From positions 2,034,001 to 2,098,000 of the forward strand of contig NZ_CP041402.1 in assembly GCF_007018905.1 (NCBI RefSeq): a DNA stretch of 64,000 nucleotides, written 5' to 3'. The notes below the pieces were generated by a model. The model made no database searches, was not told the DNA's origin, and worked only from the letters and a program-made list of their open reading frames with translations. Position 1 is the stretch's first letter. Each line of letters begins with the position of its first letter. The translations under genes were made by a program, and so were the position numbers. Below are positions 1-64,000 of the stretch, piece after piece. This DNA comes from Tardiphaga sp. vice304. GTDB lineage: Bacteria; Pseudomonadota; Alphaproteobacteria; Rhizobiales; Xanthobacteraceae.

Positions 1-2
1 AC

Positions 3-173
3 CGGTTCTGGCTGGTGCCGGCACTGGAAGCGTCCGGACACGGCGCCGCCGTCGGCTCCGACGTCTGGCGAAACAAATTGCGGAATCACGTGTTGAGCGA
101 ACAGGGTCTGGGCCTGCTCGTCCTGTTGAGCGTGAGCGTCCTCGGAACAATCCGGCCGGCAATCGGACAATGA
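3..173 (+). CDS. copD: CopD-family copper resistance protein, C-terminal end (cut by window edge)
   Basis: The frame is open from base 3 to TGA at 171-173 and gives 56 residues. It starts FWLVPALEASGHGAAVGSD and ends in the hydrophobic segment LGLLVLLSVSVLGTIRP. The arrangement of a short polar stretch, then a RN.V..E..LG..VL helix ending in G-T-x-x-P, is what I know from the C-terminus of CopD/YcnJ inner-membrane copper-import or copper-resistance proteins. The start lies outside the window. The downstream Cys-rich copper-binding relic and DUF305 gene fit a copper-handling cluster. Family assignment rests on recognition only. Confidence 0.6.
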   Translation, partial: RFWLVPALEASGHGAAVGSDVWRNKLRNHVLSEQGLGLLVLLSVSVLGTIRPAIGQ

Positions 174-223
174 CCGGCGAGAGCGGCTGCCGTCCCGGCG
201 GTCGGCAAGACAGGAGGATTGCC

Positions 224-561
224 ATGAGGATGAGCGCGCACATGCAGGAATGCATCGATCGCTGTCTGCGCTGCTATCAGACCTGCTTCAGAATGGCGAT
301 GAACCATTGCCTGGAGCGCGGCGGAAAGCACGTCGAGCCGAGACATTTCAGGCTCGTCACCGCTTGCGCACAGATAGGCAGATAGGCAGGACATAGGCGC
401 ATTCGATGCTGATGAATTCGCTCCATCACAAGCACCTCTGCCGCGAATGGGCAGAGATCTGCAACGAATGCGCCGCGGACTACCAACGCATCGGCGGCAT
501 GGAGGACTGCGTGAAGGCCTGCAGGGCCAGCGCCGAGAGTTGCCGCGCAATGGCGGCATAG
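224..561 (+). pseudogene. Broken four-helix-bundle Cys-rich copper-binding protein (Csp/DUF326-like)
   Basis: ATG 224 follows a good ribosome site (AGGAGG, 212-217). The frame reads MRMSAHMQECIDRCLRCYQT, the Cys-rich helix start of Csp/DUF326 copper-storage proteins, and stops near 385. The C-terminal half (CREWAEICNECA ... DCVKACRASAESC) continues in another frame to TAG at 559-561. The break is visible: an 8-bp unit, gataggca, is tandemly duplicated at about 373-388. Removing one copy restores the frame, but a TAG remains at 394-396 where the family usually has Ser, and the preceding helix has lost a Cys. The gene has therefore taken at least two hits. An intact protein would have been about 110 residues. 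Confidence 0.75.
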
Positions 562-621
562 AGAAAGCGAAACGAGCAGTTCCACTGCATCCGTATCAAC
601 AGAAATTAAGGAAGCAATGCG

Positions 622-1119
622 ATGAATATGAGCTATGCGCGCTTCGGCGCAATGATCGTCGTCTCCACGGTGGTGATGTTCGGCCTCATGTATCTCAACA
701 CATATGCGATCGACCACGTGTTCTTCAGCCAGACCCGGATGTGGATGGCCTTCGTGATGGGCGCAGTGATGGCGGCGATCATGCTTACCTTCATGATGAA
801 GATGTATCCGGACAAGCGGACCAATACCGGGATCTTCCTCGGCAGCGCGCTGATTTTCGTGGTCGCGTTGTGGCTGGTCCGCGGCCAGCAGACCGTCGAC
901 GATGTCTCCTACATGAAGGCAATGATTCCGCACCATTCGATCGCCATCATGACGAGCGAGCGCGCTCATATCCGCGATCCGCGCGTGCGCAAGCTCGCCG
1001 ACGGAATCATTGAGGCGCAGGTGAGGGAAATCGCTGAAATGAAGCAGCTGATCGCAGACCTTGGCCGCAACGCGCCGCCCGCCGGAGCGCCCGACCTGCC
1101 AGCGCGCTCTCCGAAATGA
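622..1119 (+). CDS. DUF305 membrane protein
   Basis: This 165-residue protein has three predicted membrane helices in the first 95 residues (about 7-29, 38-60 and 72-90). A C-terminal DUF305 segment follows, with the characteristic MIPHHSIAIMTSE motif (about 113-125) and a Lys/Glu-rich amphipathic helix. DUF305 proteins are ferritin-like helical domains often found with copper or heavy-metal genes. The PHH pair and nearby Met/Glu residues are the likely metal-facing positions, which is an inference. An AAGGAAG ribosome site lies about 9 bases before ATG 622. It is the only intact gene in the copper segment and follows the Csp-like relic by 60 bases. Confidence 0.8.
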   Translation: MNMSYARFGAMIVVSTVVMFGLMYLNTYAIDHVFFSQTRMWMAFVMGAVMAAIMLTFMMKMYPDKRTNTGIFLGSALIFVVALWLVRGQQTVDDVSYMKAMIPHHSIAIMTSERAHIRDPRVRKLADGIIEAQVREIAEMKQLIADLGRNAPPAGAPDLPARSPK

Positions 1120-1158
1120 GGGACATCGAAAACGTACTCCGGCGAACTGGCGGGATCG

Positions 1159-2333
1159 ATGACGCATGAGAATCCGCCTATCTCGGGGTCGAGACGCGAT
1201 CTGCGTCTCGACCTGTTCCGCGGACTGGCGAACTGGGCGATCTTCCTCGATCACATCCCGAACAACGCCGTGGCGTGGGTGACGACGAGGAATTACGGCT
1301 TCAGCGATGCCGCTGACATCTTCGTGTTCATTTCCGGATACACGGCTGCGTTCGTGTATGCGCGACGGATGGCAACGCAAGGCATTCTTGCCGGAACGGC
1401 GCTGCTGCTCCGTCGCGTTTGGCAATTGTACGTTGCGCACATCCTTCTTTTCGTGTTCTACGCGGTGGCGATCGGCTACGTCGCGCAGCGGGGACATTCC
1501 CATCTCCTGGACGAGTTCACGTCGCCGGACTGATCGAACACCCGATTGCGACCCTATCACAAGGACTCCTGTTGAAGTTCAAGCCGCTGAACCTCGATGT
1601 GCTGCCGCTGTACATCGTGATCATGGCCGGCTTCCCGCCGCTTCTCGTTCTGATGCGGCGGTCGCCGGATCTGGCGTTGGGAGCGTCGGCCGCCGTGTAC
1701 GTCCTAGCTCATCTTTTCGACTGGAACTTCACGGCTTACCCGTCGGGCGGCTGGTACTTCAACCCGTTCGCATGGCAGCTTCTGTTCACCATGGGTGCCT
1801 GGGCTGCGCTCGGTGGACGCGGTCGCGTTCAGGCGCTCGCGCGCTCCAACATCGTATTGGCCGCCAGCGTGGCGTTCGTCATCTTCGCGCTTGTCGTCAC
1901 CTCGGCGATCCGCTTCCATTCCAGGGATATCCTACCCGCCGCCTTGATCGATTTCTTCGATCCCAATGACAAGACCAACCTGGCTCCGTACCGGATCCTG
2001 CACTTGATGGCCCTCGCGTTCGTCGTCATCCGACTTTTGCCCCGGGACTGGCGGGGACTGCGATCCCTTGTGCTACGCCCGCTGATCGTCTGTGGACAAC
2101 GTTCGCTGGAAGTTTTCTGCGTGGGCATCTTTCTGTCGTTCGTCGGGCACTTCATCCTCGAGATGTACTCGAATGCCTTTATCACGCAGATCGCCGTAAG
2201 CGCGATCGGCATTGCGTTGATGATCGCAGTAGCTTTTTATCGGACCTGGTCGCGGACGCTGGATGCGCCTTCGGCCGTTGAAAAACATTTCGCTGCGGGT
2301 CGGCGGCCGGCGCAGCAGGGAGCGATCAAATGA
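1159..2333 (+). pseudogene. opgC: OpgC-domain membrane protein, frameshifted
   Basis: The first 120 codons (from ATG 1159: RDLRLDLFRGLANWAIFLDH) match the start of OpgC proteins, multi-helix acyltransferase-like membrane proteins that modify periplasmic glucans. The frame ends at TGA 1531-1533 right after DEFTSPD. The next frame continues the protein without loss (VAGLIEHPIATLSQGLLLKF) to TGA 2331-2333. The simplest explanation is loss of one A near 1519, since TTCAACGTC would restore the frame. Apart from this the gene looks full length, about 390 residues with about ten hydrophobic segments. A recent mutation or a base-call error are equally possible. The stop overlaps the next ATG (ATGA at 2330). 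Confidence 0.75.
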
Positions 2334-2635
2334 CGAGACGTTGGGTCACGGGCGTCGTCGCCATGTTGGTCGGTCTGGGCGGAGTGGTGCTTTATTTCGG
2401 CGCCGGTGCGTACGACATGGGAGCCGACGCGCCGCACTGGGACGTCACCCGGAGGGCCATCGAGATAGTCCGCGACCGCTCGATCGCCGCGCACACGAAG
2501 GACATTGAACTGCCCGGGCTTGAGGACAAGCAGCTCGTGTCGAAGGGGGCAGGGCAGTATGTGTTTCGACGTGGGGTCTGGACGCCGATCGGCGCCGGGG
2601 TCACCGTTCCCACATCAACAAAATCAAGACTTTAG
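2330..2635 (+). pseudogene. Membrane-anchored cytochrome c, 3' end lost
   Basis: ATG 2330 overlaps the opgC stop. The product begins with a Lys/Arg-flanked helix (VTGVVAMLVGLGGVVLYFG), then YDMGADAPHWDVTRRAIE and a segment ending GAGQY. This matches the N-terminus of small membrane-anchored c-type cytochromes, in which GA..Y is followed at once by the haem motif CxxCH. Here no CxxCH follows. After about base 2555 the frame runs into unrelated sequence (RRGVWTPIGAGVTVPT) and stops at 2635, just before IS256 debris. The gene has probably been cut by mobile-element activity and is non-functional. Confidence 0.55.
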
Positions 2636-2652
2636 ATCCGCGCGGGCAACAA

Positions 2653-2976
2653 TTAGGGGGTCAAAGTTCGATCAGCATTCACAAGCGCCTTCTCGGCCAT
2701 CCGGCGCGGCTCCAGAAAGCCCGGAAAATATGAGCCCTTGCGCAGCTTCGGGATCCGCAGCTCGACCGTGCCGGCCCGGGTCTCCCAGTCGCGTTCGCGG
2801 TAGCCGTTGCGCTGCACCAGCCGCTCCGCGCTCTTCTCGCCGTGGCCGGCACCGGTCAACGCGGCCACCTCCAGTTCCATCAGCCGCTCGGCGGCGAAGC
2901 CGATCATCTGGCGCAAAATATCCGCGTCGGGGGTCTTCTCCACGAGCGCACGAAGGTTCATCATCTCGCTGGTCAT
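2653..2976 (-). pseudogene. IS256-family transposase, N-terminal fragment
   Basis: It reads [20 protein letters not shown], then [20 protein letters not shown] and [14 protein letters not shown]. This is the conserved N-terminal part of IS256-family mutator transposases, which are normally about 400 residues. The match stops after MAEKAL and the frame ends eight codons later, so the DDE catalytic core is missing. The sequence beyond the break (GGGGTCAAAGTTCGATCAGC, about 2657-2676) resembles an IS terminal sequence. A nested insertion or deletion therefore probably removed the rest. It lies against the truncated cytochrome gene and is the likely agent of that truncation. Confidence 0.75.
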
Positions 2977-3300
2977 CGGTGGTTCCTCGGTTGCATTGCG
3001 TGTTGCAACCCGATCCTACCGGCGAACCGCCGGTGACCAACACATGCCGCTCGCTCGCTACAGCGCCATTTGAAAGCGCGCTTCGCGAGCGGCATAAGAT
3101 CAGAAACCTACACCACCACGCGGGACACGATCGACAGTCGTCACAGGCTTGATCGAATAACGCAGGTTTATTCGGCTTTTATGGTCGGGGATCAACGTTC
3201 GGGACGCAGGGGTCGCAGGTTCGCCGTTCGCTATTTTTTGCTCGCGCACTACGTTTATGCAGTATCGCGGGAGTTTTCACTTGTAGTGGTGGCCGGGGGC
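2977..3300. other. Intergenic, no gene; one tRNA-like fragment
   Basis: No open frame here has family-like sequence or a usable ribosome site. The left part is probably the outer end of the IS256 relic. The right part holds a tRNA-half-like string, annotated separately, just past the 3' end of the split integrase. Confidence 0.5.
3196..3223 (+). repeat. tRNA-half-like string, possible attachment-site remnant
   Basis: The 28 bases resemble the anticodon-stem to T-loop part of a proline-type tRNA (loop TTCGGGA, then GGGTCGCAGGTTCG). No partner half and no acceptor end are present, so this is not a tRNA gene. Its place about 80 bases past the 3' end of the first integrase suggests an attachment-site remnant. 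A second copy would be needed to confirm that. Confidence 0.3.
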
Positions 3301-4341
3301 CTAGCAAGTGGTAGGCTGAAGCTGCGATAAATAGTCGGACCACCACTGCATCATTTTCCGCCGGTCTGGCAGCCATTCAGCCGCATTGTAGGCGCGCCTT
3401 ACTTCGTTTCGTTCGACGTGCGCGAGCTGACGTTCAATCCAGTCACGATTAAACAAATTGCTTTCGTTCAAAATTGTGGAAGCCACACCGCGAAACCCGT
3501 GTGTTGTCGCGCGACCATGATAGCCCATCCTATAGAGAGCATAAAGCATGGTGTTGCTAGACATGCATCGCTCCTTGCCTGCTGATGGAAAGATATGGTC
3601 GCTCTTTCCCGCCAAGACGCGAAGTTCTTTTAGTAGTTGTACCGCTTGGGTGGACAACGGAACTATGTGCTCTAAGCGCATCTTCATTCTGTCAGCAGGG
3701 ATTCGCCATTGAGGTGATATTCCATTGAGGTCTTCGAGTTCATCCCATTTTCCCGCACGCAGCTCCGTTGTTCTGAGAAACGTTAGGGTCACCAACTTTA
3801 GCGCCAGCTTGGTCTGTAATTTGCCCCCATATGTCTGCAATTCTCGCAAGAATTTCGGAAGGTCGGCAGCTGGCATAGCCCTGTGGTGCTGCGGTTCGCC
3901 GGTCGCCCGTAATGCGTCTTTGAGATCAGCGGAGGGATCGCGTTTGGCTCGGCCTGTTACGATGGCAAACCGAAAAATCTGCCCCACTAGCTGCTTCAAT
4001 CGCCTGGCCGTTTCATTTACACCGCGTTTTTCGACTTTGCGGAGCATATCTAGTAGCTCGGGAGGCTCAAGTTCGGCGATTGGACGCCGGCCAATTTCTG
4101 GAAATACGTCCGCCTCCAGTCGGCGCAAGATCTGCCAAGCATAATAGGGAGTTCGCGCACTTTTCCAGTTTTCATGCCACTCACGTGCAACCGCTTCAAA
4201 GGTATTTTCACTGGCAATCCTTGCGGCTCGTTTCCGCTCCCTCTTCACCTGCGATGGATCAACACCGGAAGCCAAATTGCGCTTGGCTTCGTCGCGCGCC
4301 GCGCGAGCGTCCGTCAAGCTGACGGCGGGATAAACGCCTAA

Positions 4342-5276
4342 GAGTCTGACTCATAATGAATTCGTTTGATTTCAGGCTTTTGCAAGCCGTCTTATAAGGA
4401 CGCGAATGTGAGCGACGAACGCCCAGGCAACGGCGCTGGCGATTGTGGTCTCGAAGTCCTTTGCCAATCTGCGGCAGCGACCGAGCCATCCGAACGTTCG
4501 TTCGACGACCCATCGGCGCGGTAGGATTTCGAAGCCCTGCTCCCTGTCGGATCGTTTTATGATTTCTATCGTCCAATTGCCGATGCGCTTCAAAGCTTGA
4601 CGCAGCTTATCTCCGGCATAGCCACCATCGGCAAAAATATGGCGCAGCCACGGATAGCGATAACGTATCGAAGCAAGAACGCACGGGGCACCATCACGGT
4701 CCTGAATGCTGGCTTCGTGCACGACCAGCCCGACCAAGTTTCCTTGCGTGTCGGTGACGATGTGGCGCTTGCGGCCCTTGATTTTCTTACCTGCATCATA
4801 GCCCCGGGGGCCGCCGCTTTCCGTGGTTTTCACCGACTGGCTGTCAATCACTCCGGCCGTTGGGCTCGCCTCTCGGCCAGCCGCCTCGCGCGAGGCCATC
4901 ACGAGCGTGTAGTTCAGCGACGCAAACAGTCCGCCGCGCGACCACGCGTAGAAATAGCCCTGCACCGTCGAGTAGGGCGGGAAATCCTTGGGCAACTGCC
5001 GCCATTGGCAGCCGGTCGACGCAATATACAGGATCGCATCCATCACCGTTCGCATATCTGTCGCACGCGGGCGACCGAGCGCCGAAGCAGGCGGCAGAAG
5101 CGGCTCCATCACAAACCACTCGGCATCCGTCGTATCGCTTTCATATCGCAAGCTCGCCCGCCTATAGTGTCGGCGGGTGATTTCAGTCCAGACCATCGTG
5201 CTCTCCCTCGAATCTTCGCAAATCCGAAGGAATCACAACTGGCTGAAATCACTCAGCTTCTTTTTCAGTCAGCCTC
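4342..5276 (-). mobile_element. IS5-family insertion sequence, copy 1 (935 bp)
   Basis: The ends are imperfect inverted repeats, GAGTCTGACTCATAATGAA and GAGGCTGACTGAAAAAGAA, each read inward. The element is flanked by a 3-bp direct repeat TAA (4339-4341 and 5277-5279). The TNA-type 3-bp duplication, the size and the single transposase gene fit the IS1031/IS427 side of the IS5 family. It sits inside the integrase gene. Copy 2 at 18882-19816 has the same length and an identical deduced transposase, in the opposite orientation. Confidence 0.9.
4372..5196 (-). CDS. IS5-family transposase (copy 1)
   Basis: This 274-residue DDE transposase has a DUF4096-like N-terminus (DAEWFVMEPLLPPASALGRP). The catalytic residues appear in VIDSQSVKTTESGG (first Asp), IFADGGYAGDKL (second Asp) and VVERTFGWLGRCRRLAKDFE (Glu), in the usual IS5 order. 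It is complete, with its start near the right terminal repeat and its stop 30 bases from the left end. The protein is identical to the copy at 18962-19786, so both insertions are recent relative to the decay around them. Confidence 0.93.
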   Translation of the reverse strand: MVWTEITRRHYRRASLRYESDTTDAEWFVMEPLLPPASALGRPRATDMRTVMDAILYIASTGCQWRQLPKDFPPYSTVQGYFYAWSRGGLFASLNYTLVMASREAAGREASPTAGVIDSQSVKTTESGGPRGYDAGKKIKGRKRHIVTDTQGNLVGLVVHEASIQDRDGAPCVLASIRYRYPWLRHIFADGGYAGDKLRQALKRIGNWTIEIIKRSDREQGFEILPRRWVVERTFGWLGRCRRLAKDFETTIASAVAWAFVAHIRVLIRRLAKA

Positions 5277-5434
5277 TAAGGCAAGCGTCCGCTGTTTACT
5301 CTGCCATCGGTAAGCCAAGCGCCAGTACTTCGACCCGTTGGTGTTGACGAGAAGATGCAGTCCACCGACGTCCGAAAGCTTCTGCGACGTTGATTGCTCT
5401 TTCACATTTCTGCACTTTAGGTCGCTGAGAGGCA

Positions 5435-5485
5435 TGTTGGTATCTCGCCGTTAACGCCATTCGCATGCCAACAGATATACCAACA
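5435..5485. promoter_or_regulatory. Inverted repeat in front of the split integrase
   Basis: TGTTGGTAT (5435-5443) and its perfect complement ATACCAACA (5477-5485) lie immediately upstream of and partly over the integrase start. Such pairs next to P4-type integrases can be integrase arm sites or an operator. Which of these applies here is not known. Confidence 0.4.
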
Positions 5486-5619
5486 AATATCGTGGATGTC
5501 AGTCGCAGATTGTGGACGTAATCGGACGCTATTAATCGCAAAAATTACTGCAGCGCAGGGACCTTTTGGAATTTGTTGGATTTTCCTAGACGAACGCGTA
5601 CGTCCTTGGATGAGTGTCG

Positions 5620-5667
5620 TGGTGGGCCCGGCAGGACTCGAACCTGCAACCAGACCGTTATGAGCGG
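5620..5667 (-). repeat. Island attL: copy of the 3' half of tRNA-Ile2
   Basis: These 48 bases are identical to 28228-28275, the CCA end through the anticodon arm of the tRNA-Ile2 gene at the far end of the island. Identity stops sharply on both sides: after 5667 the base is C, against T in the tRNA, and before 5620 it is G against T. This is the usual footprint of integration into a tRNA 3' end. The island integrase stop codon is 37 bases away. Confidence 0.93.
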
Positions 5668-5704
5668 CAGACGACACCAGATCGTTCATCACGATGCCCC
5701 ATTT

Positions 5705-6907
5705 TTATTGAACCTTGATGGCGCTCGTGTTCGTTTTATCCTGCCGTTTCTGTGGCGAAGCTGAGGCGGTAGGTTTTGCCGTCATCTTCGCTACAGCATC
5801 CTTCAAATAATCTGGATGGTGATGACCGTAGACGCGAAGCAGAGTTTCGACCGACATCCCGAGATAGCCAGCAGCCTCCCAAGGAATGGTCCCGTTCTGC
5901 ATCAGCCATGTAGCTGCCGTGTGGCGTAAGGTGTGCGGGGAAGCATGCTCGATATGAGATAACAACACGGCTTTGGCAAATCCCGTCTTGACCGATTTGA
6001 CGGCCTCTCCGTGCCACTCCACGAAATGCGACCGGATGATGCCCTTGCGGTGCCATCGGCGCAGGTGAGCTAGCAGGCGCGGCGGGATAGGCATCGGCGT
6101 CTGGCGCTTGTTCGTCTCAGCAGCGCCTAGTGCGCGCCGGTAATACATTCCTCGATCAAGGTCTACAAATGACCGGCCTACGGCTGGGATTGGTGAAGCT
6201 GAAGCTATTGCACCGGCGCGGGTGCCGCTGTAGATGCCGATCACGATGAACCGTGCTACATGCCTTAGAGGTCTTTTGTCCGTGACGACCTTATGGCCCT
6301 TATTCGGTCCGCGATGAATTGTTTGAGTCTCACGAGCGCGCCAGCATGCCCATATTAGCCGGGCAGCCTCCGAACGAGTGAGCCAGCGGTCGCGGGGCTG
6401 GCCTTTTTTGGGCAAGACGACCCTGATAGTACCGCGATGCAAGCCCTCAAAGGTGTGGTGCCCGATAGCGGCCCGCAAGTCCTCCAGGTCACGGCGAGCG
6501 CCACCCCTGTTGCCCCGGTCGTGCGCATAGGCTCTACACGTTTCTCCGTTGACCGCAGAAAGCATCATCGCTTTCCAGAAATTGTTCAACCGCTCAATGC
6601 GTTTAAGAAATTTCGGAGCGTTGGGATTCTCGACGTAGAGGTCGGGCCGGTCATCGATGAAAATCGAGAGCACATCGGCAACCGGGATTTTGTCAATGTC
6701 CTGTTCTCTTCGCTCTGGTCTATATTTTAGAGCGATGTATTCTTTGAGGGCTTGCTCAGCCTTCGCAACTTCGCGCTCAGCGCATCCGGTGGCGCGATAG
6801 CTCGTTCCGTCTCGGATGACCCACGTAGGGTGGTGGGTAATCTTTCCGGCGCTGTCGCGTCGTGCTGGTCGAAGATGGAGCCGGGCACCTTTGCATTTAC
6901 GCGGCAT
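5705..6907 (-). CDS. int: Tyrosine site-specific integrase of the island
   Basis: This 400-residue integrase should catalyse recombination between the tRNA-Ile2 3' end and the island attachment site. The N-terminal 60 residues (RDSAGKITHHPTWVIRDGTS) resemble an arm-binding domain, followed by a helical core-binding region. Catalytic residues are visible at Arg in GIYSGTRAGAIASA, HTLRH, and a C-terminal GHHHPDY with the likely nucleophilic Tyr in RVYGHHHPDY. It ends in a low-complexity basic tail. The 3' end is 37 bases from attL. Its first 60 codons overlap the upstream Xis-like gene by 181 bases in another frame. I keep this start because the N-terminal residues look family-like. Confidence 0.88.
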   Translation of the reverse strand: MPRKCKGARLHLRPARRDSAGKITHHPTWVIRDGTSYRATGCAEREVAKAEQALKEYIALKYRPERREQDIDKIPVADVLSIFIDDRPDLYVENPNAPKFLKRIERLNNFWKAMMLSAVNGETCRAYAHDRGNRGGARRDLEDLRAAIGHHTFEGLHRGTIRVVLPKKGQPRDRWLTRSEAARLIWACWRARETQTIHRGPNKGHKVVTDKRPLRHVARFIVIGIYSGTRAGAIASASPIPAVGRSFVDLDRGMYYRRALGAAETNKRQTPMPIPPRLLAHLRRWHRKGIIRSHFVEWHGEAVKSVKTGFAKAVLLSHIEHASPHTLRHTAATWLMQNGTIPWEAAGYLGMSVETLLRVYGHHHPDYLKDAVAKMTAKPTASASPQKRQDKTNTSAIKVQ

Positions 6908-7113
6908 AGCTTACGCATCTCCTCAATAGCTGCGAGGGTGGTGAATTGTTTATTTGCCAGTATCTCAACCGTTAGACGCCCGCGCGCAATTTCACGACGG
7001 AGACCTGAAACGGTCATACCTCCAGCAGGAAACGCGAGGGTGACGGCTTCTGCAAGCCTCAACGGGGTATCAGGTCCGATTTGGGCGGGGGATAAAGCAC
7101 CCTTCGTGCGCAT
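6727..7113 (-). CDS. Small helix-turn-helix protein, possible excisionase/directionality factor
   Basis: A 128-residue basic protein. Residues about 15-65 (PLRLAEAVTLAFPAGGMTVS, then GLRREIARGRLTVEI) look like a MerR/AlpA-type winged helix in which a short motif chooses the recognition helix. The rest is a polar tail ending in a Lys/Ser stretch. Its start lies one base after the stop of the winged-helix gene, and its 3' end overlaps the integrase gene by 181 bases, so the three are one transcription unit. Small DNA-binding genes in this position often encode excisionases, which is inferred here from context. Confidence 0.65.
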   Translation of the reverse strand: MRTKGALSPAQIGPDTPLRLAEAVTLAFPAGGMTVSGLRREIARGRLTVEILANKQFTTLAAIEEMRKLCRVNAKVPGSIFDQHDATAPERLPTTLRGSSETERAIAPPDALSAKLRRLSKPSKNTSL

Positions 7114-7114
7114 C

Positions 7115-7606
7115 CTACGCTTGGCCTTTGTTGTCCGGCCGTCGCTCCCATTCGGCCATCATCAGCTTAAAGAGGCTGCCTAAATCGTGAGGCTCGAAGC
7201 CGCCACAGGGCTTTCCAGCAAGCGCACTCAGGACCTGTTCAACGCATTTTCGGCCTTTCTCCGTGAGGACGTATCCATCAGTTCGGCGGCCTTCGATGAA
7301 GTCGTCGGTTTCGATCAACCCGTAGCCTCCTTCGGCACTGCCCTTGCGGCCTCCGGCCGTAAGTGTTTCCAGCAAGCGGCTAGCGCCAGAGAGTGAGAGA
7401 TCGAGCCCCCTCGCCACATCTCGCAAGCGAGGTATTCGCAGGCTTTTTCGATCCGAGGTTTCGAGAGCAATGAATAACAGGACTTGGCAACCTGCTCCTG
7501 TGATCCTTGGCGCATATTTGCGGATAATTTGTTGCGCATCGAGAAAACGGCGGAGCGGTTCCGTTTGCTGGGCAATCGATAGAAGTGCGGCTTTGGCTTT
7601 GGTCAT
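7115..7606 (-). CDS. MarR-like winged-helix regulator
   Basis: A 163-residue protein. ATG 7606 is preferred because GGAGG lies six bases before it; a longer frame starts at 7651. The middle (RITGAGCQVLLFIALETS, RIPRLRDVARGLDLSLSGAS, RLLETLTAGG) has the helix-turn-helix spacing of MarR-type proteins, followed by a wing (GLIETDDFIEGRRTDGYVLT) and EKGRK, a common MarR ending. It is the first gene of the integrase operon and probably controls it and perhaps excision. No ligand site can be read from sequence. Confidence 0.72.
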   Translation of the reverse strand: MTKAKAALLSIAQQTEPLRRFLDAQQIIRKYAPRITGAGCQVLLFIALETSDRKSLRIPRLRDVARGLDLSLSGASRLLETLTAGGRKGSAEGGYGLIETDDFIEGRRTDGYVLTEKGRKCVEQVLSALAGKPCGGFEPHDLGSLFKLMMAEWERRPDNKGQA

Positions 7607-7705
7607 AGACATCCTCCAAGACGGATTGACAATAGAACTAGTTTCTCTCACTTGTCAACAATGCTAATTGCGTATATCACTTCGCGACCATGAAGTGGAT
7701 ATGTC

Positions 7706-9385
7706 TTGCCAGATCACAACACACTCGGCCTCGCCTCTCATTGTCCCACAGACAACCGTGACAATGCTCAAGCTCTTCGGTCCTTCCCCTGGCCGGGGGA
7801 CAAAGCCATGCACCTGAAGTGGCTTCTCCCGCTTCTGCCAGAGTGCAATCATTACGTTGAGCCGTTCGGCGGCTCAGCCGTCGCCCTGCTGAACCGGCCC
7901 AACTCGCCAATCGAGACGTACAACGACCTTGATGGGGAGGTCGTAAACTTCTTCGGGATCGTGCGGGACCAACCCGATGAACTTAAGCGTCTCATCGACC
8001 TCACACCCTACAGCCGCGCCGAGTTCGCGGCTTCGCTCGGCCCGAGCGAGCACCTATCCGACCTGGAGAGAGCAAGACGTTTCTATGTTCGCGTGAGGCA
8101 AAGCTACCAAGGATTTTCCGTGAACGCGCTTCCGTATAACTGGGGGACGACACCGAACGAGAGCAGGAATGGAATGTCCCTCGCTTCGGCACGCTTCAGG
8201 TCTGGCGCGACTCGGTTCAACGATCTTGCGTCACGACTAAGCGGGGTTTTAATGGATAGCCGCCCTGCCATGTCAGTCATAGCGGCACTAGACGCGCCGG
8301 ACAGGCTATTCTATTGCGATCCGCCATATGTGGCTGAGACGTGGAAACGCAAAGATAAAACCTACACCAACATCTTGACCGACGATGATCATCGAGACCT
8401 TGCGAGTGCTCTCAATGAGTGTCGTGCCAAGGTGGCGATCTCGGGCTATGATTCCGTCCTCTACAGCGATCTTTACCCAGCGGCCAAGTGGCGGAAGATA
8501 ATTGCTCCCCCTCAGAGAAGCCACGCGTCCAAACGCTACCGGCAGGAAGTTCTCTGGTGCAACTACGGGGACGATGGGAAGCGGCTTCGGCACACAATGG
8601 TCGCCGGGGCGGTGTTGGAAAATCCAACCCCCGCCAACACTCAGGTGAACGTGCTCGTCTCCCAAGTAGCGCTCGCAGCAATCGATGCCTGGAAGGCAAA
8701 AGGTCGCCAGCATAAGGCGCTCCACGCCTTCATGGGACGTACATACAGCCTCGCAAGCAAACTCAGCGATGACGAATCCGAATTCAACCGTATCATGCAG
8801 GCTCGGGGTATAAAGAAGCCGAAGCTCGATCACCTTTATTATCACCTGATCCAAGCATTTCAGCCCGAGGAACAGCGCGCTGACCCCGACATGAAGTCGG
8901 AAGCGTCGCGCTTGAAGCGGGCTTTCATCCAAGCCGAGGCGCTTGGCTACACGCCGGGGGATTTTGTGCGCCGGATCGAGCGCAAGGAAGTCGTGGCCGG
9001 AAGAAGGATCAGCGGCGTTAACAAGCTGATCAAGCTGGCTCGACTCTCAAAGCCGCTAAAGAGGGTGGATTTCACTTCCGAAGCGGCCGGACTGCCGGGC
9101 ATGGCCCTTCCTGATCGCGGTGCAAGCTTCATCGACTTGTCGGGCTACCTCGCCACGATGCTGAATAAGGCCATTCCACATGGTGAGCGGCTCACTGCGA
9201 TGGATGCGGCAGCGGACGCAGCGGAGAGGGCGGGCGTCTCGCCGGACCAGATTGAATTTCACCTATCGGTAATCCCAGGCCGGGTAACCATTGCCCCGGC
9301 CGCCCTCACCGGACGACCGGAGCCATGGCGGTCTCGTCCCAAGGCTCGCCGGTCGAAAGGGCTCGCAACAGCTTCGACAATCTGA
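7706..9385 (+). CDS. D12-class (Dam-like) adenine DNA methyltransferase with long C-terminal extension
   Basis: This 559-residue protein should methylate N6 of adenine in a short target using S-adenosylmethionine. Residues about 26-33 (SFPWPGDK) and 51-60 (VEPFGGSAVA) are the SAM-binding motif, and DPPY at 205-208 is the catalytic motif. The SYQGFS segment and the order of motifs are those of the alpha-class Dam/D12 family. Family members are usually about 270 residues. Here roughly 270 more residues follow (from about 290), helical and basic, that I do not recognise. The start is uncertain: TTG 7706 is the only in-frame codon upstream of the PWPGDK motif. No restriction endonuclease is adjacent. 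Confidence 0.8.
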   Translation: MPDHNTLGLASHCPTDNRDNAQALRSFPWPGDKAMHLKWLLPLLPECNHYVEPFGGSAVALLNRPNSPIETYNDLDGEVVNFFGIVRDQPDELKRLIDLTPYSRAEFAASLGPSEHLSDLERARRFYVRVRQSYQGFSVNALPYNWGTTPNESRNGMSLASARFRSGATRFNDLASRLSGVLMDSRPAMSVIAALDAPDRLFYCDPPYVAETWKRKDKTYTNILTDDDHRDLASALNECRAKVAISGYDSVLYSDLYPAAKWRKIIAPPQRSHASKRYRQEVLWCNYGDDGKRLRHTMVAGAVLENPTPANTQVNVLVSQVALAAIDAWKAKGRQHKALHAFMGRTYSLASKLSDDESEFNRIMQARGIKKPKLDHLYYHLIQAFQPEEQRADPDMKSEASRLKRAFIQAEALGYTPGDFVRRIERKEVVAGRRISGVNKLIKLARLSKPLKRVDFTSEAAGLPGMALPDRGASFIDLSGYLATMLNKAIPHGERLTAMDAAADAAERAGVSPDQIEFHLSVIPGRVTIAPAALTGRPEPWRSRPKARRSKGLATASTI

Positions 9386-9595
9386 GCCGTCCCACCAAGC
9401 TCCCGGCCTGAATCACTCGCGAATGACGGAAAAACGAACCGTTTGCTCCAGCACGGTCGTGGTCCAGCCCACTAAGCGACTGCTGACCGGGGCATGAGCC
9501 ATCGTTTGCTTAACCTAAATGTATGAGACGCAGACCTGTCCGGCCTGCGACCTGTGCTGGTCAACAATGAAACGAGTTGACCTGAGCCCCAAGCT

Positions 9596-10531
9596 TCATC
9601 CAGCGATGGGAAGAATCCTTTGATCATTTGAGCCTGTGTGGCTCGGTGATGCAACGGGACGGGGCGCGGAGCCCCAAATCAGCTCATGCGGTCCGTCCCG
9701 TTGCATGTCGGACGCGTGGAGCTTGGCATAGGTAGCCGGTGGAAGATTGCCGATCGCGCTGTGAGGGCGGACGGTGTTGTAGTCGTCCTGCCATTCAGCA
9801 AGGACTTCGCGGGCATGGTTGAGGGACGAGAACAACGTCTCGTTCAGGAGTTCGTCGCGCAGGCGCCCATTGAAGCTTTCTACGAATGCGTTCTGCTGCG
9901 GCTTGCCTGGTGCGATGTAGTGCCATTCGATCCTGGTCTGCTGTGACCATCGCAAGATGGCCATGCTGGTAAATTCGGTACCGTTATCGCTGACGATCGT
10001 TAGCGGGGGACCACGCCGGGCGATCACCGCATCGAGCTCTCGGCCGACCCTTGTGCCCGAGAGCGACGTATCGGCAACCAATGCGATGCACTCGCGGGTG
10101 AAGTCGTCCACCACGGCCAGCATGCGGAAGCGCCGGCTGTCGGTCAGCGTGTCGCTGACAAAGTCGAGCGACCAGCGATGGTTGGGACCTTGGGGCAACG
10201 TCATCGGAGCCCTTGTTCCCAGCGCTTTCTTGCGACCACCACGCCGTCGAACCTGAAGCCGCTCCTCGGCGTACAGACGCCGCAGCTTCTTGTGATTGAT
10301 CGAAACGCCATCGATGCGCAACAGTAGGAGCAGGCGACGGTAGCCAAACCGCCGTCTGATATTGGCCAGTTCGCGCAACCTCGCGCGAATGACAACATCG
10401 TCGGGCCGCACGCTGCGATAGCGTACCGAGGTTCGATCCGCTCCGATGACCGCACACGCCCGCCGCTGGCTGACCTCAAAACTTGAACAAAGGTGAGCCA
10501 CAGCTTGTCGCTTCGCGACGGGCGTCATCAT
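9596..10531 (-). CDS. IS3-family transposase OrfB
   Basis: The rve/DDE integrase-core protein. Catalytic residues are visible in WSLDFVSDTL (first Asp), IVSDNGTEFTSMAI (second Asp) and AFVESFNGRLRDELL (Glu), with the IS3 signature YNTVRPHSAIG near the end. An N-terminal HTH_21 region (RRRFGYRRLLLLLRIDGVSI) precedes it. It is probably made mostly as an OrfAB fusion by -1 frameshifting at the seven-A run (10531-10537 on the plus strand as T7), where the OrfA frame ends in TGA TGA. Confidence 0.9.
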   Translation of the reverse strand: MMTPVAKRQAVAHLCSSFEVSQRRACAVIGADRTSVRYRSVRPDDVVIRARLRELANIRRRFGYRRLLLLLRIDGVSINHKKLRRLYAEERLQVRRRGGRKKALGTRAPMTLPQGPNHRWSLDFVSDTLTDSRRFRMLAVVDDFTRECIALVADTSLSGTRVGRELDAVIARRGPPLTIVSDNGTEFTSMAILRWSQQTRIEWHYIAPGKPQQNAFVESFNGRLRDELLNETLFSSLNHAREVLAEWQDDYNTVRPHSAIGNLPPATYAKLHASDMQRDGPHELIWGSAPRPVASPSHTGSNDQRILPIAG

Positions 10532-10791
10532 TTTTTTGAATTGAGATCCTTCAACATGGCGTTGTCGAGCATCGCTTCGGCCAGCAGCTTTTTTAGCTTG
10601 GCATTCTCGTCGGTCAGAACCTTCAGGCGGCGGGCCTCCGACACATCGAGCCCACCATACTTCGCCTTCCATTTGTAGAACGTCGCGCTGCTGATCCCGT
10701 GCTTGCGACAAACGTCCCCGGTCTTTGAGCCTGCCTCGTGCTCCCGCAGGATCGCGATGATCCGCTCTTCCGTGAACCTCGACTGCTTCAT
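10528..10791 (-). CDS. IS3-family transposase OrfA
   Basis: An 87-residue protein with an N-terminal helix-turn-helix (RFTEERIIAILREHEAGSKT, then RKHGISSATFYKWKAKYGGL) and a leucine-zipper-like helix (LKVLTDENAKLKKLLAEAML). This is the standard IS3 OrfA layout, which binds the element ends. Its frame ends over the A7 slippery run that leads into OrfB. Confidence 0.9.
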   Translation of the reverse strand: MKQSRFTEERIIAILREHEAGSKTGDVCRKHGISSATFYKWKAKYGGLDVSEARRLKVLTDENAKLKKLLAEAMLDNAMLKDLNSKK

Positions 10792-10863
10792 CTCCGTCTC
10801 CCTTCAGGTGACGGATTCTACCCATTTTTGGCGGAAGTTCAGGGGCTCAGGTCAGAGTCGCCT

Positions 10864-12348
10864 TCATCCAGCACTGAGCGGCGTAGCGTACTTCGTGGGT
10901 CGCCCTGGCCCCCGGTGAATTCCTGCTGCCTCTCTCCGTCCACGCTCAACTGATCGCGCCCGCCGCTTCCGGTCGGCGTCGCGTTTCCGGCGCTCAGCCT
11001 GTCGCTCGGCTTTGCTACGCTCGTCCACCTGGATCGGTCTCCGACCTGCGTTCGGCCGTTTGAAGTCGATGAGCTTGGCCTCCTCAACACCATGCAGCGT
11101 TACATCAGCAATCCGACCATCGACAAGGAAGTCTCGAACTGCCTCCGCTTGCCAGACATCGTAGACGTAGATGTCATAGCGCCCGTAGAAGTCCGGATTC
11201 CGAATCGCACCTCGCATCACGAACTGCTGGATATCTTCAATCTCACGGGCTCGTACGATCTGATCCTTGGTGAGACCGAACATTTCCAAGATCGCGGAGT
11301 CGGCGTCTTGCGCTTTGTTGGAATAGATGATCGCACAGGAAGTGAGTTGCCTATAAGCGTTCGTTCCTGCTTGGCGCGGACGTACCATCTTGCCTTTAAG
11401 CAGCGCCCTAAAACGGTCAAGGACAAGTTTGTTGCCCGACCAAAACCCCAGGTCAGGTAGCTTGCCGAGATAACGACCGACAATATCGAGGCAATCGCCC
11501 CCGTCGCCATCCTTCCAGAACTCGGTCGAGCCATGGTGCCTTGCGAAATAGTGGATGTGCACGTCTGGTTGATCCAACCGGGGAGATTCGATCAATTCGC
11601 GGCAACACTCGATCTCGTCGGGGAATATGCTGTTGGTCGCTATAGCGCACAGACTGGTATTATAACCGGACGCCGCGATCTTTACGCTCGCGCACATAGC
11701 AAGGTCACGAGGTGTCCAGAGAGACCACCAACGGATTGGCTTGGATCGGTCGAACGCTTCGTCCCAGGTTTTTACATCAACATACACCCCTGAAACGCTG
11801 AGTACGCGTTTGTGAAAGGCAGCAAGCTGATCGACCAGATCGTCTTGTATGAAGTGCCTAATAGATGGCGAATCAGCTTTCGACTGCACCTTGCACCACT
11901 TCGTGCCCTCGACGTTGGTTAGATCGTACAGCGTCTCAAGCAATCTAGACCCTACGGGCACTTGAAACTTACCGGATGCTACGGCGTCGGGAGTTTCATC
12001 GATACGAACGTGCCAACCTTTTATTTCGGCCGGATCGATTGATTGAAGTCCTTCGTGCGTTATAGCCAGAATGACATGGTGTGCGTTTTGATGCTGGCGA
12101 CAAGCGTCAACGACACGCCGCTGAATCGGACCGGCTACGCGTTGGTCAGAGTGGATTGAGATTATTGTTGGTTGCGCTCCCGGCTGCCCCGCAAGTGATC
12201 TGAGCGACAGGACGTGTTCTTCAATCAGTGCCGTTCGAGGAACCGCAAGAATGTATCGACCTAGGCAGGTAATCATCTCGTTTAGCATCCGAAACGTTTT
12301 TCCCGATCCGGGCAAACCCTCGATTATGGTAATGCATGTAGGTTTCAT
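10864..12348 (-). CDS. P-loop NTPase, helicase-like, function unknown
   Basis: This 494-residue protein has a clear Walker A motif at residues 11-18 (GLPGSGKT) directly after a beta strand (TCITIIE). A candidate Walker B lies near residue 115 (WHVRIDETPDAV). The rest is moderately charged with no recognised accessory domain. The last 70 residues are very basic (DERSKAERQAERRKRDADRK and onward), as in nucleic-acid-binding tails. ATG 12348 has a GGAG ribosome site. The overall build suggests a superfamily 1/2-like ATPase of plasmid or island origin, perhaps for replication or transfer, but that is a guess. Stop TGA 10864-10866 is nine bases from the IS407-type insertion. Confidence 0.7.
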   Translation of the reverse strand: MKPTCITIIEGLPGSGKTFRMLNEMITCLGRYILAVPRTALIEEHVLSLRSLAGQPGAQPTIISIHSDQRVAGPIQRRVVDACRQHQNAHHVILAITHEGLQSIDPAEIKGWHVRIDETPDAVASGKFQVPVGSRLLETLYDLTNVEGTKWCKVQSKADSPSIRHFIQDDLVDQLAAFHKRVLSVSGVYVDVKTWDEAFDRSKPIRWWSLWTPRDLAMCASVKIAASGYNTSLCAIATNSIFPDEIECCRELIESPRLDQPDVHIHYFARHHGSTEFWKDGDGGDCLDIVGRYLGKLPDLGFWSGNKLVLDRFRALLKGKMVRPRQAGTNAYRQLTSCAIIYSNKAQDADSAILEMFGLTKDQIVRAREIEDIQQFVMRGAIRNPDFYGRYDIYVYDVWQAEAVRDFLVDGRIADVTLHGVEEAKLIDFKRPNAGRRPIQVDERSKAERQAERRKRDADRKRRARSVERGRREAAGIHRGPGRPTKYATPLSAG

Positions 12349-12547
12349 TTTTCTCCGTGTTTGATCACGCCAAATGCGTCCGCTGCGTGTCTATGTATTT
12401 AGGATTATTGCGGACGTAATTATTTCTACCCGGTTCTGTGTCAGATAGCGAAATTGAAATGCAGCACGGGAAGGGAACGGAGGCGATCCGACGTGCTGAG
12501 CGAACGCGAAGCCGTCGAGCCGAACGGCTCCCGATCACGTGATGCTT

Positions 12548-12570
12548 GGGTGGCCCCTTTTTGGCCACCC
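12548..12570. terminator. Perfect 8-bp hairpin, possible terminator or origin element
   Basis: GGGTGGCC (12548-12555) pairs with GGCCACCC (12563-12570) across a 7-base loop CCTTTTT. No T-run follows the stem on either strand, so an intrinsic terminator is not strongly supported. Confidence 0.4.
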
Positions 12571-12793
12571 GGCATGCCATTGCGTTGGGCTAAGTGAGAT
12601 CAACCGCCTTCGCGCTGCTCGGCGTCGATCTGCGCTCCGCCCTTCAGGACGGCTGTCGGCGTGCGCCTCCGCCTCTCTTCGTGCGAGCGACTTCAAGTGC
12701 TGCTTTTTGAGCCCAGATCGATGTCGGCACGATCTGTCGCTGCCACTCAAGCCGGAGTTCTTTTCTTCCTCAGGACTGGGAACCTGAAAACAC

Positions 12794-12810
12794 GAGCGCC
12801 GAAGGCGCTC
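12794..12810. repeat. Perfect 7-bp hairpin
   Basis: GAGCGCC and GGCGCTC flank a 3-base loop (GAA). It lies about 85 bases beyond the 3' end of the histidine kinase gene and may be its terminator, although no U-tract is visible. Confidence 0.35.
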
Positions 12811-12896
12811 CTAGACGCGCGAGAGACACCATGTGTTCCTAGAAAGATTAGCGTGCCATTGTTCAACAGTCAGATTAAACGCGCTAAGCGCCAACA

Positions 12897-14543
12897 CTAT
12901 CGGCATAGATAATCGATTGATTTAGGTTCGGTAGGGATAGTCATAGAAAAATTGAGGCCGGTTTCAAGAAAGTTGATCTTCACTTCGGCGGATAAACCAG
13001 CGGCTAACTGCATGATAAGTTTCGTGCCGAAATTGCCTTTTTCCGGAATTCGAACGGTTGGACCTTGTTCTTCGATCCAGTCGAGCTTGGTTGTATTTGG
13101 TCCATCCGACATCCAAGAAATTGTCAAGCGGCCTTTGTCCACAGACAATGCACCATATTTTGCGGCGTTGGTGGCGAGTTCATGGATGATCATACCGAGC
13201 GATACGGCTTCCTTCGATGCTAGTTCAACAACACCGCCAATCATAACGATACGACTTGAGTCCGTGTTCTGAAAAATGTTCACTTCATTCAATAGAATTT
13301 CTCGCAACTCGATTGTATCCCAGCTTTTTTCCGTCAAGAGGTCGTGGGTTCGGGCGAGTGAAACGATACGGCTAGAAAAACTCGCGCTGTAGTCAGAGAC
13401 ATTTTTGGCGGTTTTTTTTGCCATCAGTGCAACGGCCTGAACGATGGCCAGCGTATTTTTTACGCGGTGGTTCAATTCGTTGACGAGAATGATATGATGT
13501 TCTTCACGATTGATGATCGCATTGCTGGCGCGCTCGAATGCAGCAAGCGTGATGTCAACTTCGCGAAGGCCAGTTCGTTTGAAGATCAATCGGTCCTTGC
13601 GCAACAGGGCCTCCGAGCCATTCTCAAGTGCTTTCATGGGTCTGACGATTGTGCGACTTGCAAGCGACGCAAGTATCACGCTGAGCAAAAGCATCGCGCA
13701 CGAAGTTAAACCTAAAAGCCACATTGATTGTTGAAATGGCGCTTCCAGTGTCGCGACACTTGCTCCGATACTGATTGTCCATCCGCTATCGGATAAGTTT
13801 GTAAATGCAGAATGAAGGGGTTGCCCCTCTTGTGAGATGTTTTGGACATATCCCTCCGCGCTGTTATTGGATGCTGCCCGCCAACCCGCACTGATCGGTT
13901 TGCCTACAAATTGATCGTTTGCAATGCTTCGCGCGACGAAATTGCGATGACGATCACCGATGCCCGCTACCCATCCATCCGGAAGATTCTGGGCGCGGAG
14001 AATTTTCGCAAAGACATTGGCATCGAGACCGATGACGACATCAAAAGAAGTGCCTTTTGCGGAGACAATCGGGACAAAGATGCCAATAGCAGGCCGCTTA
14101 GCGACCGGCCCAATGATGGCATCCCCCACTTGTTCCAGACCTGTTTTCATCGCTCGCTTGTGAGCGTCGAGCGGTTCTACTTTCGGCAGGATGTCCTCAT
14201 AGCCTCGCAGGGTATTCAATAGCTGTTGGCCGTCCTCATCAGCTACGACGGCCCATGCATCCGGAAGTTTCGACAATGCCTGAAGGGCTACAGTACGAAA
14301 CCGATAAAAATCCTTAGAATCCAAAAGCTCTGATGCGCCCAGACTGAAACCGATTGCTGCGTACTTTTTTATCTCAGCGTCCACGGCGGCGGCCAGCGCG
14401 CGAGTTGTAGCCACTAATGTTTGTTTTTGGTCTTCGATTTGAACTGCGGCCAATCGGTAAAATATCGCGACACTTGTCCCGATCAGAGGGACTGCAATAA
14501 TCAAGATGGTGAGCAGAAGCCGGGTCCGAATTGAAGACAGCAT
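12897..14543 (-). CDS. Membrane HWE/HisKA_2-type sensor histidine kinase
   Basis: A 548-residue protein. The first membrane helix (LLLTILIIAVPLIGTSVAIF, about 9-29) is followed by a periplasmic region of some 240 residues resembling a double-Cache sensor. A second helix (SMWLLGLTSCAMLLLSVILA), a HAMP-like linker, and a kinase core with the phospho-acceptor His in NELNHRVKNTLAIVQAVALM and an N-box HELATNAAKYGAL follow. These mark the HWE/HisKA_2 group of alphaproteobacterial kinases. ATG 14543 is chosen for its position before the signal helix and the GGGGAA upstream; the frame opens to 14597. No response regulator lies nearby. An IS21 element sits 54 bases upstream and probably separates the gene from its original promoter. 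Confidence 0.85.
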   Translation of the reverse strand: MLSSIRTRLLLTILIIAVPLIGTSVAIFYRLAAVQIEDQKQTLVATTRALAAAVDAEIKKYAAIGFSLGASELLDSKDFYRFRTVALQALSKLPDAWAVVADEDGQQLLNTLRGYEDILPKVEPLDAHKRAMKTGLEQVGDAIIGPVAKRPAIGIFVPIVSAKGTSFDVVIGLDANVFAKILRAQNLPDGWVAGIGDRHRNFVARSIANDQFVGKPISAGWRAASNNSAEGYVQNISQEGQPLHSAFTNLSDSGWTISIGASVATLEAPFQQSMWLLGLTSCAMLLLSVILASLASRTIVRPMKALENGSEALLRKDRLIFKRTGLREVDITLAAFERASNAIINREEHHIILVNELNHRVKNTLAIVQAVALMAKKTAKNVSDYSASFSSRIVSLARTHDLLTEKSWDTIELREILLNEVNIFQNTDSSRIVMIGGVVELASKEAVSLGMIIHELATNAAKYGALSVDKGRLTISWMSDGPNTTKLDWIEEQGPTVRIPEKGNFGTKLIMQLAAGLSAEVKINFLETGLNFSMTIPTEPKSIDYLCR

Positions 14544-14736
14544 CAAAAGTTCCCCGACCACATATATCGCAACGCTCTTGAAATAGTTTGGCGACACTGT
14601 AGCGCGTCAATCTGGATGGGAAGCGCGACAATCAGGATGGCAATTTAGCGGTCGCGGCGTGGGGATGATTGTCGCGGCCTGACGATAACGCAAGTGATAA
14701 TTGCGTGTCGTGGAGTTGATTGTCGTGGAGCGACAA

Positions 14737-17084
<2,348 letters not shown>

Positions 17085-17426
17085 TTACCAGCCGCCGTTA
17101 CCGCCAATGAGGCCCCTTCGGGCCGACACGCCGCTGCTGGGGTGCCTCCGGTCGGGCTACGCCCTCCCTTCGTCACCCCAGCAGCGGCGCATTCTCATCC
17201 TGATTGTCGCGGGATTCTCATCCTGATTGTCGCGCTACACGACACCATCTTTTATAATTACTTCGTCCATAATTCAACAATTACGGGACGCCGACCGAAC
17301 GTGTCATACCCATAGCTTGCTTGTGTCATGAGTCCGTGTCGGTCGAGAAGAAACAGCCGTACACAGGCAAAGCCTCGGGCGAGAATGCGGCCATTGCTTC
17401 GCAATGTCGGATCACCGCGTTAGAAG

Positions 17427-18044
17427 CTAAATGAGTGTTGGATCGTCGCCTGCCATCCTTACGGCTGTTAGACCTTCTTCGTATGACTGCTCTATCGATC
17501 TGCCCGCCGCTAGCGCAACGTAGAAGCCGGTGGAGAAATGTACGGCAGCGCCATCATTGATGGATTGATCCATACCGATAGTGAGGGGCAAGATCGCTGC
17601 GACCAAGTTGCAGAATTGCAAGCATTCAACACAACGCACTTTATCGTTTTTTGCTTATTCAGAAGCTCAGCGACTGCTTCTAACGGTACATCGATGGCTG
17701 CCTCGTTCTCGTCCTCGAAGACCAGCACGTCTGCATTTGCGTGGCCAGAAAAATGGACAATCTCGTATTGCTCGCGCAGCAACTGTCATCGCTGATTCTT
17801 GAGGCGTAGCAGCGGGCAATGTTTCATACATTATGCTGCTGCCTCGGGGGTCATTCCGTATAGCGTCCTTGATAGCTGGCGATTCGCCATTGACCCGCAG
17901 TTGTTTCTCGTCCCGAGGGCTACACAGCACGTACAAGACCCGTACCGCGTCCAGTATCTCGGTGAGATCATGCATGATGTCGCCAGACGACCTAATCTGT
18001 AGGCAACGCAGGCTTTGATCGCGCCTTCGCGGATACGGATTCAT
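17427..18044 (-). pseudogene. CHAT-domain (caspase-like) protein, multiply frameshifted
   Basis: Three consecutive frames together read as one protein. First comes HDLTEILDAVRVLYVLCSPR with a downstream acidic stretch. Next is EQYEIVHFSGHANADVLVFE with VVLNACNSA, which holds the His and Cys of the CHAT protease dyad. Last comes LTIGMDQSINDGAAVHFSTG with FYVALAAGRSIEQSY. CHAT proteins are caspase-like peptidases, often in defence or cell-death operons. Frameshifts near 17760 and 17610 break it, so no active product is expected. It sits about 190 bases beyond the IS21 right end. I see no intact partner gene. Confidence 0.75.
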
Positions 18045-18165
18045 TTGCCTGTGGTCTCGGCACCCTCTCCGGTCAAAGCAGCCCGCTCAAACTGGTCTAG
18101 TTTCAGCACAATTCCATTGAACCAGCACCAGCCCATCAAAAATTATCTATTGAACCATTCAAAAT

Positions 18166-18175
18166 ATACCGGTAT
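18166..18175. promoter_or_regulatory. Palindrome ahead of the serine recombinase
   Basis: ATACCGGTAT is a perfect 10-bp palindrome 31 bases before the recombinase start. It is set among short repeats of TTGAACCA (about 18115 and 18150). It may be an operator or the recombinase's own site. No experiment or second copy supports this. Confidence 0.35.
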
Positions 18176-18205
18176 GATGTGAACCATCCTAACTGGACCG
18201 CAAGA

Positions 18206-18841
18206 ATGTTTGTACGAGCGTATTTGAGAGCGTCTTCCAAACTTCAAGATGCGACGCGTGCGCGCGAGCAGCTTAAGAGCTTCGCGGCGGAGCACGGTCT
18301 AAAGATCGCGGCGTGGTACGTGGAAAACGAAAGTGGAGCCAAGCTCGCTCGGCCAGAGTTGTTTCGACTTATTGAAGACGCCGAACAAAACGATCTGGCG
18401 TTGGTCGAAAATGTGGACCGAATTTCACGTCTTACCGCAGCCGATTGGGAGAGCCTAAAGGTCCAACTTTCGCGAAAACGCATTCGCGTTGTCGCGCTCG
18501 ATCTTCCAACTTCTTGGATGATGGCTTCCGCAAAGACGGACGAGTTCACCGGACGCATGTTCGACGCCATTAACAGCATGATGCTGGACATGCTGGCGGC
18601 AATTGCCCGCAAGGATTATGAGGACCGGAGGCGTCGCGTGGCGCAGGGCCAGGAGGCGGCGAAAAAAGCCGGTCGTTACCTAGGGCGGGTCGAGAATGTA
18701 GCGCGGAACGAGGGGATCGCCTCCATGCTGCGCTCTGGCGCATCGTGGTCGAAGGTCCAGGGCGCGTTCGAATGCAGCCGAGCCACTGTGGCCAAGATCG
18801 CCAAGCGAATCGCCCTGGTAGAGACGACTGCCAACACTTAA
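18206..18841 (+). CDS. Serine recombinase (resolvase/invertase family)
   Basis: A 211-residue small serine recombinase. The N-terminal catalytic domain starts FVRAYLRASSKLQDATRARE with the nucleophilic Ser in RASS. Later parts match the family: YVENESGAKLARPELFRLIE, LVENVDRISRLTAADWESLK, and a DNA-binding helix-turn-helix near the end (GASWSKVQGAFECSRATVAK). ATG 18206 is chosen because it begins right at the fold; the frame also opens from ATG 18179. It stands alone between the CHAT relic and the second IS5 copy, so it may be the remnant of a transposon or an inversion system. Confidence 0.88.
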   Translation: MFVRAYLRASSKLQDATRAREQLKSFAAEHGLKIAAWYVENESGAKLARPELFRLIEDAEQNDLALVENVDRISRLTAADWESLKVQLSRKRIRVVALDLPTSWMMASAKTDEFTGRMFDAINSMMLDMLAAIARKDYEDRRRRVAQGQEAAKKAGRYLGRVENVARNEGIASMLRSGASWSKVQGAFECSRATVAKIAKRIALVETTANT

Positions 18842-18881
18842 AGGCGCGCATATCCGCCCAGTAGTGATCATTTGCGTCTTA

Positions 18882-19816
18882 GAGGCTGACTGAAAAAGAA
18901 GCTGAGTGATTTCAGCCAGTTGTGATTCCTTCGGATTTGCGAAGATTCGAGGGAGAGCACGATGGTCTGGACTGAAATCACCCGCCGACACTATAGGCGG
19001 GCGAGCTTGCGATATGAAAGCGATACGACGGATGCCGAGTGGTTTGTGATGGAGCCGCTTCTGCCGCCTGCTTCGGCGCTCGGTCGCCCGCGTGCGACAG
19101 ATATGCGAACGGTGATGGATGCGATCCTGTATATTGCGTCGACCGGCTGCCAATGGCGGCAGTTGCCCAAGGATTTCCCGCCCTACTCGACGGTGCAGGG
19201 CTATTTCTACGCGTGGTCGCGCGGCGGACTGTTTGCGTCGCTGAACTACACGCTCGTGATGGCCTCGCGCGAGGCGGCTGGCCGAGAGGCGAGCCCAACG
19301 GCCGGAGTGATTGACAGCCAGTCGGTGAAAACCACGGAAAGCGGCGGCCCCCGGGGCTATGATGCAGGTAAGAAAATCAAGGGCCGCAAGCGCCACATCG
19401 TCACCGACACGCAAGGAAACTTGGTCGGGCTGGTCGTGCACGAAGCCAGCATTCAGGACCGTGATGGTGCCCCGTGCGTTCTTGCTTCGATACGTTATCG
19501 CTATCCGTGGCTGCGCCATATTTTTGCCGATGGTGGCTATGCCGGAGATAAGCTGCGTCAAGCTTTGAAGCGCATCGGCAATTGGACGATAGAAATCATA
19601 AAACGATCCGACAGGGAGCAGGGCTTCGAAATCCTACCGCGCCGATGGGTCGTCGAACGAACGTTCGGATGGCTCGGTCGCTGCCGCAGATTGGCAAAGG
19701 ACTTCGAGACCACAATCGCCAGCGCCGTTGCCTGGGCGTTCGTCGCTCACATTCGCGTCCTTATAAGACGGCTTGCAAAAGCCTGAAATCAAACGAATTC
19801 ATTATGAGTCAGACTC
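18882..19816 (+). mobile_element. IS5-family insertion sequence, copy 2 (935 bp)
   Basis: Same length and terminal repeats as the copy at 4342-5276, in the opposite orientation. It is flanked by TTA on both sides (18879-18881 and 19817-19819). It entered the last codons of the Cys-rich family A gene at 19809-20090, whose stop codon now lies inside the IS end. Confidence 0.92.
18962..19786 (+). CDS. IS5-family transposase (copy 2)
   Basis: A 274-residue DDE transposase identical in sequence to the one at 4372-5196, with the same motifs (VIDSQSVKTTESGG, IFADGGYAGDKL, VVERTFGWLGRCRR). It is intact. Identity between the copies implies recent transposition or gene conversion. Confidence 0.93.
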   Translation: MVWTEITRRHYRRASLRYESDTTDAEWFVMEPLLPPASALGRPRATDMRTVMDAILYIASTGCQWRQLPKDFPPYSTVQGYFYAWSRGGLFASLNYTLVMASREAAGREASPTAGVIDSQSVKTTESGGPRGYDAGKKIKGRKRHIVTDTQGNLVGLVVHEASIQDRDGAPCVLASIRYRYPWLRHIFADGGYAGDKLRQALKRIGNWTIEIIKRSDREQGFEILPRRWVVERTFGWLGRCRRLAKDFETTIASAVAWAFVAHIRVLIRRLAKA

Positions 19817-20090
19817 TTAGATTGGTGATGATACTTACACCTCTCCACGTTCCAGTTTTTACGCAGTTTGCTTTAGCTGCACCGCACATCTTCGAGCAGT
19901 ATTGCGGAGATGAATTGTAGGTGTATTTTCCATTGGTACAGTTTCCCTGGCAGGCCAAGGCTATGTCGGAACACGATCTATCGCCTCCTTCATACTGAGG
20001 GCAAGAAGGACCGGGCTGACAAGCGAAGTCAGTCTGCGCCAATGCTGGCGTGCACGCTAAGGATAGGACGAAAACGATCACAGCACGCAA
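19809..20090 (-). CDS. Small exported Cys-rich protein, family A (3' end altered by IS)
   Basis: A 93-residue protein starting with TTG 20090 behind a strong AGGAG. It has a signal peptide (MRAVIVFVLSLACTPALAQ) and a mature part with eight cysteines (FAC, PSC, RSC, LAC, GNC, QYC, KMC, ANC), then GTWRGVSI. Close relatives lie at 21433-21729 and 21025-21312. The IS5 copy 2 entered at codon 91, so the last residues (RV and stop) come from the IS; the sister protein ends NMRRE. The fold is probably disulphide-stabilised in the periplasm or outside. I do not recognise the family and no function can be read. Confidence 0.75.
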   Translation of the reverse strand: MRAVIVFVLSLACTPALAQTDFACQPGPSCPQYEGGDRSCSDIALACQGNCTNGKYTYNSSPQYCSKMCGAAKANCVKTGTWRGVSIITNLRV

Positions 20091-20155
20091 AATTATCTCC
20101 TGATATGATCTATAGGATCAGTCTATCCAATCTCTGATCGCTTGCGCTTATTGTT

Positions 20156-20260
20156 TCGGTATGCGACTTCCCAGTGGGAAACGTAACTGAGGATTTCCCG
20201 GCGAACAAGTGTGCGTCGGCAGATGGCCCCGAACCGCTCGCTTCGGAATTTCTTGACCGA
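20156..20260 (-). pseudogene. Degenerate relic of a family C Cys-rich gene
   Basis: Read on the minus strand this gives ERFGAICRRTLVRREILS, parallel to ERFGASCRRTLVFPGNPYSS of the intact family C proteins, and the DNA matches over about 100 bases (compare 20775-20870). Four of the six conserved cysteines are gone or shifted and there is no signal peptide in frame. It is a third, dead copy of family C. Confidence 0.6.
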
Positions 20261-20358
20261 TGCTGATCGACCGACGCGTCGGAGTTGAGTTTGAGGAATT
20301 GTATGAGAACGGGTACCCTGGCCGGGATAAACGACTACGCAAACCGGAGTGACAAAAG

Positions 20359-20718
20359 ATGAGACTACACACATTGATCATAGGCGCGAGCCTATTGGCG
20401 TCTTCGTCGGCTTGGGCGGAATGTCAGCAGTCTCCAATGAACTGGAGGTATCAGAACGAGACCGAGCAGGTCATTCTTTCAGGTACTCGCGCCGGGACGT
20501 GCAGGCTCCAATGGACCACGTTTGGCTCAGGGACGGTTGAGAAAGTCTCACTCGTCGCTCGGCCGCAGAAAGGCTCGGCTCAGACTTCGACATCCGGTGT
20601 CGTTTATAGTCCGGGGCGCAACTTTGATAGCCAGGACAGCTTTTCAGTGCGAGTTTGCGGCAACAATCGAGCAGGCGGCGGCTGTTCGACGTTAAACGTC
20701 TCGGTGGAGCTTAGGTGA
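20359..20718 (+). CDS. Small exported protein, family B (Ig-like-type repeat motif)
   Basis: A 119-residue protein with a signal peptide (MRLHTLIIGASLLASSSAWA) and a mature region rich in Ser, Thr and Val with beta-strand alternation. It contains VVYSPGRNFDSQDSFSVRVC and GGCSTLNVSVE. The same end motif, YSP..., then FSV(R/K)VCG...GC(S/T)T, occurs in the protein at 21883-22239, so these are paralogues. The pattern suggests an Ig-like beta sandwich closed by a Cys pair, which is an inference. A CGGAG ribosome site precedes ATG 20359. It is the only plus-strand gene of the array and faces the family C gene at 20737-21021. Confidence 0.75.
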   Translation: MRLHTLIIGASLLASSSAWAECQQSPMNWRYQNETEQVILSGTRAGTCRLQWTTFGSGTVEKVSLVARPQKGSAQTSTSGVVYSPGRNFDSQDSFSVRVCGNNRAGGGCSTLNVSVELR

Positions 20719-20736
20719 CGAGTAAGTGGCACTTGC

Positions 20737-21021
20737 TCAAGGTCGGCTTACCCGGCAGCCTTGCGGAAATGGCGGGTACGGATTTCCAGGAAACACAAGA
20801 GTGCGCCAACAGCTTGCCCCGAACTGCTCGCACGGGAGTTTAGCGACCGACAAATCCAGCCTAACTAGCTCGTTTGTGCAGTTCTGCACCGCGCCAGCAC
20901 AGGTGCCCGCTTGGCAGAACGGAAGGTTATTACCTTGTGCCTGGGCCAATGCTTGGGTTGTGAGTTGTCCTACGCACAACGCCGAGAATGCGGCTAAGAA
21001 GACGGATCGTGACAGTCTCAT
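20737..21021 (-). CDS. Small exported Cys-rich protein, family C, copy 1
   Basis: A 94-residue protein with a signal peptide (MRLSRSVFLAAFSALCVGQL, cleavage probably after ALAQA) and six cysteines in the mature part. The core is LPFCQAGTCAGAVQNCTN and ASCWRTLVFPGNPYPPFPQG. It aligns along its length with the protein at 22399-22683. It lies three bases after the stop of the family A' gene (21025), so the two are probably co-transcribed. Function unknown. Confidence 0.78.
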   Translation of the reverse strand: MRLSRSVFLAAFSALCVGQLTTQALAQAQGNNLPFCQAGTCAGAVQNCTNELVRLDLSVAKLPCEQFGASCWRTLVFPGNPYPPFPQGCRVSRP

Positions 21022-21024
21022 CGT

Positions 21025-21312
21025 CTACTCTCGCCTTACTCCAGTAACAGTAATATCTCTACCCTTCCACACGCCGGTCGATACGCACACTGCGCGATAT
21101 CTTGCACACTCAGCTTCACAAGTTTCGCGACCGTTCGGGATCGGGCAGTTCGATGTCAAGCAGACGCTTACTCGTCCAGAGCATGTTTCAGATGAAAGCG
21201 CCTTCCGCGTCCCCCAAATCTGCGCCTGAGCGTGGGCGCAGACTGGCAGAACCAAAGCTTGTCCCGCGATCATAAGGGCGAGCAATACTGCTCTCTTCAC
21301 GTGCGTACTCAC
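21025..21312 (-). CDS. Small exported Cys-rich protein, family A' (divergent)
   Basis: A 95-residue protein starting at GTG 21312. The signal peptide is MSTHVKRAVLLALMIAGQAL ending VCAHAQA. The mature part keeps the last six cysteines of family A (ETC, SVC, SNC, ETC, AEC, AVC) and the ending CVSTGVWKGRDI, against CIRTGTWRGKDI in the full family A protein. Its 5' end lies in the duplicated block 21260-21413, whose second copy (21821-21973) is joined to a different gene. Confidence 0.72.
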   Translation of the reverse strand: MSTHVKRAVLLALMIAGQALVLPVCAHAQAQIWGTRKALSSETCSGRVSVCLTSNCPIPNGRETCEAECARYRAVCVSTGVWKGRDITVTGVRRE

Positions 21313-21413
21313 TTTCTCAATTCAATTCACCTCGGCCGCAACAACGACAGTTGTGCAGCCAAGGGGTGTGCGAACTCACACCGCAGACTTTCACAGAGAA
21401 TCCGTCATTACCG
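21260..21413. repeat. Segmental duplication, copy 1
   Basis: About 154 bases nearly identical to 21821-21973 (direct orientation, offset 561, one single-base length difference). It spans the 3' end of a family B gene and the 5' end of a family A' gene. Confidence 0.92.
21322..21413 (-). pseudogene. 3' remnant of a family B gene
   Basis: The minus strand encodes FSVKVCGVSS and, after a one-base slip, GCTTVVVAAEVN. These are the last 30 residues of the family B protein at 21883-22239. No 5' part is present. It is the left-over of a B copy after the duplication. Confidence 0.75.
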
Positions 21414-21432
21414 GGAATGACCTTTTAGTTTG

Positions 21433-21729
21433 TTATTCTCGACGCATGTTCACGATTATGTCTTTTCCGCGCCACGTTCCGGTGCGGATGCACTGATCCC
21501 TGTAGCCGCCACATAGTTTTCCGCAATATTGAGGAGATGAATTCGATGTGTACCTGCCCAAGGTGCAGTTTCCCTGGCATTCCAGTGCGATCTGTGAGCA
21601 AGACCGACCACGACTCTCGAATTGTGCACAAGAATTTGCCCCCGGCGCGCAATAATAATCTTGCTGTGCGACTGCGCTACTTGCAGCCAACGAAGCAGCA
21701 AACGCAACAACGACGCGCATTCCGTTCAT
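21433..21729 (-). CDS. Small exported Cys-rich protein, family A, full copy
   Basis: A 98-residue protein. Starts at 21729 (MNGMRVVV) and 21720 (MRVVV) are both possible, with the signal peptide VVVAFAASLAASSAVAQ either way; a longer frame from 21780 would lack a signal peptide start. The mature part has eight cysteines at the same spacing as the 19809-20090 protein, sharing IALECQGNCT, NSSPQYCGK and GTWRGKDI. The protein is small, hydrophilic and probably tightly disulphide-bonded. The function is not recognised. Confidence 0.75.
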   Translation of the reverse strand: MNGMRVVVAFAASLAASSAVAQQDYYCAPGANSCAQFESRGRSCSQIALECQGNCTLGRYTSNSSPQYCGKLCGGYRDQCIRTGTWRGKDIIVNMRRE

Positions 21730-21820
21730 TCTCGGGCAAAACCGAAGTAAGTATTGTGTCTTCCAGTTCTTAAAGCTCATTCCGATCCCCGCTTACCGAT
21801 CAAGCCGATTAGTAGACTAG

Positions 21821-21973
21821 TGTCCCGCGATCATAAGGGCGAGCAATACTGCTCTCTTCACGTGCGTACTCACTTTCTCAATTCAATTCACTTCGGCCGC
21901 AACAACGACAGTTGTGCAGCCAGGGCCTCGCGAACTCACACCGCAGACTTTCACAGAAAATCTGTCATTACCG
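21821..21973. repeat. Segmental duplication, copy 2
   Basis: The partner of 21260-21413. Here the family A' signal-peptide start is cut after about 17 codons, and the full family A gene stands next to it instead. Confidence 0.92.
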
Positions 21974-22239
21974 CGCGTGCTGGGAGAGTAGCTTATGCCA
22001 GAGCCACTGGCATAAACCTTTCCTCGCTTTGACTGAGAAACAACGGTTGCGCTCGTCGTGTGGGCTACAGGACCATACATCTGGAATGGGAAGCTGCATT
22101 CGGTGCCCACACCTACGCTAGCGCGAATATTGGTGGATTCCCCGTTGAACCATACGTCAAAGTTGCTATGCGAGCCTGCGACAGCAGGCGAACATATGAA
22201 AAACGAGGCAAGCGCGAGTGCCCACAGACGAATTTGCAT
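21883..22239 (-). CDS. Small exported protein, family B, copy 2
   Basis: A 118-residue protein. ATG 22239 is chosen because a signal peptide starts there (MQIRLWALALASFFICSPAV, then AG); the frame itself opens at 22290. The mature region shows beta-like alternation and ends ISYSPSTRGNDRFSVKVCG and GPGCTTVVVAAEVN, as in the 20359-20718 protein. The last 30 codons lie in the duplicated block. Probable Ig-like fold; role unknown. Confidence 0.72.
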   Translation of the reverse strand: MQIRLWALALASFFICSPAVAGSHSNFDVWFNGESTNIRASVGVGTECSFPFQMYGPVAHTTSATVVSQSKRGKVYASGSGISYSPSTRGNDRFSVKVCGVSSRGPGCTTVVVAAEVN

Positions 22240-22398
22240 AGCGCCCCCCGGTGCTGCGAATGCCGTGCCGCTACTCTCCCGTGGGGACATCTCTAAGTCA
22301 AGTTCCCTGATGATCGTCGCAGCGCACGTCCATGAGCGCGCACGCTAGGCTGAGACACTGCGGTTCTGTTCCGCTCTGATCACCGTGGGCGCTCGCGT

Positions 22399-22683
22399 CT
22401 ATGGCCCCGTCACTCGGCAACCTTGCGGAAATGAGGAGTACGGGTTTCCGGGAAACACAAGAGTGCGCCGACAGCTTGCCCCGAAGCGCTCGCACGGAAG
22501 TTTTCCGACCGACAAGTTCAACGTAGCTCGGGCGTTAGTGCAGTTTTGCACCGCGCCAGCACAGGTGCTAGCTCGGCAAAACGGAAGGTTACTAACTTGC
22601 GCCTGGGCCGATCCCTCGGTTGCGAGTTGTCCGATGCAGAACGCCGAGAATGCGGCAAGGAATACAGATCGCGGCAGTCTCAT
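22399..22683 (-). CDS. Small exported Cys-rich protein, family C, copy 2
   Basis: A 94-residue protein. ATG 22683 begins a signal peptide (MRLPRSVFLAAFSAFCIGQL) nearly the same as that of copy 1 at 20737-21021, and AGGA precedes it. The six-cysteine pattern (FCRASTCAGAVQNCTN ... LPCERFGASCRRTLVFPGNP) is conserved. DNA similarity to copy 1 extends over the whole gene, with most differences in the middle. It is probably the first gene of the minus-strand array. Confidence 0.76.
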   Translation of the reverse strand: MRLPRSVFLAAFSAFCIGQLATEGSAQAQVSNLPFCRASTCAGAVQNCTNARATLNLSVGKLPCERFGASCRRTLVFPGNPYSSFPQGCRVTGP

Positions 22684-22722
22684 GGGGCGGTTCCTGTTTG
22701 AGATAAGAACCTTAGCCACTCG

Positions 22723-23446
22723 GCTTCGAGGCGCAAGCCGTCTCTGGAAGCCCTCCCCAAGGGATTATCACTCTGATGGAGCAGCACCTAAACACGAGCT
22801 TCCACCCCTGCTGACAGCGCTTCCTCAGACATAGCCTCGATTAAGACTGCATGCACGACCTTATGCCGGATAAATCATGATGTGACCTGCTCGTCCTCAA
22901 ACCGCTGCTGCTCAACATCCTGCGACACCTGCCGCTGGCGCTACTCGGGCCGGATCGCCCGTAGCACTATCCCTCATGGTCGCCGCTTCTTTACGGTTGA
23001 AATCGCACTCGGACAAATTGGCTTCCGATCATGGGCGTCCAGCGCCCGGAATGTCATTGAGTACCGCCGCTCGCAGTCCCGGTGGTGGGCTGATGTGAGC
23101 TTGACCATCTGGCTACAACAGGATCAGCGGGCGCGGGGCATTGTTGCGCTCGGCTCGATCCAAGAAACAGAATTTCTCAAATCCTTTGAACGCTGGCCGA
23201 CGACGTTGGGGCCGGTCGCTCCTGAGAATGTTCGTGCGGAGGTGTACCGCTCTTTGCATCCGGCCAGGATCGCCATCGTTCCAAACGGACGCCGGTACCA
23301 ATCGATCAGTTTCAGCGTTGGACCTCGGAGATTAAACGCTGCAAGTCCGGCCACGGATCGCGAGCCCAGAAACGTGCCAGTAGAGGTCGCCCCTTTGCCT
23401 TGCATCTTTTAACAGGCGAATCTCAGCAGATTTCGACCCCACTGGC
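22723..23446. other. No supported gene
   Basis: A frame of 176 codons is open on the plus strand (22882-23412) but shows no family-like sequence, no ribosome site and no start preference. Overlapping frames on the other strand are no better. The stretch may hold decayed genes. The promoter of the 22399-22683 gene must lie in its left edge. Confidence 0.4.
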
Positions 23447-23815
23447 CTAGCGATGAGGCCAAAGCACCTTCTCGAAGCTCTCCCGATCCTGATCCGAGCC
23501 AAACAGGACGGCAGCGATCTCAACAACTTTGAATTCACAACCACATGATCCGATCCACGCCGCTACATCGGGTGAGCGCTCAACGTACATAAAGAAGAGA
23601 TCGTTGATTTTTGTGGGCCAACGCTTAGCGTCAAACCTGCACATCAAAAATACCGCGCTGCTCAAATCCTCCAAGAGGTAGCCCTGAAAGCGGCTGGGCT
23701 CAATGTAGGTTAGGATAGGGTTCAGACTGATCTGCTCGGCTACCTCAAGGGCTTCGGCGGTAGTTATCGGGTAAAGACAGAAGGAAGTTTGCATCCAGTA
23801 TTTAGGATGCAACAT
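23447..23815 (-). CDS. Hypothetical protein downstream of the MHYT kinase
   Basis: A 122-residue soluble protein with mixed composition and likely alpha/beta pattern (TTAEALEVAEQISLNPILTY, SSAVFLMCRFDAKRWPTKIN). It begins 29 bases after the stop of the hybrid kinase on the same strand, so it is probably translated from the same transcript. No motif is recognised and no ribosome site is strong. The amino-acid composition is that of a real protein rather than a shadow frame. Confidence 0.5.
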   Translation of the reverse strand: MLHPKYWMQTSFCLYPITTAEALEVAEQISLNPILTYIEPSRFQGYLLEDLSSAVFLMCRFDAKRWPTKINDLFFMYVERSPDVAAWIGSCGCEFKVVEIAAVLFGSDQDRESFEKVLWPHR

Positions 23816-23843
23816 ATTTTTGAGATCAGACTCGGACGTGAGA

Positions 23844-26162
23844 TCACGCTTTTGGAGAGCGGAACGGCAACACTGTGCTCGCGTGGTCTTTCTCAGACAT
23901 GGTAAGGCTGATCGCTTCCTGAAGCGCCTGCTGCGTGAACGGCTTCACAAGCGTCCCCCCTCTCGCCCCTGAAATGTCGTCTAGCTGAGAATAGCCAGTT
24001 GCCAGCACGACCCGAATGCTTGGCCACCTCTCCCGAATCGCGTTCACGAGTTCAAGGCCCGTCATTCCCGGCATGACGTGATCCGTCAGGACGAGATCGA
24101 TCCCGCTCTCACTTTGCAGCATGCGAAGAGCGTCCGCGCCCGATGGTACTTCGGAGACGCGATGCCCTAAGTCCTCCAGCATCGCCCCAACGTTTTGCAG
24201 CACAAGCGGGTCATCGTCTACGACGAGGACCGAAAGGGCACGACCCCGAATGGCTGGGGGACGTATTTCCAATAAAGGTCGAAACGCGTCTTGGCTTGCC
24301 TCTGCAACGGGCAACCAAATCTCAGCCGTGGTGCCGACGCCCTCTTTGCTATGGAGGATTAGCCGCCCACCTGATTGCTCCGCTAGACCGTGGATCATCG
24401 AGAGACCGAGCCCAGTTCCCTTTCCAACGCCTTTGGTGGTGAAGAATGGCTCCATGGCCTTGGCGACGGTTCTGGCGTCCATCCCCTCGCCTGTATCGGT
24501 GACCGAAAGACAAACGTACCGCCGCGCTGCTTCAAGCCCACTCACGTCGGACTCATCAGCGGCCTCGCGTCCGGAAATAGTGATCGTGCCACCTTCCGGC
24601 ATCGCATCTCGCGCATTCACGGCGAGATTCAACAGCGCGAGTTCAAGCTGGTTTGCGTCAATCAGCGCTCGTGCCAGACCCAAGGGGAAGTGCGTCTCGA
24701 TTTGAATCGTAGGTCCAATTGTTCGTTGTAACATGTCTGTCATCCCGTGAACAAGATCAGGCACATCGACTGGCGTAGGCTTGAGGTCTTGGCGACGCGC
24801 AAAGGCCAGCATTCGCTGGGTCAGGCTCGCACCTCGCTGAGCAGCCTGCACCGCGTTGTCTAGGAGGCGAAGAAGCTTTGGATCATCGGGCATGCGTTTT
24901 CGCAGTAGTTCTAAACTACCGAGCGCCGCCATGAGTAGGTTGTTGAAGTCATGCGCGACCCCACCCGTCAATTGGCCCACAGCCTCCATCTTCTGGGCTT
25001 GAAGAAGCGCCATCTGTGCCTGCTGCAATGCATCCTGAGACGCTTTGCGCTCAGTGATGTCACGCGTCACTTTGGCATACCCGATCAGGTTACCTTGATC
25101 GTCCTTGACGGGATCGATTACGACGCTGGCCCAGAACTGGGTGCCGTCCTTGCGAACGCGCCAGCCCTCGGCCTCAAATTTGCCCTCGCGAGCAGCCGTC
25201 TCCAGCGCACGGGCAGGGACCTTATTGGCTATTTCCTCGGGGGTGTAGAACTGTGAGAAGTGCGCGCCGACAATTTCATCCGCGCTGTAGCCTTTGATCC
25301 GCTCTGCTCCCGCGTTCCAGTTAGCAACGCGCCCTTCCGTGTCGAGCATGAAGATCGCGTAGTCGGTGACGCTCTTTAGCAGCAGCCTGAAGCGCTCCTC
25401 ACTCTGTCGAAGCGCCCCGGCCTCCCGCTCTGCCAGCCCGGCAAAACGACGGTCGAACATGGCAGCGACGAGCGCAAAAAACAGGATCAAGAATGTTGTT
25501 GCGGCCACAGCCACGGCCAGACGGGTCTGGCCTATGCTCGCCATCTCGTGTCCGCCGTCCGTGTGCCCGTGAACGGTAAAGACGGCCCCCTGCATTGCGG
25601 CGTAGTGCATTCCCGAGACGGCAAGACCCATAGCGACGGACGCTGCCGCCTTTGTACCGACGTTGGCACGTCGGAAGGCTAGGAACAGCGCGACCGTGGA
25701 CGCGCCAATGGCGATTAGGGCTGAGATAACCACCCACAGTTTGTCGTAGCGAAGATCGGCTGGCATCCGCATTGCCGACATGCCGATGTAGTGCATCGCT
25801 ACGATGCCAAGGCCCATAAAGAGACCGCTAAGAGCAAGCGCGACGGTTCCGGTGTCTTGCCGGTTGACCACATAGAAAGCGGCACCGGTGACGAGAATCG
25901 GTGCCACAAGGGAGACGGCGGTCAGACCGAGGTCGTAGTTCACTTCCATTCCCGGCATGCTGAAAGCGAGCATGGCGACGAAATGCATCGACCAGATGCC
26001 ACCTCCCATGGCCACAGCAGCGGTGGCGAGCCACGCATGGCAGGACCAGCCGGAGCAGGCGCGAATACGCCCGGCGAGATCGAGGGCTGTGTAGGAAGCA
26101 GCAGCCGCGATCAGGACGGAGAGTGCAACGAGCGTGCTGTCGTGGGTACCGGGGATGCCCAT
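23844..26162 (-). CDS. MHYT-PAS hybrid sensor histidine kinase with receiver domain
   Basis: A 772-residue protein. The N-terminal membrane part (1-235) carries the MHYT repeats: MHFV at 59-62, MHYIG at 123-127 and MHYAA at 185-189. This domain is proposed to bind copper and sense O2, CO or NO. A PAS domain follows (about 255-370, NWNAGAERIKGYSADEIVGA). The HisKA phospho-acceptor is His404 (GGVAHDFNNLL). The HATPase domain has the N-box LALLNLAVNARDAMPEGGTI and the G-box GKGTGLGLSMIHGLAEQSGG. A C-terminal receiver has its phospho-Asp in LVLTDHVMPGMTG. No separate output protein is adjacent; the small gene at 23447 follows on the same strand. Confidence 0.93.
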   Translation of the reverse strand: MGIPGTHDSTLVALSVLIAAAASYTALDLAGRIRACSGWSCHAWLATAAVAMGGGIWSMHFVAMLAFSMPGMEVNYDLGLTAVSLVAPILVTGAAFYVVNRQDTGTVALALSGLFMGLGIVAMHYIGMSAMRMPADLRYDKLWVVISALIAIGASTVALFLAFRRANVGTKAAASVAMGLAVSGMHYAAMQGAVFTVHGHTDGGHEMASIGQTRLAVAVAATTFLILFFALVAAMFDRRFAGLAEREAGALRQSEERFRLLLKSVTDYAIFMLDTEGRVANWNAGAERIKGYSADEIVGAHFSQFYTPEEIANKVPARALETAAREGKFEAEGWRVRKDGTQFWASVVIDPVKDDQGNLIGYAKVTRDITERKASQDALQQAQMALLQAQKMEAVGQLTGGVAHDFNNLLMAALGSLELLRKRMPDDPKLLRLLDNAVQAAQRGASLTQRMLAFARRQDLKPTPVDVPDLVHGMTDMLQRTIGPTIQIETHFPLGLARALIDANQLELALLNLAVNARDAMPEGGTITISGREAADESDVSGLEAARRYVCLSVTDTGEGMDARTVAKAMEPFFTTKGVGKGTGLGLSMIHGLAEQSGGRLILHSKEGVGTTAEIWLPVAEASQDAFRPLLEIRPPAIRGRALSVLVVDDDPLVLQNVGAMLEDLGHRVSEVPSGADALRMLQSESGIDLVLTDHVMPGMTGLELVNAIRERWPSIRVVLATGYSQLDDISGARGGTLVKPFTQQALQEAISLTMSEKDHASTVLPFRSPKA

Positions 26163-26222
26163 TTACTAAGTCAATCTGTATTCGAAGTCCGAACGTAGGC
26201 TAGAAAGGCGGGTACCCGCATC

Positions 26223-26411
26223 TTAAATTCTCGCCTTCCGGGTGATCGCCACGTAACCGATGTAGAACCCAATACAGAACACCCCGATCTGCATCAAGAA
26301 TTTCGATAACATTCGAGTCGCGGCGACCCTTGCCCCAAACACAAGCCGAGCGACCGAGAGGATGACCGCAGGCGTGCTCCCGCTCTTGCATCGGTACGAG
26401 ATCACCCCCAC
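26223..26411 (-). CDS. Small possible membrane protein
   Basis: A 62-codon frame from GTG 26411, overlapping the end of the upstream J-like gene by ten bases. One hydrophobic helix (KFLMQIGVFCIGFYIGYVAI, about 38-57) lies near the C-terminus with a basic tail. Translational coupling is plausible, but an overlapping 125-codon frame competes and no family is recognised. Confidence 0.35.
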   Translation of the reverse strand: MGVISYRCKSGSTPAVILSVARLVFGARVAATRMLSKFLMQIGVFCIGFYIGYVAITRKARI

Positions 26412-26905
26412 AGACGTCGCATTCGGAACAGGTGATCAAACGCTGCTTCCTTCCGCTTAAACATCGTTTCAGCCGCAGGCTTCTCGTTCTCCGGCTTGGT
26501 GTCGGGGTGGTGAGCTTTCCGGAAGGCAGTACGGGCTGCCCTGACGAGGAAGTCGGGTGCTGATTGATGCAGCCCAACAGCCGCGTGATCAGGATCGGCG
26601 GCGGCTTTCGCCCACATGCTTTTAAGGTCCACCAAATCTGCTGGCCGGACCCCTGCGCGCTCAGCCAACGTGGTCGCGGTAGCGTTCAAGATGGCAAATT
26701 CGCGGCCCATCGCGCCCATGATCTGCTCGAACTCGTCTGCCCGTTCCCTTTGCTTGTTCAAAGCAGCGCTCAGCCGAGCGATAGCCGAGGCAGCGATTTT
26801 CGCTTCAGCTTCGCTTTCGCGACTGACTCGCTCAAGCTCCTGCTCGGCTACAATGCATCGGCGCTCGGCCTCCCTGAGCCGTTCTACAAGGCTCTGCTGA
26901 GGCAT
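26402..26905 (-). CDS. Coiled-coil protein with J-domain-like C-terminus
   Basis: A 167-residue protein. Residues about 1-75 form an acidic/basic heptad-like coiled coil (LVERLREAERRCIVAEQELE). The C-terminal 50 residues contain AFRKAHHPDTKPENEKPAAE and then FKRKEAAFDHLF. This has the HPD motif and following helix of DnaJ J-domains (compare the usual AHRRHPDKG and FKEINEAYEVL). It could recruit an Hsp70. J-domains normally lie at the N-terminus, so this is an unusual arrangement. The gene follows the PcfJ-like gene by 54 bases on the same strand. Confidence 0.7.
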   Translation of the reverse strand: MPQQSLVERLREAERRCIVAEQELERVSRESEAEAKIAASAIARLSAALNKQRERADEFEQIMGAMGREFAILNATATTLAERAGVRPADLVDLKSMWAKAAADPDHAAVGLHQSAPDFLVRAARTAFRKAHHPDTKPENEKPAAETMFKRKEAAFDHLFRMRRLWG

Positions 26906-26959
26906 GGAGAGGGCGGATAGCTGAGCCGGACTAGGGAAGCCGGGGCGTCGGGAAAACGC

Positions 26960-28075
26960 TCACGCGGCCTCCTGAATGGCTTGGAGCCGGTTCCGGGCTC
27001 GTCTTGGGGGCGGCCAACCGCTTACAAGATCGAAAGTGCCAAAGAACTCAGCCAGCGGCTCCAGGTGGGCTTCTGGGACCGCTGCCGCAAGCGAGACGAC
27101 GCCAGCGGCTTCCAGCTTGCCGCGCATCTCATCCGCAACGTTCTGATCCGGGCGATCATTGCCCGGTCCCCACATGTCAAACAGCACCCATCGGCCGTCA
27201 GAGGTACGGCGCAGTTCAGCGACAGCACCCGGCGAGGCAGTCGAGACAACGTAACAGTCTCGGCCGGTCGCCACGTGAAGTACCCGTTCGCGAAGACAGT
27301 TTCGTAGCTGCATCGACGCCGCTCGAAGGTCGGCCACGCCGAGTACGGTGAGGTCGGGATCGCTCAGAGCCGGTGGTGCCGCGAGCGGCCGGTCAAGCCT
27401 CCGGAGCCAGGATGCCGCCCAGGTTGACAGTCCAATAACCTGGGGCAACACGGCAACCGACCGCCGCAGTTCCGCAGTCGTGGCGGTCGAGACGGTCGCT
27501 CGGATCAGGCGGACCGCCGCGTTCGCCTGCTCAGCGCCGTCCAGGTCAGTCACACGCTCAAATACCCGCTGATGGAGGAGCGCCGAATCGAGAGCGAGAG
27601 CGATCTCCAGCCGCTCCTCTGTTAGCTTGCCTGGAAACTGCCGGATGAGGTCGGCTCGCTCGCGTTCCTCAGGCTCAGCGAAAAGGCGGAAGAGGTCCCG
27701 ATAAAGCCCGAGCCGACTGAAAGGGTCGGGTCCAACCCGCTTCAGCGTCCCGAGCAAGGCATCAGGAACGCTGTTGTAGATTGCCCTGAGGACTTGAGCA
27801 GGCTTCAGCAGAACCAACGAGCGGGCCGATTGGGCGAGCGGATCGCGGCCCTGGACGCCAGAGGCCGCTCCGAGAGCCCCTGCGAGGGTCCGAGCGTTTT
27901 GCTCAATCTCTGCTAAGGCTGAAAAGACGCACTGCCGCTTCAAATCGGATGCCGTCAGCACATGACCAAAAAAGTGAGGTGAGGCCGTATCGAAGTCACA
28001 GAGCGCCCGGAGAGGCCATCCGGAGACGGGCCGAGGCTGAAGGGCGGTGAAATGGTTGGGTGCAGTGTCATCCAT
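26960..28075 (-). CDS. PcfJ-like protein of the island right end
   Basis: A 371-residue protein. The first 230 residues are helical and rich in Leu, Ala and Arg. The region LRAASMQLRNCLRERVLHVA, then GRDCYVVSTASPGAVAELRR and WVLFDMWGPGN, resembles the C-terminal module of PcfJ proteins (a conserved ...NCV...Y... followed by two strands and a GxxN). PcfJ-like proteins occur on conjugative plasmids and phages and their biochemical role is unclear. It is the island gene nearest the rebuilt tRNA. ATG 28075 lacks a strong ribosome site. Confidence 0.55.
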   Translation of the reverse strand: MDDTAPNHFTALQPRPVSGWPLRALCDFDTASPHFFGHVLTASDLKRQCVFSALAEIEQNARTLAGALGAASGVQGRDPLAQSARSLVLLKPAQVLRAIYNSVPDALLGTLKRVGPDPFSRLGLYRDLFRLFAEPEERERADLIRQFPGKLTEERLEIALALDSALLHQRVFERVTDLDGAEQANAAVRLIRATVSTATTAELRRSVAVLPQVIGLSTWAASWLRRLDRPLAAPPALSDPDLTVLGVADLRAASMQLRNCLRERVLHVATGRDCYVVSTASPGAVAELRRTSDGRWVLFDMWGPGNDRPDQNVADEMRGKLEAAGVVSLAAAVPEAHLEPLAEFFGTFDLVSGWPPPRRARNRLQAIQEAA

Positions 28076-28227
28076 TGCGCCGATTCTCTCACGAAACCCG
28101 GATTTGGCAAGCGTTTGGCAGGCGGGCTGAGATCAAGAGGCGAACAGATCAGCATCGAAAGTGTGGCGGTAACTGAGGCGGCTCGGTCTGACCGCTACAC
28201 TTATGAGACAGAAACGCCTGAAATCAT

Positions 28228-28303
28228 TGGTGGGCCCGGCAGGACTCGAACCTGCAACCAGACCGTTATGAGCGGTCGGCTCTAACCATTGAGCTACAGG
28301 CCC
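28228..28303 (-). tRNA. tRNA-Ile2 (anticodon CAU, lysidine type)
   Basis: Read on the minus strand it is 76 bases with an encoded CCA (28230-28228). The acceptor stem is GGGCCTG/CGGGCCC (one G-U pair), and the D-loop has AATGGTTAGAG. Anticodon stem GACCG/CGGTC holds loop CTCATAA with anticodon CAT at 28270-28268, and the T-arm contains GGTTCGAGTCC. The sequence matches the alphaproteobacterial isoleucine tRNA whose CAU anticodon is modified by TilS, rather than initiator or elongator Met. The 3' half (28228-28275) is also the island attR core, copied at 5620-5667. Confidence 0.93.
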
Positions 28304-28429
28304 CGCCGGGCGCGTGCGCTGCGGTGCCTGATCCCCATACAGGTCCGGCTGCGATCCGGCAATCGTTCCCCGGCGGGAACTTTGCGCCGGGCCTCACGTT
28401 GCACTGCCGAACCAACTGGGGAATGCACC

Positions 28430-28639
28430 ATGCTGCGCTGGGCCATCATCTGTCTCGTGATCTCGTTGCTGGCCGGCGGCCTTGGCCTGACCGGCATTTC
28501 CGGCTTCGCCAAGCGGCTGTCGATGATCTTCTTCGGCCTGTTTTTCCTGGGCTTCCTGCTGTTTCTGGCGGCGACCTATCTGGTCGTGGGCGCCGCGACG
28601 TCGTCGCTGGTGCCGGCGCTGGTCGCGATCAGCGTCTGA
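28430..28639 (+). CDS. Small two-helix membrane protein (DUF1328-like)
   Basis: A 69-residue protein. MLRWAIICLVISLLAGGLGL and GFAKRLSMIFFGLFFLGFLL form two membrane helices joined by a short GISG turn, the pattern of the DUF1328/YtjA family of stress-linked small membrane proteins. The family usually has about 55-60 residues; here an extra hydrophobic tail follows. The first core gene after the tRNA. Confidence 0.75.
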   Translation: MLRWAIICLVISLLAGGLGLTGISGFAKRLSMIFFGLFFLGFLLFLAATYLVVGAATSSLVPALVAISV

Positions 28640-28684
28640 CGCCTTTGGGCGGCGCGGCAGCCCTGCCGCGCCGCCCGGGGTGCC

Positions 28685-29647
28685 TCAGTCCACCGATACT
28701 TTGGCGAACTCGACCACCTTGCGCCATTTCTCCGTCTCGCTGGCGACCAGCTGGCCGAACTCGGCCGGCGACATCGGTTTCGGCAGTCCACCGACCTCGG
28801 CGAGCCGGGCCGCCAGCTTCGGATCCTTCAGCGCCAGATTGATCGCCTTGTTGAGCGTCTCGACGATCTCGGGCGGCGTGCCTTTGGGCGCGGCGACGCC
28901 GTAGAAGCCCACCGATTCGAAGCCGGGCACGGTCTCGGCGATCGCCGGGATGTCCGGCAGGCCCGGCCAGCGCTGCGGCGTGGTCACGCCGATGGCGCGC
29001 ACGTTGCCGCCGCGCGCCTGCTCCAGCGCGGTGGGCAGGTTCTCAAAGATCAACTGCACCTTGTTGGAAATGATGTCGGGAAAGGCGATCGCCGAACCGC
29101 GATAGGGCACGTGCACCATGTCGCATTTGGTCATCGCCTTGAACAATTCCGCCGACATGTGCACCGACGTGCCGTTGCCCGACGAGGCATAGGAGATCTT
29201 GCCGGGATTGGCCTTGCAGTAGTCGATGAACTCCTGAACGGTCTTCACCGGCATCGCGTTGGCGACCACCAGCATGTTGGGAAACTGCATCAGGCTGGCC
29301 ACCGGCACGGTGTCGCGGAGGAAGTCATAGGACAGTTTTTTGTACAGCGAGGCGGAAATGGCGTTGTTCGGCGCCACGTAAAGCAGGGTGTAGCCATCCG
29401 CCGGTGCGGTCACCGTTGCTGCGGCGGCGAGGTTGCCGCCGGAGCCGCCGCGATTTTCCACGATGAACTGCTGGCCGAAATGCTCCGACAGCCATTGCGT
29501 CATGATTCGCGCGACAATGTCGGAGGGGCCGCCGGCGGCGAAGCCGACAAGCAGGCGTACCGGCTTGGTGGGGTAGTCCGCCGCGGAAGCGGGCGCGGTG
29601 GCGAGGCAGAGCAGGCACAGCATTGCTGCGCGCCAGAAAACAGTCAT
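28685..29647 (-). CDS. Tripartite tricarboxylate-type substrate-binding protein (Bug/TctC family)
   Basis: A 320-residue periplasmic protein with signal peptide AAMLCLLCLATAPASA. ATG 29647 has GGAGG seven bases upstream; the longer frame to 29881 is ignored. The mature start YPTKPVRLLVGFAAGGPSDI is the Bug signature, followed by VENRGGSGGN and the cleft motif YASSGNGTSVHMSAELFKAM. It binds a small carboxylate outside the membrane for a TctAB-type carrier or signals to a sensor. No carrier genes are adjacent, as is common for the many orphan Bug genes. The ligand is not predictable. Confidence 0.88.
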   Translation of the reverse strand: MTVFWRAAMLCLLCLATAPASAADYPTKPVRLLVGFAAGGPSDIVARIMTQWLSEHFGQQFIVENRGGSGGNLAAAATVTAPADGYTLLYVAPNNAISASLYKKLSYDFLRDTVPVASLMQFPNMLVVANAMPVKTVQEFIDYCKANPGKISYASSGNGTSVHMSAELFKAMTKCDMVHVPYRGSAIAFPDIISNKVQLIFENLPTALEQARGGNVRAIGVTTPQRWPGLPDIPAIAETVPGFESVGFYGVAAPKGTPPEIVETLNKAINLALKDPKLAARLAEVGGLPKPMSPAEFGQLVASETEKWRKVVEFAKVSVD

Positions 29648-29780
29648 TGATCCTCCAGGATATTCCGCCATCAGCGTGGCCGGGTGGCAAGGCTCAGGGC
29701 TTGCCTGATACCGCCATGCTTTCATAGATCGACGGATTTGCCTACAAGCGTAGGCTGTCGCCGATGGTCTGGAAACCGAT

Positions 29781-30740
29781 ATGAAAATTGTTGCACTGGC
29801 TTGCCTGGTTGCGCTGATCGCGGGCACCGCGGCGGCACAGGATGGAGCAAAGCCGATGACGACCCCGATCCGGATGGGCACGGCGACGCCGGGCGGCGGC
29901 TTTCCGCTCTATGGCGACGCCTTCGCCGAGGCGATGAACGGGGCCGACCCGACCCTCGCCATCGCCACGCGCAACACGGAGGGCAGCGCCGAGAACATCC
30001 CGCTGCTCGAGCAGGGCGCGCTCGATATCGCATTGGTCGCCGGCGAGCCCGCTTATGAGGCGTTCGCCGGCATCGGCCGCGCGCCAACCCGGCTGAAGAT
30101 CCTCACCGCGATCTATTCCAACCCCGGCATGTTCGTGGTCCGCGCCGACAGCCCGTACCGGACCATCCGCGATCTGGTCGGCCGGAAGGTCGCGTTCGGC
30201 GCCAAGGGGTCCGGCCTCGTGATCCTGTCGCGCTATGTGCTGGACGGTCTCGGGTTGAAGCAGGACGAGGATTTTGCGGCGGTCTATCTCGACCGCGCCG
30301 GCGACGGCCCGGCCATGGTGCAGGATGGCCGCGTGGCGGCGCTGTGGGGCGCGGGGATCGGCTGGCCGGGTTTTCGCACGATGGCGGAGAGCGCGGGCGG
30401 CGCGCGCTTCATCGCGCCGGACGCCGCCGAGATCGCGCAGATCCGCGCCAAACATGTCTTCCTCAAGCCGCTGCTGGTCGGTGCCCATTCCTATCCGCAC
30501 CAGCCGGTGCCGATCGCCTCACTCGGCTCGTGGAGCTACATCCTGACGCGGGAAGACCTGCCCGACGACACAGCCTACCGGCTGGCGAAGACGCTGCACG
30601 GCGCGGAAGCGACCTTTGCCGCGAAACTGCCGCAGGCCGCCGAGACGACCGCGTCGAACACCGTGGCCGCGGCGCCGCGCGAGGAGTTGATTCATCCCGG
30701 CGTGCTACGTTATTTTCGCGAGATCGGACTGGTGAAGTAG
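29781..30740 (+). CDS. TAXI-family TRAP-type solute-binding protein
   Basis: A 319-residue periplasmic protein. It has signal peptide IVALACLVALIAGTAAAQ, then IRMGTATPGGGFPLYGDAFA and ATRNTEGSAENIPLLEQGAL, typical of TAXI proteins (TRAP-associated extracytoplasmic immunogenic). GRKVAFGAKGSGLVILSRYV and the acidic/aromatic C-terminal half follow. It probably captures a dicarboxylate or amino acid for a TRAP carrier encoded elsewhere. It is divergent from the Bug gene, with 133 bases between the two starts. Confidence 0.85.
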   Translation: MKIVALACLVALIAGTAAAQDGAKPMTTPIRMGTATPGGGFPLYGDAFAEAMNGADPTLAIATRNTEGSAENIPLLEQGALDIALVAGEPAYEAFAGIGRAPTRLKILTAIYSNPGMFVVRADSPYRTIRDLVGRKVAFGAKGSGLVILSRYVLDGLGLKQDEDFAAVYLDRAGDGPAMVQDGRVAALWGAGIGWPGFRTMAESAGGARFIAPDAAEIAQIRAKHVFLKPLLVGAHSYPHQPVPIASLGSWSYILTREDLPDDTAYRLAKTLHGAEATFAAKLPQAAETTASNTVAAAPREELIHPGVLRYFREIGLVK

Positions 30741-30910
30741 CTCTTCCTTCCCTCTCCCCTTGTGGGAGAGGGTGGCCGCGCGATAGCGCGGACGGGTGAG
30801 GGGTAGCCACAAGCTCTGTCGCCAAGAAACCCCTCATCCGTCGCGGACTTCGTCCGCGCCACCTTCTCCCACCTAGCGAAGCTTCGCTTCGCGCGGGGGA
30901 GAAGGAAGAA
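30741..30910. repeat. Inverted-repeat element between convergent genes (REP/BIME-like)
   Basis: A long imperfect inverted structure built from CTCTCCC...GGGAGAGGG, GGGTGAGGGG with its partner CCCCTCATCC, and an internal CGCGGAC-rich section. Such elements are widespread between convergent genes of this bacterial group and probably act as transcription terminators for both neighbours. Confidence 0.7.
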
Positions 30911-30933
30911 GCGCGTCGCTGATGCTATGCGCG

Positions 30934-32142
30934 CTACTTCTTCCCCAGCCCGCACGCCGGATCGGGCGGGCCGAACGCCTCGTCTCCGGAGATTTTTGCC
31001 AGGATCTTGTAGTAGTCCCACGGATATTTCGATTCCTCCGGCGACTTCACCTGCACCAGCATCAAATCGTGCACCATCAGCCCGTCCTCGCGCAGTCTTC
31101 CGTTGCGGGCGAAAAAGTCCTCGATCGGCTTCTCGCGCATTTTGGCGGCCACTTTCAGCGGCTCGTCGGTGCCGGCTTCCTTGATGGCGTTGAGATACAC
31201 CATCACCGAGGAATATACCCCGGCCTGCCACATCGTCGGCATCCGCTTCATCTTGTCGAAAAAGCGCTTCGACCAGGCGCGCGTCTGGTCGTCCATGTCC
31301 CAGTAGAACGCGGTGGTCAGCAGCAGGCCCTGCGCGGTTTGCAGCCCCAGCGAGTCGATGTCGGTGATCAGCGCCAGCAGGGCGGCCATCTGCTGGCCGC
31401 CCTTGAAGATGCCGAATTCGCCGGCGGTCTTGATCTCGTTGATGTTGTTCGGCGGCCCGCCGGCGATGCCGGTGATCTTCGCTTTCGAGGCCTGCGCCTG
31501 CAGCACGAAGGACGACATGTCCGAGGTGCCGAACGGCGGCCGTGCCGCGCCGAGAATTTTCGCGCCGGCCTTGTTGATCACGGCGGAGGCGTCGCGCTCC
31601 AGCGCGTGGCCAAACGCAATATCGTCTGTGATGAAGTACCAGGAGTCGCCGCCGCGCTTCACCACTTCCTGCGCGGTGCCGACCGCGAGTGCGCGGGTGT
31701 CGAACACCCATTGCATCGTGTAGGGCGAGCAGAACTTGCCGTGGAAATCCGCAGCGCCGGTGGAGTGGGTGATGAACAGCCGCTTTCTGTCGTTGGCGAC
31801 GTTCTGCACCGCAAGCCCGACCGCCGAGACCGGCACGTCGACGATCAGATCGACCTGATCGATATCGTACCAGCGCCGCGCGAGCGCGGCGCCGATGTCC
31901 GGCTTCAACTGGTGGTCGCCGACGATGACCGAGATGGGTTTGCCCAGCACGCTGCCGCCAAAATCCTCCACCGCCATCTGCGCCGCGGTCACCGAGCCCT
32001 GGCCGGACGGCGTCGAGGCCGGGCCGTTCATGTCGGTCAGCACGCCGATCTTGACGATTTCGTCGGACAGTTGCGCGGAGGCGGCGGAACTGAGCAAAGC
32101 GAGCGCGACGGCGCTGAGAATGGACAGTCGTGTGACGTGCAT
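30934..32142 (-). CDS. ABC branched-chain amino-acid-type substrate-binding protein
   Basis: A 402-residue periplasmic protein. ATG 32142 follows a GGAGG site. The signal peptide (LSILSAVALALLSSAASA) precedes VKIGVLTDMNGPASTPSGQG and MAVEDFGGSVLGKPISVIVG, the type I periplasmic-binding-protein start. FITDDIAFGHALERDASAVI and AGEFGIFKGGQQMAALLALI are further fold segments. It probably binds an amino acid, amide or aromatic compound for a Liv-type ABC carrier. No permease or ATPase gene is near. Confidence 0.85.
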   Translation of the reverse strand: MHVTRLSILSAVALALLSSAASAQLSDEIVKIGVLTDMNGPASTPSGQGSVTAAQMAVEDFGGSVLGKPISVIVGDHQLKPDIGAALARRWYDIDQVDLIVDVPVSAVGLAVQNVANDRKRLFITHSTGAADFHGKFCSPYTMQWVFDTRALAVGTAQEVVKRGGDSWYFITDDIAFGHALERDASAVINKAGAKILGAARPPFGTSDMSSFVLQAQASKAKITGIAGGPPNNINEIKTAGEFGIFKGGQQMAALLALITDIDSLGLQTAQGLLLTTAFYWDMDDQTRAWSKRFFDKMKRMPTMWQAGVYSSVMVYLNAIKEAGTDEPLKVAAKMREKPIEDFFARNGRLREDGLMVHDLMLVQVKSPEESKYPWDYYKILAKISGDEAFGPPDPACGLGKK

Positions 32143-32245
32143 GAAGGTGGCCTCCCGGAACCGCGGCACTGCGGCCGCTTGATAGCGCAGTGTAGAACGC
32201 GGCGGTGGTTCGAGCAATGCAACGACGCGCTCGCCACATAACCGC

Positions 32246-32391
32246 TGTCGTCCCGGCAAGCGAGCCTGCGAGCGCAAGCCGGGACCCATACGCCGTGCAG
32301 AAATGTTGCGGAAGGACGGTCGCCGACGGCGCCTCACCGGAAGCTCGGCGTGTATGGGTCCCGGCGTTCGCCGGGACGACAGAAAGACGAT
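32246..32391. repeat. Dispersed inverted-repeat element
   Basis: The outer arms TGTCGTCCCGGC and GCCGGGACGACA flank GGGACCCATAC...GTATGGGTCCC. The same element, with the shared phrase GCGAGCGCAAGCCGGGAC, occurs at 61725-61879. Family-wide REP-like repeat, probably with no coding role. Confidence 0.75.
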
Positions 32392-32872
32392 GAACTTTTC
32401 GTATTGACCGAATTCCTATCAAAGATTATAAGCCTATTTACCTCATCCCGTTGAGGGGCGTTTCCCGGGACGCCAGGAAGTGGGGGTGGGGCGGTGGCGC
32501 CTGCGGGCGCGGGGTGGACGTCACCTCGCGCACTCGGGAGGCTCCGGGTCGCCGTCCGGCCCCACTACGGGGGTCTGCCGCACTTTGTCGGCTGGACGTG
32601 GACAGGGAAAGGCAGGGAAATCCTGCCGGAAGCTGTCCCGGAAGCACGGTCCCGGGGACATAAATCGCCACGGTGGAGCGTCGAAAGGCGTTTCCGCAGC
32701 TATCTCCGATTCGTCGGGGATCGGTTGCGGCCACTCGACCAAGGCGCGCCTTTCGGCGCTCCGCCTCCCCTCGTTCGGGAGGCTCGCGGATCAGACCTTC
32801 ACGCAAACATTTTTGCGGGCAACGCGATGGCGTGCCCGGACGACGGCACGCTTTCAGCAGGGAGCCAGCGAC
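32392..32872. other. Gene-free GC-rich stretch
   Basis: All three plus frames stay open for long distances because the sequence is GC-rich, but none has a ribosome site or family-like sequence. I see no RNA gene or clear terminator. Confidence 0.45.
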
Positions 32873-33199
32873 ATGACGACATTATGGGACGTCGGACATC
32901 TGCAAGACGCCGCGCGCGAGCGCCAGGAACGGATGCTGCAGCAGCAGCGCGAAGCCGACTGGGCGGCGGCGCAGTGCGAGGTCGATCGCCAGATCTGCGA
33001 TGCCAATCGTGGCGCGCTCTATTGCCCGAGCCGCAAATGCCGCCGCGCCCGGCGCTGCCTGTGGCGCGCGCCGATCTGCGCGCCGCTGCTGCTGTTCCAG
33101 GTGTCGCCGGCGCGCGACCGCGAACTCACCGAGCAGGTCTACACGCAGATGCAGCTCACGCGGCGCGCGGCGGTCACGGGCAGAGGAGGGGCGTCATGA
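32873..33199 (+). CDS. Small Cys/Arg-rich hypothetical protein
   Basis: A 108-residue protein. ATG 32873 has GGGAG upstream and is preferred over an open frame that reaches back to 32480. The N-terminal half is a charged helix (LQDAARERQERMLQQQREAD). The middle has a cluster of cysteines and arginines (CDANRGALYCPSRKCRRARR, then CLW) that may bind metal or nucleic acid. The gene ends 26 bases before the 3' end of mobA on the other strand. I cannot name a family. Confidence 0.55.
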   Translation: MTTLWDVGHLQDAARERQERMLQQQREADWAAAQCEVDRQICDANRGALYCPSRKCRRARRCLWRAPICAPLLLFQVSPARDRELTEQVYTQMQLTRRAAVTGRGGAS

Positions 33200-33225
33200 C
33201 GGCCGGCCGGCGTCGTCGCGCAGCC

Positions 33226-33855
33226 TCAGCCGCCGTCGAGCGCGGCCAACCGCTCGGCTTCCGCGAGGTCGTCGATCGTGTTGGCATTGAAGAACGGATC
33301 GAGCGGCACCGCCGGCCATTCCACCGTTGCCAGAGCGTAGCGCGCCGTGAAGCGACCGACCTTGCGGACGTCCTCTTCGACCAGCGCGTGCCGCAGCTCG
33401 TCGCGCAACGCCACGCCCCACAGCCCGATCACCGGATGCGAGTGCCCGGCGGAGGCCGCGACGGCGAGTTGCGCATTCTCCGCCATCCGCGCCGCGTGCA
33501 GCCGTGCTGTGAGATCGCGCGGCAGGAACGGGCAGTCGCCCGGCGCGCTCAGCATCCAGCGCACCTCCGGCCGGTTCAGCGCGGCCCAGTCCAGCGCCGC
33601 CAGAACGCCGGCGAGCGGGCCGGGGAAGTCGGCGACGCTGTCGGCGATCACCGGCAGGCCGAAGGCTCCAAAGCGCCCGGCATCGCCATTGGCGTTGAGG
33701 ATCACGCCGTCGCATTGCGGCGCCAGCCGGTCGATCACGCGCTGCAGCAGCGGGCGCCCGGCGATGGCGCGCATCGGCTTGTCGCCGCCGCCCATCCGGC
33801 GGGCGAGGCCGCCGGCGAGGATCACGGCCGGCGTGGGAATGTCATGCGCACTCAT
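33226..33855 (-). CDS. mobA: Molybdenum cofactor guanylyltransferase MobA
   Basis: A 209-residue cytoplasmic enzyme that joins GMP to molybdopterin to make MGD for bacterial molybdoenzymes. The nucleotide-binding loop [20 protein letters not shown] is near residue 9. [20 protein letters not shown] carries the metal-binding Asp, and [16 protein letters not shown] is the family ending. Start 33855 places the loop at the N-terminus; another ATG at 33873 is possible. It stands divergent to the sulfur-transfer gene tusA with 70 bases between. Confidence 0.9.
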
Positions 33856-33925
33856 TCGCGCTGCATAGGACATTTGCAAGGGCGCGGCTATAACGCCGCC
33901 AGACGGACCAAAAGACACTTGTATC

Positions 33926-34174
33926 ATGACGACGACCCTACTCGATCTCACCGGCCTGAAATGCCCGCTGCCGGCGCTGCGGACGCGCAAGGCCTTGCTG
34001 CGGCTTTCGCCCGGCGAACGGCTCGAAGTGCACTGCACCGATCCGATGGCAGTGATCGATATTCCCGCGATGGTGCAGCAGGCCGGCGATCGCATCGATC
34101 GTTCGGAACGTCGCGACGAGACCATGATCTTTATCATCGAAAAATCCAATCGCATGATAGGCGATCGCGATTAA
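33926..34174 (+). CDS. tusA: TusA-family sulfurtransferase
   Basis: An 82-residue protein with the invariant Cys-Pro-x-Pro motif in [20 protein letters not shown]. The two-layer alpha/beta build follows, with [20 protein letters not shown]. The Cys passes persulfide sulfur to partners for tRNA thiolation or molybdenum-cofactor synthesis. Its location next to mobA favours the second role, by inference. Confidence 0.9.
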
Positions 34175-34346
34175 AATTGCTGCGATGCGGCGGAAATCGT
34201 TGAAGAAAATCCATCGAGTCAGACTTTCTTACTATCGACTCACGCGCAGTGTTCTGGCCATTTGATGGTCAGATGAGCGGCGTCGGCGATTCACGTCGAC
34301 GAGCCGCGGGGAATGCCAACCCACATCCATCACTGGCGACAACGCC

Positions 34347-34367
34347 GGCCATCTCACGGAGATGGCC
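34347..34367 (+). promoter_or_regulatory. Perfect 9-bp hairpin in the leader of the MFS transporter gene
   Basis: GGCCATCTC and GAGATGGCC enclose a 3-base loop (ACG). The stem ends five bases before the GGGAGG ribosome site of the transporter gene (34372). It could affect translation or end transcription from upstream. Confidence 0.45.
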
Positions 34368-34381
34368 GCATGGGAGGCTGC

Positions 34382-36027
34382 ATGACGACGATTGGTAGTG
34401 CCGGAACTGTGTCCGGCAACAGACCCGGTATTTTCGAACGCGAGCGCATCATCGCGACCGCCGGTTTCAACCGCTGGCTGGTGCCGCCGGCGGCGCTCTG
34501 CATCCATCTGTGCATCGGCATGGCCTATGGCTTCAGCGTGTTCTGGCTGCCGCTGTCGCGCATGATCGGCGGCAACGCGCCGAAAGTCTGCGCCGATATG
34601 ACGATCTTCACCGAGCTGTTCACCACCACTGGCGCGTGGCGAGCCTCGGCTGGATGTACACCTTGTTCTTCGTGCTGCTCGGCGTCTCCGCCGCGATCTG
34701 GGGCGGCTGGCTCGAGCGCGTCGGCCCGCGCAAGGCCGGATTCGTCTCGGCGCTGTGCTGGTGCGGCGGCCTCGTGCTCGGCGCGCTCGGCGTCTACACG
34801 CATCAACTCTGGTTGTTGTGGATCGGCTGCGGCGTGATCGGCGGCATCGGCCTCGGGCTCGGCTACATCTCGCCGGTATCGACGCTGGTCAAGTGGTTCC
34901 CGGATCGCCGGGGCATGGCGACCGGCATGGCGATCATGGGCTTCGGCGGCGGCGCGATGATCGGCGCGCCGCTGGCCAATCTGCTGCTGACCTATTTCAA
35001 GACCCCGACCAATCCCGGCGTCTGGGAAACCTTTTTGGTCATGGGCTTGATCTACTTCGTGTTCATGACGATCGGCGCGTTCTCCTATCGCATCACGCCG
35101 CCGAACTGGGGGCCCGCAGGCTGGACGCCGCCGGTCAAGGCCGATGCGATGATCACCAACGGCCACGTCCATCTGCGCCACGCGCACCAGACCCGGCAGT
35201 TCTGGCTGATCTGGGGCGTGCTCTGCCTCAACGTCTCCGCCGGCATCGGCGTCATCGGCATGGCCTCGCCGATGCTGCAGGAAATCTTTGCAGGCGCTTT
35301 GATCGGCCTGCCGAACGTGCCGTTCGCATCGCTCACGCCGGAGCAGAAGACGGCGATCGCCGCGATCGCCGCCGGCTTCACCGGCCTGATCTCGCTGTTC
35401 AACATCGGCGGCCGCTTCTTCTGGGCGTCGCTGTCGGACAAGATCGGCCGCAAGAACACCTACTACGCGTTCTTCATCATCGGCATCGTGCTCTACGCGC
35501 TGGTGCCGACCTTCGCGGCGATGGGCAGCAAGGTGCTGTTCGTGGCGGCGCTGTGCATCATCCTGTCGATGTATGGCGGCGGCTTCGCGACCATCCCGGC
35601 GTATCTGGCGGACATCTTCGGTACCCAGTTCGTCGGCGCCATCCACGGCCGGCTGCTGACGGCGTGGGCGACCGCGGGCATCATCGGCCCGGTGGTCGTG
35701 AACTACATCCGTGAATTCCAGATCAGCGCCGGCGTTCCGCAGGCGCGGGTCTACGATTTCACGATGTACATCCTCGCCGGCATGCTGGTGCTCGGCCTGA
35801 TCTGCAACTTCCTGATCCGCCCGCTGCCCGCGGAGCGCTTCATGAAGCCGGAGGAGGTCGCCAAGCTGCAGGCCAAGGGGGCCGCAGCCGCGACCGTCAG
35901 CGGCGGCGCCTACGGCATCGGCAAGGGCGGCCTCGACGCCACTGCCGCCGCGTTCTGGGCCTTCGTCGGCATCCCGCTGGCCTGGGGCATCTGGATCACG
36001 CTGCAGAACGCGGTCCGGATTTTCTGA
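34382..36027 (+). pseudogene. oxlT: Oxalate/formate antiporter-type MFS transporter, frameshifted
   Basis: ATG 34382 (GGGAGG upstream) begins FNRWLVPPAALCIHLCIGMA, then YGFSVFWLPLSRMIGG, the start of OFA-family carriers that exchange oxalate for formate. The frame leaves the family sequence after ELFTTT near 34630. The rest, SLGWMYTLFFVLLGVSAAIW onward, continues in another frame to TGA 36025-36027. It has some 12 helices and the MFS motif DKIGRKN. Relative to the family pattern TTxCDWxVASLGWM, about seven bases appear lost near 34630 (inferred). The first 82 codons are therefore separated from the rest. A start inside the second frame is conceivable, but it would lack the first helices. Confidence 0.8.
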
Positions 36028-36196
36028 TCGTGAATCGTGCAACGCGCCGCGGCGGGCCAATGCCTGCCGCGGCGTTTTTATGCCGCGGCTATGAGCCTGC
36101 GCTGCGGCCCGTCTCGATTTCATATGCCGTTCTCCGCATCTTCCCTGCAACGTCGCGCCTCTCGCGCGCGGCGGATATGGAAGACGGACCACGACG

Positions 36197-36481
36197 ATGT
36201 TCTATTCACGCGACCACCAGCTTCACGATTTTTCGGGCGACGACGCCTACCGTTCCTGGCTGATCAACCGCAACCAGGCGCCGATCGTCCACCATTCCGG
36301 CGACATGCACTGGAAGCGGCTGCTGGTGGCGGCGCGCCACGCGGTCAATCACGTCAGGGGTTTCTGTGCTGCGCTGCGCGTGGCGCTGGTGGCCGACAAG
36401 ATGCGCCGCGCGCACCGCGACCTGGCGCAGCATGGCATTCGCATCCCAACGCCCTGCCGCAACGATCGGAGCGCGACATGA
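36197..36481 (+). CDS. Small hypothetical protein
   Basis: A 94-residue protein rich in His and Arg (FYSRDHQLHDFSGDDAYRSW, then NQAPIVHHSGDMHWKRLLVA). It shows no membrane segment or motif that I recognise. Its stop overlaps the ATG of the next small gene (ATGA at 36478-36481), which argues for translation of both. A GGAAG lies 18 bases upstream, farther than ideal. Confidence 0.5.
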   Translation: MFYSRDHQLHDFSGDDAYRSWLINRNQAPIVHHSGDMHWKRLLVAARHAVNHVRGFCAALRVALVADKMRRAHRDLAQHGIRIPTPCRNDRSAT

Positions 36482-36666
36482 GCCGGGATCGTTCGGCCGC
36501 GATTTTTTCGCGGATCGGTTCCTACAGCAAGTACGCCGGGGCATTGCTGAAGCTTCTGCGCTCGCTGTGGGATGCGCCGGTTGGCTACCGGCGCGAGGCG
36601 CATTACATGCGCGGCCCCGGTCCGAAGTGTCGCGAGAAGCAGGCCGGCAAGCACGAACAGAAGTGA
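36478..36666 (+). CDS. Small basic hypothetical protein
   Basis: A 62-residue protein from ATG 36478, overlapping the previous stop. It is basic and hydrophobic-patchy (SKYAGALLKLLRSLWDAPVG) with a Lys/Glu tail. No family is recognised. It lies five bases before a perfect inverted repeat that may terminate the transcript. Confidence 0.5.
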   Translation: MSRDRSAAIFSRIGSYSKYAGALLKLLRSLWDAPVGYRREAHYMRGPGPKCREKQAGKHEQK

Positions 36667-36671
36667 TAGCC

Positions 36672-36757
36672 GTAGCCCGGATGAGCGAAGCGATATCCGG
36701 GACCGGCTTTTCGCTATGAACGCCATCCCCGCATGTCGCTTCGCTCATCCGGGCTAC
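36672..36757. repeat. Perfect inverted repeat between convergent genes (REP-like)
   Basis: The two 22-base arms, 36672-36693 and 36736-36757, are exactly complementary (core GTAGCCCGGATGAGCGAAGC). The same core GTAGCCCGGATG recurs at 42758. Located between the small-gene pair and the dapA-like gene, it probably serves as a two-way terminator. Confidence 0.85.
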
Positions 36758-36760
36758 GAT

Positions 36761-37654
36761 CTACGGCCCCAATGCGATCGCCATTGCCTCCGCGATGGCT
36801 TTTTTTTCCGTGCTGCTCGGCTCCACCATCGGCAGCCGCAAGCGCGACAATTGCAGCAGGCTGAGCGCGTATTTGAGCGATGCCGGAGTTGGATCTTGCG
36901 CCAGCACGTCGCCCAGCGGCGCAAGCCGGTCCATCAGTTCGGTGGCCCCGATCACTTCGCACTGCCGGCACGCCAGGTGCATCTCGCGCATCAACGCTGG
37001 CGCAATTCCGGTGATCGCGGAAATGCAACCGTCGCCGGCGTAGAACAGGAACGGGATCGCGGTGTCCGCGTGCCCGGACAGCAAAACAAAGCTGCGCGGC
37101 AGTCTGCCGCGCAGCCGCAGCGGGCGACTGATGTCGCCGCTGCCGTCGCACAGGCCGATAAATTGCGCCGACTCCGCCAACTGCACCAGCGTGTCGTCGG
37201 CCAGCGGTCGCATCGTGCGGCCGGGCGCATCGTGCACGATGATCGGCAGCGACGTCGCCGCCGCGATGGCCCGGAAATGCGCGGCAATGCCGGCCTGGGT
37301 CGGCTTGTTGTAGTACGGCACGACGCAGAGGATCGCGTCGGCGCCGGCGTGCTCGGCCTGTTGCGCCAGCGCGATGGCCTGTGCGGTGGCGTTGGATCCG
37401 GCGCCGGCGATCACCCGGATGCGACCGCGTGCTGTCGCCACCGCCGTGCGGACCAGCGTGTCATGCTCGGCGGCGGTCAGCGTGGGCATCTCGCCCATGG
37501 TCTCGCCGACCAGCAGGGCGGTGGCGCCGGCGGCAATCTGCCGTTCGGACAACCGCGCCAGAGCGGGGAGGTCGAGACTGCCATTGGCGTCGAACGGCGT
37601 CGGCAGGTCGGCGATGGCGCCGCCCAGCCACGAATGGTCGATTGATGAGGTCAT
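36761..37654 (-). CDS. DapA/NAL-superfamily protein lacking the usual Schiff-base lysine
   Basis: A 297-residue TIM-barrel protein of the dihydrodipicolinate-synthase group. Family features are ADLPTPFDANGSLDL at the start, GETMGEMPTLTAAEH in place of GTTGE, and CVVPYYNKPTQAG with the conserved Tyr. In known members the catalytic lysine lies in the motif GIKE(A/T)(S/T)G. Here the aligned stretch is FIGLCDGSGDISRP, so the lysine is replaced by Cys. The protein therefore probably does not work by the classical aldolase mechanism, or the lysine comes from elsewhere. ATG 37654 is chosen for homology; the longer frame to 37852 is ignored. Confidence 0.8.
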   Translation of the reverse strand: MTSSIDHSWLGGAIADLPTPFDANGSLDLPALARLSERQIAAGATALLVGETMGEMPTLTAAEHDTLVRTAVATARGRIRVIAGAGSNATAQAIALAQQAEHAGADAILCVVPYYNKPTQAGIAAHFRAIAAATSLPIIVHDAPGRTMRPLADDTLVQLAESAQFIGLCDGSGDISRPLRLRGRLPRSFVLLSGHADTAIPFLFYAGDGCISAITGIAPALMREMHLACRQCEVIGATELMDRLAPLGDVLAQDPTPASLKYALSLLQLSRLRLPMVEPSSTEKKAIAEAMAIALGP

Positions 37655-37664
37655 TGAAAATGGC

Positions 37665-37940
37665 TCAGGCCGCGCGCGACCTGGCTTCAGGCGCCGCGGC
37701 CTCGGCCATGACGGCGACGTGCGGCTTCGCCGCCATATCGAGCTCGAGCACGCAGCCGATGGCGATAATGGCTTCCGGGTGACGGCCGTTTTCAAACAGC
37801 GCGTAACGCACGGCATCGGCGCGATGCGCGAACAGGCCGCCAAACAGGCCATTCTGCTCCTGAGCGACCCATTGGCCGCGGCTGTTGCGGCCGATCAGAA
37901 CGAGGGAGGTGCAACATGAGGGAGGTTCAACGAAGTCCAC
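37665..37940 (-). CDS. Small hypothetical protein (Rv2632c/DUF-like, RNSRGQWVAQEQNG motif)
   Basis: A 91-residue protein from GTG 37940 with AGGAGA six bases upstream. The frame is open much farther back, but this start places the family-like core LVLIGRNSRGQWVAQEQNGL directly after a short leader. ADAVRYALFENGRHPEAIIA follows. I know similar small proteins from related alphaproteobacteria only as hypotheticals. It ends 11 bases before the dapA-like start, on the same strand, and may be translated with it. Confidence 0.6.
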   Translation of the reverse strand: MDFVEPPSCCTSLVLIGRNSRGQWVAQEQNGLFGGLFAHRADAVRYALFENGRHPEAIIAIGCVLELDMAAKPHVAVMAEAAAPEARSRAA

Positions 37941-37987
37941 GAGAAGTCTCCTGGAAGGGATGAAGGGAGAGGCGACGCGGTGGCCGG

Positions 37988-38449
37988 TCAGGCGAAATTT
38001 TCGCACAGCATCGGCTCGAAGGCGGCGTCGCTGGGATTGGAGGCCGGGACGGCGGCAAGCCGCGACGGCGCGGTGTCGGCAGCAGCCGCGACAAGGGCAC
38101 GGAGGATGGCCAGCGCCATGTTCGGGTGGTGCGACTCGCTCGCCGTGTCGAGCCATTCCGGCATCGCGCTGGCACGCGACAGCGCACAGTGCCATTCGCC
38201 GTCGTCGAAAGCGAGGCGGCGCAGCTGCCAGTCCGGCAGTTGCAGCGCCAGCAGGGCCAGCGCCGCGTCGTTCCAGGCGCGGGCCGCAATCAGGCGCTTG
38301 AGGCAGGCGACCGGCACGGCCTGTCGCATCGGATCGCCGCCTTGGCAGGCGGTCGCGATCAACTCGTTGAACAGCGCCGCCGTGGGCGTCGGTGTGTCGG
38401 CAAACGCCTGGTCGGCGGTGAGGTCGTGAAGGGTTCGAAGGGCTTGCAT
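37988..38449 (-). CDS. Hypothetical protein
   Basis: A 153-residue protein, all-helical and Ala/Leu-rich (LPDWQLRRLAFDDGEWHCAL, MALAILRALVAAAADTAPSR). The start at ATG 38449 (MQALRTLHDLTADQAFADTP) is a guess among two, and the frame extends to 38596. It lies upstream of the 37665-37940 gene with 47 bases between. No motif is recognised. Confidence 0.55.
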   Translation of the reverse strand: MQALRTLHDLTADQAFADTPTPTAALFNELIATACQGGDPMRQAVPVACLKRLIAARAWNDAALALLALQLPDWQLRRLAFDDGEWHCALSRASAMPEWLDTASESHHPNMALAILRALVAAAADTAPSRLAAVPASNPSDAAFEPMLCENFA

Positions 38450-38744
38450 GGCTGGATCTCGCTTGGTGCGGTCTCGATCACGACCGCACCTGCAAGATGA
38501 GCCCCTCGCCATTTGAAAACGAGACAGGCCAGAGTGCTCAGATATAGGCGCGCCATAAGTGCGCTGCCCGCGGGACATGTCATGCGACGGGACCATCGCC
38601 TTTTGCCAAGCTTAATTTTGGCCACCGGTCGAAGACGTATAGCCAGTTGCTGCATTCCGCGCGCTGCCGGGTCTACGGGTCCCCGCTTTCGCAGGACGAC
38701 AGCAGGTATCCGATAACTGCGGAGAATACTGCAGGCTGACTGGT

Positions 38745-38996
38745 CTACTTCGTCTGCACCGTCGCCTTCAGCAGTGCCGTCTGACAATCGTCGATCTGAC
38801 CCTTGGCCAGCATGTCTTTCGCCGTCGCGATCTCGCTCGCTGCGGTCTGCTTGTTGCGGCCGTCCTTCATCTTGACGACCTTCTCCTCAAGACTTTCGAT
38901 ACTGGTTTTGCTGCACTCCGGTTTCTCCAACGTTTGTGAACAGGTCGGCGCGGACAATGACAGCAAGCCTGCCGCCAGGATTACCGACTTCAGCAT
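38745..38996 (-). CDS. Small exported protein downstream of ku
   Basis: An 83-residue protein with signal peptide SVILAAGLLSLSAP. The mature part is Lys/Glu-rich and helical (SIESLEEKVVKMKDGRNKQT), with two cysteines that could pair (PEC, DDC). The ATG overlaps the ku stop by one base (TGATG), so it is translated with ku. It seems unrelated to DNA repair. The family is not recognised. Confidence 0.6.
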   Translation of the reverse strand: MLKSVILAAGLLSLSAPTCSQTLEKPECSKTSIESLEEKVVKMKDGRNKQTAASEIATAKDMLAKGQIDDCQTALLKATVQTK

Positions 38997-39925
38997 CAGC
39001 TCGCCTTGCGCTGGCGTGCGGAGGAGCGGTGCGCGGCCTTCTTGGCGGGCCGGGCGCGTGAAGCCGCGGCCTTTTTCGCCGGTGCAGGCTTGGCTGGCGC
39101 CTCCTTTGCAGACGCCTCTTTTGCAGACGCCTTCGCCGATCCCTTGCCGCCCTTCAGACTTTGCTGCAGCGCGTCCATCAGGCTGATGACATTGTCGGGC
39201 CGCTGTTCCTTGTCGGCCGCCTTCGCCGGCTTGCCGGAGACCTTGCTCTCGACCAGCTTCTTCAGCGCATTCTCGTAGTGGTCCTCGAATTTCGAGGGAT
39301 CGAAATGCGAGGCCTTGCTGTCGAGGATATGCGCCGCGAGGTCGATCATGTCCTTGGAAATCTTCGGGCTCTTGATGTCCTCGAAATAGTCTTCCTCGTC
39401 GCGCACCTCGTAAGGGTAGCGCAGCGTCGTGCCGATCAGGCCCTGGCCGAGCGGTTCGATGGCGATGATATGCTCGCGGTTGGTCAGCACGATCCGGGCC
39501 AGCGCCACGCGGTCCTTGTCCTTCATGGCGTCGCGGATCACCGCGAAAGCATCCATGCCGGCCTTGCCGTCGGGCGCGATGTAGTACGGATTGTTGAGAT
39601 AGCGCTTGTCGATCTCGTCGCGCGGCACGAAGCTGTCGATATTGATCGTGTGGTTGCTCTCGATCTGGACCTCGTCGAGTTCTTCCTTGGCGATCTCGAT
39701 GTATTCGCCCTTGGATACCTCGTAGCCGCGCGCCTTCTGCTCCTTCTCGACGATGTCGCCGGTCTCGGCGTCGATCATCTGCTGCTTCAGCCGGTTGCCG
39801 GTTTCCTTGTTAATCATGTGGAAACGGGTTTTCTCAACGGTCGTCGAGGCCGGGTACAGAACCACGGGGCAGGTCACGAGAGAGAGCTTCAGGGAGCCTT
39901 TCCAGTAGGCGCGGGGCGGGGCCAT
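38996..39925 (-). CDS. ku: DNA end-binding protein Ku
   Basis: A 309-residue protein that forms a ring on double-strand DNA ends and recruits LigD for non-homologous end joining. ATG 39925 follows GGAGG and begins MAPPRAYWKGSLKLSLVTCP, the standard bacterial Ku start; the frame opening to 39961 is ignored. The Ku core runs to about residue 245 (including YPYEVRDEEDYFEDI and ESKVSGKP). The remainder is a Lys/Ala/Pro-rich basic tail (KASAKEASAKEAPAKPAPAK), common in alphaproteobacterial Ku and involved in DNA threading. It is divergent from ligD, with 140 bases between the chosen starts. Confidence 0.95.
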   Translation of the reverse strand: MAPPRAYWKGSLKLSLVTCPVVLYPASTTVEKTRFHMINKETGNRLKQQMIDAETGDIVEKEQKARGYEVSKGEYIEIAKEELDEVQIESNHTINIDSFVPRDEIDKRYLNNPYYIAPDGKAGMDAFAVIRDAMKDKDRVALARIVLTNREHIIAIEPLGQGLIGTTLRYPYEVRDEEDYFEDIKSPKISKDMIDLAAHILDSKASHFDPSKFEDHYENALKKLVESKVSGKPAKAADKEQRPDNVISLMDALQQSLKGGKGSAKASAKEASAKEAPAKPAPAKKAAASRARPAKKAAHRSSARQRKAS

Positions 39926-40065
39926 CGAACGTCCTCCAACTCGGGTACTGAAACAGGTCACCCATCGCCATGCGGCGCAGGCGGGTTAAACTTGGAACTT
40001 CAACGGCAATTGCCGGTTTTGGTTCCTGGCGCGGAACGCGCCGGGTGGTAGCAGTGGGGTCTTCC

Positions 40066-42756
40066 GTGGTCGACAAGCAACTCTCCCTTTACCGCAAGAA
40101 GCGCGACTTCGAGCAGACCCGGGAGCCTTCCGGCGAGACGGCGGTGGCACCCTCGAAGCGCCGCCGCTTCGTGATCCAGAAGCACGATGCAACGAGGCTG
40201 CACTACGATTTGCGGCTGGAATTCGACGGCGTGTTCAAGTCCTGGGCGGTGACGCGCGGCCCGTCGCTCGATCCCGCCGACAAGCGCCTCGCGGTCGAGG
40301 TCGAGGACCACCCGCTGGACTATGGCGACTTCGAAGGCACCATCCCGAAGGGCCAATATGGCGGCGGCACGGTGCAGCTGTGGGACCGTGGCTATTGGGA
40401 ATCGGAAGACCCGGAGAAGGGTTTCAAGAACGGCGACCTGAAATTCACGCTGGACGGCGAAAAGCTGCATGGCGGCTTCGTGCTGGTCCGCATGAAGCAC
40501 GATCGTAGCGGCGGCAAGCGCACCAACTGGCTGCTGATCAAGCACCGCGACGAGTTCGTCAAAGAGGGCAAGGCCAATAAGCTCCTGGACGGCGACGCCT
40601 CGGTGGCCTCGGGGCGCTCGATGGCCGAGATCGCCGCCGGCCGCGGCAAGGCGCCCAAACCGTTCATGACCGGCAAGGCCGCCAAGCCCAAGGCTGATGC
40701 CGTCTGGGATTCCAATCACGGGATGGCCGCCGACGAGCGCGCCAGCCAGACGGTGAATACCAAGGCCGATGTCGCCGCGGCGAAGAAGGCGCCGGCGAAG
40801 AAAGTCGCAAAGAAGACCGCCGCAAAATCCGCAACGAAGAATGTCGCCGAAATGCCCGGCTTCGTCGCGCCGCAGCTCTGCGCGATCGTGGATCGGCCGA
40901 CTTCGGCCTCGGGCTGGGCGCACGAGATCAAGTTCGACGGCTACCGCGTGCAGCTCCGCGTCGAGGGCGGCCGCGCCACGCTGAAGACCCGCAAGGGCCT
41001 CGACTGGACCGACAAATTCCAGGCCATTGCGAAAGAGGCCGCCGGCCTGCCGGATGCCATCATCGATGGCGAGATCGTCGGGCTGGATTCCAACGGCGCA
41101 CCGGACTTCGCGGCATTGCAGGCGGCCCTGTCGGACGGCAAGACCGACACGCTGATCTTCTTCGTCTTCGACCTGTTGTTCGCCGACGGCGAAGACCTGC
41201 GAAAGCTGCGGCTGGAGGAACGCAAAGAGCGTCTCAAGGTGCTGCTGGAGACCGCGCGCGGCAAGCGCAAGGAAGGCCTGATCCGTTACGTCGATCACTT
41301 CGAGACCGGCGGCGACGCCATCCTGCAGTCGGCCTGCAAGCTGTCGCTGGAAGGCATCGTCTCCAAGAAATTGGCGGCGCCGTATCAATCCGGCCGCTCC
41401 GAGAACTGGACCAAGGCCAAGTGCCGCGCCGGGCATGAAGTGGTGATCGGCGCCTGGAAGAGCAACAACGGCCAATTCCGCTCGCTGATGGTCGGCGTGC
41501 ACCGCGGCGATCATCTGGCCTATGTCGGCGTGGTCGGCACCGGCTTCGGCGCCGATAAGGTGAAGGCCATCATGCCGGCCCTGAAAAAGGCCGCGGCCAG
41601 GCAGAGCCCGTTCGGCGGCAAGGAGACGCCGCCCGGCGGCCGCGAGGTGCACTGGCTGAAGCCCGAGCTGGTCGCGGAGATTGAGTTCGCCGGCTTCACC
41701 GGCGCCGGCATGGTGCGCCAGGCCTCGTTCAAGGGCCTGCGTCAGGACAAGCCGGCCGAGGAGGTCGAGGCCGAGACGCCGAAGAAAACCGAACTCGCCG
41801 AGCCGAAGCGGCGCCCTGCGAAGAAGGCGGCGCCTGCCAAAAAGACGTCGAGCGGCAGCGCGACCGTGATGGGCGTGGCGATCTCCAAGCCGGACAAGGA
41901 GTTGTGGCCGGACGCCTTCGACGGCGAGCCGGTGACCAAGCGTGACCTCGCTGAGTATTTCGAGGCGGTGGGCGGCTGGATGATCGGTTACCTCAAGGGT
42001 CGGCCGTGTTCGATCGTCCGTGCGCCAGATGGCATCAAGGGCGACCAGATGTTCTTCCAGCGCCACGCGATGCCGGGCACGTCGAACCTGCTGGAGCTGG
42101 TAAAAGTCTCCGGCGACCGCAAACCCTATCTGCAGATCGACCGCGTCGAGGGACTGGCCGCGGTGGCGCAGATCGGCGGGCTGGAATTGCACCCGTGGAA
42201 TTGCGCGCCGGACGCGCCGGAAATTCCGGGCCGGCTGGTGTTCGATCTCGATCCCGCACCGGACGTAGAATTCTCCGCGGTGATGGTTGCCGCGCGCGAG
42301 ATGCGCGAGCGGCTGACGGCGTTCGGGCTCGAAAGCTTCTGCAAGAGCACCGGCGGCAAGGGCCTGCACGTCGTGACGCCATTGGCCCATGGCGCCAGGG
42401 ACAAGGTCGACTGGAAGGTCGCCAAGGCGTTCGCGCAGGGCGTCTGCCAGGCGATGGTCAGAGATCATCCCGATCGCTATTTGATCAACATGTCGAAGAA
42501 GTTGCGCGGCGGAAAGATCTTCCTCGACTATCTGCGCAACGACCGGATGTCGACCGCCGTTGCCGTGCTGTCGCCGCGCGCGCGCGACGGCGCCACGGTC
42601 TCGATGCCGCTGACCTGGGCGCAGCTACGCAGCGATCTCGATCCGAAGAAGTTCACCATCCGGACCGTGCCGGCGCTGCTGAAAAAGACCACGGCCTGGG
42701 AGGGTTACGATGATGCCGCCAAGCCGCTGAAGCCGGCGATCAGGAAGCTGGGCTGA
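40066..42756 (+). CDS. ligD: ATP-dependent multifunctional DNA ligase LigD
   Basis: An 896-residue NHEJ enzyme in the order phosphoesterase, ligase, polymerase. The 3'-phosphoesterase has [17 protein letters not shown] and [20 protein letters not shown]. Ala/Lys-rich linkers follow. The ligase nucleotidyl motif is [12 protein letters not shown] with its catalytic Lys, and [11 protein letters not shown] and EGIVSKKL are later motifs. The primase-type polymerase carries [13 protein letters not shown] with the metal Asp pair and [14 protein letters not shown] 40066 is chosen; an upstream ATG at 39970 adds 32 arginine-rich residues of low credibility. It acts with Ku encoded on the other strand. 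Confidence 0.94.
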
Positions 42757-42829
42757 TGTAGCCCGGATGACAATCCGGGGAAGGCGGTCTTTTTGGAATC
42801 GTCGGCCCCGGATTGCCATCCGGGCTACA
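42757..42829. repeat. Inverted repeat after ligD (REP-like)
   Basis: Arms TGTAGCCCGGATG...ATCCGGGG and CCCCGGATTG...CATCCGGGCTACA are complementary apart from one position. It shares the core GTAGCCCGGATG with 36672-36757 and begins right after the ligD stop. Probable terminator or REP element. Confidence 0.8.
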
Positions 42830-42831
42830 AA

Positions 42832-42866
42832 CAAAAAAACGCGCGGCCCGTTTCCGGACCGCGCGC
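42832..42866 (-). terminator. Intrinsic terminator of the DUF3309 gene
   Basis: On the minus strand the 7-bp stem CGCGCGG/CCGCGCG (42865-42859 with 42846-42840) is followed by a U-run, seen as seven A bases at 42833-42839. It lies 17 bases past the DUF3309 stop. Confidence 0.75.
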
Positions 42867-42883
42867 TTTCTCAAATCCTGAGC

Positions 42884-43048
42884 TTACAGCTTGCCGAGCA
42901 GCAGGAGGATCAGCAGGATCACGATGACCAAGCCGAGACCGCCGCCGCCATAGACGCCGGTGCCGTAGAACGAGCCGCCGCCGATGCCGGAAAAGCCGCC
43001 GAGCAGAGCGATGACGAGAATGATAAGAATGATTGTACCGATAGACAT
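42884..43048 (-). CDS. Small DUF3309-type membrane protein
   Basis: A 54-residue protein from ATG 43048 (GGAGAG upstream). Two hydrophobic helices (IGTIILIILVIALLGG; GLGLVIVILLILLLLG) are separated by a Gly/Tyr-rich loop (GGGSFYGTGVYGGGG). This is the typical build of the DUF3309 family of small membrane proteins found in the Rhizobiales, of unknown role. The longer frame to 43228 is not used. Confidence 0.8.
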   Translation of the reverse strand: MSIGTIILIILVIALLGGFSGIGGGSFYGTGVYGGGGLGLVIVILLILLLLGKL

Positions 43049-43218
43049 GAAACTCTCCTCAGCCTGGCAGGCGGCATGGACTCCTCTGCCTTCATGCGAC
43101 AAAAACGCCCGATCATCGCTAAGGTTCCACTGACGAAACCCGAATGCGTCGAGGGTTTTATTGGCACGGTCCGCGCTTACATGCGTTGGATGAGTTCGTC
43201 GCCTTGGAGGAAATACCG

Positions 43219-43530
43219 ATGTCTGCACCGCTCGTCGTCTCGATCCCGCATCGCCTTGGACGCGAGGAAGCCTGTCGCCGTCTCAAGACCGGGCTGACCA
43301 AGGCTGCGACGTCGGTGCCGGTCCTCAAGGTCGATGAAGAACGCTGGGAGGGCGACCGTATGATCTTCCGCGTTCGCGCGATGGGGCAGGCGGCCTCCGG
43401 CCATGTGGATGTTTCCGAGGATAGCGTCCGGGTCGAGGTGACGTTGCCCTGGCTGCTGCAACGATTTGCGGAAGTGGCGCAGGCGGCGATCAAGTCGCGC
43501 GGCAATCTGCTGCTGACCAAGAAGGGCTGA
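43219..43530 (+). CDS. Polyhydroxyalkanoate-system family protein (PHA_gran_rgn)
   Basis: A 103-residue protein from ATG 43219 with GGAGG nine bases upstream. SAPLVVSIPHRLGREEACRR, then GQAASGHVDVSEDSVRVEVT and PWLLQRFAEVAQAAIKSRG, match the small family named for polyhydroxyalkanoic-acid systems. Its biochemical role is not established; it is thought to associate with granules or act as a helper protein. It stands between the DUF3309 gene and the trehalose operon. Confidence 0.8.
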   Translation: MSAPLVVSIPHRLGREEACRRLKTGLTKAATSVPVLKVDEERWEGDRMIFRVRAMGQAASGHVDVSEDSVRVEVTLPWLLQRFAEVAQAAIKSRGNLLLTKKG

Positions 43531-43710
43531 TGCTGCTTTGCAACATCAGAACCAGCACTGCGGGATGAGAATCCGGCGCCGGCAACGTCAACCAGTTGCA
43601 AATAAATTGATGCAAAAATCGGACGTGCGGAGGAAGGGAACCGAACTTCGCGAGTCGGCACGAAATCCGCTTGGCCGCCCGGCCGTCGATCCCGGGCGGC
43701 CTTTTCGTTG

Positions 43711-46503
43711 CTATCGCAAGCGCGTCGAACGAACCCGCGGGGTGCCTACAGGCACCTGCGCCTTGATAACCGCGACCGGCATGCCTTTCAGCAGGCGGGC
43801 CACATGAAGACCGCCTTCCGCATCGGCTGCGCCTTCAACCGCATAGCCCGGCGCCAACACCTGCGCTTCGATGGCGTTCGCGGCGGGCCAGGCGCGCCCA
43901 CCCTGCGTCAGCTCTCCGAAAGAACGGCCGATTACCACGATTGCGGCGTCGCGGCCGTGACGCCTTGCGAAGGCAATGACGTGCTCGGCATGTGGCCCTG
44001 TGACTTCCAGCGGCTCGTAGTCGCCCTGCGTGAACACCTCGGCCATCTCGCTGCGCAGGCGGATCAGCTCGCGCGTCCAGGCTAGTTTGATGTGGCCGCT
44101 GTCCCAGTCCTGAGCTAGCGCGTCCCAGTCCGGGGTCTGCACCTTGGCGAGGATCGCGGCGCGCTGCTTGAAATTGACCGGGCGGCGATTGTCCGGGTCG
44201 ACCAGCGAGAAGTCCCACAATTCGGTGCCCTGATAGAAGTCGGGCACGCCGGGCATCGTCGCCTTCAGCGTGATCTGGCTCAGCGAGTTCAGCGCCCCCA
44301 GCAACGAGGTCCGCTTCGAGAACGTCTCCAGCGCGTCCAGGAATTCGCCCGACAGGGCAGGATCGAGGATGCGCTCCAGAAAAAGATTCAATCCCTTCTC
44401 ATAGGCATCGTTGGGATTGAGCCAGGAGGTTTCCTGCTTGCCCTCGCGCGCCGCCTTCAGCGCATAGGCCTGCATCCGCTCCACGAACGTGCCGTCGCGC
44501 TTTTCCAGCGGCAAGGCGCCGAGCAACGCCTGGTACAGCATGTATTCGAAGGCGGCCGAAGGCGCGCGCATGTCGCCGTCGATTACCAGATGCGGTGCGT
44601 TCAGCACCTTCCAGCGGCTGACCGCATTGGCCCATTCGCCGGGCAGTTCGGCCAGGGCCAGTTGGCGCGCGCGGGCGTCCTCGCCGCGCTTGGTGTCGTG
44701 CGTTGCGGTCGCCGTCATGCCGTGCGGCCAGTCGCGGGCGCGTTCCTTCATCATGTCGTGGAAAGTGCCGAGCGGCATCGCATTGGCGCAGGGATCGCCG
44801 CCGACCTCGTTGAGCGCCAAAAGGCGATGGTAGCGGTAGAACGCCGTGTCCTCGAGCGACTTTGCCATCGTCGGGCCGGTGAATTGCTGCACCTTCATGG
44901 CGAAACGGCGCACCCGCGGCTTGCTATGGGCGACGCGGCCGGGCTTCAAGAGGTCGAGGGTCAGCGCGTCCTTGAGGAAGTCGAACAAGCCCTCGTCGGC
45001 GCCGAACCAGTCGGTGCGGGCCTTCTCGATCGTGGTGGAGATCAGTTCGCGGTCGAGTGTGGAGGGGCCGGTCGCCGTGATGTAGGTGCGGTAGACCGGG
45101 AAATGCAGCACGTAGAGCTCGAAGGCCTGCCGCAGCGTATCGGCCGAGAAATCTCGCGTCGTGTAATGGCCGCCGGCGATCCGCGCCAACAGGCGCGTCA
45201 GTACGGTGAACTCGCTGAGCAGCAGCGTCTCCAACACGCGCTGCTTGGCCTCGCGCAGCACCGGTGCAAATTTCGGCGAGGAGTTGCTGACCTGGCGCCA
45301 GATCTCGTCGAGCGGGTCGAGGCCCCGGGGCTCGACCAGCACCTGGGTGATGGCGTTGAGCCATTCATAGCCCGTGGTGCCATGAACGCCGGCGAGATCG
45401 ACCAGTCTTTCGTCCTCGCCGAGAATCTTCTCGATCAGCACGTAGAACGGCTTCGACTTGTCGACCTGTGCGTCGCGCACCAGGCGTCGCAGCCGCTGGA
45501 AATACTGCGCGGGGTCGCGCAGCCCGTCGATGTGGTCGAGCCGCAGGCCCTGCAGCTTGTCCTCGGCGATCAGGCGCTTGACCAGCGTATGGATGGCATC
45601 GAACGTGCCGGCGTCTTCGACGCGCAGGCCAGCCAGCGTATTGACGTCGAAAAACCGCCGATAGTTGATCTCACTGGACGCCAGACGCCACTGGCCAAGC
45701 TTGTAGTGCTGACGCTCGAGGAGATTGTGCAGGGTCTGGATTTGCGTCGGGCGGTCTGCCCCGGCGCGGTAGGCATCAAGGCCTTTCTCGATCAGCGCGG
45801 CGCCACCGGCAACGGCTGCCAACTCTTTCTTGAAGCCGGGGGCTTCCGAGAGGTTGGGATGGCGCAGGCCCTTGTAACGCGAGGCGAATGCGAGGATCGC
45901 CTTGCCGGCGGGCGTTTCGGCGGCATCGGCCTCCTTCACCACGGTGCGCAAAATCTCGCTGTAGCGCTCCGGGGCGATCGGCAGGCGGTGCTCGAAATAC
46001 CATGCCGAAAAGCTGCCTTCTTCCGCATCGAACTTCAGCTCGATCTCGCCGGACTCCAGTGCCTGGCCGTAAGAAGTGCCGATGATCGGCAGTAGAACGC
46101 CGCCGCGGGCGCGGTAGGGCAGGGTATCCCAATCGATGTCGAACGAAACGGCGTGCGGCGACGCCTGGCCCCATTCCAGCACGCTCAGCCACCACGGATT
46201 GTCGGCGAAATGCACGCCGACATGGTTCGGCACGAAGTCCAGGATCAGGCCGATATCGTTCTTCTTCAGTTCGGCCGAGAGGCGCTCGAAACCTTCTTCA
46301 CCGCCCAGCACGGGATTGAACTGGGTGTGGTCGACGATGTCGTAGCCGTGCGTGCTGCCGGCACGCGCCTTCAGGAACGGCGAGGCATACAGGTGCGTGA
46401 TGCCCAGCGATTTGAGATAGGGCACGACGGCAGCGGCGTGATCGAAGGTGAAATCGCCGGTGAGCTGGAGGCGGTAGGTGGCAACGGGGATGGCAGACGT
46501 CAT
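43711..46503 (-). CDS. treY: Maltooligosyltrehalose synthase TreY
   Basis: A 930-residue GH13 enzyme. It turns the reducing-end maltose of a glucan into a trehalosyl unit for TreZ to cut. It starts ATYRLQLTGDFTFDHAAAVV, with GITHLYASPFLKARAGSTHG typical of TreY. The nucleophilic Asp lies in LRLDHIDGLRDP and the acid Glu in KILGEDERLVD. ATG 46503 is two bases after the treZ stop, which fixes the start; the frame opens to 46569. It is the last gene of the six-gene alpha-glucan operon. Confidence 0.94.
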   Translation of the reverse strand: MTSAIPVATYRLQLTGDFTFDHAAAVVPYLKSLGITHLYASPFLKARAGSTHGYDIVDHTQFNPVLGGEEGFERLSAELKKNDIGLILDFVPNHVGVHFADNPWWLSVLEWGQASPHAVSFDIDWDTLPYRARGGVLLPIIGTSYGQALESGEIELKFDAEEGSFSAWYFEHRLPIAPERYSEILRTVVKEADAAETPAGKAILAFASRYKGLRHPNLSEAPGFKKELAAVAGGAALIEKGLDAYRAGADRPTQIQTLHNLLERQHYKLGQWRLASSEINYRRFFDVNTLAGLRVEDAGTFDAIHTLVKRLIAEDKLQGLRLDHIDGLRDPAQYFQRLRRLVRDAQVDKSKPFYVLIEKILGEDERLVDLAGVHGTTGYEWLNAITQVLVEPRGLDPLDEIWRQVSNSSPKFAPVLREAKQRVLETLLLSEFTVLTRLLARIAGGHYTTRDFSADTLRQAFELYVLHFPVYRTYITATGPSTLDRELISTTIEKARTDWFGADEGLFDFLKDALTLDLLKPGRVAHSKPRVRRFAMKVQQFTGPTMAKSLEDTAFYRYHRLLALNEVGGDPCANAMPLGTFHDMMKERARDWPHGMTATATHDTKRGEDARARQLALAELPGEWANAVSRWKVLNAPHLVIDGDMRAPSAAFEYMLYQALLGALPLEKRDGTFVERMQAYALKAAREGKQETSWLNPNDAYEKGLNLFLERILDPALSGEFLDALETFSKRTSLLGALNSLSQITLKATMPGVPDFYQGTELWDFSLVDPDNRRPVNFKQRAAILAKVQTPDWDALAQDWDSGHIKLAWTRELIRLRSEMAEVFTQGDYEPLEVTGPHAEHVIAFARRHGRDAAIVVIGRSFGELTQGGRAWPAANAIEAQVLAPGYAVEGAADAEGGLHVARLLKGMPVAVIKAQVPVGTPRVRSTRLR

Positions 46504-46505
46504 GT

Positions 46506-48266
46506 TTAGTTTTCCATTCGCCAGGACACCGACCACGGCGCCACCTCGTTGAGGGCATCGCGGCCCCACAGGTTCGTGCCAGCCAGGGTCGGTCGTTCGG
46601 CGATCGTGTTACCGGAGAGATTGGCCAGCAGGCGTAGCGTGGCGCCGTCACCCATCGTCCAGTGGGCGGTGAGAAGGCCGTTATCGGCAGCCTCCGCAGC
46701 GCCGAAGCGTGCGCCACGGAGCCGCGGAATGATGTGCTGCTGGCGGAGCGCGAGCAGGTCGCGTACCAGCTTCAGCCGCTGCTGGCCGGCGGCTTCGTCA
46801 AGATTCTTCCAGTCGAGCACGGCGGACTGAAACGTCGACTCGTCGAGGGGATCGGGAATTTCGTCGCCGTATTTTTCGTAAGCCGAGGCGAATTCCTTCT
46901 TGCGACCCTGGCGGACCGCTTCGGCGAGGTCGCCCTTGAAGTCGCAGAAGAACGGGAAGGGTGCCTTGGAGCCCCATTCGTCGCCCTGGAACAGCATCGG
47001 CACCATCGGCGCCAGCAGCGTGATGGTCAGAGCGGCCTCGATCGCCTTCGGCTTCGCGATGGCTTCCAGCCGGTCGCCGAGCGCACGGTTGCCGATCTGG
47101 TCGTGGTTCTGCAGGAAGTTGACGAAGGCCGAGGGCTCGAGCTGGCCGCTCGGCTCGCCGCGCGCTTCGCCATCGCGATGCGCGGAAGGTTCGCCCTGAT
47201 ACGCGAAGCCGGAGGACAGCGTGCGTACCACATGGTCGATCGGGCGCGGCGAGTAGTCGCTGTAATAGCCCTTGTCTTCGCCGGTCAGCAGTACGTGCCA
47301 GGCGTGATGATAGTCGTCATTCCACTGCGCGCGGTACTTGCCGCGCGCCGGGTCGGTAACGGGATCGAGCAAAGCGGCCTTGTTGTCATCGTTCTCCAGC
47401 ACGAGGTGGATGAAGCGGCCGGTCTCGGCGGCGAGTTTGCCAACCTCGCGGCTGAGTTCGTGCAGCATCGGGATCTCGCCCTGCTCGGGGATGGCGTGCA
47501 CGGCATCCAGCCGCAGCCCGTCGAAGCGATAGTCGCGCACCCAGGCCACCGCGTTCTCGATCGCATAGGCGCGGACCTGCGGCAGGTTGTAGTTGATTGC
47601 CGAGCCCCACGGCGTATGCGCGTCGCCGAAGAAATCGGGCGCGTAGGAGCCGAGGTAATTCCCCTCCGGGCCGAAGTGATTATAGACGACGTCGAGAAAC
47701 ACCATCATGCCGCGCAGATGCGCCTCGTCGATCAAGGTCTTGAGATCCTCGGGGCGACCGAACATGCAGTCCGGCGCGTACCACAGCACGCCGTCATAGC
47801 CCCAATTATGCCGGCCGACGAAATCCGCCAGCGGCATCAGTTCGAGCGCGGTGATACCGGTTGCCCTCAGATGATCGAGCCTATCGATCATCGCGAGATA
47901 GGTGCCCTCGGGCGTGAATGTGCCGACATGGGTCTCGATCAGCACGGTCTCTTCCCATGGCCGGCCGCGCCAGTCGGCGGCTTTCCATGGGTAGGCGTCG
48001 TGGTCGATCACTTCGCTGGGGCCGGCGATATTGCCGGGCTGGAACGAGGAGCCGGGGTCCGGCACGTTGTCGGCGCCATCGATATGGAAGCGATAGGTCG
48101 CGCCGGCCTTGACGCCCGGCACTTCGGCGGTGAACCAGCCGTCGGTGTCGCGGTCCAACGGATAGAGCTTGTCGAGCATCACATCGACACGCTGGGCGGC
48201 GGGCGCCCATAGCCGGAACTCCGCGCCTGTCGATGTCAGGCGCGGTCCAAAACTTCGCTTACTCAT
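46506..48266 (-). CDS. treZ: Maltooligosyltrehalose trehalohydrolase TreZ
   Basis: A 586-residue GH13 enzyme that releases trehalose from the end made by TreY. ATG 48266 (MSKRSFGPRLTSTGAEFRLW) overlaps the glgX stop by four bases. A CBM48-like beta domain fills the first 100 residues. The catalytic Asp is in FDGLRLDAVHAIPEQG and the acid in HLVLENDDNK, with NHDQIGNRALGDR later. With TreY it makes trehalose directly from linear glucan, without maltose-1-phosphate. Confidence 0.94.
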   Translation of the reverse strand: MSKRSFGPRLTSTGAEFRLWAPAAQRVDVMLDKLYPLDRDTDGWFTAEVPGVKAGATYRFHIDGADNVPDPGSSFQPGNIAGPSEVIDHDAYPWKAADWRGRPWEETVLIETHVGTFTPEGTYLAMIDRLDHLRATGITALELMPLADFVGRHNWGYDGVLWYAPDCMFGRPEDLKTLIDEAHLRGMMVFLDVVYNHFGPEGNYLGSYAPDFFGDAHTPWGSAINYNLPQVRAYAIENAVAWVRDYRFDGLRLDAVHAIPEQGEIPMLHELSREVGKLAAETGRFIHLVLENDDNKAALLDPVTDPARGKYRAQWNDDYHHAWHVLLTGEDKGYYSDYSPRPIDHVVRTLSSGFAYQGEPSAHRDGEARGEPSGQLEPSAFVNFLQNHDQIGNRALGDRLEAIAKPKAIEAALTITLLAPMVPMLFQGDEWGSKAPFPFFCDFKGDLAEAVRQGRKKEFASAYEKYGDEIPDPLDESTFQSAVLDWKNLDEAAGQQRLKLVRDLLALRQQHIIPRLRGARFGAAEAADNGLLTAHWTMGDGATLRLLANLSGNTIAERPTLAGTNLWGRDALNEVAPWSVSWRMEN

Positions 48267-50341
48267 GAAAAAGAACCTGCAAATGCGAGAACGGATCGCG
48301 GCGGCGCATCGATGTCGCTGCCGGAAGGAAGGATGGCGATCGACAGCGCGTCGTCGGCGGTGTTGAGCACCTGGCGCCAATGCTTGTATTCTGGCAGCTT
48401 CGGCAGCTTGAAGGGGATGCCCTCGGGCGCCGAATTCAGCACGATGAAGATCGGGTTCTGGTTGTCCTCGCAGGGGCTGAGCACATAGGCCAGAAATCGG
48501 CCATCGGGAAACGCCCAGTCCTGCTCGGTCATTTCCTCGGCCGCGGGCGTCAGCCACAGCACACCATAGGTGCCGTCGGCACGGCGACCGTCTAGCCACC
48601 TCTGCGCACGGATCTGCGGGAAACGCGCGCGGAGTTGCGACATGTAGCCGACGAATTCGGTGAGGTCGTCTTCCTTGAGGCCGAGATTTTCCCAGCCGAC
48701 CCAGCCAATCTCGTTGTCCTGGCAGTAGGCATTGTTGTTGCCGTCCTGCGTGTTGCCGACCTCGTCGCCGGCCAGAATCAAGGGAACGCCCTGCGCCAGC
48801 ATCAGGCAGGCAAGCTGGTTCTTGCGCAACTGCCGGCGCAACGCCTGCAGCGCCGGATCGCTGGTCGGGCCTTCTACGCCGAAATTGTTGCTCAGATTGT
48901 CGCTGGAGCCATCGCGGTTGTCCTCGCCATTGGCAAGATTGTGCTTCTCGTTATAGGAAAACAAATCAGCCAGCGTGAAGCCATCATGCACTGTGACATG
49001 ATTGATGCCGGCCCGCTGCTTGCGGCCGTCATGGTTGAACACGTCGGACGACCCCGTCATGCGGCTTGATACTTCCCCGATCAGGCTTCCTTCGCCACTC
49101 CAGTATCGGCGTAACGCGCTTCGGTACTTGTCGTTCCATTCGGACCATTGCGAGGGAAACGCGCCGACCTGATAGCCGCCCATGCCGAGATCCCAGGGCT
49201 CGGCAATCAGCTTGACCGTGGCCAGCAACGGGTCCTGGCGCACCGCGGTGAGGAAGGCGCTGTTGCGATCGTACCCATTGGGATTACGAGCCAATTCGGT
49301 GGCGAGATCGAAGCGGAAGCCGTCGACGTGGCACACCTCGACCCAGTAGCGCAAACTGTCCATCACCATCTGCAGCACGCGCGGATGCGTCAGGTTGACG
49401 GAGCTGCCGCAGCCGGTGAAGTCGTCGTAATAGCGCTTGTTGTCCGGCATCAGCCAGTAATAGGAGGCGTTGTCGATGCCGCGGTAGCACAGCGTCGGGC
49501 CTAAGTGATTGCCTTCGGCGGTGTGATTGTAGACGACGTCGAGGATGACCTCGATGCCGGCATCGTGCAGCCGCGCCACGGTGGTGCGAAACGAGTCCAG
49601 CGGATTGTCGGCGCCGTAGCGTGCTTCGGGCGCGAAGAACGACAGCGAATTGTAGCCCCAGTAATTGGCGAGCTTCAGCTCGACCAGCCGGCGGTCATCG
49701 ACGAAGCTCTGCACCGGCAGCAGTTCGATCGCGGTGACGCCGAGCCGTTTCAGGTGGTCGATCATCGCCGGGGATGACAGCCCGCGGTAGGTGCCGCGGA
49801 TGCCGGGTGGTATGTCCTTGCGGCCCATCGTCAATCCCTTGACGTGGGCCTCGTAGATGATGGTGTCTTCCCACGCCACGCTCGGCCGGGATTCCTTGCG
49901 GCCCCAGTTGAAGGTCTCATCGACGACCACCGCCTTCGGCATGCCGCGGGCGTTGTCCCGGCGATCGAAGGAAAGGTCCTCGCGCGCGCTGCCGGTGCGG
50001 TAGCCGAAATGCGCGTCGCTCCACACCAGCCGGCCGGCCATCCTCTTGGCATAGGGGTCGAGCAGCAGCTTGTGCGCGTTGAAGCGGTGGCCATGCTCGG
50101 GCTCGTAGGGCCCGTGCACGCGGTAGCCATAGAGCTGGCCCGGCGAGACGTCGGCCAGATAGCCATGCCAGACGTCTTCGTTGCGCTCCGGCAATTCCAC
50201 CCGCTCCAACTCGCGACGGCCCTGGCTGTCGAACAGGCAGAGTTCGACCTTCTGGGCGTTCGCCGAAAACAACGCAAAGTTGGTCCCCCTGCCGTCCCAG
50301 CTTGCACCGAGGCGAGAGTGAGTTCCGGTGGTAACGCGCAT
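48263..50341 (-). CDS. glgX: Glycogen debranching enzyme GlgX (isoamylase type)
   Basis: A 692-residue GH13 hydrolase that cuts alpha-1,6 branches and so gives TreY linear glucan. CBM48 runs from LGASWDGRGTNFALFSANAQ, followed by the (beta/alpha)8 barrel. The nucleophile is Asp in CHVDGFRFDLATELA and the acid Glu in KLIAEPWDLG. HDGFTLADLFSYNEKHN is a family signature. ATG 50341 is two bases after the glgB stop. Confidence 0.94.
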   Translation of the reverse strand: MRVTTGTHSRLGASWDGRGTNFALFSANAQKVELCLFDSQGRRELERVELPERNEDVWHGYLADVSPGQLYGYRVHGPYEPEHGHRFNAHKLLLDPYAKRMAGRLVWSDAHFGYRTGSAREDLSFDRRDNARGMPKAVVVDETFNWGRKESRPSVAWEDTIIYEAHVKGLTMGRKDIPPGIRGTYRGLSSPAMIDHLKRLGVTAIELLPVQSFVDDRRLVELKLANYWGYNSLSFFAPEARYGADNPLDSFRTTVARLHDAGIEVILDVVYNHTAEGNHLGPTLCYRGIDNASYYWLMPDNKRYYDDFTGCGSSVNLTHPRVLQMVMDSLRYWVEVCHVDGFRFDLATELARNPNGYDRNSAFLTAVRQDPLLATVKLIAEPWDLGMGGYQVGAFPSQWSEWNDKYRSALRRYWSGEGSLIGEVSSRMTGSSDVFNHDGRKQRAGINHVTVHDGFTLADLFSYNEKHNLANGEDNRDGSSDNLSNNFGVEGPTSDPALQALRRQLRKNQLACLMLAQGVPLILAGDEVGNTQDGNNNAYCQDNEIGWVGWENLGLKEDDLTEFVGYMSQLRARFPQIRAQRWLDGRRADGTYGVLWLTPAAEEMTEQDWAFPDGRFLAYVLSPCEDNQNPIFIVLNSAPEGIPFKLPKLPEYKHWRQVLNTADDALSIAILPSGSDIDAPPRSVLAFAGSFS

Positions 50342-50343
50342 GT

Positions 50344-52487
50344 TTAGAATTCCGGTATGAGAAAAATGGCGGCCAGCGGCGGCAGAGTGAGGTTCAGCTC
50401 CGGCACCAGCCCGGTGGTCTGCACCTCACCAGCATTGCCCACATTGCTACCGCCGTAAATCCCGGCATCGGAATTCAGGACCTCGCGCCACTTGCCGGGG
50501 AACGGCACCCGGACCTTGTAGTCGCGATAGACGTTCGGCGAGAAGTTCACCACTACGAGGCACTGGGCGCGTGGATTGGCGCCCTTGCGCAGCCAGGCAA
50601 AGACGTTGGAGGCGGCGTCCTCGGTGATCACCCATTCGAAACCGGCCGGATCGCAGTCCAGTTCGTGCAGCGCAGGCTGGTTGCGATACAACTCGTTGAG
50701 GTCGCGGACCAGCGACTGGATACCGACATGCTTGGGCTGTTCCAGAAGGTGCCAGTCCAGCGAACGGTCGTGATTCCACTCCCGCTCCTGGGCGAATTCG
50801 CAGCCCATGAACATCAGCTTCTTGCCGGGGTGGCCGAACATGAAGGCGTAGTATGCCCGCAGATTGGCAAAGCGCTGCCAGTCGTCGCCGGGCATCCGCC
50901 CGATCAGCGATTTCTTGCCGTGCACGACTTCATCATGCGACAGCGGCAGCACGAAATTTTCCGAGAACGCATATTGCAGACCGAACAGGATCGAGCCGTG
51001 ATGGTATTTACGGTAGATCGGATCCTGGCTGATGTAGTTCAGCGTGTCGTGCATCCAGCCCATGTTCCACTTGTAGCCGAACCCGAGCCCGCCATATTCG
51101 ACCGGGCGCGACACCGACGGCCACGCGGTAGATTCTTCCGCCGCTGTCATGGCGTTGGGGAATTTGGCGTAGACCTCGCTGTTGAAGCGGCGCAGGAAGT
51201 CGACGGCTTCGAGGTTTTCCCGGCCGCCATACTTGTTGGGTATCCAGGCGCCGGCGTTGCGGCTGTAATCGAGGTACAGCATCGAGGCGACCGCATCGAC
51301 GCGCAGGCCGTCGATATTGTAGCGCTCCAGCCAGAACAGCGCGTTCGACACCAGGAAGTTGACCACTTCGGTGCGGCCGTAATTGTAGATCAGCGTGCCC
51401 CAGTCCATGTGCCGGCCCTGCAGGGGGTTGGCATGCTCATAGAGCGCGGTGCCGTCGAACACGCCGAGGCCGTGCGGATCGTCGGGGAAATGGCCCGGCA
51501 CCCAGTCGAGCACCACGGCGAGGCCTTCGGCGTGGCAGGCATCGACCAGCGCGGCAAAGTCTACCGGGGTGCCGAAGCGGCTGGTCGGCGCGAACATGCC
51601 GGTCGGCTGGTAGCCCCACGAGCCGTCGAACGGATGCTCGTTGACCGGCAGAAATTCGATGTGGGTGAAGCCGAGATCGCGGGCGTAGCGCGGCAGCGTT
51701 TCGGCCAGTTCGCGATAGGTCAGCCAGGCGTTTTCGTCGCCCTTGCGGCGCCATGAGCCAAGATGCACCTCATAGACCGACATCGGCTTGTTCAGCGCGT
51801 TGATATCGGCGGGCGCGGGACGCGGCAGGGGGATGTGTTCTTCATCGACCACGATCGAAGCGGTCGAGGGACGCAGCTCCGCCGCGAACGCCATCGGATC
51901 TGACTTCAGCGCCAGCTTCTGGCCCTGCGGTCCGGTGATGGCGAATTTGTAGTGATCGCCGGCGGTCGCCGCCGGGACGAACAGCTCCCAATAGCCGGCA
52001 CCGCGCACCCGCATCGGGTGACGCCGCGGGTCCCAGAAATTGAAGTCTCCGACCAGGCTGACGCGCTGCGCGTTCGGCGCGAAAACGACGAAGCCGACGC
52101 CTTTGACGCCTTCCAGCGTCATCGGATGCGCGCCGAGCTTGTCGTACAGGCGCTGGTGGGTGCCTTCGCCGAGCAGATAGAGGTCGAAATCGGTCAGGAT
52201 CGGCGGAAAGCGATAGGGGTCGTCGAGATCGACGGTGTTGTCGCCATAACGGGCGCGCAATTGATAGGTGGTCGAGCCATTGGCGAGCGGGCCCACGAAC
52301 AGGCCGGCCTCATGGAGACGCTCCAGCGCCGTCGTCGCGCCATGGGCATCGATCGCATCGACATTGCTCGCGCCCGGCAGGAAGGCGCGCACGATCGTCC
52401 GGTCGTCCTCCTGGTGGGGTCCGAGATAGTGAAACGGATCGGCGTGTCGCCCTTCGACGATTGCATAAGCCTCTTCGGGTAACTTGA

Positions 52488-52491
<4 letters not shown>
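50344..52491 (-). CDS. glgB: 1,4-alpha-glucan branching enzyme GlgB
   Basis: A 715-residue GH13 enzyme that makes the alpha-1,6 branches of glycogen-like glucan. An N-terminal CBM48 domain (about 110-210, [20 protein letters not shown]) precedes the barrel. The nucleophile lies in [20 protein letters not shown] and the acid in [13 protein letters not shown]. The signature [20 protein letters not shown] follows. ATG 52491 overlaps the treS stop by four bases. With GlgE it can build a branched glucan from maltose-1-phosphate without GlgA. Confidence 0.95.
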
Positions 52492-55784
<3,293 letters not shown>

Positions 55785-55795
55785 GGGAAGTGCTT

Positions 55796-57826
55796 TCAGG
55801 CGAGGCAACGGAAGAAGATGGCGGGGTCGCGCATCGGATCGATCCGGATGCGAAGACCACCCCATTCGACCGGATGGCGCTCTCCGGTAATGATATTCTC
55901 GACCGCGGCCACGTCGCGGCGCTCGCCGTCGATCATCACCTGGCTGTTGATCGGCAGCCAAACCTCATGGACGTCGCGCGAAAGCGAAATCGCGCCGGCC
56001 ACCATGTTGCTGTGGTCCACGGATTCTTTCACGAAACCGATGACATTGACGTCGTCCACAGCAAGGAAGCGCAGATTGCTGGTCTGCTGGAGTGCCTTGT
56101 TCGCGCGGCGCGCCATGTTGAGTTCGCGGATATAGGGCTTGATATTGCCGGGCTTGTCCCAGTCGCGGACCCGGATCTCGTATTTCTCGGAATTCAGGTA
56201 CTCTTCCTTGCCCGGAATGGCCTCGTTTTCGAGCAGCTCGAAGCCGCTGTAGATGCCGTAGGTCGACGACAGCGTCGCCGCCAGCGCGACGCGCGCCTTG
56301 AACATCCAGGCTTCACCTGACTGCAGATGAAAAGGCAGGATGTCCGGCGTGTTGACGAAAAAGTTCGGACGGTAGAATTCACGCTCGGGATAACCGCACA
56401 ATTCGTTCAGATATTGCTCGATCTCCCACTTCTCGGTGCGCCATGTGAAATACGTATATGACTGCGAGAAGCCGAGCTTGGCCAGGCCCTTCATCAACTT
56501 CGGCTTGGTGAAGGCCTCGGCCAGAAACAGCGCGTCGGGGTGCTTGAGCTGCACTTCATGGATCATCCACTCCCAGAACCGCAGCGGCTTGGTGTGCGGA
56601 TTGTCGATCCGGAAGATTTTGACGCCGTGATCGGCCCAGAACAGGATCACGTCGCGCAGCGCATTCCACAGCGATCCGGCGTCGTCGCAAGTGAAGTCGG
56701 GGTTGTGGATGTCTTCGTATTTTTTCGGCGGATTCTCGGCATATTTCATCGTGCCGTCGGGCCGACGCTTGAACCAGTCGGGGTGCTCGGTGATCCAGGG
56801 ATGGTCAGGCGAACACTGCACGGCGACGTCGAGCGCCACTTCCATGTCGAGCGACTTCAGCGCCGCGAGCAGCGCCTGGAAGTCGTCCATCGTTCCGAGG
56901 TCGGGATGGATGGCGTCATGGCCGCCTTCCTTGCCGCCGATGGCGTAGGGGCTGCCGACGTCGCCGGGCTCGCCTCTCAGCGCGTTGTTCTTGCCCTTGC
57001 GGTTGGTCACGCCAATGGGATTGATCGGCGTGAAATAGACCACGTCGAAGCCCATCGCGGCGACGTCCGGCAGCCGCGCGATACAATCGCGGAAGGTGCC
57101 GTGCTGGCCCTCGATCTTGCTCTGGCTGCGCGGCATCATCTCGTACCAGGCGCCGTTGCGGGCGCGCTCGCGGTCGATCATCAGCGGCAGCAACGGCGAG
57201 CGTGTCAGGTCGGGGCGCGCCTGGGCTTCCGACATCGCGGCGCGCAATTCGGGCGCCAGCAGCGGCGCGGTGTCGCCGGTCTGCAGATAGTTTTCACACT
57301 GCCGCACGATCAGCGCCGAAGCCTCCTGACCGCCGGACTGTGCCTTGGTCATCAGCCCCGCGCCTTCCAGCGCGTCCAACGTGACATCCTGGCCAGCCTT
57401 CAACTTCAGCTCGAAGCCATGGCGCCAGGTGGCAAATTCATCGGTCCATGCCTCGACGGCATAGACATAACGGCCGATGCCATCCGGCATGAACGAGCCG
57501 CCCCAGCGGTCATTGACTTCAAGCGCCATCGGCGTGCGGTTCCAGACGCTGTCCTGCTCGCGGCGCCACACGATGGCAGCTGCGACGATCTCGTGACCGT
57601 CCCGGTACAGGTCGGCAAACACCTCGATCGGCTCGCCGGCGATCCGCTTGATGGGGAAGCGCCCGCCGTCGATGATCGGATAGATGTTCTCGATATGGAA
57701 AGCACCATTGGTGGCGCTTTCGACAGTCTGAGTGGTTTTGTTCACGTTGAGGCCATCGACAAGAGGATGTCGTCCCAATTCGAGTTGCGGAAAAGAGACG
57801 TTGCGATCATATACAAAGTGCGGCAA
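55796..57826 (-). CDS. glgE: Alpha-1,4-glucan:maltose-1-phosphate maltosyltransferase GlgE
   Basis: A 676-residue GH13_3 enzyme. It lengthens linear alpha-1,4-glucan with maltose units from maltose-1-phosphate. An N-terminal beta domain begins at FHIENIYPIIDGGRFPIKRI. The barrel holds FDVVYFTPINPIGVTNRKGK, the nucleophile Asp in KIFRIDNPHTKP and acid Glu in LFLAEAFTKPK. LRIRIDPMRDPAIFFRCL is the family ending. First gene of the operon, divergent from malQ. ATG 57826 may start too early, because the first 45 residues are weakly conserved in the family. Confidence 0.94.
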   Translation of the reverse strand: MPHFVYDRNVSFPQLELGRHPLVDGLNVNKTTQTVESATNGAFHIENIYPIIDGGRFPIKRIAGEPIEVFADLYRDGHEIVAAAIVWRREQDSVWNRTPMALEVNDRWGGSFMPDGIGRYVYAVEAWTDEFATWRHGFELKLKAGQDVTLDALEGAGLMTKAQSGGQEASALIVRQCENYLQTGDTAPLLAPELRAAMSEAQARPDLTRSPLLPLMIDRERARNGAWYEMMPRSQSKIEGQHGTFRDCIARLPDVAAMGFDVVYFTPINPIGVTNRKGKNNALRGEPGDVGSPYAIGGKEGGHDAIHPDLGTMDDFQALLAALKSLDMEVALDVAVQCSPDHPWITEHPDWFKRRPDGTMKYAENPPKKYEDIHNPDFTCDDAGSLWNALRDVILFWADHGVKIFRIDNPHTKPLRFWEWMIHEVQLKHPDALFLAEAFTKPKLMKGLAKLGFSQSYTYFTWRTEKWEIEQYLNELCGYPEREFYRPNFFVNTPDILPFHLQSGEAWMFKARVALAATLSSTYGIYSGFELLENEAIPGKEEYLNSEKYEIRVRDWDKPGNIKPYIRELNMARRANKALQQTSNLRFLAVDDVNVIGFVKESVDHSNMVAGAISLSRDVHEVWLPINSQVMIDGERRDVAAVENIITGERHPVEWGGLRIRIDPMRDPAIFFRCLA

Positions 57827-57947
57827 CGGGCGTTAGTTCCATCGGGAACCGAGCTTAAGCATATGCGTTGAAAGCTGCTATCCTCTTCGTGGAATTCATA
57901 AATTTCGCAACGATCTGTCATTGTTGCGTTGCAAAGAACGTGCCCGC
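57827..57947. promoter_or_regulatory. Divergent promoter region between glgE and malQ
   Basis: These 121 bases must drive both the glgE-treS-glgB-glgX-treZ-treY operon and the malQ-GH15 pair. It is locally AT-richer than the coding DNA on either side. I see no convincing operator palindrome or sigma-factor pair that can be stated with confidence. Confidence 0.5.
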
Positions 57948-59897
57948 ATGGACCTTTTTACCAAAGCCGCCGAACTCGGAATCCAGACCGGTTTTCATGA
58001 TGGGCAGGGGCACTGGCACACCACCGACGAAGCCGCGCTCAAGATCATTCTCGACGCCATGCCGGTGCGTACCCAGCACCGCTTTCTTACCGGACCGGTG
58101 GTGGTGCGGGCCGAGCAGGCCGAGCGGACCTTTCTGACCGACGCAGCCAGTTTCCCGCTGAAGTGGGAAATCATCGACGGGGTCAAAGTCCTGGCCGAGG
58201 GCGAAACCGCTGATCGCAGCATCCTGTGGCCGCTCGACCTGCCGGTCGGGGTGTGGCGGGTCCGGCTGACCGACGCCTCGTTGTTCTCCGAAGAGGCGCC
58301 GGTCATCGTGGCGCCGGCCAAGGCGTTCCCCGGCGAGTTCGAGCGGTCCTGGATCCTCGCGGTGCAACTCTACGGGCTGCGCTCGGAGCGCAACTGGGGC
58401 ATTGGCGACTTTACCGACTTGCAGCGGCTGATCGAGATGGCGGCGTCGCTCGGCGCCGGCGGCGTCGGGCTCAATCCGCTCCATGCCCTGTTCGACGATC
58501 GCCCCGCCGAATGCAGCCCGTATTCGCCGAACAGCCGGCTGTTTCTCAATCCGCTCTATATCGACGTCGAGGCATTACACGAATTCGCTGCCACGGACAG
58601 CGGCGACACGCTGGCTCGTCTGCGCGCCAGCCCGCAAGTCGAGTACGCCGCAGTGGCCGCCGCGAAGAGCGAGGCGATGCGTGCAGCCTTCGAGATCTTC
58701 AACGCAGATCCGGCGTCGCCCCGCCAGGTCGCCTTCGCCGCCTTTCGCGCCGAACGCGCGCCGCTGCTGACGCGCTTTGCCTGTTTCGAGATGCTGCGGC
58801 ACAAATATCAGAGCGCGTGGTGGGACTGGCCGGAAGAATTCCAGCACCCCGACGACGACCAGTGCGCCCGTCTGCGCGCCGGCCATGACGCCAAGGAAGT
58901 GGCCTATATCGAATACGTGCAGTGGAACGCCGACCTTCAGCTCAAGGCCTGCCATGACCTCACGGCCAGGCTCGGCATGAAGGTCGGGCTCTATCTCGAC
59001 GTCGCCGTCGGCGTCCAGAGCGGCGGGTTCGATGCCTGGAACGAACAGGTTGCCGTTTCGCGCCATTTGTCGATCGGCGCGCCGCCGGATCTGCTGCAGC
59101 CGGCCGGGCAGAACTGGGGTCTCGCCGGCTTCAACGGCGCCGGGCTCGAGACCAATTCCTTTGTGCCGTTCAAGGACATGCTGCGGGCATCGATGCGCTA
59201 CGCCGGCGCGATCCGGCTCGATCATGTGCTCGGCCTCAACCGGCTTTACGTGGTGCCGCACGGCTATTCGGCCGCCAATGGCGCCTATGTGAAGATGCCG
59301 CTGCAGGCGTTGCTGGCCGTGACGGCACAGGAGAGCGTTGCCAACCACTGCGTGGTGATCGGCGAAGATCTCGGCACCGTGCCGGACGGCTTCCGCGATG
59401 AACTCGCCGACTGGGGCGTCTGGTCATATCTTGTCATGATGTTCGAGCGCGACAGTCACGCCGCGTTCCGTGATTTGGGCCACTACGCCACCAACGCGCT
59501 TGTGACCTTCAACACCCACGACCTTCCGACCTTCGCGGGCTGGCGCAGCTATGCCGATCTGGTGCTGAAACGATCGCTCGGCATCGATCCTGGCGAGAGC
59601 GACGACGCCCGGCGCTATGCCATCGAGAAACTCGGCGACATCCTGCGCCAGCACGGCATCGATCATGCCGACCTGGACGGCGTGATCCGCTTCCTGTCGC
59701 TGACATCGACGCGGATGCTGGCGATCGGACTCGAGGACCTGCTCGGCGTGGTCGATCAGCCCAACATTCCCGGCACCATCGACGAGCACCCGAACTGGCG
59801 GCAGCGCCTGCCCGTGGCCGTGGACGAAATCGCGGAGGTGATCGACGCGGGCGCGCTTCGAAGCGCCTTGCACGAACGTTCGGGCGAGGTCGCCTGA
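57948..59897 (+). CDS. malQ: 4-alpha-glucanotransferase MalQ (amylomaltase)
   Basis: A 649-residue GH77 enzyme that moves glucan segments between chains and releases glucose. ATG 57948 starts MDLFTKAAELGIQTGFHDGQ; a longer frame to 57921 is possible. The core shows ERNWGIGDFTDLQRLIEMAA and LNPLHALFDDRPAECSPYSP. The nucleophile Asp is in AIRLDHVLGLNRLYVVPHG, the acid Glu in VVIGEDLGTVPDGFRD, and FNTHDLPTFAGW lies near the end. The stop is two bases before the GH15 gene, so both are one transcript. Confidence 0.94.
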   Translation: MDLFTKAAELGIQTGFHDGQGHWHTTDEAALKIILDAMPVRTQHRFLTGPVVVRAEQAERTFLTDAASFPLKWEIIDGVKVLAEGETADRSILWPLDLPVGVWRVRLTDASLFSEEAPVIVAPAKAFPGEFERSWILAVQLYGLRSERNWGIGDFTDLQRLIEMAASLGAGGVGLNPLHALFDDRPAECSPYSPNSRLFLNPLYIDVEALHEFAATDSGDTLARLRASPQVEYAAVAAAKSEAMRAAFEIFNADPASPRQVAFAAFRAERAPLLTRFACFEMLRHKYQSAWWDWPEEFQHPDDDQCARLRAGHDAKEVAYIEYVQWNADLQLKACHDLTARLGMKVGLYLDVAVGVQSGGFDAWNEQVAVSRHLSIGAPPDLLQPAGQNWGLAGFNGAGLETNSFVPFKDMLRASMRYAGAIRLDHVLGLNRLYVVPHGYSAANGAYVKMPLQALLAVTAQESVANHCVVIGEDLGTVPDGFRDELADWGVWSYLVMMFERDSHAAFRDLGHYATNALVTFNTHDLPTFAGWRSYADLVLKRSLGIDPGESDDARRYAIEKLGDILRQHGIDHADLDGVIRFLSLTSTRMLAIGLEDLLGVVDQPNIPGTIDEHPNWRQRLPVAVDEIAEVIDAGALRSALHERSGEVA

Positions 59898-59899
59898 CG

Positions 59900-61702
59900 T
59901 TGTCGGGCCTTATCGAGGACTATGCGCTGATCGGCGATTGCGAGACCGCCGCTCTGGTCAACCGCGACGGGTCGATCGACTGGCTGTGCTGGCCGGCGTT
60001 CGATTCCGATGCCTGCTTCAGTGCGCTGCTCGGCGATAGAAAGCATGGCCATTGGGGCATCGCGCCCATAGCCGAGGTGACCAGGTGTACGCGACGATAT
60101 CGCGGCGACACGTTGATCCTGGAGACGACCTTTGAGACGGCCGAGGGGGCGATCACCCTGATCGACTTCATGCCGCCGCGCGGCGCGGCCTCCGACGTGG
60201 TCCGCATCGTGCGCGGCGAGCGGGGCTTCGTGAAGCTGCGGATGGAGCTGGTGGTGCGGTTCGGCTTCGGCGTCAACATTCCCTGGGTGCAGCGACAGGA
60301 CGACGGCACGCTGCTCGGCATCTGCGGGCCCGACATGGCGGTGCTGCGCACCCCGGTAGCGACGCATGGCGAAGACCTGACCACGGTTGCCGAATTCGAA
60401 ATCCGCGCCGGCGACAGCGTGCCGTTCGTGCTGACTTACGCTCCGTCGCATCTGCCGGTGCCGGCGCCGATCGATGCCGAAGGCGCCCTGACGGACACCG
60501 AGGATTTCTGGACCGAATGGAGCGGGCGCTGCACCTATAAAGGCGAGAGCCGCGATCTGGTGATGCGCTCGCTGATCACGCTGAAGGCGCTGACCTATGC
60601 GCCGACCGGAGGAATCGTCGCGGCGCCCACCACTTCGTTGCCGGAGAAGCTCGGCGGCAGCCGCAATTGGGACTATCGCTATTGCTGGCTGCGCGATGCC
60701 ACCTTCACGCTCATGGTCTTGATGAACTCCGGCTATACTGAAGAAGCGCTGGCCTGGCACCATTGGCTGCTGCGCGCCGCGGCAGGTTCGCCCGCCGATA
60801 TGCAGATCATGTATGGCATCATGGGCCAGCGTCGGTTGCTGGAGTGGGAGGCCGACTGGCTGCCCGGCTATGAAGGCGCGCAGCCGGTCCGGGTCGGCAA
60901 CGCCGCGCATGCGCAAATGCAGCTCGACGTCTATGGCGAACTGATCGATACCTTGCATCAGTTTCGATTGGCGGAGCTGGAGCTCGACGGCGAAAGCTGG
61001 GCGGTGGCGCTCCGGGTGCTCGAACACCTCGCCGGCGTCTGGGACCAGCCCGATCACGGCATCTGGGAGCGCCGCGGCGTCGGCCATCATTACGTTTTCT
61101 CGAAAGTGATGTGCTGGGTGGCGTTTGATCGCGGTATCCGCAGCGCCGAGAAATTCGGTCTCGACGGACCGCTCGACGAGTGGCGCGCGTTGCGCGACAC
61201 CATTCACCGCGACGTTTGCGAGAAAGGTTTCGACAAGGATCAGAACGCCTTCATGGAATTCTACGGCGCCGATGTGCTGGACGCCAGCAATCTGCTGCTG
61301 TCGCCGGTTGGCTTCTTGCCGGCGTCCGATCCGCGCATCCAGGGCACCATCGCGGCCACCGAACGCCATCTGATGCGCGACGGTTTCGTGCTGCGCCACG
61401 ATCCGCGCGAACAGACCGGCGAGACGCAGCCAGTGGAGGGCGCCTTCCTGGCCTGCAGCCTGTGGCTGGCGGATGCGTATCTGCTCGCCGGCGAGATCGC
61501 CAAGGCGCAGGCACTGTTCGATCGTGTCACAGGCATTGCCAATGACGTCGGCTTGCTGGCCGAGGAATACGACTCGATCGCGCGGCGCCAGACCGGAAAT
61601 TTCCCGCAGGCGCTGACCCATATCGCGCTGGTCAACACCGCGCATAATCTATCCGGCGCAAAGCGCGCGGCGGAAAAGAAGCGGTCGCGCTCGGATTGCT
61701 AG
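59900..61702 (+). CDS. GH15 glucan/trehalose hydrolase (glucoamylase-like)
   Basis: A 600-residue protein starting at TTG 59900, two bases after the malQ stop. An N-terminal beta-sandwich domain (IEDYALIGDCETAALVNRDG, SIDWLCWPAFDS) is followed by an (alpha/alpha)6 barrel. The barrel holds GSRNWDYRYCWLRDATFTLM and HGIWERRGVGHHYVFSK, where Glu is the probable acid. Members of this GH15 branch split alpha-1,4-glucan or trehalose. Given trehalose synthesis next door, a trehalase role is as likely as glucoamylase; the sequence does not decide. It is cytoplasmic, as no signal peptide is visible. Confidence 0.88.
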   Translation: MSGLIEDYALIGDCETAALVNRDGSIDWLCWPAFDSDACFSALLGDRKHGHWGIAPIAEVTRCTRRYRGDTLILETTFETAEGAITLIDFMPPRGAASDVVRIVRGERGFVKLRMELVVRFGFGVNIPWVQRQDDGTLLGICGPDMAVLRTPVATHGEDLTTVAEFEIRAGDSVPFVLTYAPSHLPVPAPIDAEGALTDTEDFWTEWSGRCTYKGESRDLVMRSLITLKALTYAPTGGIVAAPTTSLPEKLGGSRNWDYRYCWLRDATFTLMVLMNSGYTEEALAWHHWLLRAAAGSPADMQIMYGIMGQRRLLEWEADWLPGYEGAQPVRVGNAAHAQMQLDVYGELIDTLHQFRLAELELDGESWAVALRVLEHLAGVWDQPDHGIWERRGVGHHYVFSKVMCWVAFDRGIRSAEKFGLDGPLDEWRALRDTIHRDVCEKGFDKDQNAFMEFYGADVLDASNLLLSPVGFLPASDPRIQGTIAATERHLMRDGFVLRHDPREQTGETQPVEGAFLACSLWLADAYLLAGEIAKAQALFDRVTGIANDVGLLAEEYDSIARRQTGNFPQALTHIALVNTAHNLSGAKRAAEKKRSRSDC

Positions 61703-61724
61703 GCGCATGCGCCTTAATGAACAT

Positions 61725-61879
61725 TGTCATCCCGGCAAGCGAGCTTGCGAGCGCAAGCCGGGACCTATAGCCTCCGTCCTCCCGATGAGACGCCGTGGCA
61801 ATGTCTGATAGCTGCGACGAGCCCGGAGGGTATGGGTCCCGGCTCGGCGTTCGCTGGCGCTCACTGGGCCGGGACGACA
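61725..61879. repeat. Dispersed inverted-repeat element, second copy
   Basis: Similar to 32246-32391: outer arms TGTCATCCCGGC and GCCGGGACGACA, the phrase GCGAGCGCAAGCCGGGAC and internal GTATGGGTCCCGGC. It fills the gap between the convergent GH15 and HAD genes and ends one base before the HAD stop. Confidence 0.78.
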
Positions 61880-61880
61880 G

Positions 61881-62693
61881 CTAGCCCCCGGCATTCCTCC
61901 GCAAGATCAATTCCACCGCGCCGGCGAAACCGTCCTCTTCGTTCGACGTCGTGACATCCGTCGCTTTTGCCTTCACATCATCCGTTGCATTGCCCATCGC
62001 TACCGACAGCCCCGAAAACTTGAACATAGGCAGATCGTTCTGCATATCGCCGATGGTGGCAATAGCATCGAGCGGAATATTCAGCCGTTTGGCCATCGCG
62101 GCGACGAAGGTGCCCTTGTTCTGGCCGGGCGGGGTAATGTCGAGATAATAGTTCTGCGAGCGGACCGCGACGGCGCTTTCGCCGAGCGCCTGCTGCATCG
62201 CCGCCTCGCAGCGCTCCAGCAACGGGAAGTCGTCGCTGGCGCCGACGACCTTGCAGACCCGGCCGAGATACGGCGTGAAATGATCGACGATCACCGGATC
62301 GTGCTGGATCGTGCTCTGCTCACGCGGCACGTAGATTCCGTCGTTGCGCTTGATCAGCCATTCGTCATTGGTGAAGATCCAGGGATCGACGCCATATTGC
62401 TCCAGCACCTCGATGGCGCGCGCGGCGGCAGCCTGCGGGATCAGATGCTGGGCGATGACTTTCAACTGGCCATCGACGATCGAGCTGCCGTTGAACGGGC
62501 CGATCGGCAGCGTGATGCCGAGCGGCTCGACCAGAAACCGCATGCCGACCGGCGGCCGGCTCGAAGTGATGGTGAAGCCGATGCCGGCATCGCGCAGCTT
62601 CTGCACGGCCGCGCGGGCGGCGTCGGTGAGGACCTTCTCCTTGGTCACCATGGTGCCGTCGACATCGGAAACAACGAGCGCAATACGAGTCAT
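61881..62693 (-). CDS. Cof-type HAD-IIB phosphatase
   Basis: A 270-residue soluble phosphatase. HAD motif I is ALVVSDVDGTMV with its nucleophilic Asp. TITSSRPPVGMRF is motif II. Motif III/IV is DAIATIGDMQNDLPMFKFS, with GLSVAMGNATDDVK as the typical Cof ending. It probably acts on a sugar phosphate or a nucleotide of this pathway; the substrate is not readable. Its ATG overlaps the gntK stop by four bases. Confidence 0.88.
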   Translation of the reverse strand: MTRIALVVSDVDGTMVTKEKVLTDAARAAVQKLRDAGIGFTITSSRPPVGMRFLVEPLGITLPIGPFNGSSIVDGQLKVIAQHLIPQAAAARAIEVLEQYGVDPWIFTNDEWLIKRNDGIYVPREQSTIQHDPVIVDHFTPYLGRVCKVVGASDDFPLLERCEAAMQQALGESAVAVRSQNYYLDITPPGQNKGTFVAAMAKRLNIPLDAIATIGDMQNDLPMFKFSGLSVAMGNATDDVKAKATDVTTSNEEDGFAGAVELILRRNAGG

Positions 62694-63214
62694 GTAGAAG
62701 TCCTGTTAGATAGCTGGCCGATGATCGCATCGACGATCGCTTCGACCGGGGCATCGATCGCAACCGAAATGGGCCTTTCATCCGGAGCCGGCGGCTCCAG
62801 CGTCTTGAACTGGCTGTCGAGCAGGCCCGGCGGCATGAAGTGGCCCTTTCGGCTCTTCAATCGGTCCGCGATCAGCGCCGGGTTGCCGTCGAGATAGACG
62901 ATGCCGATATCGCGGCGGCCGTGCACCAGCACGTCGCGATAGGCACGCTTCAGCGCCGAGCAGGCGACGACGACATGGCCGCCGCTGCAGGATACTCTTT
63001 CGATCTCGTCGGCGATCGCCTGCAGCCACGGCCAGCGGTCGTCGTCGGTGAGCGGATGGCCTGCGCTCATCTTGGCGACATTAGCTTTGGGGTGAAAATC
63101 GTCGCCGTCCTCAAAGGTCCAGCCGAGCCGTTCGGCGAGCTTTTCGGCGATCGTGCTCTTGCCGGAGCCGGCCACGCCCATCACGACCAGCGCGCAGAAC
63201 TTTGCATCATCCAT
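62690..63214 (-). CDS. gntK: Gluconokinase GntK
   Basis: A 174-residue kinase that makes 6-phosphogluconate. The P-loop is VMGVAGSGKSTIAEKLA, followed by FEDGDDFHPKANVAKMSAGH with substrate-binding residues and ACSALKRAYRDVL typical of gluconokinases. ATG 63214 overlaps the end of pgl by eight bases, so the larger frame to 63280 is not used. With pgl and zwf it supplies 6-phosphogluconate for the Entner-Doudoroff or pentose-phosphate route. Confidence 0.92.
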   Translation of the reverse strand: MDDAKFCALVVMGVAGSGKSTIAEKLAERLGWTFEDGDDFHPKANVAKMSAGHPLTDDDRWPWLQAIADEIERVSCSGGHVVVACSALKRAYRDVLVHGRRDIGIVYLDGNPALIADRLKSRKGHFMPPGLLDSQFKTLEPPAPDERPISVAIDAPVEAIVDAIIGQLSNRTST

Positions 63215-63950
63215 TATCGCGGTCCGGCATTGCCGAGCGGTCGCACAGGAAGACGGTTTCGCCAGCGCGGGCGCGCGCACGGTTGGCCGGCAGGTCTTCG
63301 CCGGACATCAGGCGCGACAGGATGGCGCGCTTGTCAGGACCGCCGAGCAGGAACAGCATCTCGCGGCACGATCCCAGCGCCGGCAGGGTCAGCGATACCC
63401 TGGGCACGAACGGCGCCACATGGGCTTCGGGAACGCCGACCACCCAATGGTCGGTCACCTCGATCGCCGGATAGGTCGGAAACAACGAGGCGACGTGGCC
63501 ATCGGGGCCGACGCCCATCAGTACCACGTCGAACAGCGGATGCGCCGGATCGAGGTCCTGCGCGCCATTGAATAATTGTAGCTCGCGTTCATACGACGTG
63601 GCGGCCTCGGCGGGGCTGCCGGCGCTGGTATTTATCGGGTGAATGTTGGCGGCCGGTGCGCAGCGATCGAGGAAGATCGCGCGGGCCTTGCTCATATTAT
63701 GCAAGGAATCGCCGGGCGGCACGAAGCGGTCGTCGCCGATGAACCAGTGCACGCGGGGCCATGGAATCCGGCCGGCAAAGGGCTGCTGGCCGAGCAGCTC
63801 ATAAAGCTGCTTCGGGCTGGATCCGCCGGTCAGGCAAATCGCGATCCGGCCGGGATTGTCTGCAATCCGCGCCATCACGCGCGCGGCGGCGGCCTCGGCG
63901 AGCGCGGCGGCGTCATCGACAACGACGATTGCTGGGCTTGGGGCGGCCAT
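63207..63950 (-). CDS. pgl: 6-phosphogluconolactonase Pgl
   Basis: A 247-residue enzyme that opens the lactone made by glucose-6-phosphate dehydrogenase. It has ICLTGGSSPKQLYELLGQ, VHWFIGDDRFVPPGDSLHNM and LMGVGPDGHVASLFP, all signature stretches of the DevB/SOL family. ATG 63950 overlaps the zwf stop (TGATG), so this start is preferred to an upstream TTG at 63956. Confidence 0.94.
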   Translation of the reverse strand: MAAPSPAIVVVDDAAALAEAAAARVMARIADNPGRIAICLTGGSSPKQLYELLGQQPFAGRIPWPRVHWFIGDDRFVPPGDSLHNMSKARAIFLDRCAPAANIHPINTSAGSPAEAATSYERELQLFNGAQDLDPAHPLFDVVLMGVGPDGHVASLFPTYPAIEVTDHWVVGVPEAHVAPFVPRVSLTLPALGSCREMLFLLGGPDKRAILSRLMSGEDLPANRARARAGETVFLCDRSAMPDRDNG

Positions 63951-64000
63951 CAGCAAAGCTTCCGCCAGCTGCGACCCTCACGTGTCATCAGTTCATCGGC
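63950..64000 (-). CDS. zwf: Glucose-6-phosphate dehydrogenase, last 16 residues (cut by window edge)
   Basis: The frame ADELMTREGRSWRKLC and TGA matches the C-terminal ADEL...EGR.W endings of Zwf in this bacterial group. The overlap with pgl and the zwf-pgl order, standard in Rhizobiales, support it. Too little sequence is present for more. Confidence 0.72.
   Translation of the reverse strand, partial: ADELMTREGRSWRKLC

Follow-up and report, generated by a model that had tools for sequence, protein, structure and literature searches.

What holds together seven small, adjacent genes with predicted exported products on the chromosome of Tardiphaga sp. vice304? They could encode the parts of one secreted machine or be independent genes that have gathered at one place. 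We analysed the 64,000-nucleotide stretch that carries them (the window). All seven open reading frames lie where the initial annotation had placed them (Table 1), B1 being on the strand opposite to the other array genes.

Table 1. Features of the gene array and its left boundary, in window positions.
Feature	Position	Strand	Description
IS4/5-type element	18878..19820	+	943 bp identical to copy at 4338-5280 (match may take in a short target repeat); left bound of array
A1	19809..20090	-	twin-CX6C exported protein; TTG start; last codons inside IS element
Relic, C-type gene	20156..20260	-	best DNA match 20191-20260
91% identity stretch against sister-species locus L039	20293..20726	+	B1 plus flanks of 66 bp (upstream) and 8 bp (downstream)
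B1	20359..20718	+	exported, single Ig-like domain (predicted)
C1	20737..21021	-	likely divergent twin-CX6C protein; start 3 bp past A' stop
A'	21025..21312	-	divergent A-type twin-CX6C protein; six Cys, mirror pattern
Direct repeat, copy 1	21260..21413		A' 5' end and B-type relic
Relic, B2-type gene 3' end	21322..21413	-	within direct repeat copy 1
A2	21433..21720	-	twin-CX6C protein; alternative start of frame at 21780
Direct repeat, copy 2	21821..21973		5' fragment of A' and B2 3' end
B2	21883..22239	-	B family, exported (predicted)
C2	22399..22683	-	likely divergent twin-CX6C protein

Judged by substitution rates, the array's reading frames are genuine. The C copies are separated by a dS of 0.46 and a dN of 0.13, and B1 and its counterpart in the sister-species genome G230 by 0.17 and 0.05, giving a dN/dS of about 0.3 for each pair; between A1 and A2 the silent sites are saturated (pS 0.95 versus pN 0.29; dN 0.37). 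Selection in the measurable pairs is purifying, not diversifying. All seven proteins pass a simple signal-peptide rule, in line with the signal peptides first assigned to them; the rule is weak, since four other frames in the same 7-kb stretch also pass. Together with the substitution rates and the relics described below, it backs the earlier picture of exported proteins with turnover and dead copies. A promoter scan returned no sites (1.5 expected) and a terminator scan only chance-level ones.

The initial annotation sorted the genes into three unrecognised families. Their number comes down to two: A with A' and probably C, and the Ig-like B. Paralogy is clear for A1 and A2 (59% amino acid identity) and for C1 and C2 (76%), and A' is paralogous to A, scoring 21.7 bits with an A1/A2 profile, a value reached by none of 10,000 shuffles that kept the cysteines. 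By sequence comparison, A and A', with C as a probable member, fall into a single superfamily, dispersed among genomes, of small exported proteins whose cysteines are arranged in mirror symmetry. We call it twin-CX6C; its pattern is C-x6-C-(x3-4-C)-loop-(C-x3-4)-C-x6-C-x2-[TS]. The pair of CX6C arms with x2-[TS] behind it is present in all five such proteins of the window, with six cysteines in A1, A2 and A' and four in C1 and C2. Among 30 collected proteins, 20 have all six cysteines, nine only the outer four and one neither (L125, which lacks the twin motif); proline makes up 1.9% of the arms and 8.7% of the loops. This set includes L120, although a stop codon interrupts its N-terminal region, and leaves out L114, which has an internal stop. 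Four of the 23 non-window matches (L129, L132, L136 and L137) were excluded for absence of the twin motif, for stops or as a frame of 58 residues that lacks a signal peptide.

Profile scores speak for the superfamily. With a profile of four g25 proteins, the score of A1 is reached by 6 of 10,000 cysteine-keeping shuffles and those of A2 and A' by none; nor did any of 10,000 reach the score of L052 with the A1/A2 profile. Profile A7 found L112 and L113 among 199 genomes of the order (0 of 5,000 shuffles for each), and twin-motif matches are present in 16 of 197 other genomes of the family. A search of 296 genomes with an A1 profile matched 167 at E values up to 1, many matches containing stop codons, and we take the low-scoring ones to be mostly chance. 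Only the own genome and G220 passed E = 0.001. A match in G277 from another search (E = 9e-4) was dropped for its two stops; no match lies inside its locus, L046. The superfamily members tested reach no Pfam or NCBIfam cut-off and have no PDB match. A2 has no match in the plasmid collection; A and C have none in IMG/VR or in a genome-contig collection, the latter search being sensitive to close relatives sharing short words. Titles and abstract openings in the literature yielded no description of the twin-CX6C cysteine pattern.

C is joined to A by a single route, the bridging protein L113, which scores with both the C profile (18.0 bits; reached by 0 of 10,000 shuffles, also with cysteines kept) and an A-type profile (30.0 bits; 0 of 10,000). 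Direct A-to-C alignment with hhalign gives a probability of 1-2%. The scores of C1 and C2 with an A-superfamily profile are reached by 454 and 57 of 5,000 cysteine-keeping shuffles. In the reverse direction the C profile gives 52, 55 and 76 of 3,000 for A', L106 and L104, and does worse on A1, A2, L052, L105 and L112. Through that one protein, then, C1 and C2 likely belong to the twin-CX6C superfamily. The C profile matches one of 296 family genomes, its own, and C2 matches none of the phage records. Two named families were rejected for C. DUF3551 (PF12071) is small and exported-looking, like C1, which scores 16.6 bits with it against a cut-off of 26.5; C2 has no match, and the cysteine spacing of the genome's own three members differs from that of C. 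Penaeidin gives 20.1 and 19.4 bits against a cut-off of 25; the alignment crosses the signal peptide and cysteines, and we take it as chance.

A is predicted to be a helical hairpin, with helices at residues 40-52 and 62-79 (block pLDDT 74-81; mean 61), in a shallow model built on two sequences; the remaining four of the five models have a pLDDT of 37-43. A PDB fold search with the model gave no usable match (best E not below 3.7). The model of C (pLDDT 39) is of no use.

B is a dispersed family separate from A and C, matched in 33 of 296 genomes. It is read as Ig-like: B1 matches the Pfam domain Big_9 (PF17963) with 20.4 bits, but this is under the cut-off of 23.6, and B2 has no match. Among B1 and three relatives the best score is 22.1 bits, against the same cut-off (E 0.0003 to 0.055). 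B1 clusters with its G230 counterpart rather than with B2, and is 91% identical to this sister-genome gene over 447 columns, upstream region included. At that gene's locus, L039, the neighbours are phage lysis genes, endolysin and Rz-like spanin (the latter weakly matched), encoded on the other strand. As a candidate prophage moron, B1 would be expected among phage genes: lysis genes flank the gene only at L039, and the neighbours of B1 scanned in the window are integrases, a resolvase and IS genes. B1 has no match in phage records, and neither B query has one among IMG/VR contigs. Two phage structural proteins found with a B profile in the PDB (E = 0.008, 35 positions) were set aside.

The array likely lies on a foreign island. 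The G+C content of the array stretch is 53.6%, versus mostly 62-68% beyond 28 kb, and the window holds two integrases, one resolvase and IS elements. Array DNA is matched in two of 17 other genomes of the genus, G230 (over B1) and G214 (32 bp); no empty site of the putative island was found. Both proposed relics are borne out. The C relic matches both C copies at the DNA level (E 2e-6 and 7e-6), and its frame matches the C profile (E 2.4e-4). The B relic lies within a 154-bp direct repeat, 95% identical between copies, that flanks A2. Integron cassettes were considered and rejected: 3.1 kb hold three GTTRRRY and two RYYYAAC sites, unpaired around the genes, and the gap between A' and C1 is 3 bp.

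The initial annotation read the array as a three-component secreted set of A, B and C, duplicating as a C-B-A cassette. That order does occur twice in outline, and the 3-bp spacing of A' and C1 is operon-like. The A, B and C pairs, however, differ widely in divergence, so that copies of such unequal age argue against duplication as a unit, and B1 is inverted and of separate origin. Gene conversion within the C pair could mask an older duplication event. Recurrent co-occurrence was sought in 39 loci outside the window; 36 contain a gene of the A or the B type, but never the two together. Two other genomes do carry A and B, apart from each other: G179, and G027 with a stop in its B match. C is matched in no other genome of the 296. 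Since the relatives occur singly elsewhere, the array in the window is the only one seen. A three-part system is not supported, and we regard it as very improbable.

Other readings were considered. Secreted effectors or toxins aimed at a eukaryote or at competing bacteria would fit small, cysteine-rich, island-borne proteins with predicted export and dead copies. We judge this unlikely; set against it are the purifying selection, the lack of a secretion-system domain in all 16 window ORFs run against Pfam, and the setting of the relatives, single and beside apparently ordinary metabolic genes (loci read by eye). Two relics and IS damage might also mark a decaying cluster with no present function; seven intact frames and constraint between copies, possibly past for the old pairs, render this improbable. 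An exported immunity or inhibitor bank, in which hairpins and Ig-like domains would block wall-cutting or proteolytic enzymes reaching the envelope, is somewhat easier to entertain, if still unlikely. Small size, disulfides and turnover are compatible with inhibitors, and in five of the 25 A-type loci beyond the window, which come from two genera, the twin-CX6C gene adjoins a gene for a Tlde1 domain, named after a type VI effector. Yet the five amount to just two independent cases, because four share one conserved place in a single genus (g34) and the remaining one comes from one genome; a Tlde1 profile finds none in the window, and Tlde1 genes are frequent in this order.

The reading we favour, with a probability of about one half, is a bank of genes on an island, enlarged by capture and recombination, whose exported products likely bind or protect; their function is inferred. 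Five proteins, two of them the C copies, would each fold into a pair of antiparallel helices, with two or three nested disulfides as staples (in A1, C40-C76, C47-C69 and C51-C65), and B1 and B2 into single Ig-like domains. After Sec export and periplasmic oxidation they may be retained in the envelope or outside as small, stable binders or protectants, guarding the cell's own envelope or countering an enzyme, a peptide or a phage from outside. B1 would be a single gene captured from elsewhere, A2 a copy joined by homologous recombination via short repeats, and the relics signs of decay. Single-gene capture, copying and decay would make the array a set of independent accessory genes, not one machine. 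A more speculative version, in which widespread unnamed twin-CX6C hairpins serve on the envelope side as inhibitors or immunity proteins, while the island collects, copies and discards their genes along with phage-carried Ig-like ones, seems to us unlikely. The array would illustrate how an island can accumulate small exported genes, captured one at a time and recombined through short repeats. For short exported proteins missed by the profile libraries tested, the superfamily itself offers a way in, together with a disulfide pattern that can be tested.

Known systems resemble these proteins in part. B1 and its three relatives match part of Big_9, whereas B is a single short, predicted exported domain and all four tested proteins fall under the curated cut-off. 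Lambda Bor and similar genes are lysogenic-conversion genes, which the B gene at L039 recalls in lying on the strand opposite to lysis genes; B differs in being Ig-like and has no PHROGs match. For A, the closest likeness is to the small Tim (twin-CX3C) and CHCH (twin-CX9C) proteins and the plant alpha-hairpinins, in which two short helices carry mirrored cysteines and nested disulfides, as predicted for A. The spacing differs, C-x6-C-x3/4-C in twin-CX6C against C-x3/4-C-x6-C in these proteins, and unlike them the twin-CX6C proteins are bacterial, predicted to be Sec-exported and, in the members tested, under Pfam cut-offs. If the hairpin holds, twin-CX6C would be a minimal bacterial scaffold in which the stapled helices are joined by a loop of variable length.

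The seven frames of the array hold real genes, as the initial annotation proposed: every one shows a start codon and an N-terminus resembling a signal peptide, and purifying selection acts on the pairs close enough to measure (C1/C2, dS 0.46 and dN 0.13; B1 and the B gene of the sister-species genome G230, dS 0.17 and dN 0.05). Silent sites are saturated between A1 and A2 (pS 0.95; dN 0.37). Read from the sequence, A1 starts with TTG, six bases downstream of AGGAG, and A′ and C1 lie on the same strand 3 bp apart. A scan for sigma-70-like promoters found none.

These genes had been assigned to three separate families; more probably they form two superfamilies. An A1-alignment profile detected one relative among 296 genomes of the family, L052 in G220 (E 1.3e-4). 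With L052 as query, 6 of 242 genomes of its genus matched, namely its own, three with closely related proteins and two with weak frames that contain stops. The scores of A1, A2 and A′ under a profile of four proteins from genus g25 were reached by 6, 0 and 0 of 10,000 shuffles with cysteines held in place, and under an A1/A2 profile the score of L052 was reached by none and that of protein L106 by three of 10,000. The g25 proteins and A therefore resemble each other beyond cysteine spacing, and in both directions. When 199 genomes of the order were scanned with A7, a combined profile, three others gave matches; the two proteins examined, L112 and L113, each scored above all 5,000 shuffles of either kind.

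Direct comparisons of A with C were weak over several tests. L113, however, is scored by both the C profile (18.0 bits, 0 of 10,000 shuffles of either kind) and an A-type profile (30.0 bits, 0 of 10,000 shuffles), and on this strength C is most likely a member of the A superfamily. A second test of L113 agreed. Nine proteins were put to the C profile, L113 alone giving a clear result; A′ reached E 0.013 among 3,180 frames.

Twenty of 30 collected proteins carry C-x6-C-x3/4-C, a loop of 7–13 residues, C-x3/4-C-x6-C and then x2-[TS], a regularity that is partly a product of how the proteins were found, since profiles weigh cysteines. Nine keep the outer four cysteines and one, L125, has neither pattern. 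Proline makes up 8.7% of loops versus 1.9% of arms. Two antiparallel helices held together by nested disulfides need just such mirror spacing around a loop of variable length, and we infer the disulfide pairs of these twin-CX6C proteins. For A, helices are modelled at 40–52 and 62–79 (local confidence 74–81; overall 61), in one of five models only.

With an E limit of 0.01, the ten-row profile A8 had matches in 22 of 198 family genomes, the source genome among them, and in none of the ten same-genus genomes listed. Dropping 4 of the 23 matches outside the window on inspection left 17 other genomes, 16 with the twin motif. The B profile matched 33 of 296 genomes, in 15 of 47 genera. In an alignment of fourteen B members, C, G, Y and D-x-F are found at positions that never vary; Big_9 scores of B1 and three relatives fell below threshold. 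B1 groups with G230 (98/97) and B2 with L043, another B locus (92/87); because they fall in different tree groups, the two B genes most likely arrived separately. Together with 66 bp of upstream sequence, B1 aligns at 91% identity across 447 columns with L039, the G230 locus, where the B gene lies on the strand opposite to genes for an endolysin, an Rz-like spanin (weak match, E 0.005) and a phage-type regulator. That locus also has a trypsin-like protease gene.

A-type and B-type genes do not recur side by side in the loci covered. Profiles A8, B and Tlde1 were run over the window and over 39 further loci: 25 of the 39 hold an A-type gene, 11 a B-type gene and none both, while three are empty (L046, and L165 and L166, the two flanks of the window). 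C matched in no other of the 296 genomes. At the level of the genome, G179 and G027 each carry an A-type and a B-type match at separate places, the B match of G027 having a stop. All 25 outside A-type loci have a single such gene within the fetched stretch, the window with five being the exception. A Tlde1-domain gene adjoins the A-type gene in five of the 25, in two genera; four of these represent one conserved place in genus g34.

Coordinates of features in the window and at other loci
Feature	Locus	Position	Remark
Two tyrosine integrases	window	3.3 and 5.7 kb	around array
Integrase gene	window	3301-4317	the one at 3.3 kb; apparently without N-terminal part; stops at IS copy
Second IS copy	window	4338-5280	
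D12-type methyltransferase gene	window	7706	near PHROG 2467 relative
PHROG 2467 relative	window	10864-12348	function unknown; no Pfam match
29-bp inverted repeat, then 21-bp direct repeat pair	window	17129-17234	adjoining IS21-type genes
CHAT-domain fragment (PF12770, E 9e-6)	window	17513-17782	left of IS element; apparently a relic
Resolvase gene	window	18179	near array
IS4/5-type element	window	18878-19820	left of array
Trypsin-like protease gene (PF00089)	L039	5103-5867	2 kb from B gene
Tlde1-domain gene	L150	5492-6676	adjoining twin-CX6C gene
Tlde1-domain gene	L152	5426-6709	adjoining twin-CX6C gene
Tlde1-domain gene	L155	6929-8140	adjoining twin-CX6C gene
Tlde1-domain gene	L157	5175-6548	adjoining twin-CX6C gene
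Tlde1-domain gene	L159	4856-6169	adjoining twin-CX6C gene

The window covers bases 2034001–2098000 of a 5.79-Mb single-contig genome, and the array occupies 19809–22683 of it. G+C is 53.6% at 20–22 kb, the array region, versus mostly 62–68% beyond 28 kb, and the whole left part is also lower (51–62%). Transposase genes around the array are of IS3 type and, for a pair at 14.7–17.1 kb, putatively of IS21 type. The IS4/5-type element terminates within the 3′ end of A1, whose last codons are IS sequence; its second copy is identical over 943 bp. The right end of the element recurs no fewer than 15 more times in the genome (16 of 40 candidates scored). Part of the island, around the PHROG 2467 relative and the methyltransferase gene, is phage-like. 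On the minus strand the array reads C2-B2-A2-(B relic)-A′-C1-(B1 inverted)-(C relic)-A1. Flanking A2 on either side is a 154-bp segment made up of a B tail and an A′ start, in copies 95% identical, a trace that a single crossover or an unequal exchange at this spot would be expected to leave.

The array may encode exported binding or protective proteins, a reading that we put at about 0.5, mostly for their anatomy; the version in which they act as inhibitors or immunity proteins is the most interesting one, and also the least proven. Independent accessory envelope proteins are what the evidence argues for, given purifying selection, spread gene by gene, the position of B beside phage genes in L039 and the lack of a partner common to most loci.
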